From the NCBI RefSeq assembly GCF_040954835.1, contig NC_090698.1:41097501-41161500 (forward strand): a DNA stretch of 64,000 bases. Direction: 5' to 3'. The notes beneath the pieces were generated by a model, which saw only the letters and a list, made by a program, of their open reading frames with translations, was not told the origin of the DNA and did not search any database. The position numbers and the translations under genes were made by a program. Below, one piece after another: positions 1-64,000 of this stretch; position 1 is the first letter of the stretch; the number at the start of each line of letters is the position of its first letter. The stretch comes from Lepisosteus oculatus (Eukaryota; Chordata; Actinopteri; Semionotiformes; Lepisosteidae).

Positions 1-1317
1 CTCTGTCATCATTTCTTTCTGTAGGCTGTTCATTTGTCCAGTATAGGATATTTCCAACAATCGATACATCCCTTACAGGGCTGTCATTTTCTAATGCATT
101 TTTATGATTGAAGACTATTTCCTTATTGTTATGCAAACATGCATACATACAATCAAGGTACTTTTTTCTGTACCATAAGAAGTAGAGCTATCATTATGGG
201 ATTTAGCTTTTGGAAATGAACCAGGAACATTTATTTGGTTGATCATCACATCTATTGCAAAGGGACATAAAATAAATTGGGTTTGCATGTATTGTGTTAG
301 CTTGTGAACCAGATTATCAAACTATAGTTTGCATTTCACTTACATACAGTATTTTCATTAATATCTAGAAATACTGAGGTTACTTTAAACATACTGTAAT
401 CAAGTAATCTCTAATTGTTAAAAGACTATTCTTCATTACTGTTAATGATTTTTGCTATTTTAAAATTCTTGGCTGTTACAAAGGTGACTCCTTAAATGTG
501 GCAGGAGGTTTTGCTTTTGCATGATATACTTTCTGTTATGATGACTAATGAAGGGTACTATAAAAACACAGATGTTTACTGGGAGGCTAAATAGCTGAAG
601 GAGAGTCCAAAGTTCGTATGGCAGTGGGAAAGAGGCCAATGGTGAAGTGGTCAGTTCTTGAAAGGATCAATTTAAAGCACTTTCCTGAAGGTAGGAGCTG
701 ACAAAAGATCTAGAAAAAGAGCTGGATGAAAAGTGTCTGAAATAATTTTGTCGGCACAACTGGTGGTAGTGCTTCTTTAAAGGGATGACACGGAAATGAG
801 CTCACAGCATATTGTTTTTTGAGGCTTTGGACCAGATACTTTCCAGCTTTCCTTTTGTATAGCTGTCCAAAGTGACCGAGCACTACTAGGGCTGATATTA
901 GTCACCTAGGGCTCTATTGGCTCTCAGGAAAACAGTGACTCCTGGATCTTTCTGTAGGCCTGCAGAACATGCCTCTCCTAGAAATACTGTAACAAATCAA
1001 ATATCTAATCTAAATTAGGAGTGTATATACAGTACCAAAGAATTGGTTATTCTAAAAGTTAACAAAGTTAATAAAAGATAATAGGAAGGTTCAGACATGA
1101 GAGATGCATGATTTGTAAATACTAAACCTGATCTATCAGCAAATATTATATGAACATGCCAAGCAAGACAGATCCTCAGAGCTCCTTACTAACTATGAAG
1201 TTCTTTTGGCTAGCAAAACACTTAAAAAAGGCTTCAGTAAGTCTTATGGTAAATACAGTATACCCCAGATTTCAGTCTTACTGCTGAATATCAAAGTTTT
1301 TCAGTCTATCATAACCT
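1..1317. other. Intergenic DNA, no feature seen
   Basis: AT-rich sequence with frequent stops in all frames. I recognise no exon, RNA gene or repeat family here. Confidence 0.5.
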
Positions 1318-1434
1318 ATCATCCAGATGGATGCTGCACATTGGTGGTGGTGGAGGAGAGTCCCCATGACCTGTAAAGCGCTTTGAGTGGAGTGTCCATA
1401 AAAGCACTATATAAGCGTAAGCAATTATTAATTA
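1318..1434 (+). repeat. SINE3 (5S-rRNA-derived SINE) 3' tail fragment
   Basis: The stretch carries the characteristic SINE3 tail: 'gatgctgcacattggtggtg', then 'ctgtaaagcgctttgagtg', then 'gcactatataagcgtaagca' and an ATT-rich end. The same tail appears in reverse at 2700-2830, attached to a full-length copy. The 5' part of this copy, including the 5S head, is missing. Confidence 0.75.
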
Positions 1435-2291
1435 TAACATTAAAAGTTTGCTAAGAATACCATTTGGCAATTTTGTTTGAACTACTCAATCTTGCATTCA
1501 GAAAAATTATGGCTATTTAGAAAGCACTATCTCACAAAATTAAGAGTTTGAAGTAATGCATGCTCTTGTCTTTTTCTTCACATTATTGCTGTAACACGTG
1601 AGTAAGTGTGAGAGTGTCTTCTAATCAGTTTTATTTGTGGAATTACAGCTAAGCTTAGTCAGTTTTACTGCATAGGAATAGACACAGATAAATTCATTAT
1701 TTATCCAAATTCATGGCATATGGATTTTTTCTCCATTAACAGCATTACAGGCTGATCTCAATGCTCAAGGATAAATGTGTAAATTAATAAATCAAAATAT
1801 TTCAAACATGACCGTTTTGATTGAGTTTTATGCTTGCGTTTGACTGCAGTTTCCCAAAATGCAATATTGGGAATGCATGCCTGACACACCGTAAAATCAG
1901 AGAGGTACTCTGGCACTGCAAAATACTTCCATCTTTTTAGGCATTAGCTGCAAGTACTATCACATTAATGAGATGTATAAATCTGGTGTTGTGTAAATCA
2001 GCTTAATATAAAAATAAGCTATATTATTTGTGTATGGGACACACTTCCCAAAAATTAATATTTTAAAACTGTTTAGTCATTAAAATGCAGAGTAATTCCT
2101 ATCTTCATCACAGATATGCCTTGGTGTCTAATGTCCAGATATAATCCATTATGGCAACACTGGCATTTTTAAGTGTAACTTTTACAATACCACAGATTTA
2201 GGAATTAACTGCCAGTAGATCTTAACTTTGATTTACAAATACTGTTGTAAGGAAAGGAGCTATGGATCCTGTGCAGCGGCAGGAGTACTGT

Positions 2292-2656
2292 AAGTGGTAG
2301 ACAAACAATCAGAATCAGGAGGCAAGTTCGTGGTCAGTGAGAATAAGGAAGGTTGAAATCCAGGACAAACACCAGTGGCAAACAATCCAAGTCGAGAGGC
2401 AAGGTCCAAAGACGAAAGGCAAAGGGGTAGTCGAAAATCCAGAGTGACACAGGGTTTAGAATCGCCAGGTAGAGCTCTCAGGGAGTTAACTCAACAGCAA
2501 GAAATGGGTTGGGAAGGCTTAAATACTGCAGCCTGCCGCACAGTATGGCATCTGATGTTGAGTTAACATGTGCGGCGACGCTTGTAATTATCGCTCTGCA
2601 GCTGGCACTGATTAGTTCTCTTGGGAGTTGGTCTGGGCAGGTTGGTGGTCGTGACA
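2292..2656. mobile_element. Probable solo LTR, 5' tip degraded
   Basis: A 365-bp insertion ends in ...GGTCGTGACA and is flanked by ACTGT at 2287-2291 and ACTGT at 2657-2661, a possible 5-bp target duplication. Its length and CGTGACA end resemble the solo LTRs at 10720 and 40892. The expected TG at the 5' tip is absent, so that end is eroded or the boundary is a few bases off. Short open frames inside it are not conserved coding sequence. Confidence 0.45.
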
Positions 2657-2699
2657 ACTGTATCAGTATAGTCAAGGTGGACAGTACCTACAGCATGAA

Positions 2700-3205
2700 T
2701 CTTATAATAATAATAATAATAATTGCTTACGCTTATATAGTGCTTTTCCGGACACTCCACTCAAAGCACTTTAAAGGTAATGGGGACTCCCTTCCACCAC
2801 CACCAATGTGCAGCATCCACCAGCTATCAGTGGGGAGGAGAGCAGAGTAATAAAGCCAGTTCATAGATGGACTCATAGATTAGGGGCAAAGATTGGTAAG
2901 GGCCAATGGGAAATTTGGCCAGGATGCCAGGGTTCAAGAAACACCCTGGGATTTTTAATGACCACAGAGAGTCAAGACCTCCCGCAGGACGGCTCCTGTT
3001 TACAGTATAGTGTCCCTGTCACTATACTGGGGCATTAGGACCCACATGGACTGCAGGGTGAGCACCCCCTGCTGGCCCCACTAACACCTCTTCCAGCAGC
3101 AACCTTAGATTTTCCTAGGAGGTCTCTCATCCAGGTATTGACCAGGCTCACACCTGCTTAGCTTCAGTGGGTTGCCAGTTGTGAGTTGCAGAGAGATATG
3201 GCTGC
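2700..3205 (-). repeat. Near full-length SINE3 with 5S rRNA head
   Basis: Read on the - strand, the element starts near 3205 with a 5S rRNA-like internal promoter: 'ctgaagctaagcaggtgtga', then 'gcctggtcaatacctggatg' and 'agagacc'. This corresponds to the A-box/IE/C-box region of 5S genes. The body has 'gctggaagaggtgttagtgg' and a 'cactatactgtaaacagg' segment. The tail ends 'ctatataagcgtaagcaatt' plus (ATT)n. This is the known layout of fish SINE3, transcribed by Pol III and mobilised by a LINE. The copy is diverged and is not a 5S rRNA gene. Confidence 0.85.
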
Positions 3206-5599
3206 TTATGGCAAACAGCTGTGTTATTACCATTGTATAAAATACCAATTTCAAAAAGTTTTAGTGTCTTTTACTTAGAACCTGTTTGTCTGCATATTAC
3301 ATTAAGATAAAACTCCCATTTCCATTTTACTAAATAGTTTAATATGTGTAATCTACTGGTCTGCATTTAAAAGCAAGTTATTCTCCACAGGTTTGGCATA
3401 AGGCTCTGAAGTGATTATTTAACATTCTCTAGTGTAATAAGCTCTTTTGAGACTATGTGACCAACATTACTCTGTTTTAATCTGAAATGGATGAATTCCT
3501 GTGCAAATGACGATTTCAGCACAAGCAGCCACTTATCATTAGTCTTCCTAGAGATATCTTTGTCAGCAGTAAACATTTCAAGAAATCTGCCTGTCATGAT
3601 TTGCTGAATAAATTTAAATTAGGTCGGTCACATTATTTTTACCAGGTGAATGTTCCACAACACATGAAGTCCAGTGATGCTTAAATAATAGATCCTCACT
3701 ACATCACGGGTCAAAAGCCTTAGATTTTGCAAAGCTAAGTTGTTTAATACTTCAGTGTTTTATCTATTATTTTAAAGGTGGTTAAAGGTGGTAGGAGGAT
3801 ACCAATACATTTACTTTAAGTTGCACTCTAAGCATTTTAGATGTGCCAGACTGTTTGACAATTTTCTGCTTTTGATTTTTTTTATTTAAAAAAATATTTT
3901 ATTGATTATTTGTCATTTAGGCCTACATCATTAATGTGAGATCAAAGATTAATTCAAATGGTGTAGCAGCTACTCCACATTTCAAAAGCAGGAGTAGAAC
4001 CATATTTAAGTGACATAAAAGGTTTGTGACAGCTTCTCAAGTACAAAATGGCTAGTTCACTGTTGACAGCTCAGGCCGATAATGTGGCGCCTCTGTGCAT
4101 CCATTGTTAAACATCCACCACAATCTATCAAAGCAGTCCACTTCACGCAAGGCAGGTTGCCCTTGCTGCTGAATGCCTGCACTTAGCACTATTTGCTCAT
4201 TTTACAGGGGATTGACATTCAGAAAAAGCATTACTGAAACTGTCATTAACATGTTCTTTTCACCTAATGTTGCACTTAGTTAAGGACATCCTTATGATTC
4301 AGGCTTTGTGGAACAAAGCTTTTTGCGGAAGTCTTAAATCCACTTAAAACTATGTGAAAAGAATACATAAGCATTTATATTTTCATGTAATTTCCAGGTA
4401 TAAGTCACTTTATCTATCCAGACTAACCTCCAAGCTTGAGAACTGAAATCATTGAATACAGGCACTTTGGATTCTATTTGTCTAAAACTGGAAAATAAAA
4501 AATCTTAGAGCTTAGCAGTAGGTCACCTAATGTAAACATGGGAAATAGTACCTTATTTTAATATAATGAAATGCAGAATGTATGTGGCAAAGGTGAAATT
4601 ATAGACTTTGTAGATATCAATTTTAACCACATAATCAGGATAGTATGATGTGGTATACAGAAGATGAAATTGATATACAGTAGTTGAAGTGGTGAATGTT
4701 TTTCTTCATGACCCATTTTGAAAAGCCAACAGCTAATTATTATTGACGTACTGTAGTCTTTTCCAACAACTATAGTACATTATGATTAAAAGAATATAAG
4801 TGATGAAATTAGTATGAATGTGTGGCCACAATATGACAACTTTAATGCACATGTTAAATTTCTAAAGAACAGGGAGTTATAATGGAGTTGTAATATATAT
4901 ATACACACACACACACACACGAGTTCTAAATTTCACACATTGCACAAGCCAATCAGAACAGAACCTATTAAACAACACAACAACCCTTTTTGTGAACTGA
5001 AAGGAACTGTCCAGTGTTACGCATGATGATTAAAAATTAAAGGCTGCTTTATTACTGTACATCAAACAGCCTTTAAACAATCTCAAGATACTGGAGTCCT
5101 GGCCAGAAGCACTTTGGAGACCATATCACTCTTGATGTCTCCTCGATGCATGTAAAATAGTGCTGTGACTGACCATTTTGAGTTAATCACAAGATCACAA
5201 GTCTTCACACTGGATATTCAGCACAAGGTCCTCCTTAAAGTGACACACTGTTATGTCAGGTGCTTTACAGCATGATGCGTTATTGAGAAAATTATGTGTA
5301 ACAGGCTAAGATAAGTGGATATTCTGCTATTGTATATGCTTAGAAATTTCAGATTCTCAGGTATGACCGTACCACAGAATGCACTTGGGCTGTCTCAGAT
5401 TTAAAGTATGATGCTGCATGAGTATTAATTTGGGCTTTCAAAAATGCACAACAAAAAATGTTCTTATCTCTCATTAGCTGGTTTCTTGTTAGTACAGGCC
5501 ATGTCATGTAAAGGAAGCAGTAATGGATAGTGATGATAATAATATGTAATTTTCTGCCTGCTGCCTCCAAGTTTTTGCTGGACTTCTGGATTTAATCCT
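3206..5599. other. Intergenic DNA, no gene seen
   Basis: AT-rich, stop-dense sequence with no recognisable family apart from the microsatellite at 4891-4920. Confidence 0.45.
4891..4920. repeat. (TA)n(CA)n dinucleotide microsatellite
   Basis: A TA run passes directly into an uninterrupted CA run. This is typical vertebrate simple sequence. Confidence 0.9.
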
Positions 5600-5850
5600 G
5601 CCTTCTGTGTGGAGTTTTCATGTTCTTTTTCCCGAGGGAATGTGAAGGATTACCTGGGGTTTTCCAATGTCCTCCAGTCTATGTTAATTGGTGTCTCTAA
5701 ATCTCTGCCCCCCTTATGCCTGGCGAGTGTTATGTGTATTCCCTTTCAGGGTGTATCCTTCCTTGCAATTACTGTCTGCTATGTTAGGCTCCAGCTCACT
5801 GTGACCCAGTATTGGGCTGTTGGACAGTTATTCAAAATGGGTGAATTGAT
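5600..5850 (+). repeat. tRNA-derived fish SINE, 5'-truncated and diverged
   Basis: The body 'gtgtggagttttcatgttct' and the tail 'cagggtgtatccttcc' then 'taggctccagctcactgtga' match the SINE copies at 36184 and 59058. The tRNA-like head is missing and the copy is heavily mutated. An open frame across it (5609-5860) is fortuitous. Confidence 0.65.
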
Positions 5851-6431
5851 TGCGAACTAAAAAGTAATTTGAATCCAAAAGGATCTCACAACAGTTTACA
5901 TATAGGAAGGAATCCACATCATCTACTGTATCACTGAGATTCCTGCACATCTCCCAGACGGGAGCACCCATTTGAGAGATATGGAACAATGATTATGAGA
6001 AGTGAGAAAATAATTCACCAGTGGAATTAAGAGGGATCTTTAAGCCATCTTTATGGCACTGTTTTCGGGAATAATGCCAGAGGAGTTTTAATGACTACAC
6101 AGTCAGAACCTTTGTTTAATCACTATATCTGTTTATACCCAAGTTTTTCGGTAAAGAAAAACTTGATCAAAGTAGAGTATATTCTCTCACATCTTCAGTG
6201 AATGAAAGACAATTCTTTTTTTTTTTTATTTTGACCAAATGCTTTCTTCTAAGGAGTGCCGGATTTAAATTATAAATCAAAGTAGTTTCTTTGATACCAA
6301 CCTATAGTTCTTCACTTGCATCTACACTACAGTATGTAACATTTATTTTATCATTTGTCTGGATTTTGCCACACACAAAAATGTCATGTAACTTTATGAT
6401 AGCACAATAAAATTTGGAGAAGACATTTTTT

Positions 6432-6530
6432 GTGGTACTGTGCGGCAGTGGTTAGTATTACTGCCCTGCAGTACTGGGGCCCTGGTTAACTTAATTGAAC
6501 TTCATGTTCTGCTGGTGTTTCTACTTTTTG
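6432..6530 (+). repeat. tRNA-derived fish SINE, head fragment
   Basis: 'gtgcggcagtggttagtatt' followed by 'actgccctgcagtactgggg' and 'ccctggtt' corresponds to the A-box-containing head of the SINE seen complete at 36184 and 59058. Similarity to the body ends soon after. Confidence 0.6.
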
Positions 6531-6894
6531 CAACAAGATTGAGATCTTGGAACTGTTCTGGATAGGGATAGAAATCCATCTCCCAAAACCAACTGTGCAT
6601 TGCTTGTAACTGAGAAAATAATGTTTTGGCTGGAGCACTATCTATATATTTCTAATTATGTACTGTCAAGCACATTACATTTTCAAACCAGAATTCAAAG
6701 ATAAGAAAACTAGCTTACAGTATAAGTTTGGGAGGGATTTAATGTGTGAAACACTCCATAAACATTTTCTAGTCACTTAATTATTGGGTGGTGTTATTCC
6801 TAGTTAGCTAATGTTGTGAATTAAAAAGAGTGATAGTGAATAACTGTACATACCATTGTTATGATTATTGAAAGTGGCTATTGAGGTGTCTTGA

Positions 6895-7768
6895 GAATCT
6901 AGATACAATGGGTAACACTTGGCTCAGTGTCAACATTTGAAGTTCTCAGGGCTTCAGTGCAAGAAAGGAACTGGGAACTAAGTGTTTACTTAGTTGTTAT
7001 AGTTGTGTTGGGTGTGAGACACACTAATGAATGGAATCTGTGGTTTACCTTGGTTAATTCAGTTTTGCGAATCTGATTAAGTGTCAATTAAAAGTCCAGG
7101 AACACAGAAAGAGAGAAAAGGACAGAGAGGAGAGAGAAGACAGGAGGACAAGAAGAGACAAAACAGCAGAAAGAGAAACGGAGGACACAGAGAAATAAGA
7201 AAGTGCCAGATAAGAGCACTTTGTCCAGATCATTCGTAAAAAACAGATTCAAGTTAAGTATTTAAATCTTGTTAAAACAGTTTGCCATTCTGTTGTATTT
7301 AGGAAACTCTGATTTCCTGTATAAGGAATACCTTGGTCAAAAACAGTCTCTCCTGGTCAGTGGATGGATTTCTAGAATAGGAAAATAGGCCTCCTCTTCA
7401 GATTGTGGCATCCAGATTTATAGAGAAAGAAATTTAACTGTACGTAGGTTGTATTCTGTTGATTTAGAAGGCAGATTTATCTCTCTTGTTGGCTTGCGTA
7501 GGAGTTAAAAACCTGGTAGCAGTCTGGGATTTTTCTGGTTAGTCAGGATATGGCCTTTAGGATGCTTTGTAAGTTTGTAAATAACATAACCTGTACCTTC
7601 TATGTTCATGTACAGTACGTGTTGTTCAATGGGTCATTGTTACTTTTAATAAATGCTTGTTTAACCCAATGTGCCTGATTAATTATTCTTTTCACTAAAA
7701 CTGTGCCAGAGAACAAAGAACTCTGATTATACCAACCGCCTGGGTATATTCTTAGCAGAACCTTTACA
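6895..7768 (+). mobile_element. Old retroviral-type LTR (solo or truncated)
   Basis: The stretch begins TGTCTTGAG, has a purine-rich GA tract (about 7100-7205) and a polyadenylation signal AATAAA at 7648-7653, and ends ...CCTTTACA. The next bases are 'atttggggg', which look like the start of a primer-binding site of the TGGGGG (tRNA-Pro) type used by many endogenous retroviruses. No gag, pol or env follows. I infer a decayed LTR whose internal region has been lost. The left boundary is uncertain. Confidence 0.4.
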
Positions 7769-10109
7769 ATTTGGGGGTATGATGATTTAATTTAATTATT
7801 GATTTATCTGCTAGGTCATTTTCTGATATTCTATATTTTTTTATTGTCTATATTTGTAACAACAAAAACAATATATTTACAAGTTCAGGTATCTTCCCCT
7901 AGTGATTGAAGATTTTGGAGGCATGAACAATTTGGGGCCAAAAGGGTTTTACAGATTGCATCTTTGTTTAGTTTTTGTTGTTTTTGCTTTAATTGCTTTA
8001 ATTACCTGCATAATTGTTAAATTATTTAAATATGCTTTTAATTAACAATAATGTGTTCAATAACTATGATTACTTGCAAAAAGAAAGAGAAGTTTCTCTA
8101 TTTTCTTCTGGTAATTGCTGCTCTTGGCAGCTGTTTAGTTTACAGGCTGCTGTATTCCAGAGACAGGAATTCCCACAAGAAATGCAAATTGTTTTTTGAA
8201 GTAGAAAACGTGCGAGTAAGAGAGTGAAGTCATTCTTAATTTATCCAAGCATTACAATTCATGTTTTCATAATCCAACTTAATTTGCATGAGGCCTCTGC
8301 TACAAGATTAGAAAAAAACAGGTGACACTCACAAACTCACAGTGTGTGAGTGTATTTCTCTTAAATTGCTGACTCATAAAAATTGAAAATTTGTCTCAAA
8401 AGTATTAAAATAACGCTTTCACATTTTTAGTGACACATTTTCACAGACTCGTCTCCCTTTAAAAAATGCAAAAGGAGTGATCTTGTGACTAAAACAGTTT
8501 TTTGGGATGATATCCTGGCTCATCAGTCACCTGTCTTTATTATTTTTACTGTTTTTGTTTTAGTCTAATGTCTCAGGCATTGCGCGTTCAGGTAAATATT
8601 TGAATCTTCTGCAGTATGTTCACCCAGCCTCTTAAGCAGTAGGGTGCTGCTTGATAAAGCTGATAAGACAGGTCATTTTATAATTAATTTTTGAATTGTT
8701 GTGATAGGAATGAACGTCAATTCTCAGAATTCAACTACTAAGAAGCTGAACTGAAGCTCAAAATTGGACTTGGTTTTAGGTAAACAAAGGTAACAGGAAG
8801 AAGTGTCTAATATGTGTATAATAAATCATGCAAAAAAATGGAGATATTTGAATGCAAGAGTGTCAAGCCAAATAACCACTCTTATCATACTAACGTGCAT
8901 AACAGATCTTCCAGAGGAATCTGAGCAGGAAGATGCCATCACATTCTTAAGAAAAACAATGTCTGCACGTTGACCATAATTCTGGAAGTTGTAACAGGTC
9001 CTCAGTGTTTATTTTCAAACTTCTCAGAACACTAACAGAAAACTGCTTCTGAAAGAAAATAGAAAATTTGAACCAATTTGCTCTGCTGTGCTGCTGTGTT
9101 TTGACTATGTCCTGTGACTACCTGGATTAGAGATTCCATAGACCAATATAGACTAATGTTAAATTTTATATTTATGCCTTTATTTGCAACCACTGTCTAT
9201 ATGACTTCAATCTGACCCATGTATAGTCCACTTGAAGATAGTCTCTTCTATCTAGACATCAGGATTTAATTTATTCTGTTCTTTCCCTTGGATACTATAC
9301 ATTGTGGTTTGGATTTTGTGCTTAATTATAATTTGATGTTTAATGGGACGATTCACGAAATCTCAGATGACAAAGAATCCCCACTTTCCTATTTTACATA
9401 GTAGTAAATTCCCTACAGTAAGTTGGCTTTCTCTTCTTAATATTGGCAAAACAAATAGATTCACATTTTATCAGATAATTTTTATGTTGTTCCAGGATTC
9501 AACATCGTTCTCAATCTGTGCCCCTGGCTGTTGGATCTTTGCCACCCCCTAGAGGGTGGGGTCATGTACACTCCCACTGCATAATGTGCAGGATTTCAGG
9601 GCAAAGCAAAGCAATAAATGGACTAGTTACCTCTACATTGATTTATTTAGAGACTACATTTTATTAGCAACTGTCATTGTTCAGAATTTTTATTTTAATA
9701 TTAGATGTGAAGAAATGTAGGTGAGAACATAGATTAGATTTGCAAAAATAAAACTGTTGACTAAGTTTGATTCCTTAAAACTTCTTCACAGTCTATGTAA
9801 CCTCTTACATGACCCAGGTGGGATTCCTGTCTAGAGTAATCCACTGCCCTGGCTTAGCTCCCGCATGCTTACTGCCATGAACATTCTTCCATGGGACTTA
9901 TTTCATGATGAGTGGTCCTGTCTCACTCCTATCCCAATGACACTAGGGTGGAAGGAAAGGGTGCCCCACTTTTTCTGAAGTGTGGTGGAGCCCCTTTATC
10001 ATGACTGTCCATAAGTGCAGAAGAACAGTTAGGAGCAGGAGCTACAGGTTCACGTTAGTTTATTGCCCTTTAGATTACAGGTGGGAGTGCTAATCATGGA
10101 CAGGGTGCT
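7769..10109. other. Intergenic DNA, no gene seen
   Basis: AT-rich and stop-dense, with no family I can name. Confidence 0.4.
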
Positions 10110-11105
10110 AAGAGTACCATAGATGACAGAGAGACAGCAAGGCATCCACTCAACAAATCTGGAGCTCCATCTATACGCTGTCAGACAGATCGTCTACAAA
10201 TGTAGAGTATTCAAACCCCAATAATCAAGATCTCTCCAAGAGAAAATCACAGCTAAGTTTCTGCAGGCCTCTCTCACTGCAGTTAATGTCAGTGTTAATG
10301 CCTCAGCCATCAAGAAAAGACTGAACATGAATGTTTTTTTATGGAAGAATAGCCAAGAAAAATCATCAATCTCTTAAAAGAACATTTCTGCCCATCTCAA
10401 GTTCACACCTGATAATCCACAAGACTACTGGAAGAACCTTCTCTGGACATGCATGTCCAACAGGCAAATTGAGCTTTTTTGGCCATGAGAAACACTGCCT
10501 TTCAACAGAAGAACCACATCTCAGATGCCAAGCACAGTGGTGGGCATATCATGGTTTGGGGCTGCACTGGTACCTCAGGACCCAAATGACCTGACATGAG
10601 TGAACTATGCATAAAAGGAAACCTTCAAATGTCATCAATGTGAAGCAGAAGAATGGGTCAGAACTCATTGAAAAAAGTGGATGAGAGAGATTTATTGATG
10701 TTGCAGCCCAAGAAGGTACTGTCACGGACGTCCAAAGGGACAAACCGTGGGGAGCAGGAGAGCAGAAAAAGACCCATATGCGTAGCGGCGAGACGGGAAA
10801 AAGGCCTGGGCTCATTAGTGCAAAGAGTTCAGGAATGCCGTATAGAAACCTATGCCCTCAGGGAGCGGACGTGGGGCGCCCTGGTGCTAGGCGGGTCTCA
10901 GGACATCCGAACCTCAATGCTGAGCGAGGACAGAGTGCAAGACCCGGAAATATATAGCCCAAGGGAAAGAGAGGGACAGGAAGGACAGCAGACCGGAAAC
11001 TAGGGACAGGACAGAGAAGGAGCGCCCCCTGGCTGCAGAGGGCGTGACAGGTACCACAAGTTACTGAATCTAAGAGTTCACATATTAAATCATACAAGGA
11101 TAATT
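10110..11105 (+). pseudogene. Tc1/mariner transposase relic, split by an LTR
   Basis: Frame-shifted pieces of a Tc1-type DDE transposase are readable on the + strand. Near 10410-10445 is 'DNPQDYWKNLLW'-like sequence, near 10475 'IELFGHEKH', and near 10530-10580 'HSGGHIMVWGC.G.SGP'. These are the usual landmarks between the catalytic Asp blocks. Several stops and frameshifts make it non-functional. The element is interrupted at 10720-11049 by a solo LTR and resumes with 'ccacaagttactgaatctaa', typical of Tc1 3' flanks. I could not define the terminal inverted repeats, so outer limits are approximate. Confidence 0.7.
10720..11049. mobile_element. Solo LTR inserted in the Tc1 relic
   Basis: The 330-bp insertion starts TGTCACGG and ends GGCGTGACA, a TG...CA pair with a 7-bp inverted match (TGTCACG/CGTGACA). 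It is flanked by a perfect 5-bp target duplication, GGTAC at 10715-10719 and 11050-11054. It is much more GC-rich than its surroundings. A 5-bp duplication with TG...CA ends is typical of Ty3/gypsy-type LTR elements. Homologous recombination between two LTRs usually leaves such a solo copy. Open frames inside are incidental. Confidence 0.85.
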
Positions 11106-12039
11106 AATGTTGGGTCATTTTGTTAATTAAATAATCCAAATATATCTTAAGTCTTCCTTATGTGTTTAATATGGTAACAGTATGTTCATCTTTTATTGAA
11201 GCTTTAATTACTTTTAAGTCTCATAAACAGTATGCAAGAAAATGGACTCAGGAGATTCACAAACCTTTTTCCTGGCACTAAATATATTTTTTCCTCATTG
11301 GCAAGCTATATCATTTCTTTTTATATTTTAGCCTATTTTTCTTGCAAAACAGTTTATGTGTGACCTTGTTCCACCTTACATGTCAAAATCAGTTTACTTC
11401 TGCAGCACAAATTATTTCCCAAGGCCACATTTCAAATAAATCCCCATACTGTTTGAACTGGTGCGCAATGGCCTGCATCCAAAAATGTGTGTAAGTACTG
11501 CATTTTCTGTCTTTTAAAAATTCAACTGACAACTTCAGAAGCTAGGATTATCCACCTGAATAATATTATATACATTAGTGATGATACTGACCTTCATTTT
11601 TAGTTTCCACGTATTATTGATTTTATCAAGTAAAATCAGTAATTTTTTCTTTGACTTTGTGATGAAAATGGACACATGGGACATCAGCAGGTGAACAACT
11701 GTAATATCTCAGACACTGAAAACATTCTACATCTTCATGAAACAAGTTTTTATCTGCAACCACATATTCTCCTTTTTTACAAATGTACATTCTATCTTTG
11801 ATTATACACTGGTAGAATGACCCCAGCCCTTCATGTCAGGCAAAGCATTGCGTTGTAATTTAAATTTCTTGTAATTACCACAATATTCCCTTGTCTTTCA
11901 GGCTAGCCATTGCCAACCAATTACTTGGCTAGTTTTAGATTTCTGTATGGCTTTCTTGTCTCATTTAGCTCAGGTTCTGACATCTATCTACAGGAGTACA
12001 CATACTTACATAATTTCATCCATTTTTTAACACCTTCAT
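11106..12039. other. Intergenic DNA, no gene seen
   Basis: AT-rich, no coding or repeat signal recognised. Confidence 0.4.
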
Positions 12040-12325
12040 CCAACCCCTTCATCCTTGGAGAGCCAGAGCCTATCCTAGGTCACAATGGGTCCAAGGCAGG
12101 GTACCCCCTGTACAGCACTCCAGTCCATCACAGGGCGCACACAGACAGGGTCAATTTTGCAAGAAGCCAATTAACCTGCTGTATCAGTATGTCTTTGGAC
12201 TGTGGGAGGAAACCCATGTAAACACAGGGAGAACAAATGAACTCCACACAGATAGTGCCCCAGGTCTAGAATTGAACCCATGGCCCCAGTGCTGTGAGGT
12301 AACCACCATACTGCCCACACATACA
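12040..12325 (-). repeat. tRNA-derived fish SINE, nearly complete
   Basis: On the - strand it reads 'gggcagtatggtggttacct', then 'cacagcactggggcc', then the B-box-like 'gggttcaattctagacctgg', the body 'gtgtggagttcatttgttct', and the tail 'cagggggtaccctgcctt' with 'aggataggctctggctctcc'. All landmarks of the family are in order. The poly-GGAT tail is worn. Confidence 0.85.
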
Positions 12326-14629
12326 CTTACAAGAGGAAAAAATAGGATTAAAAAAGCAACACCAGTAAATAATATCTGTATATTATTTAAATAAAATGTA
12401 TTATACACTTCTGTATTAACCAATAATTCATTCTGTATATAGTTTTAATATATTGAACAATTACCTTATCTATACCTCTCCTCATGTGAGTATATTTTCA
12501 TCATTCTCAGGGTAATTTGTACCAAGCTTGGATTCATGAATGTCTATTCATGTCAGAGAACCCATTAAAATTCCTTAGTGTTTTTCTGTTGTTAAAAAAA
12601 TTGCAGAAGCCCTTCCACAGGATTAGCAGTTCAAATATAAAACATATCAAATAAAAACATAGAATGGCTGAATAGCAGTTTAAAATATTTGTACAAATGC
12701 TACATCTTAGAGAACCATTTTAATTTCAATGAATGACAAACATACTTAATTTCAGCGCTAAGCCTTTTAAATTTACATATTATAAGATGAAACTTCATTC
12801 CATCTTGAATTAAAGTCTGCCTTTAGGTTTGCTTTTAATCAAAGGCAAACTGATCTATGCTGGATTTCAAAGTCTTGATGTATTCTAATGAAATTTCCAT
12901 ACCCTGTGGTACTTAACAGCAAAGGATGTTCATTATTATTAAAACTGCTTACAGTTTTTTTTATATAGTTTTACTTATATATCTACATGAAATAAGTGGA
13001 ATTGCTCACATCTCAGCAGTGATATTCTGAAGCTATTCAAGCATCATGTCTTTTCAGAGAACTGTTGTCCTAATTATTTTTGTACACTGATAAGCTTTAA
13101 ATTCCACATTACTGACAATGAAATCAGTTCTTCCAGTAATGTGGCATTTATAATTTAAAAAGCAAATGCATTATATAAATTCAGAGCTGGAAAGAGTCTT
13201 CTAAGAATCTCCAAAGAGTGCTATTCCAGTTCATGTTCTGGTTTATTCTCAATAGCTTTTGTATTAACAACACAGAAAATCTAAATATGAGACTAAAATA
13301 TTAGGGGCTTTTCTTACTGTATACGTCATTGTGTTTCACACAAAGATTGAATGAAAAAGGAAAAACCTTTTCTTTGAACTTAAATATCATAGCATTTTTC
13401 AGACTTTTACATAATACTTGATTACACAATCAATTTTCTTTGGGACTCAATTGCAGGACCATGTTTTAACTAAAGAAGTGCAAAACAGAAGCAAGATAGC
13501 AATTCAAAACCTAATTGGATGTACAAAGAGTTCAATTAAAAAAAGAGGACAAACTACTAAACTTTGCTTCAACTAGCATTAATTCTAGTGTTCATGAACT
13601 CCTTATTCCATGCACTGTGGTGAGTTTGCGATAGTCTCATCTGCTCGACCTAATGTCAAATACTGTATGTATCTCAAATTTTCCACTAAACACTTTAACA
13701 CTAGGGGGTTTATCCAAAGGTATTTAATTTTCATTAAGTTAAGTTGTAGTAAAGTATGCCAAGGGTTTAATGAAAACAGCAAAGAAAGGAGCCTCAAATA
13801 AAATATTAACTCTAACATGAAGATTTTGGTGCTTAAAACAGATAATGTAGTAAGACGATGTGTGTGTGGCTGGTTTGAAACATTATGTGTTTGAAAACTG
13901 TACCTGATAAGTACAAATAAACCTCTATTTTATCTCATTTGTTTGTGTATATCTTGCAGTTTCACAAATACTTTAGTAGAGCACATCAACTGGCCTTATC
14001 CAAATGGCAGCCTCTATTCAGAAAACAAAGGGAAAATTCATTCATCCATTTTTAACACCCACTTAATCAAATACAGGGTTGCAGTGAGCTGTAGTCTAAC
14101 CTTGCAGACAATGGGCACAAGGCAAGATACATTCTGGAAAAGAAACAGGTCCATTGCACACATGGGAAAATATTCAGGCTAAAATAATTTACTTAGCCCT
14201 GTACTGTATTGTTGTAATAACTTGGCAACCAATGTGTTCTACTATGGCCTGATTCCTGTGCAACACGTTGAAGAAAAATTAGCTGAAGCTTAAAATAAGC
14301 TAGCATGCTTTCATTGGCACTCATGAGGAAATAAAACAGCATTGCTTCACACCTTTTTTAGTGTTATAGTGTTTGCATATTTCATCTAAATGCAATCCTT
14401 GTTTAATCCTAGTTAATTTTGGTTGTCACTTTGTCCCAGAATTCAAGAACATTTTGAGACAGAACACATTTTTATATTTTGCTCCTAAGGTAGAAGGAAA
14501 AGTTGCCTAAATAAACATTGCAGTTTCACTTCATTAATATCATTGCTTACTTCGCGTGAGACTGCACACAATATATACATACTGTAACAATACAACCATC
14601 TCCTAACTGCTTTAAATAGTTAAGGATCG
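12326..14629. other. Intergenic DNA, no gene seen
   Basis: AT-rich, no recognisable exon or repeat. Overlapping short open frames on both strands near 13603-13818 show no protein-family signal. Confidence 0.4.
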
Positions 14630-14705
14630 TAGGGGAGCCAGAGCCTCTCTTGGCAATCAACAGGGGCAGGTAGGATACACCCTGGATGGGACACCAGGGA
14701 TCACA
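14630..14705 (-). repeat. tRNA-derived fish SINE, tail fragment
   Basis: 'ggggagccagagcctctctt' and 'aggatacaccctggatggga' are the reverse complement of the SINE tail ('...tccagggtgta...aggctctggctcccc'). Only the 3' part is present. Confidence 0.6.
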
Positions 14706-17700
14706 GGATCACAGGCTTTATGAACAAAAAGTCTGAGATGCCATGAGTCGTGTTAAGAGTTGTAATACAAGGGGTTAATGAGGATTTTGAGGGGTGAAGT
14801 TCCTTTGTGATTCATTTTTTTATATTTGGAATGACAGTAGAGATAATCAGATTTTGTACGTGAAATTAATAATACAATGTTAATAAACAATTGCCTTTTG
14901 ATATAGCCTCAAGAATATGTTTCACATATAGAAGGGAACTCATTTCATCTACCTTAGAAGTGCAACAGCACAGCACTCACCTGAGTGACACACAGCGGCC
15001 ACTAAGCTGCAGGAAATCCAATATAATTGAGAGAAATGTCTTCACTAATTGAATTTAGGAGAAACTTCAGGTAACATACAGTAGATTGTGTAAGCCCACA
15101 GAGGAATTTAGCTTTTACACTTAGGAGACCATTAAAAATCTCAAGGCATTTTTAAAAACAATAAGCCTGGTTAAATTCCACTTATACAATCCAGCCTCAG
15201 CAAGTATCTCTCTCAGTTCAACTGCTGAAACAATTTATCTCTCCTCTACCTAATTGGTTAGGCAGTGGGGCTGCTTGCACACAATGGTTTCCACATACCA
15301 CTGAACTTCAGGGGTAGATAAAGTGGGTAACCTCCTATATACAGATTGCAGAAAGAGCTTTTGGGATGAGAGGCTCTATCAAAATCGATTGAGTTTGATA
15401 TAAATCAGATCTTAATTTGGTCAAAAATAAAAACAAATATGTTCATTTTTAAACATCACATAGAGAATATAACAAACAGCGCTGTCATTGTACTACTGAG
15501 TATGGCACTTATCTCTTCCAAAATGCCCTGCTGTACAAATGTGTACAAATCTAATTTGCTTTGGGCAAAATCATTGACCAGATAAAGTCATAATAATAAT
15601 TAGTAATAGCAACAATTTGAGCAAGCATAGATTGACTAAACAACTTCTTTTCTGTATGTTTTTGTGTTCTTAAATTGACACATAAAACTTGAAAACAGAA
15701 CTTGTGTTGGACCTAAGTTTCACGTCAATTAAAATATCATCTTGCAGGTCAACAGCACTTAATTGGAAGCAGAAAAAAACATGAATAGGTAGATATACCC
15801 CCCCCCCCCCCCTAAAAACTAGATTTTAATCAAATTGAAAAATTAGTTTTCTGAGTAAACACCAAGGACATGAGGTTACACCCTTTAACTTAATGTTTCC
15901 TGAGACACTGCTGAGTAAAATACAAAGGGTCATGCATTCTTATGTCATTTGCATATCCCAATACTCCTGAAAACATTGCATTAAGGTTTTAGTTTAGACT
16001 TCAGAGTTTAGACAGAGGTTAAAGCAATTTATTTTAGCACCAATTCCTATTTTGTGCCAGTACTTTTCTAACACCTTGCAAAGTTTGGACAGACTAGTTA
16101 AACTGTGGGACAGTTAGAGGATTAAACTAATAAATCCTAAACCTCCACACCTTTTCACAGCTGGTACGGCAGTGCAGAACAAGACAGCCGCCCATGGAAA
16201 GACTGCCTTTTCTCCCTCCGGTTTTTTAGAATAACATCTGTTTCTTGAGAGTGCACAATATACATACTGTTTTAAAGTGCTGGCAGTGTGGAAAGAGAGA
16301 CGGAGTGGAGGAGACAACGTCATAAAACTGGCAGTGCCAACAGCTGTGGGGACAGAGAAAAGAAAAGGAAAAAAAATACAAAACTGGAGGCAAGCTTATT
16401 TCTCCTCTGTTGCATGGCGGAGTCCAGTTTATAGACTTGCTGCTGCCGCTGCTCAATGAAGAGGGGTTTTGTTACTGACAGTGTGGCATTCATATGACAA
16501 GAATTAGCCCACACACTCACTGCTGTCAGAAAGGTCCGAGGAAGTCAGTTATTATTAAAGTGAATGAGCCTGCAAGGAAATGAGTGCAGGAGGACAGCAA
16601 ACTATCCTTCACATGATACTCAAAGGCAGCTTTGTGGATACTGAGCTGGAAAAAGAATAAAGGAAACTAGCAGAGGACTTTCAGCAGGCGTCTTCACAGG
16701 CAACAGAGCTGATATGTCTGATGTCAGGTTTTCATAGAATAACATAGTAAATGGTTAAAGAAATCACTGGAATGTCATACGATTGTTAGATTTTAACATT
16801 TACTGTGCAGAACTATAAACAGGTTTCTACAAAATTCACGTATGACACAACTCAAACACAAAGTAACAGTGCTTTGCAATTACAGTTAAAGCAAATAACA
16901 TGCCTGGAGCAGATCTTCTTCATTCTGGGTGCATTTAAAACTTTTAGCTTCCATCTTGGGCATCTAGCTCATTTGGCTGCTATTAGCTCAGCAATCCAAG
17001 GATCTCATTCAGCCATTTCTTGAAAGCAGTCAGGATATCAGCTGTAACAACATGTTCCAGATTCCTATAACCTTTTGTGTAACCTTAGCTTCCTGTTCTC
17101 AGTTTAAATGCACTCTCTGTGGTTTCTACTTACAGTATGTCCTCTTGTTTGTGTCTCACTGAGAATTCTGGTGAAATTAATTCAGTTGATTTGGTTAATA
17201 CCTGTAAGGATTTCAATTACTTCAGTCAGGTCTCTTCATTGTCTTCCCCAATCAAAATTAAAAATGTTTTTTTTAGCTTCTCAGTGTAATACACTACTTT
17301 AAGCCCCAAAATGAACTTATTCCAGAGCAGCAATAACTTTATTGTAACATGCTGACCACAACTATACACAATGTTCTAAACAGGGATTTACGAGTGAATT
17401 GTATAGTTTCAGCATAGCTTGCAGGTTATTTTTCAGTGTTGTTACTATTACACTGTGCTTTCCTGATTATACCAGAAATGGTGTTGAGATCTCCCTGCCC
17501 CTGCGTTTTCTAGCTTAAATAGATCTCAATAACTCTTCACTTCCCCAATACATCAGTGCTTCTCAGAATCAAGTGCAACCTGTCCAGTTTGTACAAGTCC
17601 TGTATGTTCCAGACGAACCTTTAGTGCTGTGTAAAACCAAACTGGTCTTCTCTGCACCAAGGCTTTTGTTATGTTAAAAATCCTTAATTGGTCTTTCTTT

Positions 17701-18056
17701 CCTGGATTTTCACTGTTAGAATTGCTGAAAAGACCAATGTAAATGTTCTGTGTTTGCTCTAAGTGTTCGAGATCACTCCTTAAATTTGTCTTGCAGAATT
17801 ACCTGTCAGCCTTTTTCTATATTATTTGTTCCAACATCAACCATGACAATTAGTTCCAACACAGTACTGACCAGGAGCCTGTGCACCAGGCAGCAACACA
17901 CTGTACAAAGAATCCCTATCATTCATTTCCACTATACCGTCTTTACTGTACCTTAATAATTTAATCTCACTTTCAACTGGGGGTGTGGGCTCCTTTAATT
18001 GGGAGTATGTACAGGAATCCTAATTTCTGTAAGTGGTACCCTATGGTCTATCAATC
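14706..18056. other. Intergenic DNA, mostly unique sequence
   Basis: No gene recognised. The stretch 16120-16720 is less AT-rich and repeat-free, and could be a conserved non-coding element, but this cannot be judged from one sequence. Confidence 0.35.
15798..15812. repeat. Homopolymer run of 15 C
   Basis: Uninterrupted poly-C. Its length may be inaccurate in the assembly. Confidence 0.9.
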
Positions 18057-18064
18057 CTCCAGAC

Positions 18065-18237
18065 CAGGGATTCCCAGTCCTGGTCCTGGAGGACTACATA
18101 CATGCAAGCTTCTTCTGGCCAAGCTCTCGGGTACACAGTTGAACCTTAACCTAATTTATTAGTCAGATTTCAGCTCTTTAACATGTTAGAGATTGCCTTC
18201 TGAAACTTTCCCCCAGGACCAGGAAGGAGAACACCTA
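18065..18237. mobile_element. hAT-type MITE with perfect 8-bp target duplication
   Basis: A 173-bp element begins CAGGGATTCCCAGTCCTGG and ends with an imperfect inverted repeat of it (reverse complement TAGGTGTTCTCCTTCCTGG). The 8-bp sequence CTCCAGAC flanks it on both sides (18057-18064 and 18238-18245). Eight-bp duplications with CAGG/TAGG-type ends are diagnostic of hAT transposons. It is too short to code and must have been mobilised in trans. Confidence 0.85.
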
Positions 18238-18245
18238 CTCCAGAC

Positions 18246-21200
18246 ACCTGCTCCAGCAGTCTCTGAACATGCAGCTCCTATCTGCCATTTTATCTGCATC
18301 CCAACCATCTCTCCCATGGTGAGACAATCTCTTTAAAAGACGTCTTAAATTCCTCCGGTTCTGTTTAATTTTTATTGCAGTGGAGAACTGTAATCTGCAT
18401 TAAATCTCATACTGCCACTTTGTTTAATTTCTACCTCCTTAAGTGCCAATGTTTCCAAATGAGTTTAAAGTTTATATTTTGTTGACTTATTATCCAAATT
18501 ATCTTAGGTGATTTACCAGTTATATACATTATGCTAAGCAGTGATGACAGAAAATACTTTAAAACCAATGTAAAGTACAAAAAGAACTGACGCTATTTGG
18601 ATAACTTAAACTGCAGTTTGTAAATGTACTTATGTAAACAAAAATGAAAAGCTTTTTTTCTGACTATTCAGGCTACCTACTGTACATGCTTAAGGCAAAA
18701 CTTTTTTGGGTTTTGTATGGGTTGCTCCTGAGGAGGTGAAAAAGCCTCCTCAAGGCAAAAAGGAAACCTTGACAAAAGTCTTGCTTGCTCCTATATGTGA
18801 CAAGAAACTAGTTCTTGTATCAAGCTGGATTATTTCAAACTGAAATTAAGGAAACAAAAAAAAACCCAAACAACTAAAAAGCTTACCTCCTTCTCTTTCA
18901 CTGCTTAAGATTCTAGAAAGTCTCCTTTCCAGTACTTTAACTATGAGGATGAAGTGCAATCTGTCTATAATTGGAACACATCCTGTGGTCCTCTTTCCTA
19001 AAGATAGAAACCACCACTTCAAAAGTTTAGAATTGCTGTACCTACTTAGTCTGCTGAATGTAGGTAGGATTACTGTCGTGATCTGTGTACTTTATGATAA
19101 TTAATTATGCTTAACTTAAGGGAATGATACATAACTCTTCTATTTTTCTGTAGCCTTCCTCAGGTGTGTGATAGACTTTTATTTTTTAGTTGTACCCATT
19201 TAGGAAATGTGAGTTATATTCAAAGAATCAAGTTAACATAGAATGAACACATAATTCTGTTTTAATAACAATTAACTATTAACAGAAGTTGGACAGAGGT
19301 TTATGTCAACAATTTCCTAAACATCACATAACAGACCTTATACCTACAGTAAACATGGCTCAATTGATCTAGGCACATTAAAAACCCATGATGATGAACC
19401 TGTTCAGTGGAGAGGACTTATTTCAGAGGTTCTTCAGGTCTTCACAGCAAACTATATGCTTATCACACACAACCACTCATTAACAGTCTCCCAGTATGAC
19501 TGTTTGCAAATGCTAGAGGCCTTTAATGGCATCTAGTAGCAGGCCAGCTGCTATTACAATCTTTCCAAGATGGATCTGCCTCATGTTTGTTAATCCAGGG
19601 GTTCCCAATCCTGGGGCTGTAGGCCCATACAACTGCTGGTTTTCATTTCAGCCAAGCGTCATTATTTAGTTGACAAGTTGCCTAACTGGAGTCTTTGCAA
19701 GATTATTTTCTGTTCAAAAGTTTTGATTATTCACTTTTTAATTACTCCCTATCTTTATATTTAACTTAAGCATGAGGTTTTTTTTTTTAATTTGCAGCAC
19801 TGCCTTTGTCATATCATGTAGTTTATGCAAAAGACAAGGTACTTTCGGACCAAAAACTGACGTGTCAACTCACAGAGGATTTTGAGAGCCCTATTACACA
19901 AAGAAAATGAAAGAAACCTTTGAGTGGTATGAAACCATAATGTCGTATTGGCCTCATGCTCATTAGGTCTGGAGAATCTAACACCAGCCCCACTGGACAC
20001 AAAGAGACCCATGGAAGGCCAGTCTCACCTATAAGGTTGCTGGTTTTGAATACCAATGATGAAGAGATTGTATAACTCTCCTTATTAATTGCATCTGACA
20101 TGTAGAATATATTTTTCTTTGTCTTGTTTAATTAAAAAATATGGCAATGATATTTTCCTTTGCTTCCTTTGCTTTGTAAATAAGACATGCTTATTGTCTT
20201 ATTTACTTTACTTGTATATTTCTAGCCATAGTGGCATTAACTCTTACAAACTGCATTTGAGTTGATGTTTTGTAGCACATGTACAGTTCCCTAGTTATAT
20301 GACTAGAAAATAATTGTGTTTTTCATTATGATCCTTAAAACAGAGAAAAGATTTGAATTTGTTGTTATACAAAAATGACACATCATTACCCAAATGACCT
20401 AGGCTTTTAGTAAAAATATGTTTTTGAGACACAAATCAGACCACCATTGACCTATAATGAGCCCAAGAAAATGATAACCTCTATAGGAATAGAGATAATT
20501 TACATAATGAGCATCTGCGGTAGACAAAATATCGTAAAGCCAGCGCAAAGGGATATTAAAAATAAGTAGGACTAGAGAGTCTTGTAAATGAAAGTATTAT
20601 TTGCTTGGAGCAGGATCATGAAATCTAGTAAGTAAAATGAAAGTAGATTTAGAAGGAAACGTATCCCGTCATGAATAATAATGTAGAACAATTTGGAATG
20701 GAACGTATTGCTAGGTGATTGTACTGAAATATACCGGCCCAATCTTAGCACTTTAAGAAATGAATAAGTAAGTAATCAAATAAAAAAAAAATAATAAATG
20801 CATGCTTGTCCTCTTTATTGAAATAGGAACAAAATGGAATATTGTTAACTTGAACTCCTTTCAAAATGCAATTTAGGAGAATCATACTATAGTTGAAGGT
20901 GTCATTCTGCATCATTCTGTGAAGAACAGAAAACACACAATGAACATTCATTACTATTTCATATTCTTTCAATCTGGGAGGTCTCTGTAATACTGCATTT
21001 AACACAGGGCTTTCCAAACCCAGGCCCAGATACAACCCAAATTTAACCGAACTGCCAATCACAAATTCCTGACATGTCTGCTGATGCCAGTTTTTAGTTT
21101 ACCAGCGGCTCCTTCCACCTACCTAATGGAAAGCTGCCACCATGTATTGGTTTTGGAAAGTGTATTTGATGGGTCGGCTGAGTTTTTACATTTATTTTGG

Positions 21201-24050
21201 GCCCTGACTCTCAGAGACTCCATGCCTTCTGGTTTTCATTTATATTGAACTATCAGTAGCTTAATCAAACTCTGAATAACTACTAATTTTCAAACTTTTA
21301 TTTTTCATATTCAAACATTTTTATATCTGCTACACGCTGTTGTGGATATAGTAGCTTAATGTCACCAGCTCTTTAAGAGCAGAAAGCAATTATAACCAGT
21401 CTGCTTAAAAAGGGATTTGCTAAATTAAGCGTTTGATTAAGCAATTGAGAGTGCAGTTGGTATTAAAACACTTAGACTCCAAATACAATTTATCTTCTAG
21501 CTAGGTCAGCCCAGTTTGTGTTTGTTTTGTATTCAAACAATAGCATTTTCTTTTTCTTAAATGACTTATCCTGATAAGGATTTTGTGAATTAACAGAATG
21601 TAAACATACATTACAGTATGTATGCGTTTGTCTCCAATATCAGCTTTGCATAGCCAGCCCAGGGTACACTTGGAAAAAAACAACAACAAATAACCTTGAT
21701 TTTTTGAATATCTGAACATGTTCTAGACTCCCAAGATGTTCTTTCATGGTCATGTATAAACCAAAATATAGTTTATACATGCAGAATCTCTATACAATTT
21801 TCTAGGTATATTTAAAGAAGCGGCACCTACAAAAAGCTAGAACTTGCAAAACTAGTAAACTAAAAAATCTAGTTAATTTAGGTCATTTAGAGCTGAGTTA
21901 GAAGGAAAATATACAGACCCACCAACCCTTCAAGACCACGACTGGATTGGGCCAGAACTACACTAAAACCTTAGAAGTGCATTTGAGTTTAAGAGTTGGC
22001 AATTAAGCATTGCGACGTAAAACGGGGCGATGAAGAGTTTTCTATTTTTCACTTGTGACTCTTCTGCTCCTCCTGTGGACTACCAGCGCACTTACACTCC
22101 AGCATAATCGGAGTGACCTTGTTTTCAAAAGGAAAGGTGCTCTGGAACACTGAACATGCATGTGTCGTCTATGCTTTTACGATTACTTTAATTTTTCTAA
22201 GAACATAAATCTTAACAGAACTAACATAGATCGTTTGCAACTAACACGAACTTAGACGCATTTTACAGTTACGACTGGTTATTCCGTATTTAGAATATTA
22301 ATACAACATTTGATTGTGAATAATTCACATTTAATCATTGTACGTTCTACATTGTTACATGTTGTTTTATTAATGTTGTGTTTGTGTCTTAAAATACAAA
22401 CTATAGTTTACCGTCTTATTAAAATATTTTCGTTATAATCAAAATGTGGATATTTTGCATTCAATCTGAAACATAACAATTAGTAATACAATATATAATG
22501 CATAAAAATTCTTAACGATGTATAACTATCCACTATACAAAATTTTAAATGTCAATAAAAGCCTGTTTCTTACAGTTTTCCTCGAACTTTAGTTAAAAAA
22601 TGATCAACTAAAACAGTATGACACTGAAGAGTACTGAACAGTACTACATTTTACGGTAACACGTTACTTTCAACAAATATAAGCGTGCGATTAGCGTTTA
22701 AAATGTATATTCTATAATTTTGTCCCGTTAAATCCCACAATAAACCAGATACTTCTGTCTATCGGGTAGATCTCAACCGATCTTGATATGGGAAGTCATA
22801 TCTCTTGAGTTTACAGCTGTGGGGAGTGGCGATTGACGTTTACTGTAACCAATGAAAAGTAGCTGTCTTGATTTTACCCATAGATTCTACAAAGAAAAAC
22901 ATTGACTCAGAATTTCATAAGCATCCTTGTGCGGTCGGTTGCGACAGGTGGTCTGTTTTAGGTAGCTGATATCACCCCTTTTACAAAAAAAAATTAAAAG
23001 CATACTCTTGTAAATACTTCACTAGTTAGTTGAGGTTTTCTCTGCTTTGATCATGGTGAAAAATTAACTGTGACCTTCGTTTCGAAGGTATTGAAACAGT
23101 TCTGGTCATGTTTATATACTTAAGTTATGAAGTAAGGACTTTGCTTGACTGAGTGCATTCGTCTCATTTACAGGGCAGCAGAAAGACATCACGAAATATC
23201 TTCTGTGGGTATAATTAATGCGACACACCGTGTACTATCAGGTTTTGTGAGACAAAAAAAAACCCTCTTGAGTCTTTGCACATGTGAATACCAAGATCAC
23301 TGAATTAGCCTGACAGGCTAGTTACATTATAGACATACTAAACACATGAATACATGTTTACATGTATGCAGGTCTTCCTATGCTAACAGCAGTTCGCATG
23401 AATTCTCAATTCGCCTTTGGAGTTGCTCGTCACTCCAGCTTTAGAATGCAAATAGAAATCCACCCCCCTGCGCGTAGTTATTAATCATCCTCATAAAAAA
23501 AGCGTCGCTGGAATAGATTGTATGCTTTTAAGACTGGATGGTTATTTATTTTCTGTAAGATTTGTTTTAAACCTACAATAAAAAAACTTACATTGTATTC
23601 AGAGAACTGAACACTGCCATAGGTATAATGTTTACCCAACCTGACATTTATGAATGTATTCATTCTGCAAAGTTTTGAACAGGACACGTTCCATATACAG
23701 TAGATGTTCAGAGGGGGCCTCAAACCCCTGATCCTGTACTGTTGATAAACAAGCGGTATGAACGTCGATTTACAGTAATTCCTGTTCCTTGCTCAAGCTA
23801 TTTGTTGTCTCAAGAAACACCTAACTTGGCTGACAACTAAGATAATATTTTATATTATCTTCTCAGGACATTATTCGAGATTGGCTTCACCAGGAGGAGT
23901 TCCTTAAAAACGCCACAAAAATACCCCCAGGAATTTCCGTAAGGCTGTGATACCAGTAAATAAAGTTCTCATTGCTCCGATGTTGTAAAACACACTACAA
24001 TTCAGAATTCATATAAAAAATGCACATGTAACCATCTTGGGGGGAGGCAC
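18246..24050. other. Intergenic DNA upstream of rgmb
   Basis: AT-rich with no exon recognised. Sequence similar to hAT termini occurs at 19596-19630 and 21002-21030. From about 22000 repeats thin out and CpG dinucleotides become more common toward the rgmb promoter, so regulatory sequence is plausible but not shown. Confidence 0.4.
19596..19630 (+). repeat. hAT-type terminus, truncated element
   Basis: 'caggggttcccaatcctggg' closely resembles the left end of the MITE at 18065. I could not find the matching right end or a target duplication. Confidence 0.5.
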
Positions 24051-24642
24051 AGTTAAATCGAGCCTCGAGGGTTAAAAGGGGTCTTTTTTCCCCCCGATGG
24101 TTGAACAAGTCTACCCCGCTGGCGAGCGGGTCCCTCGGGATCCCTTCCAGCCGCTGTTGGGGCGGTGCCTGTGTGCTTGTGCGGGGCGGGTGTTCCGTTC
24201 AAGTGCCGGCCAGGGTTTGGTTGATTTGCGATTGATCACTCGGAAAAGGGGGGTGGATTTTCCGAGTGTGTGTGTGAGAGAGAGATGTGCTGTGTGCGTG
24301 TCTGGGGTTAGTGTAGAGCTGAGATTGATCGCAGCCGTGACGAGTGGCAGAGTCAGTCAGATAGCAGCCAAAAAGGCTAGCGAACTGGTGTCCTGCAGGT
24401 GTTCGGACGAGAAGTGTGGCCGCTTGGAATTTTCTCTCCACTTTTTTTTAGTGCTGCTCTGCATATGCTGTACTTTCACACATTTTCTTTTCCCATCCGT
24501 TTTTAATGCAGTTGCGCGATCGAGGCGTCTGGAGCGCAGTGGGAAAGGGGAGAGCAGAGGCCCGATTTCCCGGCATTGCCGCAAGTCCACCTCTGTTCCT
24601 CCCGTGGAGTATTTGAGTCCCTCACTACCGCGACCTGGATGG
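24051..24642 (+). promoter_or_regulatory. rgmb: CpG-rich promoter / 5'UTR of rgmb
   Basis: Base composition changes sharply to GC- and CpG-rich just before the first coding exon. Two Sp1-type GC boxes lie close together, GGGGCGG at 24159-24165 and GGGGCGGG at 24183-24190. No clear TATA box is visible apart from a weak 'ggttaaaagg' near 24070. The rgmb reading frame is open back to an ATG at 24097, but the upstream part has low-complexity composition and is most likely 5'UTR. The transcription start is not determined. Confidence 0.6.
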
Positions 24643-24754
24643 ATGGGTATGGGGAAAGCCAGATTTTACTACCCCGGGGCTGATCGCCTCCTCCTACCAT
24701 CTCCTCTTCTCTCTCTGCTGGTCCTGATCGCTCTCGCTTCCAGGGTCTACATAG
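24643..24754 (+). CDS. rgmb: rgmb coding exon 1: start and signal peptide
   Basis: First coding exon of repulsive guidance molecule B, a GPI-anchored BMP co-receptor and neogenin ligand on the cell surface. It encodes MGMGKARF..., then a hydrophobic stretch rich in Leu (LLLPSPLLSLLVLIALAS) that serves as signal peptide. It ends after the first base of a Gly codon at the donor ATAG|GTAACT. The next exon supplies GA, giving ...YIG-DCQ, the conserved start of mature RGMs. Two ATGs compete: 24643 (T at -3) and 24649 (G at -3, G at +4, the better Kozak context). Use of the second gives 442 instead of 444 residues. The intron that follows is about 8.3 kb. Confidence 0.85.
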
Positions 24755-27700
24755 GTAACTTGTTTTATTATTCTTTTAAAGTCTTTCTTATGGGAATTAA
24801 CCCCCCTTATATGTGTATCTTCATCACTTTAGCTAGTTTGTTCTTTAACTTTTGTTATAAGTACAGCGCGTACGATTACGTGGGATGGACTTGCAGTTTA
24901 ATGTAAAGCGTTTCTTTGGCATGATTTTGCAATTTACAAGGTGAATGATTGACAACTACTATAGCCATTAATAATAAAAATGTAATACACAAATATGGAA
25001 ACGTACGCATGTTTCATTTGGTATATTATCTTAATTTAATTGGGCTTTTTTGCAGTTAACCTGTTTACAGAGATACATTGGATTGTTTTCCATATGTATT
25101 TTGAAGCGTTATTATACGTTATATAATATAATCTTATATAAAATAAACTTAGTATTATACTGTTAAAACTGGATTCTTTAACAAAATATATCATGTTTTT
25201 TTGCATTTATGTCACCTTTTATAGTCGCATTTTTCTTCGCAGTGTAATTAAAACTAAAAGATTTATCTCGTATTTCTAAGGTTAAAAAATCAAGAGTTCT
25301 TGTTTCCCTTTCTCGTGTAAACGTCCTTTAAACAGATTCTTAAATGCAAACGGCAACATAGCTAATTTCGCTAATACTTTTTCAAATGTATTTTAAACTT
25401 TACTTACTGTATTTTACATTTGTATAATTATTCTGCCTTTTTAAGTGGTTCCCCCAGTAGTTGTGAATCCGGACACTGAATGCAAATAAGTAATGAATTC
25501 AGTGATATGTAGTTACCTTTATTTTAATTTGGATTACTTTAAGGATAATGTGCAGCATTGCCATACGCTGTTGCAGTCTGCAGCCTTTAAAACACTAGAA
25601 TCGTTTCGTCAAAATGAGAAATATCAAATTCAACTTTTAATTTTCGTTCTTTCTGAGCATGAAAAACCCTTTATATATATATAGATAGATGAGCTTGTGT
25701 ATTCTTTCCAAGTGAATTTCAAATGGTAGTAAAGACCATTGTAAGTGTAGTGCTCTATTAAACTGTTTGAAACGACCCTTCTGAGGTCGCGTTGGCTTGT
25801 GAATAGGAGCCTGTTATTTCTACACATTTGGTGCCCTGTTTTTACTTGGCTCTCTGACAACTGCTACACTTTGGGTGTCCTGACCATACCGAGTGTGCGT
25901 TGCCATTATAAATTAATGGAGATGGAATGCTGCTGGGTGTCCATAGAACGGTCACACCTTCATAATTAATTTAACATGGTCTCCGGCGGCTGGACGTAAT
26001 CTCTATTGATAGTTTCTACACAAAAAGCAGGTTAACCTATTCTAGAAAGTTAAAGGGTACTTAATATGAAACGCAGTGCAACTGACATACACTAACAATA
26101 ACATTTTAAAATGCACATAAGTGGCAGAGGTTATATCTGTTTCCAAATTTAGCATTGAGTACCTGAACATTTTTCGATATGTTTAATTGTCATATGGTAT
26201 ATTTATTAGTGTCCTGAGTTGTTTTTTTCTTCCAAAAACCTACCCTTATATATACAGGGTTTTGCAAGCTCTTCATTTCAGTATAGACTTTTTTCGAGTA
26301 ACTCTTTCGGATGTTGGCATTTAAGTTAAGCATTAAATTCTCATTCCCGGTGGGGTGTGCATAGACCATTACCAAGAAAGTAATTGAAAGTGATTGTGTT
26401 GTATGATTGCCTTTTGTCTTAATCTTTTGTTGTATTCTTCTAAGTTGTTTAAATGATTCTCATCATTGTGCTTTGTGTTTTGTGCCGATTCAAAAACGAT
26501 TTGTCTTGCATATTTAAATGCTTAGGTGTATGTTTTACATCCGTAATAGCGTGATAAGTTAATTAAAGGCTGTTGTAAATTGTGTGTTTTTTTTACAATA
26601 CTTGAGATTTTTTTTTAGAGTTCAGTGAATGTACGCAGTCCTAGGTGTACGTCACTGGTATTCTTAATTTAATAAACCCACGATTAAACCGGTTAATGTA
26701 GATGGAAATAGAAATGTGAATTGCAGTACCATATCACTTGATCTCTCCGTATGGACAGCTAGGCTATTACTGTAGTCCATTAAACGTAATGTTTTTTGTT
26801 TTTAAAATCATGTATTGCTTTAGCAGAGATAGAACTGGAGGGATATTGGTTACATAAGGAAGTACAGAAATGTAGCATATTCCCAGACGCAGCTGACATG
26901 AAGAGCTGTTAATCATGGGTCGCGTACATTAAGGGTAGTTTGGATTAGTTTCCATCAGTGTATCTTCTTGTTTTTAAACACCAGGTTGGTTGCTGATTAC
27001 TCAGCTACTGTCACGAACGTTTCAGAAGACCACTCAATGAAATCAAAATTACAAGAGGATATTTCTGATCTTTTCGTCTGTAGGAGCTCAGTGACAAGTC
27101 AGTCTCAAATGCCCTATGTAAATGTTCTAGCATAAAGCAGTAACAACGTAACAAGAAAGGTGTTCATAGGGAGAAATAAATATTTCCATGTCCTTATCAC
27201 AATACAGGCTGTTTGCTTTTGCAAAACACGGTGTGTTAAAATCTTTTGTTTATTAAGTAGTTTATTTCTGTCGTGATCTAACTGCTAGCTGGTTTCATTT
27301 TCTGAAAATGAAAAAAAAAACATTGTATGAAACTCATGTTTCTAATAGAAATGTTGTTTTTACACCCTGCATTTGAAAACATGTATTATGTATTTAAGAT
27401 TTATTGAAAAACACTCCCCTAAAGCATAAAAAACATCCTAGAAAAGGCTTTGAGTGTTTTGTTTTATTGATTGAATCTTGAAATATTCTCCAAGACAAAA
27501 TGCCATGGTTTGCCAATGGACTATGTAAACAAACAAAACATATAAACAAACACTTCTGGAGTAGTTCTGGAGAACAAGATTCTCTGTGATTGTCTCGGTC
27601 TTTATACTGGGGGGGGGGAAAGTTATTTTTGTGAAATCCCAGAAACTGAAAAAAGCTTAAATGCTGACTCGAGCCTTCTTCAATGAGGAGAGGGTAGACA

Positions 27701-30700
27701 AATATGTTTTTGTATATAAGTAAAGTTCTTGGTGGCTAATAACATTGAGCTAACTGTAACTCTGAGACAAAATGCAAACAAGCAACACTTCTTTCTTTTT
27801 CTGCTCAGCTAACATGTGGTTCCTACTTTGGAGAAAAAAGAGGTCTGGTCTGTGCATAGAGCACACCCTTAATGCAATTAGGTTGCTGAAGGTATTTACA
27901 CAGGGTAGCCCTTTGAGCTTTTTCAAAGGGGCCCAGTCACTGTTGCAGAAGTGAAATTTCAAGATGTGGAATTTGGCCAGGGCACAGGGGGTCAACAATC
28001 CCTGTGCTTTTTCAAGGAGTGAATTTTAACAACCGCAAAACTGGGGGGTTGGGTTTTACAAGGTTTCTCATCTGAATGACATCTCCAGTAGGTCAGTAGC
28101 CCAAGACATGTTTTTGGTGGTAAATTTAAATAGTTTCTGTTCAATACAGCCCTTTTCTCTGTTTTATTGCAAAAATCTATTAACATAAAAGAATGAATGT
28201 TTATAGTATATTAGGAAAAACAATCCTTTTCTATTTTTCTTAATTTTGTACTGGATAATTCCTGTTATATGCATTGACTTTGGAACACAATTGATTTCTT
28301 AAGACTTATTCCATTACATTTTTTTTGGAGTAGATACAGCAGTGTGCATATACATATTGGTGCAGTGTGTTTACAGTTTCTAGATTCAGGTGCTAAATTC
28401 ATATCTGTTTCCTGTTTGTTCTGCTTTTTGAGACCTCACTGAGGTGACAATGAGGTTTCTTAGAACTTGCAAAACAGAATATAAAAATGCTTATTGACTT
28501 TTGAAGTGTTTGCTTGTTGAATCAGGACAGTCATGATTTTTTTCAGGCTGTAAATTAATGTTTGTTTTTATCAATATACTAAAAACCTTTCAACATGTCA
28601 TGTTGAAATGTTCCTGTTCTCTGAAATCAGGGTTGGAACATTGGCAAGCAATGTTTCTCACTTACAATCACAGATTATTTTGCTCTTCTTTCCACTATCA
28701 TCACTCCATTTCTAGCTTGTTGTCCTCATGTTACTTCTGGTTGCCACTTGTCAGAGACATATTTTAGCTGGGCTACATGTCCATTTGTTTGGACTAGCAG
28801 GAGACTGACTGCTCATCATTCCTCAGTAGTGTTGGAGTCTCACAGTGGATTGCAGAATGTTAATCAGTTTGCTTAAAATGTGCAATATTTAATAATAATT
28901 TACAGAAAACATACAGTAGTTAGTGATATGGAGATCTTTATCATATACACGGAAACAGGATAAACCTGCACTGTTCAAACATAGTTTTTGACTTAATTTT
29001 TATTCTTCTCATGTTATGGTACCCAGTCTAATTAAAAAGAATAAAATAGTTTTCTGTGGCTTAACATTTGTACTTTGACATGTGGTTTAGTAGAAATTTA
29101 AATGTAAAATTCTGGCATCTTAGGTTTCGACACAAATTATGAAGTTCTACTGCCACCATCTGGCAAAACAATACCTTTGATTTTTTTTGTTGGGGAAAAA
29201 AGTGAATTTCCCTTTGAAAGTTAGTGTTAATTTGATAATTTAAACTGATATGTAATAGTGCGATACAGTCAGGGTTATATAAAACAAATCGTAGATTGTA
29301 GCCGGAAAGGGGGCGGTCCGCAGTAAACAGTTCAAATAATGATAGAAATGCTATTGATTGCAAGGCATATTTAATTTGAAACTTGGCTCTGGTATTAGTG
29401 TAACTGCATTAGAAGTCCATAAGCGAATGAGTATGCTGCAGATATTGGGGCGGATGGAATGGAAGAGCACTTTACCTTCATTAAAAGCTTCTCTGTTCTG
29501 TTGCAGTCTCTGATAAGGCTACGAGCATGGTTTCCAAACTTGGCTTTGGTTACAAATACATTAAATCCTACTGAGATCCTTTTATCGGTAACAATCCCTG
29601 CTCATGTAAAATACATCATCGTTGCAGTACATCTCACACATTTATGGGAAGAGTTAGACTGTATAATTTTGCATATTTATTTTACTAAGTGGGTCTGTCA
29701 GCAGCAAAATGCAGTAAGTGGTCTTAGTTCTCATGTTTGAATCTAAATGTTGCAGCTTTACAGTTTAATGATGAAACTGTGTAGTCACTGTATTTTGATT
29801 AAGAAAAGACAGAAAAAGGCCTATAGAAATACACAATATAAACGCTTTGGTTAAGCCCCCTTTCAAGTTATAGTAGATAATTTGAACCTTTCGCATGGTT
29901 TTCAGCCAAATTATTAGGAATAACAGTACTGTCACAGTGGTGTTAAAGTATAAAATTGCATTTGTGAGCCAGGGAGCATGAGCATTATATTTTAAGGTCT
30001 GGGTATTTATGTCATGCTACCAGTGTCAAGGCAACTATAGAATAAAAAAAAGAGTAAAAACATTGAGTACAGGGCCTCATTGCAGTAAACCTGAAGTGAA
30101 GCTTTTCCTTCAGCTGTATAAAGGATCAGTTGAAAATCCAGTGACAAGCTCTCAATGAAGTGCACACAGAATGTAGGATATGCTTAGCTTAACTAATAAT
30201 CAAATATGCTCTTTCTGACTCATTTCTTGTACGGTATGATTTATTGGCAGCTAACTGTCTTACACTAGTTCAACTGTTTATGTATTTTTAGTACACGGCA
30301 AATAGAAATATGTAATTGGTGTAGCCTCAGTCAAGTGTTTGACATCTTTTGATTTGTAGCTGTAGAGTTGTAATGTAGTTTGACTACAGTGCAGATGTCC
30401 TTTTTATTGATAAGCAATAAGTAAGCAAAAAATACTTTTTTATATGAAGAACTATTGTTTACAATTATTACATTATTTGTAACTAACAATCATCCTTTGT
30501 GTGGGTTATCTTAATCGTCGAACTTTCAAATGTTATGTTTGCCAATGTTATTATTTTATACTGTTATTGTATCACCAATAACTTGTTGTGAGTTCTTAGT
30601 TTAGCAGAGTTTGGGCCTGTGAGTATATCGTGCTTTCTGTATCCTCAATTTCTTTTTTATGCTCATTTAATTGAAAATTTAATTAGAGAAGTATGCACCA

Positions 30701-33060
30701 CAGTATTTAAAGTAAAGGAAGAAAGATGGGATGAGTGAATACTTTCATTGCTTGGAAAAGGCCCAGACCTTTTAAACAAAAAAAACTTATTTGACATGAA
30801 TGTGATGCAATGGTCGATGCATCATTTATCCTTGTTAGACATACTGCAGACGCATGCAAAAACAGAGGAGGAACGTGTTTTTTTGTTTAATGGTCTCATT
30901 TTAGCATTTGAATAGCTTCTGTGACTATTTCTTAAAACAAAATACAGTAAAATCTTATTTCTGTGGATAAGTGCATTTATTGTAGAACTTGCAAAATATA
31001 TACTGGGCATGAATATGTTCTTATCCTCAATGTACATAGATGGTTTCTGTAAAATAATGTTTAGTGATTTTGTATATTGATTAAATGTTTTGGATGTCAT
31101 ACACTCAAGTGACTTTGACTGTGACATGAAGCATTCACCTAATTAGTCTCAAAGAGGATTCTATGTCCACAGATTATGAATGGTGACAATAAAGACAGAA
31201 AGATGTAGAAAACCAAAATGTCGTGCTAATGAAGAGAACAATGTAGGCAGCTAGAATGTTGGAGGGTGGAATAAGTCTAAAAAATGCACAGCAATTTACA
31301 ACATGGCAAGACATTACAGCCAACACAATCTATCATACATGGGCCACAAGTCGCAGCACTTTGCCAATATCAATTGGGGGGCCAGGTGTTGTAGTATGTT
31401 CAAGAGCATCTACTCGCTACAGAGCTCCACTTCTAATAATTGATGAGACCTGGCTGCACTATGCTGTAAGTAATCATCTCCCTGGATTTCACTTGCTGCC
31501 CCTCTTGTGGGAGCATCCTATATGACAACATTCCAACAGGACAACACTTATCCTGATGCTACTCATCACTTGTACCTTTTTTACAAAATAGTCAGACATG
31601 TTCTTTACGAGATTCTATGAGAGCAATGGAACACAATCCATTAAGACTGTGACTTAGTGGAAGTTTGCATCACTGATGTACAGCTTATTTCCTTTTACAT
31701 GGTGCTACCCTGTGACTTGTATACTTTTATAATAGGCTTTATAAGCCTATCATGGTAGACTATAACTTAAGTTATAAAGGTTATTAACTTTTGATGCGCA
31801 GTACCTATTATACCTTATAATATATAACTTGGCATCTTTCAGAAATTGGTTGGGGAAGACCCTTTGATCAAGCAGCTACCAAACAAACTAAATGTCTTCT
31901 GTTATTTGTAAACGTATGTTCTTTAATGTTTATATAAATAGCTTTTTAGTTGTTTGTGACAATTGTGATCAAAGTGATCATTTAGGAGTTGTTGGCCAGA
32001 GCCAACCAGACAAATTTAATGCATCTAATCAGTGTTGTTTAATATGTCTACCACACACGCTACATTAAAACACAATTCTTCCCAGAATTGATTGCTGACC
32101 CCAAAGAATTTGAGTTTAATGGAGCTGCATTATGCTATGAAAGTAAAATGTAAAATAAAAAAATAGACTGAGATCTTTTATTTTTATACAGATTTACATT
32201 AAACAAGGCAAGTATACTCATTTAAGTGAGGAGATGTTACACACTTATGACTTTGCTTTGGACATTATAAGTTATAAGTGTAAGGAAATAAACCCAAATT
32301 AAATAGCATTGATATAGTACAGTATTTTTACATTGACAGTTGTCATTCCCCTTTTAACTGTTCAAATATAACTCAAGCTTTTTGAAACTCATGCTACTGT
32401 TTGCTTTATTTACAATTAGATTTTATTGGGCTTTATCAGCGGCTTTTGCTTATTCATTTCTTCTTTTTCCGATGACTGCAACTTAATTTAGGTTTTATAG
32501 CTTGTTACCAAGATTAAAGGGAACTTCACACACTGGCTGACATGACCTGGTAAACATAATGGGCTGTAACAGTTCTCCTTGTCAAAATTATGTTTGTCTA
32601 AATAATAAAAAACTGCTAGCAAAAATAGATTCAGCTTTCTAAAGAGTGGATTTTTTTTTCTAGAAAGGTGTTTTGATTGTGGTGAAGATTTTCTTATCTG
32701 TAGAGTGCTATAATAAAGCTTTCAAAGCTACCATATCATTACTTATGTGTTCATGTTATTTGCACTATTTCACAATCTTGAGGTAAAATACGAATGATTA
32801 AAATGCCGGTGTCTTAAAGTAATGAAAAACCATTTGAAAAGTAGACATTTAATTACTTTTTGAAACTGTACACAAATGTAGCATGCTAAAATACAAATAC
32901 TGCTCTGCTCTACTGAAAAATAGCAAAAGTGGCCTGACCGTTAAATTTTAGCTTTCATTGTAGTTTATCTCATTCTGTTCTCTGGCATACTGTGACAATG
33001 TAATGTACAGTATTGTTGACTTAGGTTATATTTTTATTATTGTTGGGGTTTTTTTTCCAG
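24755..33060 (+). other. rgmb: rgmb intron 1
   Basis: Phase-1 intron with GT (24755) and AG (33059-33060, after a T-rich tract). It holds a Tc1 relic near 31240-31640 and otherwise AT-rich sequence. A largely repeat-free stretch at 29440-29800 may be regulatory, which is inference only. Confidence 0.8.
31240..31640 (+). pseudogene. Tc1/mariner-like transposase relic
   Basis: A leading 'MLEGGISLKNAQQ' segment resembles the helix-turn-helix start of Tc1-family transposases. Near 31523-31560 'TFQQDNTYPDATHH' matches the conserved '.FQQDNA.PH.A' block containing the second catalytic Asp. Stops and frameshifts lie between, and terminal repeats were not located. This is a dead insertion inside rgmb intron 1. 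Confidence 0.55.
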
Positions 33061-33578
33061 GAGACTGCCAAGTGCAAACCCCTCAATGTCGAATCCAGAA
33101 GTGTACAACAGACTTTGTGTCCCTCACGTCCCATCTTAACCCCTCCCTGGATGGCTTCGACACCGAGTTCTGCAAGGCGCTGCGGGCCTACTCCGCTTGC
33201 ACCCACCGCACCTCCAAGAGCTGCCGTGGCAACCTTGTCTTTCACTCCGCCATGCTGGGCATCAGCGATCTCATGAGCCAGCGCAACTGCTCCAAGGACG
33301 GGCCTACCTCCTCCACCCACCCGGAAACCGCTGCCGAGCCCTGCAACTATCACAGCCGCCACCATGGCAACAGCAGGGACCTCCAGGCTAAGGAGCACGC
33401 TCAGCCCACCTACCTCTTCTGTGGCTTGTTTGGAGATCCCCACCTCAGGACTTTCAAGGACCACTTCCAGACCTGCAAGGTAGAGGGTGCCTGGCCCCTG
33501 ATCGACAACAACTACTTGTCAGTGCAAGTAACCAATGTTCCAGTAGTGCCCGGTTCCAGCGCCACAGCAACTAATAAG
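33061..33578 (+). CDS. rgmb: rgmb coding exon 2: N-RGM domain and autocleavage site
   Basis: This 518-base exon runs from the T-rich acceptor ...TTTTCCAG to the donor AATAAG|GTAGGC. It encodes [20 protein letters not shown] and the Cys-rich helical N-RGM domain, which binds BMP2/4 in the family. An N-glycosylation sequon lies at about N113 (NCSKD). The autocatalytic cleavage motif [11 protein letters not shown] has its Asp-Pro near residues 163-164 and is followed by the start of the von Willebrand D-like domain ([15 protein letters not shown]). The exon ends ...SSATATNK in phase 0. It closely matches RGMB from other vertebrates and is clearly B-type ([13 protein letters not shown]). The segment [18 protein letters not shown] is the variable loop. 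Confidence 0.97.
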
Positions 33579-36183
33579 GTAGGCAGGTTTGTTGTGCAGA
33601 CTTGTATGCATTCAGTGCCTTTCTGTAGTAAATTAATGCAAAATCCAAGATGTAATGTGACACCTCTTTTGACTTTCTGTTGAACATGTCTGTAGGCTTC
33701 TGTATGAGTTTAATGCTTCCCCATCATTATTAATGCTTCACAGTATGTTGGTTTTGGTCCAGCTTGATCTTCATATTCATTTTTCCACTTTGAAGCACCT
33801 TCTTCTCGCAAGACTTGCATATGGATACACTGCTTGGTCTTTTTTGATCCTGCCTTCAAACCTCATACCTGACACATCTTTTAAAACATTTCAGAGTTTG
33901 ACCCATGTGGACATTTTCCACATTGGTCTTTAGCAGTGTAAGGTGAAACCGACGACAGTATCCCAGCAGCTTTGGAGTAAAAGGTTGGGGGCTTTCATAT
34001 GTAGGAAATAGTTTGGGTTGGTTTCAAGGTAGAGGAAGTATAGTAGTATGTTCTGGTCTGGGAGCTCAACCATCTGTCTTAAATCAGATGTCCTAATAGG
34101 TTTTTAACACTCAATCTTCAGAACTGGAAAAGCTTAACAGGAATAGCTGCTGGGTAGTAGATTCTCCTTGCCCACTTATCCTATTGGAATCTATCCAGGA
34201 CATAAGTGAGAATAGGTAAGCAGATTTCGTGATTGTACTAGAGCACCTGTTCAATATCCTTACAGTAACTGTTTGGTTTCAGGGGTAACGGAGCATTGAA
34301 AAACCCCCAGATCGCCATCGGTGGATAATGCTTTTCTTGAAACTCATGCCTGGTTAACTATCGCTTTTCTGTGGTTAAATCTCCAAGAGTCCATTCCCTG
34401 TGTGTGTATACTAAGCGCTCAGGGAGTGCTGGCAGAGAGGCTCTTTTTTTTAGATCAGTGTTAAATTCTCTGGAATAAGTCCTGCAGCCTGCATATAACT
34501 CAACAATTCTGTTTCTGATGTGTTACTGTATGTTGTAATTTAATGTTTTAATTCCATCATTGAAGTACATTTTTGTTCTGTAGAATTTCCTTCTATAAGA
34601 GTGAAGGAACTGTTGACACTTTGCCACAAGGTTCTGAAAAAAAGGCCTATGTAGAGTGGAGACTAATAATGTGCCTTATTTGTATATTTAGTAAGAATGG
34701 CAAATCTTAACTATTAATCATGCAGCATTCCTAACCAAGAAATATATTTAGATTACTTTTCTTTTTGGGGGGGATTTGTATATATAATCCTGTCATGTGG
34801 TCCATTTTGTGGCAGACATACTAAAAATGCTTAGAATTACTTTATGGAATGTCTTTAAGCTTTTCTGTATACATTAAGTTGCATACTTACTATATACTCT
34901 GGAAGTGAAAAGAAATACCTGGTGTTTCTTGGCAGTTTCCTTAACAGAGTGCAGCTCAAAAACACATCAGGGTTTCCAGGCTTAGATCTAATAGCTAGAC
35001 TTTCTAAGTGGTCCAGACACTGATGTCTGTCACATTTCTATTCAGACAGCACTCATTCATTACTTAGTGTGCTAACTTTTAAGGAACCCCCTCATTATGC
35101 CAAGTGCAACAGTACTGTATAACCTACTTCCTACTACTCATATATGGAAAGATTATTAAGCACACAAGATATGTATTTTCAAAATAAGGATCATTAAGAA
35201 ATCGTATATTAACCTTTGAGAAGCACTTTAAGGACTGACTGAATATTGTCCTTAGAATGCAGTATTACAAATCCAATCCAAACATTTCACACAGCCAGAC
35301 TAAAGACCAAGCACTCAAGACTGTCTCTCGGCATTCTGCGGTGAGAGAACTGTAACTTCTCGCTCTGAAAGTTTGGAGAGAGAGTCATTTCCATTTAGAG
35401 TGCTTTGATAAACAGAGTCTGAATTGATATATGAACAGGAAATGTATGAATTTTTTAACTTTGTAGTAGAATATACACACAACTTTTTCACCCGTAGTGT
35501 GGAATTGCATTAATCCCATTAACATGTCTTATTTGTTTAGACTTTTAAAAAGACAAGGGAAGATAATACAGTATTTAATGTAACACAGCTCATTGGGAAT
35601 TCACCTCTTTTTGCTGATCCACTTATCTGGTTAAAATCCACTTTAAAGATATTCTGTAAATTTAAAGATATGCTTTTGTTCTCCAGCTGGTTACTAATTG
35701 ATTGAAAATTAATTACTTCTAGAAAATACTGTTGTGAATTGTAAATATAAAGAAGACGGGCATTAAATTAATTCACATAAACATCTTATTTTTTCCATTA
35801 ACCATCTTTGGAAACAATTATAATATTATTATTAGATAACAACAGAAGTGTTGTTGAAGTCTTTTTTTCAACTGATGAACTGATCTTCCTTAACGAGTGC
35901 TCAGTTTCTTTGGAATTCTTTGTTTCACTTTTAATAGGGTATGGTCATGTTTGAAGTATTGTTCTTTTTTAAAAAAATTGAAGTGGGTTGGAATTGGTAT
36001 ATTAGACAACGAATCAAAAATACAAAATTAATCACTCCTCTTAGGCTTCAAGATGGAGGACAACAAAACCATCTGAATTTTCTGAGTCATGAAATTTGTG
36101 CAAAATGAGAATCCTTGCCTAATCCATCATTAAAGCTGTATTTCTTTTTTTGATTGTTCATTTTCTTATGTATTTGCTGTTAG

Positions 36184-36530
36184 AGGCGGTCAGTTGCACA
36201 GTGGTTAGCATTGCTGCTTCAAAACACAGGGGCCCTTTGTTTAATTCCTGGGGTGCCATTTGTGTGGAGTTTGTATATTCTCCCCATGTTCACATGGGTT
36301 TCCTGTGGGTGCTCTGGTTTCCCACCACTGTCCAAAGACATACTGGTAGGGTATGTGACCTCTGGGAAAACTAGTCCTGGTACGTATGTGCATTTGTCTG
36401 TTTCTGCCCAGCGATGGACTGGTGTCCAGTCCAGGATGTATCCTGCCTTCAGCCTGTTACTTGCAGGGATAGGCTCCAGCTCCCCAGTTACCCTGTATTG
36501 GATAAGAGTGATTAGAAAATGGATGGATGT
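36184..36530 (+). repeat. tRNA-derived fish SINE, complete
   Basis: All parts are present in order: head 'cagttgcacagtggttagca' (A-box region), 'acaggggccctttgtttaattcc' (worn B box), body 'gtgtggagtttgtatattct', 'ctccccatgttcacatggg', 'ctgtccaaagacatactggt', tail 'cagcgatggactggtgtcca' and 'gggataggctccagctcccc', ending 'agaaaatggatggatg'. Open frames over it (36150-36651, both strands) derive from the repeat. Confidence 0.9.
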
Positions 36531-38399
36531 ATTTGCAGTTTTTTTAAACATAGTCACATTTTTAGTCATTGCATTTTTAAACAATCATCAATGTCAGCTT
36601 CTGTGTTTTCATTTCTGTTCTAATCATATGTCATGCACATCGTATCTTTAAATAAACATGAATGCGTCTTTGAATTTGTAGGACATGGACATTCTGCTGA
36701 TATGCTAGAATATATGCTATTGAAGGACTTATAATAACAATGATTTAAAGCATACATAACATTATATATATATATCCTTAGAAATAACCCATTTTCTTCT
36801 TACACTACATATATTGATGTAACAGACCCCTTTGCTTAGCAGAGTTTGCTCATGGAAAATTAAAATAGAAGTGCTTGATTTTTTTGCTGATGTTTAATTG
36901 CTGCATTGCTCCTCAATCAGCTTATACACTGCCACAGGATGCCAGATTTAGGCAGGCAAATTGCCAGTGTGCTGCAAAGCAGCCATTACAGCATTTTTTA
37001 AATTTTATTTTCCAATAATGTTCTACAGTCAAGCTCAGATTTTGTTTCAAGTTAAAGATACAGTTTCCTCAGCAATGTTCACTTTTGCTGGAATAATTGC
37101 TTGGTTTCAGTTTACTCTGTTGTGCAGTTCTTTAACCTTCGCTGCAGTCAGAGTGGGCAGGCTTTTATCATTGCAGGTGATGAGGTGGATTAATTTCCTA
37201 ACTTGTTTCTCGCTCGCCTTTCACTGTTCCCAGGATCGAAGTGTTGTGTAACATCCTGGCTCACAGAGTAAATGCCACAGTAACTGAGAGGATTGACCAT
37301 GAATTCTTGCCAGTTCAGATAACAAAAGAAAAAAAAATCCTATTACTGTTTTTAACAGCTTGGCACCCCCCTCCCCAGGACTGAGGCTCTGCTATTGTGT
37401 CAACCACATTTTAAAAATTGACTTTGTCAGTCTGCCTATTGCATATCACCAAGATCAACATTATAGTTGTCCCATCTGTTTCCAGTCACAAACAGTGCCA
37501 TCAGCCACAGTTGGAAATCTCTCCCATTGCAGGCTGAGGATGTAAGACTGCTACTATGTCAGTACAGTAAATTTGGCCTAATATGTAGTGCTAATGAAAC
37601 GTTGAGAATTATTTATTATTCTCATTCTTCTATTTTTTTTGTTTGTTTTGTTTTAAACTGACCTGATTATACTTTTAAAAGAAAGTTACCAACTACATTT
37701 GTGTTAAAGCTGCCTTCCCCAGTGTACTCCCAGTGCTTTTACAATTGTGCAGCACATTCTCGGCCTTGACTCTTTTGTTTTTGACTGGGACGTTTTAGGA
37801 AAGCCTTACAGCAAAGCTTCTTTTAGTTAACTAAAAAAAAAATTCCCAGTAATAAAAGTAACCCTGAGATATTTGCATGCAGTAAGCTAATCTACAGTAT
37901 ATCTTTCAACCTGTTTGAGTAGGTATTGTGTGGTAAGGGTTGAAGATAAAACAGAAAACAATTAATGTTTTGTTCCCAAGATGAAAGGTTTTAACACTTA
38001 GACTTAGATCAGATAAACTCATTTTGACTTTGACCAGGTGCATTTAGGTACAAGCGGAAGAAGGCAGAAGTAAAAAGCTGTAGATCTAGCTCCTAAAGGC
38101 AGTGTGGAGGTTTAAGTTTACCATAAATGTGCAGAGAACAATTCTACTAAGCCTTCTGTAAAAGTAAACTTTCATTCCTGAACTTTTTCCCCTAATGATT
38201 AACATTTATATAATGTATCCTGTAGAGTATGTAGTGTTAGGCACAGTATGCAAAACACTTTTTAAAAATGTTTGTATTTTTTACAGATGGTTTTAGAAAA
38301 AAAAAACTATTTTCATATTCTCTTAAAAAAATAAAAAAAATAACTGAATGCTTCACTATGACTATTTAGGGTTTATTTAGGGTAGTATTTACAGGCTAG

Positions 38400-39425
38400 A
38401 AAATTGTTAACAAGAAGGGTAATAAAACTGACCAAAGTAATTATATACCAATATATATTATATTTTGTCTGACTTCTATTGCGTCTAAAGTTATGGAAGC
38501 AATTATCGGAACTTAATACTAGGAAATGGTCAACACTGATCTGGAAAGGGTAGGTTTTGACTGACACACTTGTTAGGAGGTCTTTGAACAAGTAACTATG
38601 TGGTATCAAGTATTTTAGATATGATATGGTACATTTAGATTTTCAGAAAGTTTTCAATCACATTCTTCATAAAAGATCAATTCTCAAAATACAGGTAGTG
38701 GGCCTTAAGGAAAATACAAGCATTTAGATTAAGAATTGGTTAATACATAGACAATGGAGAATACACAGAGATAAGGAGTGGATGTTCACATTAGGGTGAT
38801 GTAATTAGCGGAGTAGCACAGGGATCTGTAATAGGACCACTGATCTTCCTAGTTTGTATCCGTGATCTACATTCTGGTATAGTTAGTAAACTAGTCACAT
38901 TTGCAGATGATATCAAAATAGGAGGATTATAAACATGGTAGAAGTAGCAAATGAAATTAAATAAGATGTAGATAGAATTCAAGACTCGACAAACACCTGG
39001 CAGATGGCACATGATGTAGAGAAGTGCAGGGTTTGGCATGCATATAATAAAAATAAAAACTAAAAAATACTGAGCTAGAAGAGGCTACTTATGATAAATG
39101 CTGATATTTATGTTGACATCATTGATATCTTCAATCTGAGTAAGCAATACACATGGAAAACAAAATGTTAGGATATATAGTTAGCAGTTTAAATTCAAAT
39201 CAAGGGATGTTAAAATTGTACTATGGACTAGTAAAGCCTCACTCAGAATATTGTGTACAGTTATGGTCACAATGTTAAAGAAAATATATTGTTCTTATGG
39301 AATCAGTTCTGGTAAGAGCATCCAGATACTGTTGGTTTAAAGAATATCCTGCACTGACAGGCTGAAAAAACTGGGCTAAATGGTCTCCTCCCAATTGTAA
39401 ATCTTCTCATATAACATAAATTTGG
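38400..39425 (+). pseudogene. CR1/L2-type LINE reverse transcriptase fragment
   Basis: Broken frames on the + strand give consecutive reverse-transcriptase landmarks: 'KKGNKTDQSNY' and 'LTSIASKVMEAII' (38415-38510), 'YMVHLDFQKVF' (about 38625-38660), 'QGSVIGPLIFL' and 'DLHSGIVSKLV' (about 38815-38895), then 'TFADDIKIGG', holding the catalytic FADD motif. Later 'YYGLVKPHSEYCVQLWS' and a 3' end 'ggctaaatggtctcctccca' follow. The order fits the CR1/L2 superfamily. Many stops make it inactive, and the 5' half is missing, as is usual for LINEs. Confidence 0.8.
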
Positions 39426-40891
39426 AATAATCCAGAGTTTGGAATATGCAAAAAAATTGGAATATCCTCTGAACCAGGATATTTCATTAACATATCTGCA
39501 TGGGGAAAATAGAAAATGATTAATTTCACTGTATTTTTAATATACAGAAATTTGCAATGAGATCCTATGTGCAAGAATTACTAATAGGCTTGTGCTACAT
39601 TATCTTCACGAATGGTAATCATGAAAGGTTAAAGGTACTGGTCAGTATTAGAATAATTTGTAATAAACTAAACTAAATAAACTCTTCTAAAGTTCCTGTA
39701 GTTCAGGAGTTGTAACTGAGTTAATTTTAGGGATGTTTCGTAATTGTTGTAATCTTAGTGTTTTGTTTTGTAGAGAGGTGGTCTTGTAAATGCAGGATAC
39801 TATTACCATTAAAAATGCAAATGTTGACTCTGTATTAAGAATTTCTAGTGGGGTACCAAACTGACATTACATATATGCTGATTAGGTTACTGGTTATAAT
39901 GATGTTTTAAGAAAATTGTGCTAACTTGAAAGTGGACAATGCTGAACGTAATGTGGCATTGATAAATCCTAAAATATAGTGAGAAATGTGAACAGCATAA
40001 GCAAAACAGAAATTTACTGAACCTGAACATTTTAAACCACAAATTCTATCAAAATGAGCAATGTCAAAGAACACTATTACCTCTAAAATTTATAGAAAGG
40101 TAGCTCTGATGATCAGATGGTTTGGTACAATCTAACAAAGGCAACAGCTGGTGAAACTCTTTGAGAAGTAAGAGAGGTTTGAGTCTAAGGATATTCCATA
40201 CAGAACTGAAAGTCCTGTCATTGATAAGAGTCGGCTGAACATGCTTACAATGCAATGCAGTTCAGTTCAATAAAAACTTTTATTATGGTCCCTAAGGGGA
40301 AGTTTGTTTAATGGCAGAGTCCAGCACAACAATATAACATAACAACCATCACTAACGAGGAGGTCAGGTCAAACACTCCTATAAAAAAAACTGTAAGAAA
40401 ATATAATTATTTTACATTATTCAAAAGTGACATTGGGCAGCGAATAAAGTTTCCTGTATCTATTCTCCTTGCAGCTTGGAGCACAGAGGCGTCTTCCCAA
40501 ATAAGAGTAATGTAGGTTCACACAGGGACGGTGTTTTTAGTGCTGTTGGCCTGCTTCATAACTCTTTGCTAATATTCTGATTGTCTACTGGGTGGCAGAG
40601 ACCCTGAATTAGAAGAAACAGTGAGAAAATGTATGGATGATTATCTGCTTCTATTCACTAATAACAACCTATTAACAGTTTCTAGTGCTGATGTTGCTAA
40701 ACCAACAGATAAAACAATATGTGAAAACTCTGAGAGATTTACAAAAAAGTGTTAAAACAATTCTATCGACCTTAAAGAAGCTTAGTGTCCTTAGAAAAAA
40801 GTTTCTGTTGGCCTTTTGTATAAATGGCCATGCAAAATATGTCACAACAGGCATCGGGCTTTGCTTCACCATTATAAACACAGTTTGTGAC

Positions 40892-41246
40892 TGTTGCGAG
40901 CGAGCTATTATGAAGCCCGTGCGGATCTCTAAAAGAGTCCGATGGCTTTCGAGTCCGAGAAGGGCGCGGCAGCAGAGTGATCAGTAGTTCCAAGCGAGGT
41001 CGAAGCTGGGTTGAGAGCTCAGCGAGGCAAACGAGTTCGAAAAGGGGCGGGACAAAAGGATTGTCGAGAAGTCCAAGGCTAGATGGGTCTTCGTATCGGT
41101 GGTCAGAAGTAGAGTACGATGCAAGCTCAGGAGGCGGATAGATTCCTAATACCAAGTGAGGACTAGGAGTGAATGGAGGGTTTAAATAGTGAAGGAAGAG
41201 GAGATTGAATAATGAGGATTAATTGATGCCGGCTGTGCTCGTAACA
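40892..41246. mobile_element. Solo LTR with perfect 5-bp target duplication
   Basis: The 355-bp element starts TGTTGCGAGC and ends GCTCGTAACA, an almost perfect inverted pair with TG...CA ends. GTGAC occurs immediately on both sides (40887-40891, 41247-41251). It is GC- and CpG-rich against AT-rich intron sequence. No PBS or coding region accompanies it, so it is a solo LTR, probably Ty3/gypsy-like, in rgmb intron 2. Confidence 0.88.
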
Positions 41247-43604
41247 GTGACGTATCCTTTGGGACAGTTTCTGAACAATGTACCTCATTTTTAACAAAAT
41301 AGGTACTTATGATGTTCCTGTGTCAGCTGCTACAGCATGTAAATCTGATTATTAAAATTTGGCATAGTGTTAGTCAAAGCAGTTTCAAATTCTGAAATTT
41401 GAGCAGTCGACCTCCAGTACTGCTTGCAATGACTGGTTATACTGTGGAGTACCACACCCTATTGTGCAGCTTTTGACAATACACATGGTGCTTCTCAAAG
41501 CCCACGGTGTTTGAGGCAAGTATAATATAGCCACCAACTTCACAGCCAGACCGAATGTTACTCATAGCACATAAAAATCACATCAACACAAACATGGTTT
41601 AATTTCCAGCATCAGAGACTCTGTGCATCAATACAAGAATTTATTTAGCTGTACAATTTTAATGAGATGTGGCACAGGTAATATGAAGCTGTTTTACACA
41701 AAAAGGAATCATGAAATTAATCTCACACTGGATAAAACTTCATTTTGTGATTTTAATCTATCCTGATTACATGGGGGAGAAGGTTTCATGGCAGGCAGCA
41801 GTACAGTCCTAAGACACATTTTATATGAATTAGAGTACAGAATGCAAATTCTGGATATATATATATATTTCCAAAATATATAGAAATTAGAATACATCTT
41901 TTGATGGCTTAACTGTTAGGCATAAGGTGCTACTTTAGGTACCACTCTCATTTCTGCATTATTTTTGTGGTGATTTTTTAGTTGTGACATTTGATTGTGT
42001 TCCTAAAAAGCAGAAAATTACATTTCACATGTCCCTTCCAAACCCTGTATTTCATCAACTCCTGTGCTGCACCATAACATTTTTTCTCTCCAGATATTTC
42101 CTGTGAAAAGAGATAAACTGAAGTCCCAGATGGTGATAATGACTCCTCAATGTTCTATCTATAGCTGACTGTAGAAGAAATGCAACATATATTAGTGGTG
42201 GCCTTTTATCGTGGAATCCCCCAGTCCAGCGGCTTTTAAAAACATCAGTTAAATCATCAATTTACAAACATGTGAAAAACCTGAAGCGATTTAACATGTG
42301 GAAGTAATCACTGTATGGCCTCGTGCTCACAGTAATGTATGGGTGAAGTTCATGAACAGTGCAAACCTGAAAAAGAAAGAAAAAAACTTGGCTTATTTAA
42401 TATTGGTTATTATGAGCATACAGTATATGATCATTATGCTCACATATATGTGCTTTGTGTGTTGTCTTGAGGTAAATGGAAATGTCTGTTTTGACATATA
42501 CTGTACATGTCAGCTAACACAGGAAAAGCCTTTATTTTATCTTAGGTTATACAATAATTAGTGTGAAGTAAATATGTTGGTGTAGTTAAAGAGGTACATT
42601 TGAAAATAGGATGGGAGTTGTTGCCGAATGTTTTTGGAGGGCGAGAAGTCTAAAGAGCTTGCCTGAGATCAAGATGTGTGAGCCATACGACTATCTGACT
42701 CAAATCACAGGGAATATTTGAAACCACATGACAAAATCTGTCAAAATACTTGTTCACAGTTCCAAACATTATTAAAAAAATACTTTCCTTGTCCTAACTG
42801 GAACATGATGTATCATGCAAGTGCAATTATGCCCATCAAAATGATTTATTTCTCTGTATAATTGTTTATATCTTGGAAAGATTGAGAGATCAGATGATCA
42901 ATATTATGATTTTCTTGTGAGTAAATCTTTTCAATACTACCTTTGCACACATCTTTTTAATACCAATTGGCACTGCAAGAAAATAACTTTGATATGTTGA
43001 GCCTCTATTTAACCTCATAACCTATACTTTGTGATTGTATTAAAGTGATTTTTAGTTTCTCTAACCAAAGTAGATTTTTTTAATTTTCTGTAAATTTTAT
43101 TGTATTCTAAGCTGTTTGTTTATTCAAAACTGAAAGGGAGTGTTACCCTCAGTTTGATATAAAGACTCATCTGAATTGACTGCTCAGGTGTTTCCATGAA
43201 ATCCCTTTATTAACATTTTCATTCGAGTCTGAAACAAGTGTGGTGACATGGGCTTGTTGAACTGCCACTGATTGACCCTGCTTTAATGAAGGGGGTGAAC
43301 TGGTGAGAACACTTTCAGCTTTGACCTACTGAATTGTGAGGGTTTGCTGTTAGTCATTACTGTGCATAATTATTAGCGTATCCTGTTTAGCCAAGTGCTG
43401 CTGATTTCTGGGTTCTAAAAGGTTGTTACATGCAATTTTTCATTTAGTGTCACTGAGACAAAGACTGCTATTCAGAGATTGCCACTATTTAGAGAATACC
43501 ACTCTACTCAACCGCCTGCTGGCATTAAGTCCCATCAGGATAGGTCATAGTCTTAGACTCTTGAGGATGAATAGCTGGTTTGACCATGTTATCTAAGCAT
43601 AACT

Positions 43605-43925
43605 GGCAGCATGGTGGTTCAAAGGTTAACATTGCTGCCTTGCAGCACTGAGGCTCTGGGTTCAGTTCTGGACCTGGGGTGCTGCCTGTGTGCTGTTTGT
43701 GTGTTGTCCCATGGTTGCGTAGGTTTCCTCCTGCAGTACAAAGACATATTAGTAAGTTAACTCGCTTCTGGGAAACTTGTTTTTGGTGTCAGTCTGTTTT
43801 CCATGTGATGAACTGGCATCTCCTCAGGGTGTAGCCTGTCTTGTGCCCGTTGCTCGCTGGTATAGACTCTGGTTCCCCCTAGACCCTGAATTGGATAAGG
43901 GATTCGAAAATGGATGTATGCATGG
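43605..43925 (+). repeat. tRNA-derived fish SINE, complete
   Basis: Head 'ggcagcatggtggttcaaag' with B-box-like 'ctgggttcagttctggacct', body 'gtgttgtcccatggttgcgt', and tail 'cagggtgtagcctgtcttgt', 'ctggttccccctagaccctg' and 'cgaaaatggatgtatg'. Same family as the copy at 36184, independently diverged. Confidence 0.88.
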
Positions 43926-44679
43926 ATCTAAGCATAACATATTTTGCTTTAACTGTTATGTGTGGAAAAGATAAGAGATGCATATGTTATGTTCTGAGTA
44001 CCTCTACTTACCTTAATTTACATGCTATGTAGCATCGCAATGTGAAAATCTTTCGTTTGTTTTTGCTCTTATTAACGAACTCAAAGCTGTGGCTTGAGGA
44101 GTGGTAGCCTACATGCAAGCAAATTAATGTTTGTTTTTTTTAAACATGCAATAAGTCATGACATCTGTGAAAAGAAATGGAATTCCATTGTGATTCTATA
44201 GAAAACCCTGAACAAAGGATTAATTCATGTTGGTCCTCCTGCAGGTTTTGTTTAATTCAATGGATTAAGTCATGAAAATCTCTTTATTTAGATATGTTAG
44301 AAACTGAGTTAGGGCATCCTTCTGAGGTGAAATATAGAGCTATTCTGACTTTATCCTGCTTTTAATTTGTTTTCTTACTAGCTTTTGTCCCTTTTTATTT
44401 TGGATTCAGGATTTGCAGGATGTTTTAATGCCAATCTCCAATTTAGTTTTTTCACTACAGGGACACTTTCCTTAAGAATAATTTAGCCCAAAATAGTAGC
44501 ATAGTAATTTCTTATTTGAATGTCGTGCTTTACAAAAATGTCATCCCAAATGGGTGGTTTAACCCGCAGGACAATTGACTGTTTTCATTAATTGGTAATA
44601 AAAAAATATAGTCTGAAAACAATTGGAATAGTCTGAACAAATACTAGGTCAGGGCGTTCCATATCATAATACTTCCATT

Positions 44680-44975
44680 CTAACTGCCATGTCCAATTCA
44701 GGGTCACTGGGGAGCCAGAGCCCATCCTAGCAAGTAATGGGCTCAGTGTGGGGTACACATGAACAAGACATCAGTCCATCGCAGGGCACACACAGACTCG
44801 CACACACTCACACCTAGGGCCAAATTTCCTAGAAGCCATTTAACATACCAGTATTACTTTGGACGGTGAGAAGAAACCAGGGCACTTGGAGAAAAATCAC
44901 ACAAACATGGGGAGAACATACAAACCCCACACAGATAGCTCCCTGGGTCTGGAATTGAGCCAGGGCCCTGTTAGT
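44680..44975 (-). repeat. tRNA-derived fish SINE just upstream of rgmb exon 3
   Basis: Read on the - strand: 'cagggccctggctcaattcc', 'gtgtggggtttgtatgttct', 'ccccatgtttgtgtga', then the tail 'gcgatggactgatgtctt' and 'taggatgggctctggctccc'. It is antisense to rgmb and ends about 130 bp before the exon 3 acceptor. A fortuitous - strand frame runs from it across exon 3 (44971-45504). Confidence 0.85.
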
Positions 44976-45102
44976 ACTTCCCCCGTTCCAATACCATCTC
45001 GTACCCTAACTGTCTCTTAGAAAACAACACCCTAGTCCAATTAAAAAACGTAAACTTAGAGGGCCGTAAAAAAAAAGCGTGATCTTCTCTTTGTGTTTTC
45101 AG

Positions 45103-45807
45103 ATAACCATCATCTTCAAACCTTACCAAGACTGCACCGATCAGAAGGTGTACCAGGCCGTGACAGATGACCTTCCCTCTGCCTTTGTGGACGGCACGAT
45201 GAGTGGGGGTGACAGTGACACCAGGAGTCTGTGGATTGTGGAGAAGGCCGCTGGGCGGCACGTGGAGATCGAGGCGAACTACATCGGGGCCTCTGTCATT
45301 GTTCGACAAGTGGGCCGATACCTGACCCTGGCTGTGCGCATGCCCGAGGAGCTGGCTTTGGCCTACGACGAGACCCAGGACCTGCAGCTTTGCATGAACG
45401 GCTGCCCCACGGCAGAGCGCATCGACGAGGGTGGGTACCTCCCTCTGCCCGTCCTGGGCCTGCACCAGCCCAGCCACCAACAGCAGCAGCAGCTGCAGCA
45501 GCACAGCCTCCCCCTACAGCCACGCGGAGGCTTCTCGCTGGAGAGCGCCACAGCCAAGTGTCAGGAGCAACTCGAGGTGAAGGACATCTACTTCCACTCC
45601 TGCGTCTTTGATCTCCTCACCACGGGAGACGCCAATTTCACCTCGGCCGCCTACAGCGCCCTCCGGGATCTCGAGGCGCTTCACCCTCAGAAGGAGCGCT
45701 GGCACATTTTCCCCAGGGAAGGCAACGCCGGCCCCTCTTTGACTCCTCATGCTCCTCTCCTCCACCTGACACTCCTCATCTGCTTTCTCCTTGCTGTGTT
45801 TTTGTAG
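45103..45807 (+). CDS. rgmb: rgmb coding exon 3: vWD-like domain and GPI signal
   Basis: Last coding exon, acceptor TTTTCAG|ATAACC in phase 0. It encodes ITIIFKPYQDCTDQKVYQAV, the rest of the von Willebrand D-like C-RGM domain (VRQVGRYLTLAVRMPE; CMNGCP), then DIYFHSCVFDLLTTGDANFT with an N-glycan sequon near N388. The protein ends in a hydrophobic tail (LLHLTLLICFLLAVFL, then TAG at 45805-45807), the GPI-attachment signal. In family members these regions bind neogenin and anchor the protein to the membrane. A Gln-rich insert, QQQQQLQQ (residues about 336-343), lies in the variable linker before CQEQ. The whole protein is 444 residues, against about 437 in human. Confidence 0.97.
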   Translation: MTIIFKPYQDCTDQKVYQAVTDDLPSAFVDGTMSGGDSDTRSLWIVEKAAGRHVEIEANYIGASVIVRQVGRYLTLAVRMPEELALAYDETQDLQLCMNGCPTAERIDEGGYLPLPVLGLHQPSHQQQQQLQQHSLPLQPRGGFSLESATAKCQEQLEVKDIYFHSCVFDLLTTGDANFTSAAYSALRDLEALHPQKERWHIFPREGNAGPSLTPHAPLLHLTLLICFLLAVFL

Positions 45808-48800
45808 GATCACGTTTTTGGTCATGAACTAAACAAAAAAAAATTAAATATATATTGTCATAATATATTGATGAAACATAAAAAAAACAAAAAAAAACAA
45901 AAAAGGTATATATGTATATACTGTGTATATAAAGGGATATTGAACCCTAAAAGAAAAAAAGAACACTCCTGATTGTACATATTGTGTAAATTTTTATTTT
46001 CAGGAACGCTGGATGTAGTTGTTTTTCTTTTTTTTATTTTGGTACCTCAAAAATGAGGCTTTTTTAACCGAAGCACTTTATTTTATATTTTGCTGACAGT
46101 GTTCCCTCTAGTTAGAGATGAGTCTCTTTATGATTGTCAACTTTTTGACTTACTTGGGGTCCGAAGTTTTTTTTGTTTTGTTTTAATTCAGCGCCTTTGT
46201 GAGTTTGTAATGCTTTAAGTAGGGCTGTCTGTAACTACTACCATCCTTCAGCCTGATAGCTCATAATTACGTAATATTTAGGAGCGCTTAAAATTGCATA
46301 ATATTTTGGGGAACAGCGGAGGAGCTGGATAAGCATCATAATTCGGGCTTGAAGCTTTGGTTTTAATCCGATGTTCATTTTGCTTAACGTTCAGTATGAT
46401 AATTGAATGTTCATGGTGATTAACCTCTGTGTATTAGAATAATGGAATCAAACGTATAAATAGGTTGGAGTTATTTTGTAAATGTACACAAAACAGATTA
46501 AAAATTAATGTGTAGGAAATAATCTACAGGCAAATACCATCAAAGTACTTCCCCACAGCTGGTAAATAGAAAAAACATAATTATGATGCTTCTGTTGGTA
46601 GTTCCACCCATTTCATTTTGTGCAGCATCCTGTCTTGATTGCTAAGCAAAGGTCTGCAGAATCAAGTATTATGTTAGATGTCTGCGGCTCCCAAGTGGCT
46701 CAGCCAGTAAAGGAGCTCATTCAGAACTCGTAGTTGAGTTCTGTGATCCACACATTGAGAGTTTGTCCTTGTTTCACTAACTAGTTAACTGTGGCAGGGA
46801 CATTCTATAAGCAATGGTGCAAATTTGTCAGTGCACTACCAGGGCGAAAATTCAGATTATAGAGTTAGGGTTATCGGCTTTTTAGCAGACAGCGATTTCT
46901 CCAACTTCCAGTAATGTCAGTAAGAGATGTGCTGCTCCTCCATTCATTGCCAACTCCTCAGGTAGTGTGGAGTGATGAACCGCTCTAATAAGTGGGTGGG
47001 TCTAATAAAACCTGAGCCTGCCCTTCTTAAGTCTCTCTGACCAGTACAGGAGCCATTGCTGTGAACCAAGACCTTACAAAATCAGTTGATTTTTCAAGAT
47101 CGACTGATTATAAAATGACAAGTGCAGGACAATTGTGAAACATGTTTGTGGCAACCTAGAAGACACGCAACATTGAACCTGTTTTGTTCAGTCTTTGTTT
47201 GGTGCACAAAGTGTTACATACAGTATGTTCTTTGGCAGAAGCCTACTTAGCTGGAGCTGTGGCACCCTGCTCTTGAGGATGTGAACACCCCCCACATACA
47301 CAACCAGCCCAGGGACAGCTGCAAGGCAGGCAGCGGGGCAGGAAAATGTGTAACTCAGTGGGAAACATTGGGAAAGAAAGGCCCTGAGGGTGGCTCACCA
47401 CCCACACTTACAGTGCTGGACAGTATGTTACATAACTGGCTTGAGCATGTGATTGCCTTCTCTACCAAGTCCTGGTTTATATGATCCTTTTATTTGTAGG
47501 GGATGTACAAAGTCATTCAAAGATTATTCGTCTTTGTGCTCAGATCCCTAGTATGAGTTGGAATGAAACAGCTACACTGCAGTTTAGGTATTAGCAGCAA
47601 TTGGTGTTTGAAGGACAGAGGTACATATTATATTATGTATGATGTCCAGACGTTCTACATGGATATCAAATCACTGCTGAGGAATACAAATCTTGAATCA
47701 TGTTCAATACTAGCTTTAATTTATTTCATGCCTCTGATGCTTATTTTGGAAAACAAGCCCAAGTTATTTCCTACAAATACTTGCCTGCCTGTTTGATTTA
47801 ATGGCAGATATTGTAAGGAATAACAGAAAATGTGTAGTTGAGGTCATTAATTGATATTCATTCATTCCTTAAATACATATATATTTGAACTCTTATGTCT
47901 TTGTTGCCAGAGAAGTCATTCTCTTGCCAGAAAATTGTTTTTACACTTTTTAACTTAAAGATTCAGCATTCTTTTAGACAATAAGCATACTGGCAAAACT
48001 GCATTCTGATAATAACAAATTAAGAAGGAAAGGAGCCATTCATCAATAAAATGTTAATTACTTAGTTGATTTCATGCTTGAGGGAAAAGGTCTTCTTTTA
48101 CATGGATCCTTCTAAATTGCACATTCCTTGCATTAACATTTGTGTAATGGAGGATTTGTAAAATGGAGAGTAGTAGGAGAGAATGTGTTAATGATAGTTA
48201 ATATGAACTGCTCCTGTGTATTTGTTAAAACAAGTACACTCTACAGTATAGATTTTGTGCTTTCACAATGTGTCCTCCACTTCTCATTGTCAGAAATGAG
48301 CTTAAAAAAAGACACACACTGCACTCCAGAGCACTCAATCTGCACCAGCAGACTCAGTAGACATATTAATGAGTGTGAAGTGTACAGGTAATTTGGCAGT
48401 AGAATAATGTGAAAATTTATCTTTTGATTCAAGAGTAGCCTTGTGACTTTCCTTTCTTGTTTTGACTGGTATCTGCAGTGCTTTTAAACCTCAGTTCTCT
48501 GCTTTCTGTTTTCTTTTCATTTATAACCAAAGCACTTTTTAAAAGAAATCATCTTTGTCTATGACCAAGCAGGTATTTGTACTGTGTAGTTTTTATGGTG
48601 AGTTTTTTTTTAAATATTTATTAAGTGTATTCCAAAAAACACAAAATTATGCTCTGCTTTTCTGCTCCATCTGTTTGATATCCAATCATGCCATACATTT
48701 CAGCCTAATTTTTTCTCCCATGTATTTGTGTTTCAGTAATCTATGACAGTCGTACTTAGATTTTTGAAAAGGTATCTTCACTTAATTCTGTAAAAATATC

Positions 48801-49840
48801 ATCCTTCTTCATTTGAAAAAGAAAAGACCACACAGCAAGACGTGTATTTTATTGCAAAGCCTTTGCTATTTAACCTTTTAGAAGTTTTAAATTATAAAGC
48901 AACTGTCTGGTGAAATGTGCTCTTTGAATAAGTTAATGGCAGCCTTTTTTAAAACCTTTGACTGAATTCTGCATATATTTTTGCAATTTCTTCTTGATAT
49001 TTGTGGTAGAGTGATTGAAATGTTGAAAAAAAGAACACTTCCCTCTTGCAAAAAAAAATATGCTTCACTAGAATGCGCCATGTGTTTTAGACCCATGAAA
49101 ATCTAATTTTATTTAAACCTTTGCTGACACTGAAATCCATTTGCCTTGGGCAGGGAGAAGGTAGAATTCTGTGAAATTGCATTATGTTAGATTTATCTAT
49201 CAATTAATGTCCGGCTTTCAGCCTCTTGGCCTGCTGCTTCAGGTAATGGAGCATTTAAATTTAAAATATACATCAAATGCCACAAGGCAAAACCAGAAAC
49301 GCGCTATGTAACACAATCCCCCCTCAATTATCCCTTGACACTTGCTACTGTACATTGGTTATTTGCAAATACTTGGTACTACTGCCACAGCCAAAGCGCT
49401 GCTACCATACTGTGACAAGCACAGTAATCTGTGCAACTTTTTTTACTTAAATGGAACACTGGGAGCTGAACAGAAAATGGCTGGCAGTAGAGGTCCTCTG
49501 ATTTCAGTGCAATTTACTGCGAAAGTAAACCTTCATCTTGTGTTTCACTTTGTCAGCATTTTTATTTCTATTTTTTTAATGTGGCGTATAGATATCCGTT
49601 ATCTGTTTTGTGAAAAGCGTGACTGCTCAATGTGTAAATACTTAAATTATTTATAAACATGGTGTCCTGTTAGAGGAAGAAGTTAAAGCTCCTTATTCTT
49701 GCTGTTGGAACCTATTTCAGATGTGATTGTACTCCCACCTAGTGGACCACAGTTGTTACTTCAGTGTTTTACTATTTTACTGGTTGCAGTAAAAAGTGTT
49801 CGAGTGTTTTATTTAAAACAATAAATAACAAACAAGCAAT
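45808..49840 (+). other. rgmb: rgmb 3'UTR (extent uncertain) and following DNA
   Basis: The start is A- and T-rich (45830-45960). Candidate polyadenylation signals AATAAA occur at 47004-47009 (inside a SINE), 48045-48050 and 49820-49825. The last is followed by GT-rich sequence and closes a long repeat-poor stretch. RGMB transcripts in other vertebrates have long 3'UTRs, so an end near 49.84 kb is possible but not shown. No other gene is seen. Confidence 0.4.
46685..47040 (+). repeat. Second type of tRNA-derived SINE, degenerate
   Basis: 'cggctcccaagtggctcagc' followed by 'cagtaaaggagctc' has an A-box-like tRNA head of a different SINE family from the others in this window. The B box and body are heavily mutated and the 3' limit is uncertain. 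Confidence 0.45.
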
Positions 49841-49934
49841 GTTGTCATTTCCATTTTTTATAAAGTCTTTGTTAATTTCTATTACATACTAAGATATATG
49901 TAAATAATTGTGCCATGTTTTCCAAGTACACACT

Positions 49935-50195
49935 ATCAATCCATTTTCTAATTGCATCTGACACACTGGACTGAATGTCATTCCACAGCGGAGCAGACAC
50001 ATAGACATACTCACACCAGGGACAATTGTCCTAGAAGCCAGTTAAGCTGCAAATATGTCTTTGGACTGTGGGAAGAAATAAGAGCACTTGGAGGCCAAGG
50101 AGAACATACAAAAGCCACGCAGATAGCACCCCAGCCCCAGAATTGTACCCAGAGCCTCGGCACTGCAGGTGCCACCCCCAAATACACACTTAATC
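49935..50195 (-). repeat. tRNA-derived fish SINE
   Basis: Reverse complement of the family: B-box-like 'gggtacaattctggggctgg', then 'cgtggcttttgtatgttctc', 'ccacagtccaaagacatatt', and a tail reaching 'agaaaatggattgata' at 49935. The central 'gggtgtaccc...ataggctcc' segment has been deleted, so the copy is shorter than the others. Confidence 0.8.
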
Positions 50196-50529
50196 CTAAT
50201 CCTCATACTTAAATTTTATATATACATATGTCCCTTTGGAACTGGTCTTGGTCAGTACCAGTTCTATTTCTGTCTGAGGCCTGTTCTTAATTTGTCCTTT
50301 AATTGGATGTGTGTTAAGGGTAAATGGCTTTATTTGTATTGAAGCCTGTTACTTCTTCATGTTTCCACTGCAGCTGGGGAAGCTCAAGTGTCCTTGCTCC
50401 TGGTACATAGCCAGCCAGTCTTGTCAGAGCACTATGTGAATCATGTTCTAAAGATCTGTTCCAGTGCAGCACCGCATCCCTACCATGAGGGGGGTTCTTC
50501 CTCGTCTCTACTACAATATGTGCCTTAGA

Positions 50530-51110
50530 AATGTAATCTCTTGCTGAAGAAGGTGACTCTTCTTGAGGTATAATTTGAGGCCCGCCACTTTATTGTATAA
50601 GACTGCCAGGCATGGGCTGACATGGCCAAATTAGTTAACTGCACCTTAAGGTTGTCCAGGAACAGCTGCATACGGACGATAATACTGAATTCAAAACATT
50701 TGTAAGTTTCTTGAAAATTGCTGCTACGTCACAAAATCCGTAAGGAATTATTTGGACCAGCCACAATGCTGATCCTATGGAGAAGGACGTTTTTGAGTAG
50801 GCCTCCAATGCAAGACTCACTTGTCAGTATACACTCTTTAAAGTTGAAAAAGATGAAGATGAAATTAAGCCAAAAAGTGCCTTGGCAGCAGGTATGAGTG
50901 ACCCAGTCAGATCACTGTAATTCATACAAAACCAGAAAGTACCATCTTTCTGTTTAGTAAGCACAACACTAAAGCCTAAAGGCTGCAGGTTAGTAAGCTT
51001 GGATCTTGTGCTTGAGCTTTGCTTCAGTAAACAGCAGCGTGGAGATGTGGTTCTGGACGTGTAACTGAAAAGTTGTGAGTTCATATCCCAGGTGAGATAC
51101 TACTGTAGTA
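50530..51110 (-). pseudogene. Ty3/gypsy reverse transcriptase relic
   Basis: On the - strand, successive frames show the gypsy RT order: 'GFSVVLTKQKDGTFWFCMNY' (about 50990-50925), 'FSTLKSVY' (about 50847-50824), 'KTSFSIGSALWLVQIIPYGF' (about 50793-50734), then 'GLKLYLKKSHLLQQEITFL' (about 50580-50525). These match the PVVLV.KKDG..RFC.DY, FSTLDL.SGY, F.MPFGL and GLKL..KC.L....FLGH blocks. At least two frameshifts and stops interrupt it. Neither LTR nor integrase could be assigned, so it is a pol fragment of a dead retrotransposon. Confidence 0.8.
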
Positions 51111-54100
51111 TCCTTCACCCACATTTCTTTACTAAATTACCTAGCAGTCTAAATACATGCAAATGTTAATTTCTTTGGATGAACGTATGATTCAGTAGCC
51201 TGTTATTTACCAAAAAGGAGGGACCTTCACAGAGCTCACTGACAAAAGACTGGTCTTGTGCTAAGTTTGTATTTGTACAGTATTCATTGTGTAAAACATG
51301 TTCAGAAAGTCTACAACAAGAGCAATCACAATCAAATTTTATTTATGAGTACTTTTCAGGAAGCTTACAGAGCTAGATGATAGCACACAAATCAGTACAT
51401 CAAAGGGACTTTGTAAAAGCAATAATTCAGAATAAACTGCGCATTGAAAGTTATATATTTATAAATAGTCTTTTATTTAAAAAATAGTCTCAAATATCAA
51501 TAAGACTTTGGGACAATCCGGAGCTAGACTAGGCAATTATTTAATGAGTGTCTTAAATGAAGGGCAGAGAATCTTTGAGTCCACTTTAAATTTCACAGGG
51601 AACCAAGGTAATTTACAGAAGACAAATTTGGTGAATACAGTACCTTTCATTAGTGCATGCACCATGGAGTTTAATAAAAGCATTACAGTAGCCTGTGAGT
51701 ATGTAAACTCATATATAAATATTTTAGCAACCGACATTTAGAGTGATTTTATGCATGTGTACTTGTGACATTCCCAAGAAATGCTTCAAATGACAACACA
51801 AAGTCAGAAGTAACACCACATCTTTTAACCTCCATCAAGAGTTTTTTCCAGCATCTAAAAATACAAAAATCACCATGCTTGCAAACCTGATGTTGGGAGA
51901 CTGTGAGCATAACCTCAGTTTTGTTAAAATTTAACCAGAAACCTCTGCTGTATCCACATAATATCAGACAGAAACCTTTAAAATGCAGAAATCAGAGTAT
52001 TAGTATCAGATTTGATCCTGCACAAAACTGTCACCAGCATTGCAGTAAAACCCAAAATAAAAGATGGCAACATGTGTTACCTGTTGGGAAATCCACATGC
52101 TGCGTAATGCTGAAACAATCCAAAGTACCTAAGAAATTGGCAGTAGCCAAATGGGTAAGGCAATCCATATGTACTGTATACAGAAATCTTCAAGAAGTAA
52201 AATACTTGCATAGGTTAGTCATAGCCACGTTTGTAGCTATGAAACCTAGTTTAGCGTTTAGGTGAATGGTAAATCAGAACTTTTAGCAAAAACAGAGATC
52301 CTTTTGTGTCATCTGGTAGGTAGCATGTTTTAGACAAATGTAATCCACTTTCTGGTCATAAACTGAGAATCAAAGTCATGTTATTTAACAATCAGGTAAT
52401 AAAGAGAGCTTATCTAGCAGAGATCCTAACCAAAGAGAGCTTATGTTTAGAGAGCACATGGATAGTGTTGATGAGATAGTAGACACAACCTTGATTAATA
52501 ATGGTGATAAAACCAGTGAATTTTGATTGGACAAGACACCACTCATATTACAGTTAGAAGTATTGAAGCTGTGTGATTGAGGTCAATATCGTGGTTTATG
52601 AGGAAGGACATTTTAATGCCTCTTTAAATGTACAGGAAGGGCTATTCCTAAACCAAACTGGTAAAAAGGAGCACATTACAATTTTTTGTGGCTGTAAGTC
52701 AGTTTTGGTGCAAACACACAAAGTTTAGTGTCCCTTCATCACCTTGGAAACCCCACGGTTCCTGCCATCACTCCTGAAGATATACAGTAACTAACTGACC
52801 CCCAGCGTGTCTCTGTGCCAAACGTCAGGTGAAGAAACTGCACCCAGAGACCCTGTGCTAACATGGCTGTCTTTGCCAAATTCCAAAAATACAACATTAT
52901 TTTAGTACAGTATGTGGCACAAAAGCAGGGAGACAAACAGTGAACTAAGCCAGCAAATTATAGTACCAGAAAAAAATATCCTACCGTGACTGTCCCATTT
53001 AACGATGATTCAGGTGCTGGATAGGCCACTTCACAGCATGCAGGCAGACAATGAACTCCAAGAAGCACCACAAAAATGAGATATGAGAGAGATGAATGAT
53101 GAACCAAACTCACAAACAGCAGCAATATCAGGATCCAACAGCACAGAGCAGAGACAACTGACATTCTCTGCCAAGACTCTCTGGAGCAGACGTGTGCAAC
53201 AGCAGACCATGGTGAAATCAGAGAATCAGGCAGGATGAACAGCAAGAAGGATGAAAAGACAAAAATGTCTATGACCCATCTGACTATGTGAACCACTCCA
53301 GAGCCTTTGTCTAATATTCATTGAATGGTTCACTGATTGACTGCCCTGTGACCTAAAAGTACGCCACAAGGAATTAAAGAGTTTGCTTGTGTTAGATAAT
53401 GCTTTTGGACATCCTAATGTATTGCAGACATTATAAAAAAAAAGGTTTTTCCAGACAGCATGGCACTGATTCTTCAGCCATTGTCATGGCTAATACTGTA
53501 GTAATATTCAAGGTGTATTACCTCAGAAAAATATTAGCAAAACGTATTGATGCAACCAATGCTAAAAGCAAACCCACTATATAGTAATTTTGAAAGTTCT
53601 TGAACATGGTGCATGCCATAGCAAAAGTCTGGGTTGAAGTACTTGACTACGTGTAGTCTATAAGAAAAAAAATATTTCAAATTTCTTATTTTAAAGACTT
53701 TCTAGTGGTCAAAACAGCAAAGAAGCTGCAACTACTGCAATGTGTTTCCATGGAATTTCGTTCATTTTTATAGAAAGAGGAATTAGAATAAACTGCCCGG
53801 CAAAGACTCCCCAGACGGACACAGTTTATTATATTTATTTTTACAAAATTATTTAGAGGTTGAATTTGCTAGGATATTAAACTTCCTGTCTGAGATCATG
53901 GCAGAGTTAGGATATTAATAATTCACATGCTTTAGATTAAACAAGACAGGCTTGATAACTCTAAAGTCATGAATGCATTACTGGAATGAGTGGATTTATT
54001 AAAGTAAGCCACCTCTCCTTCACACTTTTCTGGCTAATACAAATTCTAACAAGGAAAACACACTATATGATTGTGGAATTATGTGTAAATTAGGAAGCAG

Positions 54101-54784
54101 ATAGCTTTTGATATCTGTAATACAAATTACAGTGCATTTTAGATGGGACTTCTACTGTGGAACTGTTCCTCATCTTTAGAAACTAGTGATTCAGGAGTGA
54201 TCTGCAAAACTACAAAATTTTTCAGCAACAAGGTTGCTGATCCCTGAATTAAATATATAGATCATGCAATTGTAATATATGAAATTTGGACAATTTGTAG
54301 CAGATCATTGTTTAAAACAAAGCAAACATATATTGATATTATTTAGCAATTAGTGAGGTGCAGTATGGCTAACCATGCCTGCTTGAATGGATATTAAAGG
54401 GTTTAAAAAGTGATAGTCCCCTGAATGCATGGATTGTAAATGACCACCACATACTGTTCTATTGTAATAAATACGGTTTTATCCAACATTGCTCATACGA
54501 ACAGCACTAAAACTCAGGAAATAAAATAAATACAAAACAAAATAATTAAGTAATTATAATATGTCAGCTTACAATAACATAAAATATGTCAGCATAACAG
54601 GTGCACAGAATGTTTCTGGTTTTCTTTTCACCTGAGCCCTTAATGACCTAAGTGAACTTATTTCCTTGCTGTATAGAAGCTGAAGCTTTTCCTCATTCTT
54701 AAGAAGAAGGAGATTTTATTGAAGAGAGCTATAAAATCTGCTGGACAGGAGCCCTTGAGGACTGGAGTTGAACACCTCTACAAT
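51111..54784. other. Intergenic DNA, possible degenerate repeats
   Basis: No gene recognised. The stretch 51330-52265 has the uneven, repeat-like texture of an old interspersed element ('aattttatttatgagtactt', 'agcattacagtagcctgtga'), but I cannot assign a family. The rest is AT-rich. Confidence 0.3.
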
Positions 54785-55010
54785 AGCCAGCAGCCATCTG
54801 GAAAATCACTGAAGCTAGGCAGGTGTGAGCCTGGTCTATACCTGGATAGAAGACCTCCTGGTAAAAACTAAGGTTGCTGCTGGAAGAGGTGTTAGTCAGG
54901 CCAGCAAGGGGTGCTCACCATGTGGACTATGTGGGTCCCAATACCCCACTATAGTGACGGGGACACTATACTGTAAAAAGGCACCATCCTTCGGATGAGA
55001 CGTAAAACTG
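54785..55010 (+). repeat. SINE3, 5S-rRNA-derived head and body, 3'-truncated
   Basis: It starts with the 5S-like internal promoter 'cactgaagctaggcaggtgt', 'gagcctggtctatacctgga', 'tagaagacc'. The body 'gctgctggaagaggtgttag', 'gggtgctcaccatgtgg', 'actatagtgacggggacact' and 'atccttcggatgagacgtaa' follows. It stops near 55010, lacking the tail found at 1318. Confidence 0.85.
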
Positions 55011-57605
55011 TTTCTCAACATTATGTATTCTAGATATCTGATGTCAGACTGGCAGACAAATTGTATTTCTGGAGTACTTAATTAAAATGTAACATTAAAT
55101 TGAAAAAAAAAATCCAAAATCATTAAAGAATATTATACTGAAATGTTGAAACTACCTGCAATACTTAAGATTGTCACTTTCTAGTTACAGTATTTGTCAT
55201 CCATTCATTATGTTTATTTATAGAATCTGTTTTGGGAATCATGATATTCCATACATTTTTATAAAAAATCTCTAAATCTATGCATATTTTTACGGTGGTT
55301 TGCTTTATTGCTTGTAGCACAGTCATACCACACGCACATCCTTAATTATTACCTTAATTAATTATTCACTATTCCTTTATTAACATGTATATATTTCAGT
55401 TATATATACAAAATACATTTTAAAATTACAAAATAATAATGTAATATCTGTTGTTTATCTACACATTATTTGTAGTTTCCAGTTCTGCTCTTTTGCTTAA
55501 TTCCCCAGAAAACAAGGCCTTATCTAACCTGATAAGATATTGGAGCTAGAATGCAAAATACTTAATTTATATATATCATAACCTGCAATCTGTCTTCTGT
55601 TACAGTCTTTATTGTATTCATTGCTGAGTTTGTTATTTTCATATTTTGTCTCTGCTTGTGATTCAATTTTTGGCTCGTTGGGAATGACTACTGGTATATT
55701 AGAAGAACAAACCCAGCAGCAAATGCAATGAAGTCCATGTAGTGGAATATTATGCAGCTGAGATTAAACTTTTGCTAATGTAAATCATATTACCTTTAAG
55801 GTAGGAAGCAGAAGGTTAATTCCATGCAGAAAAATAAAAAGTATAAAGTAGGAAATGAAAGGGCAATGTTTTGGGTGTGTAGCTTTCACACCCGAAGAAG
55901 TCTCCAAAGCTAAATTTATGTATTTATTTCTTTTTTCAATTGATAGAATTACGAGATTACTTTGACGTTTTTTCCTTTTTTATATCAGATAGATTGATGT
56001 TCAGAAACATTTTTTTTTTCATTAATATGGAAATTTTAGATGGCAGGCGTTATGAGGCCACAAGCTGTCACATTTTGACCTTTTTTAGGTCATTTCATTT
56101 GCTGACATCGTTTCTAGTGTTACAAGGGTCAGAGAAGAAATCGAATGAAGCCAATAATCTACTCAGGCTCATTTTTTACATCTTGACTTGTCTCTTGACA
56201 TGTCTCTCCATCTGCCCTGCTTGTGTGTTTTGACAAACTAAGGTATTATCTGACAGCAGTATGATCAGGGTTTTTTTCATGTAGCATAATAACTAAAATT
56301 TTGTCAATATTTTTATACCTTTAATAGACATATGACCTTGCTGTGATAGACCAATGACTAACTATTGACAGGTTAAGGGAAGGGGGAATCATTTTCATCT
56401 TTTAAAAAGCTTGTCGTTTTGGAAGTTCATACAAATATTTTACAGCATATTTCCATAAAAAAGGCTTAAGATTATTATATTGTAATTCTGAGGCTTGGAA
56501 CTGAATGAAAGCAGCAGGGTTGTGAGGAGAACTCAAGAGCAGGACAAGGGAAATAGACTGGAGGGGTGATAAAAAGCAGGCAAACAGTCCAAAACATAGT
56601 TGAGAGAGAAGCAAATTTTGTAGCCGAGTGGACACTGAAGTTCCAGGGAAATCCGAAAGGCAAGTTTGCACTGGTTGAGAATCTAGCAGGTACACAAAAA
56701 ACTGAATGTAAGGCTAGAGACTGAGACTATGAAGCTCAAGCATAGCTCTAAAACACAGCCCAAATCTACTGCTAATGTAGGTCTTATACAGTCTGTTCCT
56801 CGAGAGACAGGCATGATAATACATTAAACACAGGTGGAACAGACTTCCTGTGCTCAGTTTTTGTAGGTTGCTTTAGTAGTGTTAGAACATTCGACAGCGT
56901 GTCTGCAGGAGAAAGCATGACATATTGCCCAGGGCTGGATATTGGCAGTCTTTGATAACAGCAAAATCTAGCTAAGCTTTTATTACATGCTTAATTGAAT
57001 GATTTTAATACCGTCCTTATTTTTTTTAAAAACTAATTGTGTAACAGAATTACATCAGACATAGGGCTCTTTTCCATTTTTTTTAGAACACGGGTGCTGA
57101 AAATGTGCAGAATACATTAGTTGAAAAGTTAAGAAAATGTTACACATCATATTTTATGCAGGACATATTGATTGGTAGTGTTTCAATCTAAAGGCTTCTA
57201 ATTTACAAAAAGTGATGTACACAAGAGTGCACACAGAGTTCAGAATAAATGAACAATGTCAATAGAGCATTCTTACTTTTTGCATTCATTTGGGGAATCT
57301 ATATAATATTACCTAAGCTTGAACACACGTGTTGCTTTAAGATGTTGTAAAATGTCTATGCAGTACTTTAATCTTCCCCAGAAAGTGTTTCTTGCCACTG
57401 TTTTTGCAGTTTCCTTGCAAAACAGCAAACAGCTGATGTGGTTGTGGGCTCTTTTTAATGGTCTCACATGTGCTAGCCTTGACTGTAACAGAACAGGTGT
57501 ATGAAGTTAGCTTGAAAACCACTGAAGAACTGTTTGACTTCTACAAAGACTTCTACTGTATTTAATGAGCAGAATGGAATAATATTACATTTCTTTAAAA
57601 CGTAC
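55011..57605. other. Intergenic DNA, no gene seen
   Basis: AT-rich, with a possible LTR remnant at 56481-56922. Otherwise I see nothing. Confidence 0.35.
56481..56922. mobile_element. Possible LTR remnant
   Basis: The texture resembles the LTRs at 2292 and 40892 (many short 'gcaggcaaacagtccaaaac'-type segments, a CpG-containing middle), and it ends ...GCATGACA. The start TGTAATTC is weak and I find no convincing target duplication. Confidence 0.3.
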
Positions 57606-58153
57606 TGTAGCGCTCTCAGGTTCATGTGGGTTTGTGCCCTCGCCGCTGCCTCCTCAGGTCAGCCCCCCACTGCTGGGGACTAGAACTCAGGCCTCTTGCA
57701 TCACTCAACAGGGACCCAGCCAGCCGAGTTAAAGGGCAATCTCACCTCAGTCCAATGGTTGAGATCCCTGCTATTCACAGGGAAGGGCGGTGACGTCACC
57801 GCGCTTGTAAGCCGGCTCGCACAACCTGTAATGTCGGCCATATGCATTACACTCTCCCCAAATTAATTCGCTGTCCTTGGCAAAGGGCTGTCCCATCCCT
57901 CTCCTGACACCAATGGAGTGCTAACACATGGGTATGCGCCATCGCCGCTTCTGCCTCAGGTCAGCCCCACACCTCTGGGGACTCAAACCCGGGCATCCAG
58001 CATCACTCAACAGGGAACCAGCCAGCTGAGTTAAAGGAAAATCTCCCCTCAGCCCGGTGGCTGAGGTCCCTGCTATTCACAGGGAAGGGCGTTGACATCA
58101 CCACGCTGGTAAGCCGGCTCACACAACATGTAATGTCAGCCGTATGTGTTACA
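57606..58153 (-). mobile_element. TRIM-like miniature LTR retrotransposon
   Basis: Two direct repeats, 57606-57851 (246 bp) and 57914-58153 (240 bp), each run from TG to CA and enclose only 62 bp. The sequence GTAC flanks the whole unit (57602-57605 and 58154-58157). On the - strand the short interior begins right after the first LTR with TTGGTGTCAGGAGAGGGAT, a primer-binding site that, by memory, fits the 3' end of vertebrate tRNA-Leu at 17 of 18 positions. It ends with the purine-rich 'ggggagag' directly before the second LTR, as a polypurine tract should. There is no coding capacity. This LTR-PBS-PPT-LTR layout defines terminal-repeat retrotransposons in miniature. The unit is GC-rich and the LTRs are noticeably diverged, so the insertion is not recent. 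Confidence 0.8.
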
Positions 58154-58157
58154 GTAC

Positions 58158-59057
58158 CTTACTTTAGTTTTTCATACATAATTGAAGTCAGACGTAACTT
58201 TAACTTCATATGGATAGTTAAAAGTAATAGATATCATAATCATGATGGTAATCATGTTCTCTGGTAATTCATGCAGAAATATAGATTTTGTTTATTTTTC
58301 ATATCTACTGACTTTTACTTTTACTCACCGAGTTTTAAATATAATTAGGTTACCATCATGGTTGACTACTGTATGTCAACCTGACATGCATGGCATACAT
58401 GATGATCCTACCAATGAGAATATTACATGAATGACACTGTATATAACCTGCATATCACTTGATTTTGTGCCCCTGAGTCTGATCATGCACTTTGTTAGGT
58501 TAGCATTTCAAAATTTTAATGTAACTACTGTAACTGCCAAATCATCAAGTGAGTCATTATTTTGGTAAAAAAGAGTGAAACTGTGAACATTTATAACAGA
58601 CAAATTAGCCCTGACACTAAATTAAACCCTATTATTAATTTATGCTTAGCTTTAACCCCAATCTTAACTCCACTACTAGCCTGATGTCTGAATTGTTTAA
58701 TGGATAAACCCTCTGTAACCTTATTTGCAAACCTAAACAAAATATTAATCCGAGAATTAAGCCTGAATGTATCTATAACTTATTTAACTTTGTCCTAAAC
58801 TCTAACCCTAGCCCTAATTATTCTTCTGACTATGATGTATAGTGACTAGAATACTTGGTATTGTCAGAGTGAGTATCAGACAGTCCAGACCTCTTCAGCA
58901 CTCACTGAAACAGTGTGAACCAATGCAGAAGACCTTTGTAAAGAAGTACCGGAAAGTAACCAAGTTACTTTTTCCACAGAATATGTAATCTGTGCCATAT
59001 TTCATTAATGATTATAGTTAGAAATACAGTACCTTATTACAGTAGCTAGTCCATCAG
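58158..59057. other. Intergenic DNA, no gene seen
   Basis: AT-rich, no signal. A run near 58620-58830 reads like imperfect 'taaccctaatctaaactc' units, perhaps an old degenerate satellite. Confidence 0.35.
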
Positions 59058-59432
59058 TGTAGCATGATGGCACACTGGTTAGCATTGCTATCTCACAGTA
59101 CTGGGGCCCAGGGTATAATTCTAGTCCTGGGGTCCTACCTACCTCTTTTTTGTACAGTATGTTCTCCCAGAGTTCATGTGGGATTCCGTCTTGTTCTCTG
59201 GTTTCCTCCCACTGTCCAAAAACATAGTGGAAGGATAACTGGGTTCTGGTAACATTGGCCCAGTTGTGAATGTGTGCATGTCTATGCCTATGTTTATGTC
59301 TGTCTACCCTGAGACAGATTGGCGTCCTGTCCAGGGTGTACCCTGCTTTGCAGCTGTTGCCAGCCAAGATAGGCTCCAGCTCCCCCACAGTCCTGAATTG
59401 CAAGAAGAGGTTAGAAAATGGATGACTAGAGT
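59058..59432 (+). repeat. tRNA-derived fish SINE, complete
   Basis: Head 'agcatgatggcacactggtt' and 'agcattgctatctcacagta', worn B box 'gggtataattctagtcctgg', body 'tgttctcccagagttcatgt' and 'ccactgtccaaaaacatagt', tail 'ttggcgtcctgtccagggtg' and 'gataggctccagctccccc', end 'tagaaaatggatgact'. Frames on both strands across it (59005-59481) derive from the repeat. Confidence 0.9.
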
Positions 59433-61043
59433 AACCAGTCCACAGTGCACATACATCCACAGTATATATATTATCATGTAACTTACAAATACTTGTATTG
59501 ATCAGCGTCTTTCGAGCTGTTGCCTATTTAGTTATCCACCACCAAATTGTCTGCAGAAACTTAAAAAGCTAATCACTAATCAAACCTATTTTCTGAAACA
59601 ATCAGTATTGCTACATTTAGTGAAAATCAAAATGTCATATTTTTTTAATTATAAAGTACCAAAAAATGTTTAAAAATCGGAAAATTACAGTTTTCAGGAA
59701 GTTACAGTGAAAACAATTGAGTTATTTTTAGTAAGGAGGTATTGTGGAATATCTGTATGAAACCTGGTCCTCTAGAATACCCCACAACCAAATTGCCACT
59801 TACAATTGCAAGGGATAAACAAAAAACATAGGCATATAAAGAAAAAGAGAGACAAAGATTTAAATCTTCCCTTTGTCTTAATTTATTGCCAAAAGTGGTT
59901 TAATGTGATTGAAAAACATTCTATGTAGCCATCAGGTATAAAGTAAAAAAACTGCATAGATCTTAAATACAAAGAACCTTTCCTTTCCTTTAAATTTTAA
60001 ATAAATATCGACCATTTATTGGATAATGAAAAGCTATTTTAAGAAGATGGTTTCATGCACAACAAGTTGCAGAAAGGCTGAATCAAGGATGTTCTCAGAC
60101 TCTGCCACACACATTGAATTGCATGAGGACCTAGGTTGGTGGGGAAATCTTCCATACAGGTAGTGAGTTTGCTTTGCAATGGTAGAGTTATTTCCCTTAT
60201 GCCTTTCATTGTGAAACAGGAGAAAACCTGATATTACACATTTGAAGGGCCCAGGTTATGCCGTTTTGTTGCCCTGTGTCCTTTGTCTACCTGTTAAATT
60301 TTGCCATGCATCATGAGGCTCTACTGGATGAAGTAATTTGCTTATTTGCTTGGATATCTAAAATGTCAAGGTCATAAGAAAACACTGCTTTCATGCTGGT
60401 CTGTTACACAGCTTACATAAAATCTTATGAAAAGACACATCCTCTCCTCATCAGCCAAAATCAGAATCTCCTATACTGTATGTCTGGTGCACACTAGTAG
60501 GTATAATACAGACGTTTCATTATACTCTTGTAACAACTGGGTGAATATAAATGTGCACACTGATATCGTGACTACAGTATGCTCCTTTTACATCTTCAGT
60601 ACATACTTCTTCAATTGTCCCAATAAAAGATCTATTTAAATGACATTGAAAATAAGTTCTCTCGCTTAGCATCATTTCATCAATACTGATGCAGTCTGGT
60701 AAACCACAGAACTCCTCGTTGTCAGATACTTCATGTCTTCACTGGGAACTGTAGCACCTCAAGAAGTGGAGAACTCCAGCGTAGATTGTGTAGACATTTT
60801 CAGGTCCCTCGTTTATATTAGACCAGTTAAGCCATCTAAAAAAAAACAAGCAATTTTTACATAATTCAATTCACCATTTCAATAGTTATTTGGTACCATT
60901 TGGTGCCACAGAAGATGTTCATGATTTAAATGTTTTTCATATTAAATAATTTGTTAAAATAAGATTTTTGATTAATACATAACTTACTTATTGAGTTTAT
61001 CCTGCACTAGTATAGAATCTTAGTAAAATTCTCTGTGAACATC
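59433..61043. other. Downstream flank / 3'UTR of the ptcra candidate
   Basis: On the - strand the ptcra 3'UTR would start at 61043. The nearest AATAAA on that strand that I find is at 60015-60020 (TTTATT on +), about 1 kb beyond the stop. A possible splice acceptor (T-rich then TAG) ends at 60836, discussed in the findings. No other gene is seen. Confidence 0.4.
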
Positions 61044-61153
61044 TTACCATTCCATAATCAGTATCACAGTCATCATAAAGTTGAAGATAATGCTCTTCCA
61101 AAGAAGAATTCTCAGAGCCAAGATAAATACAGATTCCGAATGATTCTGAATAC
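61044..61153 (-). CDS. ptcra: ptcra candidate exon 4: transmembrane helix and stop
   Basis: From the acceptor TTCGCAG|GTATTC this phase-1 exon encodes GIQNHSESVF, then the membrane helix ILALRILLWKSIIFNFMMTV and ILIMEW, stop TAA at 61046-61044. The helix has Arg147 and Lys152 separated by four residues, as in human TCR-alpha (LRILLLK) and pre-TCR-alpha (LRLLLFK). In these proteins the two charges hold CD3 chains. The 'FN..MT' that follows is also TCR-alpha-like. The tail after the helix is only a few residues, unlike the long proline-rich mammalian pre-TCR-alpha tail. The stop lies inside a good splice donor (TG|GTAAGA), so a further exon is conceivable. Confidence 0.8.
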
Positions 61154-61684
61154 CTGCGAAGATTGTTTTTCATGTTACAAACTTTTGTCTATTTATTGTA
61201 AAATAAAGATATATGCTATTCTGTCATTCACCTTTTTTGTTTCACATTTGCAAATTTAATCATGAAGTACTGTTTAAGATTAAAATACATTGACTATAAT
61301 GTTAATAATACATCCATTTAAAATGGATGTTAACTATTTAATTTAATCAAGATTTACTGTAAGGACATTATTACAAAATTTCTCAGTCCCATGTGACATG
61401 TGTAGTGAACATACCTTAAGTACTGTTTAAGAAAACAGTGTTTTATGAAACAAAACACCACCTCAACAAAACAAACAATTTAAATTCCACAAAATATAGA
61501 TACTCTGTTTTCATTTTATGATACATGTCCATATAAGTACATCTATTCAAATATTACTGTCACCTAACCAAATTGACATGAAAGAAGCTTCACTAAAATG
61601 CTTTCACCTTTTTATTCAATAGTGCTTGTTTATTATACTTTTTGCATACAGATAGAAGATAATGTTAGAATACTGCAAGATTAC

Positions 61685-61735
61685 CTTGAGTGACATTCCA
61701 TAAATCTGCATAACATGTGTTGTCCAAGTCATTTT
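61685..61735 (-). CDS. ptcra: ptcra candidate exon 3: connecting peptide with Cys
   Basis: A 51-base exon with acceptor TTCAATTCAG|AAAATG and donor CTCAAG|GTAATC, phase 1 on both sides. It encodes ENDLDNTCYADLWNVTQ. The single Cys123 is placed like the connecting-peptide cysteine of pre-TCR-alpha and TCR-alpha, which forms the disulfide with TCR-beta. N129-V-T is a potential N-glycosylation site. The exon is too short to be found as an open frame. It is supported by its phase, splice sites, position between the C1 and transmembrane exons, and the single cysteine. Confidence 0.75.
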
Positions 61736-62229
61736 CTGAATTGAAAAAGTAGAAATATTGTAATTTTGCAAATCTTTCCATAATGTATTCTACTGCACAG
61801 TCCCAACACAATTATTTTGATTTTCAAGCAGTGCTGACCATTCAGTATTCACCCCTTTTTTCAATGTTTCACTGTTCTCCTTAACAGTGCTGAGCAAAAA
61901 TCAGGTAAAGTCACATATTTTATCTTATAAAATGTAGCCTAAGAGTAAACATTTTTAATTATGGTTGAAATTTGAAGGAAGCATCTTATTTGAATCACTG
62001 CTTCGGTCACATACAGATTGTTTTGCAATTTTAATTTTAGTAGAAATTCATATATATGCTTTAAACAGTGTTCAGATACTATTTTTTTCTATTCATGAGT
62101 TTAATTTTAGCAAAAGTTGTGTAACACATTTCCTCTGAATGCATTTCTTTCAATGCAAAAGGCAGGAACATTAAAAGCAGTCAGTTTCTGGTCTTTAGGT
62201 AGACAGTAAACAATGATTTAAAATCTTAC

Positions 62230-62538
62230 CAGTCAAGTCAGCATAGTGTTTGCTGATAAGCATTGCTGTGCTCTTGTAATTCACAAAGCAGGTGTAAGAA
62301 TCCCATTCATTTGAGGCAACTTCAATGAGTGAAATAGCACTGTGCGTCCCATCTTCTTCCTTTGCAACATTATAGGTTATGTAGTCTGAAGATCCTTTGG
62401 ATCCGCTGGAGAGCCAAGTCACCTCAACATCATTATGAAGGAAGTCACTAACCAGACACACCAGAATAGTTCTGCTTCTGCCATCTGGATTGTGAAACGG
62501 TGGTGCTAGTGTAGCGAAGATGTTGGCATCCACTCCCA
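62230..62538 (-). CDS. ptcra: ptcra candidate exon 2: C1-type Ig domain
   Basis: A 309-base phase 1-1 exon, acceptor TTGCACTAG|TGGGAG and donor TTGACTG|GTAAGA. It encodes one immunoglobulin constant-type domain: C40 (ILVCLVSDF), W54 (VTWLSSG), and C96 in WDSYTCFV, 56 residues after C40. Landmarks shared with mammalian pre-TCR-alpha, as I remember it, are F..LAPP before the domain, VCLV.D, W.S.G followed by D..TY, and DGT. Antibody, TCR-beta/gamma and light-chain C domains share the Cys/Trp core but not the LAPP, D..TY and DGT set together. There is no J segment or recombination signal in front. In the family this domain pairs with TCR-beta in immature thymocytes. Confidence 0.85.
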
Positions 62539-63566
62539 CTAGTGCAACACATTGGCAAAAAAATATGATTTTAGGGTTGTGTTAATTTGACTCTTGGATG
62601 GCTGTATTCAGAGACCTATGATAGAGGTTCCCTATCAAATCTGTCATTTCGCTGAGATGGCATAGGGGATATGTGATCCTTCAACACTTCATAAAGCATT
62701 GAACCACAATCACTGGCTTTTTGAGGAAAATGGAGAGTCAAGCAGGGTGTTATATTGCAGCATTAAAATGCGAGATCACTCTTTGTCCTCTGCCCATCCA
62801 CTACCGGAACAGACTTTCAACCTCTACTATATCTTCCACTGTCTGATTTTCTCCTCCATGGAACTCTGAAAGACGGTCTATAAAGTCGGTGATCACAAGG
62901 TCCAAAACACAGTGCAGTTATGGCTTAAACAACAAATTAAGCAAAGAATCTACAACAGTATCAAGAATCTTCTGAGTATCTGGTTCCTGTATATGGATTT
63001 TTATTTTCAGTCTTTTCAATGACTATAGTACTCAACACTATGATGCTGTAACGAAATGCACATCATGTTTACTGTTTTTTTAAATAGTTGTCTCATGTGT
63101 TGACAGAACTGCTATATGAAAAAAACTTTCCAATAAATTAAAGTGATTGCTTGTTTAATTTGTGAATTACTTTAGTTTTTTAAATACTCTGTGAGAAGAT
63201 GAAACATTGCAAGCTTACTACTGTAACTTCTATAGCATAATACTGTATATCAAGAGCGAACTACTACAAAAATAACAAAATGAAGCTTTCTCATTCACAA
63301 TTCCTCTTATATTTCACTTCAGACTGACTCTTTGTAAATGCTGTGCTTCACAGCTCTAAATGCCATATAAAACCAATACATGAAACATGCATAATCCATA
63401 TTAAAGCATCACACTTTCTCCATTTGCATATAATACATGACTCAAACGTGGTGAATGTGAAATGAGATTTAAGTTGTCATGTTTTTTAATTAATTAAGAT
63501 AAAACACGTCATGTTTTTGCTTTAAAAGCTATGAAATATGTTAGTACAAATAATATTGCTACTTAC
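62539..63566 (-). other. ptcra: ptcra candidate intron 1
   Basis: Phase-1 intron of 1028 bp, GTAAGT...CTAG. I looked for a V domain, a J-like FG.GT motif or RSS heptamer/nonamer pairs on the - strand and saw none. The leader therefore appears to be joined directly to the C domain. Confidence 0.65.
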
Positions 63567-63603
63567 TTGCCATGAGCTCTATGATAAGGATGCTAAGCAG
63601 CAT
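63567..63603 (-). CDS. ptcra: ptcra candidate exon 1: leader peptide
   Basis: The ATG at 63603-63601 (A at -3, fair Kozak context) starts MLLSILIIELMA, a short hydrophobic signal peptide. The exon ends after one base at ATGGCAA|GTAAGT, a near-consensus donor in phase 1. That is exactly the phase exon 2 needs, and the junction codon becomes ATG (Met13). Human PTCRA has the same design: a leader exon, an Ig exon, a connecting-peptide exon and a transmembrane exon. The complete predicted protein is 168 residues. The leader is short and would benefit from transcript support, so confidence is lower than for exon 2. Confidence 0.65.
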
Positions 63604-63733
63604 CCTGCTGTACTGTGCAGTTTTAATGAGGTCACTGTGTTGTGAGTGCTTATGAAGTCAGGGTCAGGTGACATTATACTCACTTGCTGGAAAGCAACTT
63701 AATCTGATGGCAATCTGCCAAGAAAAGGAAGGT

Positions 63734-63740
63734 TTTTATA
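63734..63740 (-). promoter_or_regulatory. ptcra: TATA box of the ptcra candidate
   Basis: TATAAAA on the - strand lies about 130 bp before the ATG of exon 1, predicting transcription from about 63.70 kb and a 5'UTR near 100 bases. E-box motifs (CANNTG) lie nearby at 63665-63670 (CAGGTG), about 63799 (CATCTG) and about 63854 (CAACTG). Mammalian pre-TCR-alpha is activated by E-proteins, but single E-boxes are common by chance. Confidence 0.5.
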
Positions 63741-64000
63741 ATGGGAGAAAGAAAAACTTCAAAAGACACTTTTAACAGTTTCATCAACAGCACTCTGAAC
63801 ATCTGAAGAAAAGAAGCATAATTTGTTAAAATATGTGTTAACTAGTCTACAACTGCTTTCTCCCTGGCTGGAAACAAAACCTCTTAGGTAAATAGTAACA
63901 ACAATTTGCAGTGCTGATGTGGCCTATTTATTACAACTAAGGATCAGGAATGATCTGAACTAACCACTATGTGTTCAAATGGAGCACATCCAGTACTGTA

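Follow-up and report, generated by a model that had tools for sequence, protein, structure and literature searches.

A ptcra-like gene of Lepisosteus oculatus and its relatives in ray-finned fishes

In mammals, pre-TCR-alpha is a stand-in alpha chain with which immature T cells check their beta chain, and its gene, PTCRA, is made up of a leader exon, a C1 exon, a short cysteine exon and a membrane exon. The TRAC gene has the same order of C1, short cysteine exon and membrane exon, but it has no leader of its own and needs a rearranged V-J, while TRDC, also without its own leader, needs V(D)J. Amniote PTCRA has CNPY3 on one side and RPL7L1 or POLR1B on the other. Among passages from papers up to 2025 (PMC12529555, PMC9614664, PMC11759298, PMC6747487, PMC7824517, PMC9138301, PMC10183603, PMC8559430, PMC10464911, PMC5840141, PMC10958617, PMC8423624) are statements that PTCRA belongs to amniotes and has not been seen in fish or amphibians, several passages asserting its absence from fish. 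This absence has been taken to mean that the pre-TCR arose as an innovation of amniotes or, alternatively, that fish enforce T-cell lineage choice and allelic exclusion by other means. Within the passages available from the open-licence literature we found no report of a fish PTCRA, so that the fish gene appears unreported there, though the family is known. According to the initial annotation, PTCRA in fish lacks general recognition; this agrees with the published statements of absence, but not with the NCBI records of six fish species that are already labelled ptcra or ptcra-like.

Gene design and relatives in other fishes

We rebuilt the gene from the window (the whole stretch of 64,000 nucleotides that was analysed) and obtained an intact four-exon gene on the minus strand, from 63603 to 61044, with the following features.

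63735..63740, minus strand: TATAAA, some 130 bp 5' of the start codon; candidate core promoter by pattern match
63567..63603, minus strand: exon 1, 37 nt; start codon and hydrophobic leader (MLLSILIIELMA-)
62230..62538, minus strand: exon 2, 309 nt; C1-set immunoglobulin domain with C40, W54 and C96
61685..61735, minus strand: exon 3, 51 nt; connecting peptide with a single cysteine, C123
61044..61153, minus strand: exon 4, 110 nt including the stop codon; transmembrane helix with R147-x4-K152
60015..60020, minus strand: AATAAA, the nearest downstream of the stop codon, about 1 kb off; candidate poly(A) signal by pattern match

The spliced frame of 507 nt encodes 168 residues, all splice sites are GT-AG (donors GTAAGT, GTAAGA and GTAATC; acceptors ending in AG), and the three introns (1028, 494 and 531 bp) are all in phase 1. 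A helix is predicted at residues 123-167, and the stop codon stands right behind the membrane helix, leaving the chain without a cytoplasmic tail. The four minus-strand exons, phase-1 introns, protein length and key residues of the initial annotation proved correct to the base, and its leader, C1 domain, one-cysteine connecting peptide and R-x4-K helix were all recovered in the rebuilt gene. When all 3558 stop-to-stop segments of at least 12 residues in the window were scanned with a profile of 23 other fish proteins, the window protein being excluded, the exon-2 segment came out on top with 145.1 bits, ahead of the exon-4 segment with 35.4 bits, and the third-best segment had 6.5 bits; the gene model is therefore more than a product of chance. 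Full-length fish relatives match exons 1 and 3 at the same positions.

Relatives turned up in 25 named species of ray-finned fishes, including sturgeon, bowfin, elopomorph and otocephalan fishes; the hosts are sturgeon, bowfin, eels and tarpon, carps, one characin, catfishes, knifefishes, anchovy and arapaima. Among them, bowfin (60% across the full protein) and beluga sturgeon (66% in the Ig domain) are nearest in sequence. The relatives form 36 clusters, 27 with named matches and nine nameless; 26 of them match the Pfam PTCRA family (PF15028) at E <=1, and DUF1968 (PF09291), the TRAC family, does not occur among the 14 Pfam families to which the 36 have matches. The 27 named matches of this word-limited search include no fish of the trout-medaka-perch type, no shark, no coelacanth and no amphibian, and the wider protein search listed the best 120 of 175 matches, so that sauropsid, lungfish and amphibian relatives may be among the remainder. 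One Labeo relative carries the record name Ig lambda-1 C region. Two clusters from source lgn, P0015 and P0016 (contigs of 1030 and up to 3484 nt), are uninterrupted through exons 2-4, the reading of P0016 being continuous through the leader as well, and both look like spliced transcripts; five other lgn clusters read into introns.

C40 and W54 are invariant in a 50-row alignment of fish and mammalian PTCRA, C96 being the second Ig cysteine, and R147 and K152 are present in at least 90% of the fish and mammalian rows. The connecting-peptide cysteine occurs in 7/7 rows of one alignment and in 22 of the 25 fish clusters having the membrane motif, the three without it (P0007, P0027 and P0033) being models that miss exon 3. 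The R-x4-K motif itself is found in 25/36 fish clusters; the other 11 are truncated, wrongly assembled or continue into an intron.

The gene has the design of an invariant gene, in which a leader exon of its own immediately precedes a single constant-type Ig exon. Proteins of bowfin, tarpon, eel, bonefish and carp share the start position and leader type of exon 1, and in several species the predicted products, of about 160-180 residues, open with the leader. Since the only frame of at least 70 residues in 61260-64000 is that of exon 2, there is no V exon in that interval, and the earlier statement that no V or J lies between leader and C domain holds, with no V-sized frame alongside the gene. 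Allowing up to 3 mismatches, the window contains one 12-spacer and one 23-spacer RSS-like site (at 13333 and 23226), for which 0.7 and 0.8 are expected by chance. Its three J-like [FW]G.GT matches (27972, 50182 and 54948) are close neither to the RSS-like sites nor to the ptcra-like gene.

Profile comparison with PTCRA and other constant domains

The window protein scores 43.3 bits with Pfam PTCRA (cut-off 23.1), for which human PTCRA reaches 239.5 bits; among eight TCR and light-chain controls, seven gave no match and IGLC1 gave 15.6 bits. Its score with the canonical C1-set is strong (51.4 bits), in contrast to 12.8 bits for human PTCRA. DUF1968 gave no match to the window protein in the Pfam search up to E 10, whereas human and mouse TRAC score 130.4 and 135.4 bits with that family and, unlike the fish protein, match neither PTCRA nor C1-set. 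A profile made from nine mammalian PTCRAs gave 58.2 bits for the window protein and 14.3-61.7 bits for the fish rows (23/23), against 0.8-12.2 bits for nine TCR and light-chain controls, with TRAC and TRDC at no more than 9.1. The mammalian profile, a comparison of the kind suggested at the outset, thus clearly prefers the window protein to each of the TCR and light-chain controls. The reverse profile, built from fish proteins, separates more poorly: all nine mammalian PTCRA rows (34.0-49.8 bits) exceed TRAC and TRDC (18.4-30.5, the highest being human TRDC), but human IGLC, at 35.8 bits, exceeds mouse PTCRA, at 34.0.

In profile-profile comparison, with 13 fish clusters and the window protein on the fish side, mammalian PTCRA scored 98.1 (11 rows) or 73.5 (2 rows) over 149 columns, IGLC 57.7, TRDC 44.2, IGKC 35.2, TRGC 21.0 and TRBC 19.5; the score of 45.7 for TRAC spans 35 columns, which are the membrane part alone. 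At the level of sequence profiles, the window protein is nearer to mammalian PTCRA than to TRAC, TRDC, TRBC, TRGC or Ig light chain. Pairwise identity in the Ig domain does not discriminate in this way, mouse PTCRA (28%) and human IGLC (27%) being equal.

The likeness to PTCRA (Pfam PF15028, PDB 3of6) extends to the succession of leader, C1, short cysteine exon and membrane exon without V or J, to the R-x4-K membrane helix, and to the stretches F..LAPP, VCLV.D, W.S.G, D..TY and DGT, which the initial annotation had listed as shared and which are indeed present. The fish protein differs in lacking a cytoplasmic tail, and its Ig domain is 26-28% identical to those of wombat and mouse. With TRAC it has in common a connecting peptide with a cysteine, a helix of the type LRILL.K..xFN..MT and the absence of a tail; it departs from TRAC in having no DUF1968 match and in its own leader exon, conserved across fishes. 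TRDC resembles it in its C1-set match (29.5-29.8 bits), cysteine and R-x4-K helix, but has no PTCRA profile match and 21% Ig-domain identity, and the V-D-J joining of TRDC, without a leader, contrasts with a fish gene that has a leader and no V-sized frame beside it. The pre-TCR-alpha-like identity originally proposed is supported by Pfam PTCRA, fish relatives, exon design and the mammal-only profile: the evidence points to a real fish pre-TCR-alpha that is widely conserved.

Phylogenetic placement, fold and alternative readings

The main trees, the Ig-only tree and the fish profile used 23 of the 36 fish clusters; the other 13 (P0007, P0015, P0018, P0019, P0021, P0026, P0027, P0029, P0030, P0031, P0034, P0035 and P0036) were dropped as fragments, doubles or intron read-throughs. 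Five rows (Huso, Synaphobranchus, Aldrovandia, Engraulis and Mus) were shortened by hand, mammalian rows were trimmed to 175 residues, and rows of the Ig-only tree were trimmed by position and motif. The reduced tree additionally omits Huso, Aldrovandia, Engraulis, TRGC and IGKC. From 112 further listed clusters, 9 entered the trees and profiles, 11 the profile-profile comparison and 22 the second structure model. Fish and mammalian PTCRA fall on one side of a branch in all three trees, which are without fish TRAC/TRDC and without sauropsid PTCRA, with supports (93/75, 93/95 and 86/75) below the tool's mark. In AU tests, a grouping of fish with TRAC was not rejected (p 0.227, 0.113 and 0.287), nor was one with TRDC (p 0.132 and 0.217, two trees), whereas a grouping with Ig light chain was rejected in both trees tested (p 0.0095 and 0.034). 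In one tree the fish rows by themselves do not form a single group; the fish gene tree gathers the main teleost sets, as one inherited gene would. For the placement raised by the initial annotation, the trees favour PTCRA over TRAC/TRDC, but both of those groupings stay unrejected. Orthology to amniote PTCRA, as against a separate TRAC/TRDC-like origin, is thus favoured by the trees, though not proved.

The predicted Ig domain has a C1 fold, and the fold searches return MHC as well as Ig C1 domains; with the first model 3of6 shared rank 6, and the list for the second model lacks it. In PDB, the sequence is matched best by constant domains of Ig heavy and light chains, 3of6 not being among the best 60. 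Structure prediction, put forward earlier as a check, does not single out PTCRA. RGMB adjoins the ptcra-like gene as its visible neighbour, and CNPY3 and RPL7L1, the neighbours known from the amniote locus, were not found in the window with human queries, the 5' side being visible for only the 397 bp between start codon and window edge.

The best explanation, which we consider likely, is that the gene encodes a fish pre-TCR-alpha, serving as surrogate alpha chain at beta-selection. It is possible, but unlikely, that a leader exon captured a duplicated TRAC/TRDC-type constant gene within ray-finned fishes, giving a convergent surrogate that is PTCRA-like in its work and not an orthologue. The unrejected AU groupings are compatible with such a history, as are the LRILL.K..IFN..MT stretch, which by eye is as close to TRAC as to marsupial PTCRA, the lack of any neighbour seen in common with the amniote locus, and the absence of PTCRA from amphibians in the published passages; against it stand the joint placement with mammalian PTCRA in every tree, the gap between the mammalian PTCRA scores of the window protein and of TRAC/TRDC, and the fact that TRAC matches DUF1968 and not PTCRA, while none of the 36 fish clusters ever matches DUF1968.

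The other readings are far less probable. That the locus is a dispersed TRAC/TRDC constant gene, with a spurious exon 1 and V-J parts outside the window, would suit the order of the last three exons, which is TRAC's, and the closeness of the window end to exon 1. This reading is largely refuted and seems very improbable, given that full-length proteins of other fishes retain both the leader and the start codon, that leader-first products are predicted in several species, and that RSS are not above chance in the 64 kb. Nor do we find it credible that the protein belongs to some other Ig-superfamily C1 type, such as a part of a lambda5-like surrogate light chain or an MHC-like protein, and resembles PTCRA by chance: the top PDB matches, the MHC and Ig C1 domains of the fold searches, the name of the Labeo record and the IGLC score with the fish profile point that way, but light chains have neither a connecting peptide nor an R/K membrane helix, their grouping with the fish rows was rejected, and the PTCRA profile scores speak against it.

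Proposed function and evolutionary meaning

Use of the fish chain by thymocytes as a surrogate alpha chain, with a role in beta-selection, is a reasonable inference. The chain would enter the endoplasmic reticulum in early thymocytes, where its C domain would pack against the C domain of a newly rearranged TCR-beta; C123 would provide a putative bond with the TCR-beta chain, and R147 and K152 may draw in CD3 and zeta dimers. A pre-TCR so assembled would signal ligand-free, halt TRB rearrangement, drive proliferation and open TRA rearrangement. A chain without a tail fits the reported finding that the tail of human pre-TCR-alpha is largely dispensable (PMC12842982).

Pre-TCR-alpha and the beta-selection checkpoint probably go back to the last common ancestor of bony vertebrates, and are then not an amniote invention; the gene would have been lost independently in amphibians and perhaps in the large teleost group to which medaka, trout and perch belong, and kept in carps, characins, catfishes, eels, bowfin and sturgeon. 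Conservation of a fish gene with the anatomy of pre-TCR-alpha removes the argument from absence across much of the ray-finned tree, and the T-cell beta-chain checkpoint may greatly predate the current view. Beta-selection becomes directly testable in fish such as gibel carp or goldfish, catfish, Danionella and sturgeon, and fishes without the gene would serve as natural knock-outs for comparison.

Gene structure and surroundings

Re-splicing of the minus-strand sequence reproduced exactly the model of the initial annotation, i.e., four minus-strand exons separated by GT-AG introns, every one in phase 1, and a 168-residue product with a leader, a C1 domain, a cysteine-containing connecting peptide and an R-x4-K helix.

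Features of the window and the basis of each
63603-63567, minus strand: exon 1, short hydrophobic leader (splicing)
62538-62230, minus strand: exon 2, C1 domain with C40, W54 and C96 (splicing)
61735-61685, minus strand: exon 3, connecting peptide with C123 (splicing)
61153-61044, minus strand: exon 4, helix with R147-x4-K152 (splicing)
from 24643, plus strand: first coding exon of RGMB (judged by eye)
33021-33581 and 45100-45804, plus strand: further RGMB exons (sequence comparison)
12146-12297, 36196-36532, 43641-43923, 44692-44967, 49978-50167 and 59070-59424, both strands: SINE-like dispersed repeat (repeat comparison)
50824-51099, minus strand: reading frame with a putative Gypsy-type reverse transcriptase-like stretch, VVLTKQKDGTFWFCMNYSDL (by eye)

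When a profile of 23 fish relatives, built without the window protein, was compared with the 3558 stop-to-stop segments of the window, the exon-2 segment ranked first (145.1 bits) and the exon-4 segment second (35.4 bits), with the third at 6.5 bits. Because these are the top two segments, the model is not a chance one. The ptcra-like gene is real and conserved. The claim that no V or J sequence lies between leader and C domain also held, since RSS-like sites in the window were not above chance and no V-sized reading frame was found beside the gene. None of the repeats common to the rest of the window overlaps it; copies of the SINE-like repeat are pairwise 67-75% alike across 91-364 columns.

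The sole other clear gene in the window is RGMB (repulsive guidance molecule B; plus strand, 24643-45804), which lies tail to tail with the ptcra-like gene about 15 kb away. Its last exon carries a glutamine-rich insert, HQQQQQLQQHS, relative to the human protein. Searches of the window with human CHD1 (C-terminus), LIX1, RIOK2, CNPY3 and RPL7L1 sequences gave no match at E up to 0.1. According to passages of PMC9614664, amniote PTCRA adjoins CNPY3, with RPL7L1 or POLR1B on its other side. Because a single flank of the gene is visible in the window, synteny is neutral, neither supporting nor refuting the assignment.

Relatives in other fishes and their possible transcripts

Single-sequence search returned 10 related proteins and profile search 36 clusters, 27 of them named and representing 25 species, so that relatives were recovered in bowfin, sturgeon and teleosts, where orthologues had been proposed to be sought. 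The named clusters include sturgeon (Huso), bowfin (Amia), six elopomorphs (Anguilla, Conger, Synaphobranchus, Megalops, Albula and Aldrovandia), eight cypriniforms (Culter, Onychostoma, Cirrhinus, Xyrauchen, Carassius, Danionella, Triplophysa and Labeo), a characin (Metynnis), two knifefishes (Electrophorus and Brachyhypopomus), four catfishes (Ameiurus, Clarias, Silurus and Bagarius) and an anchovy (Engraulis); the Arapaima match covers the cysteine and membrane parts only. Salmon, pike, cod, medaka and perch-like fishes were not among the 27 named matches, nor was zebrafish, yet Danionella was. These gaps possibly reflect losses, or limits of the search. Among the records displayed that lack a ptcra-type name, one is called Ig lambda C and the rest hypothetical or uncharacterized.

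The gene tree groups the elopomorphs minus Megalops, a clupeiform pair, the cypriniforms and a characin-catfish-knifefish set, and the partial sturgeon row pairs with bowfin, with the window protein outside that pair (88/66). Recovery of the main teleost groups is the pattern expected for one gene passed down.

Seven clusters come from one protein source, lgn. By comparison, five of them (P0018, P0026, P0030, P0034 and P0035) pass from exon into intron and thus behave like open reading frames on genomic contigs. P0015 (contig 1030 nt) is unbroken across exons 2-4; P0016, on contigs of up to 3484 nt, covers these exons and the leader as well, also without a break. Provided that lgn proteins are plain reading frames, which the other five point to, this hints that both may derive from spliced RNA and that P0016 may join the leader directly to the Ig exon. 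A predicted American eel (Anguilla rostrata) isoform, X2 (P0007, versus P0004), skips exon 3 and is thus predicted to lose the cysteine expected to form the disulphide with TCR-beta.

Identity and ancestry

The profile comparison proposed by the initial annotation favoured PTCRA: in Pfam, the window protein matches C1-set (51.4 bits) and PTCRA (43.3 bits, cut-off 23.1), with the TRAC family absent from its matches. Human PTCRA scores 239.5 bits and human IGLC 15.6 bits against the same PTCRA family, which has no match in human and mouse TRAC and TRDC or in human TRBC, TRGC and IGKC; 26 of the 36 fish clusters match it at E up to 1. A mammal-only PTCRA profile (nine rows) gives the window protein 58.2 bits and all 23 other fish rows 14.3-61.7, against 0.8-12.2 for nine controls, the lowest fish rows (Electrophorus, 14.3; Bagarius, 14.5) being near the best control. 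The reverse test discriminates less: the fish profile gives the nine mammalian PTCRA rows 34.0-49.8 bits and four TRAC/TRDC controls 18.4-30.5, all lower, but human IGLC (35.8) exceeds mouse PTCRA (34.0). Profile-profile comparison of the fish with mammalian PTCRA scores 98.1 over 149 columns (73.5 with two mammalian rows only), versus 57.7 for IGLC, 44.2 for TRDC, 19.5 for TRBC and 45.7 for TRAC, the last over 35 membrane-part columns. Plain identity of the Ig domain (28% to mouse PTCRA, 27% to human IGLC) does not discriminate; the top matches of a PDB sequence search are Ig constant domains, and fold searches return MHC and Ig C1 domains. The ptcra-like gene is quite probably a fish pre-TCR-alpha.

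Three trees (all parts, reduced rows, and Ig domain alone) were built from row sets without fish TRAC or TRDC, the fairest outgroups; no sauropsid PTCRA was seen among the matches listed, 120 of 175. In all three, a single branch sets the fish rows together with mammalian PTCRA apart from the other rows (supports 93/75, 93/95 and 86/75, all below the tool's mark); the reduced-row tree does not recover the fish rows by themselves as a group against the remainder. The main rival explanation is a separate origin of the fish gene from TRAC or TRDC. Forcing the fish rows with TRAC costs 1.2, 7.4 and 0.6 log units (AU p 0.227, 0.113 and 0.287; three trees), and with TRDC 7.4 and 1.2 (p 0.132 and 0.217; two trees); forcing them with an Ig light chain costs 19.4 and 16.6 (p 0.0095 and 0.034; two trees). 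Given these supports, the TRAC/TRDC p values and the outgroup gaps, orthology of the fish gene to mammalian PTCRA is likely rather than established.

Proposed function and the published view

In the mammalian pre-TCR, the alpha surrogate is held to TCR-beta by its C domain and by a disulphide from the connecting peptide; its membrane arginine and lysine recruit CD3 and zeta dimers. Twenty-five fish clusters have the membrane motif: 22 carry the connecting-peptide cysteine, and the other three are models without that exon. The membrane arginine and lysine are near-invariant in the alignment of fish and mammals. In the fish chain, the C domain and a C123 disulphide may likewise mediate pairing with TCR-beta, and R147 and K152 would recruit CD3 and zeta dimers; by analogy, we also infer its cells, partners and role in beta-selection. 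In conceptual translation its helix extends to the final residues ahead of the stop and the chain is tailless, unlike human PTCRA, whose tail is described in the abstract of PMC12842982 as largely dispensable.

Passages of PMC6747487 confine PTCRA to mammals, birds and some reptiles, and build an argument on its lack in teleosts. Excerpts of PMC8559430 report that teleosts and frog have no identified PTCRA, and those of PMC10464911 say the same of amphibians and fish; elsewhere it is stated that teleosts might be without pre-TCR signalling (PMC5840141) and that a lack of PTCRA in ectothermic vertebrates had been indirectly suggested (PMC9138301), and PTCRA's origin is placed in amniotes (PMC9614664). 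No report of a fish PTCRA was found in the open-licence literature searched. The earlier remark that a fish version is not generally recognised agrees with these statements, although some database names are already of ptcra type and hint at a fish PTCRA; the fish gene thus contradicts the printed view. A fish pre-TCR-alpha gene would make the question of beta-selection in fish directly testable.
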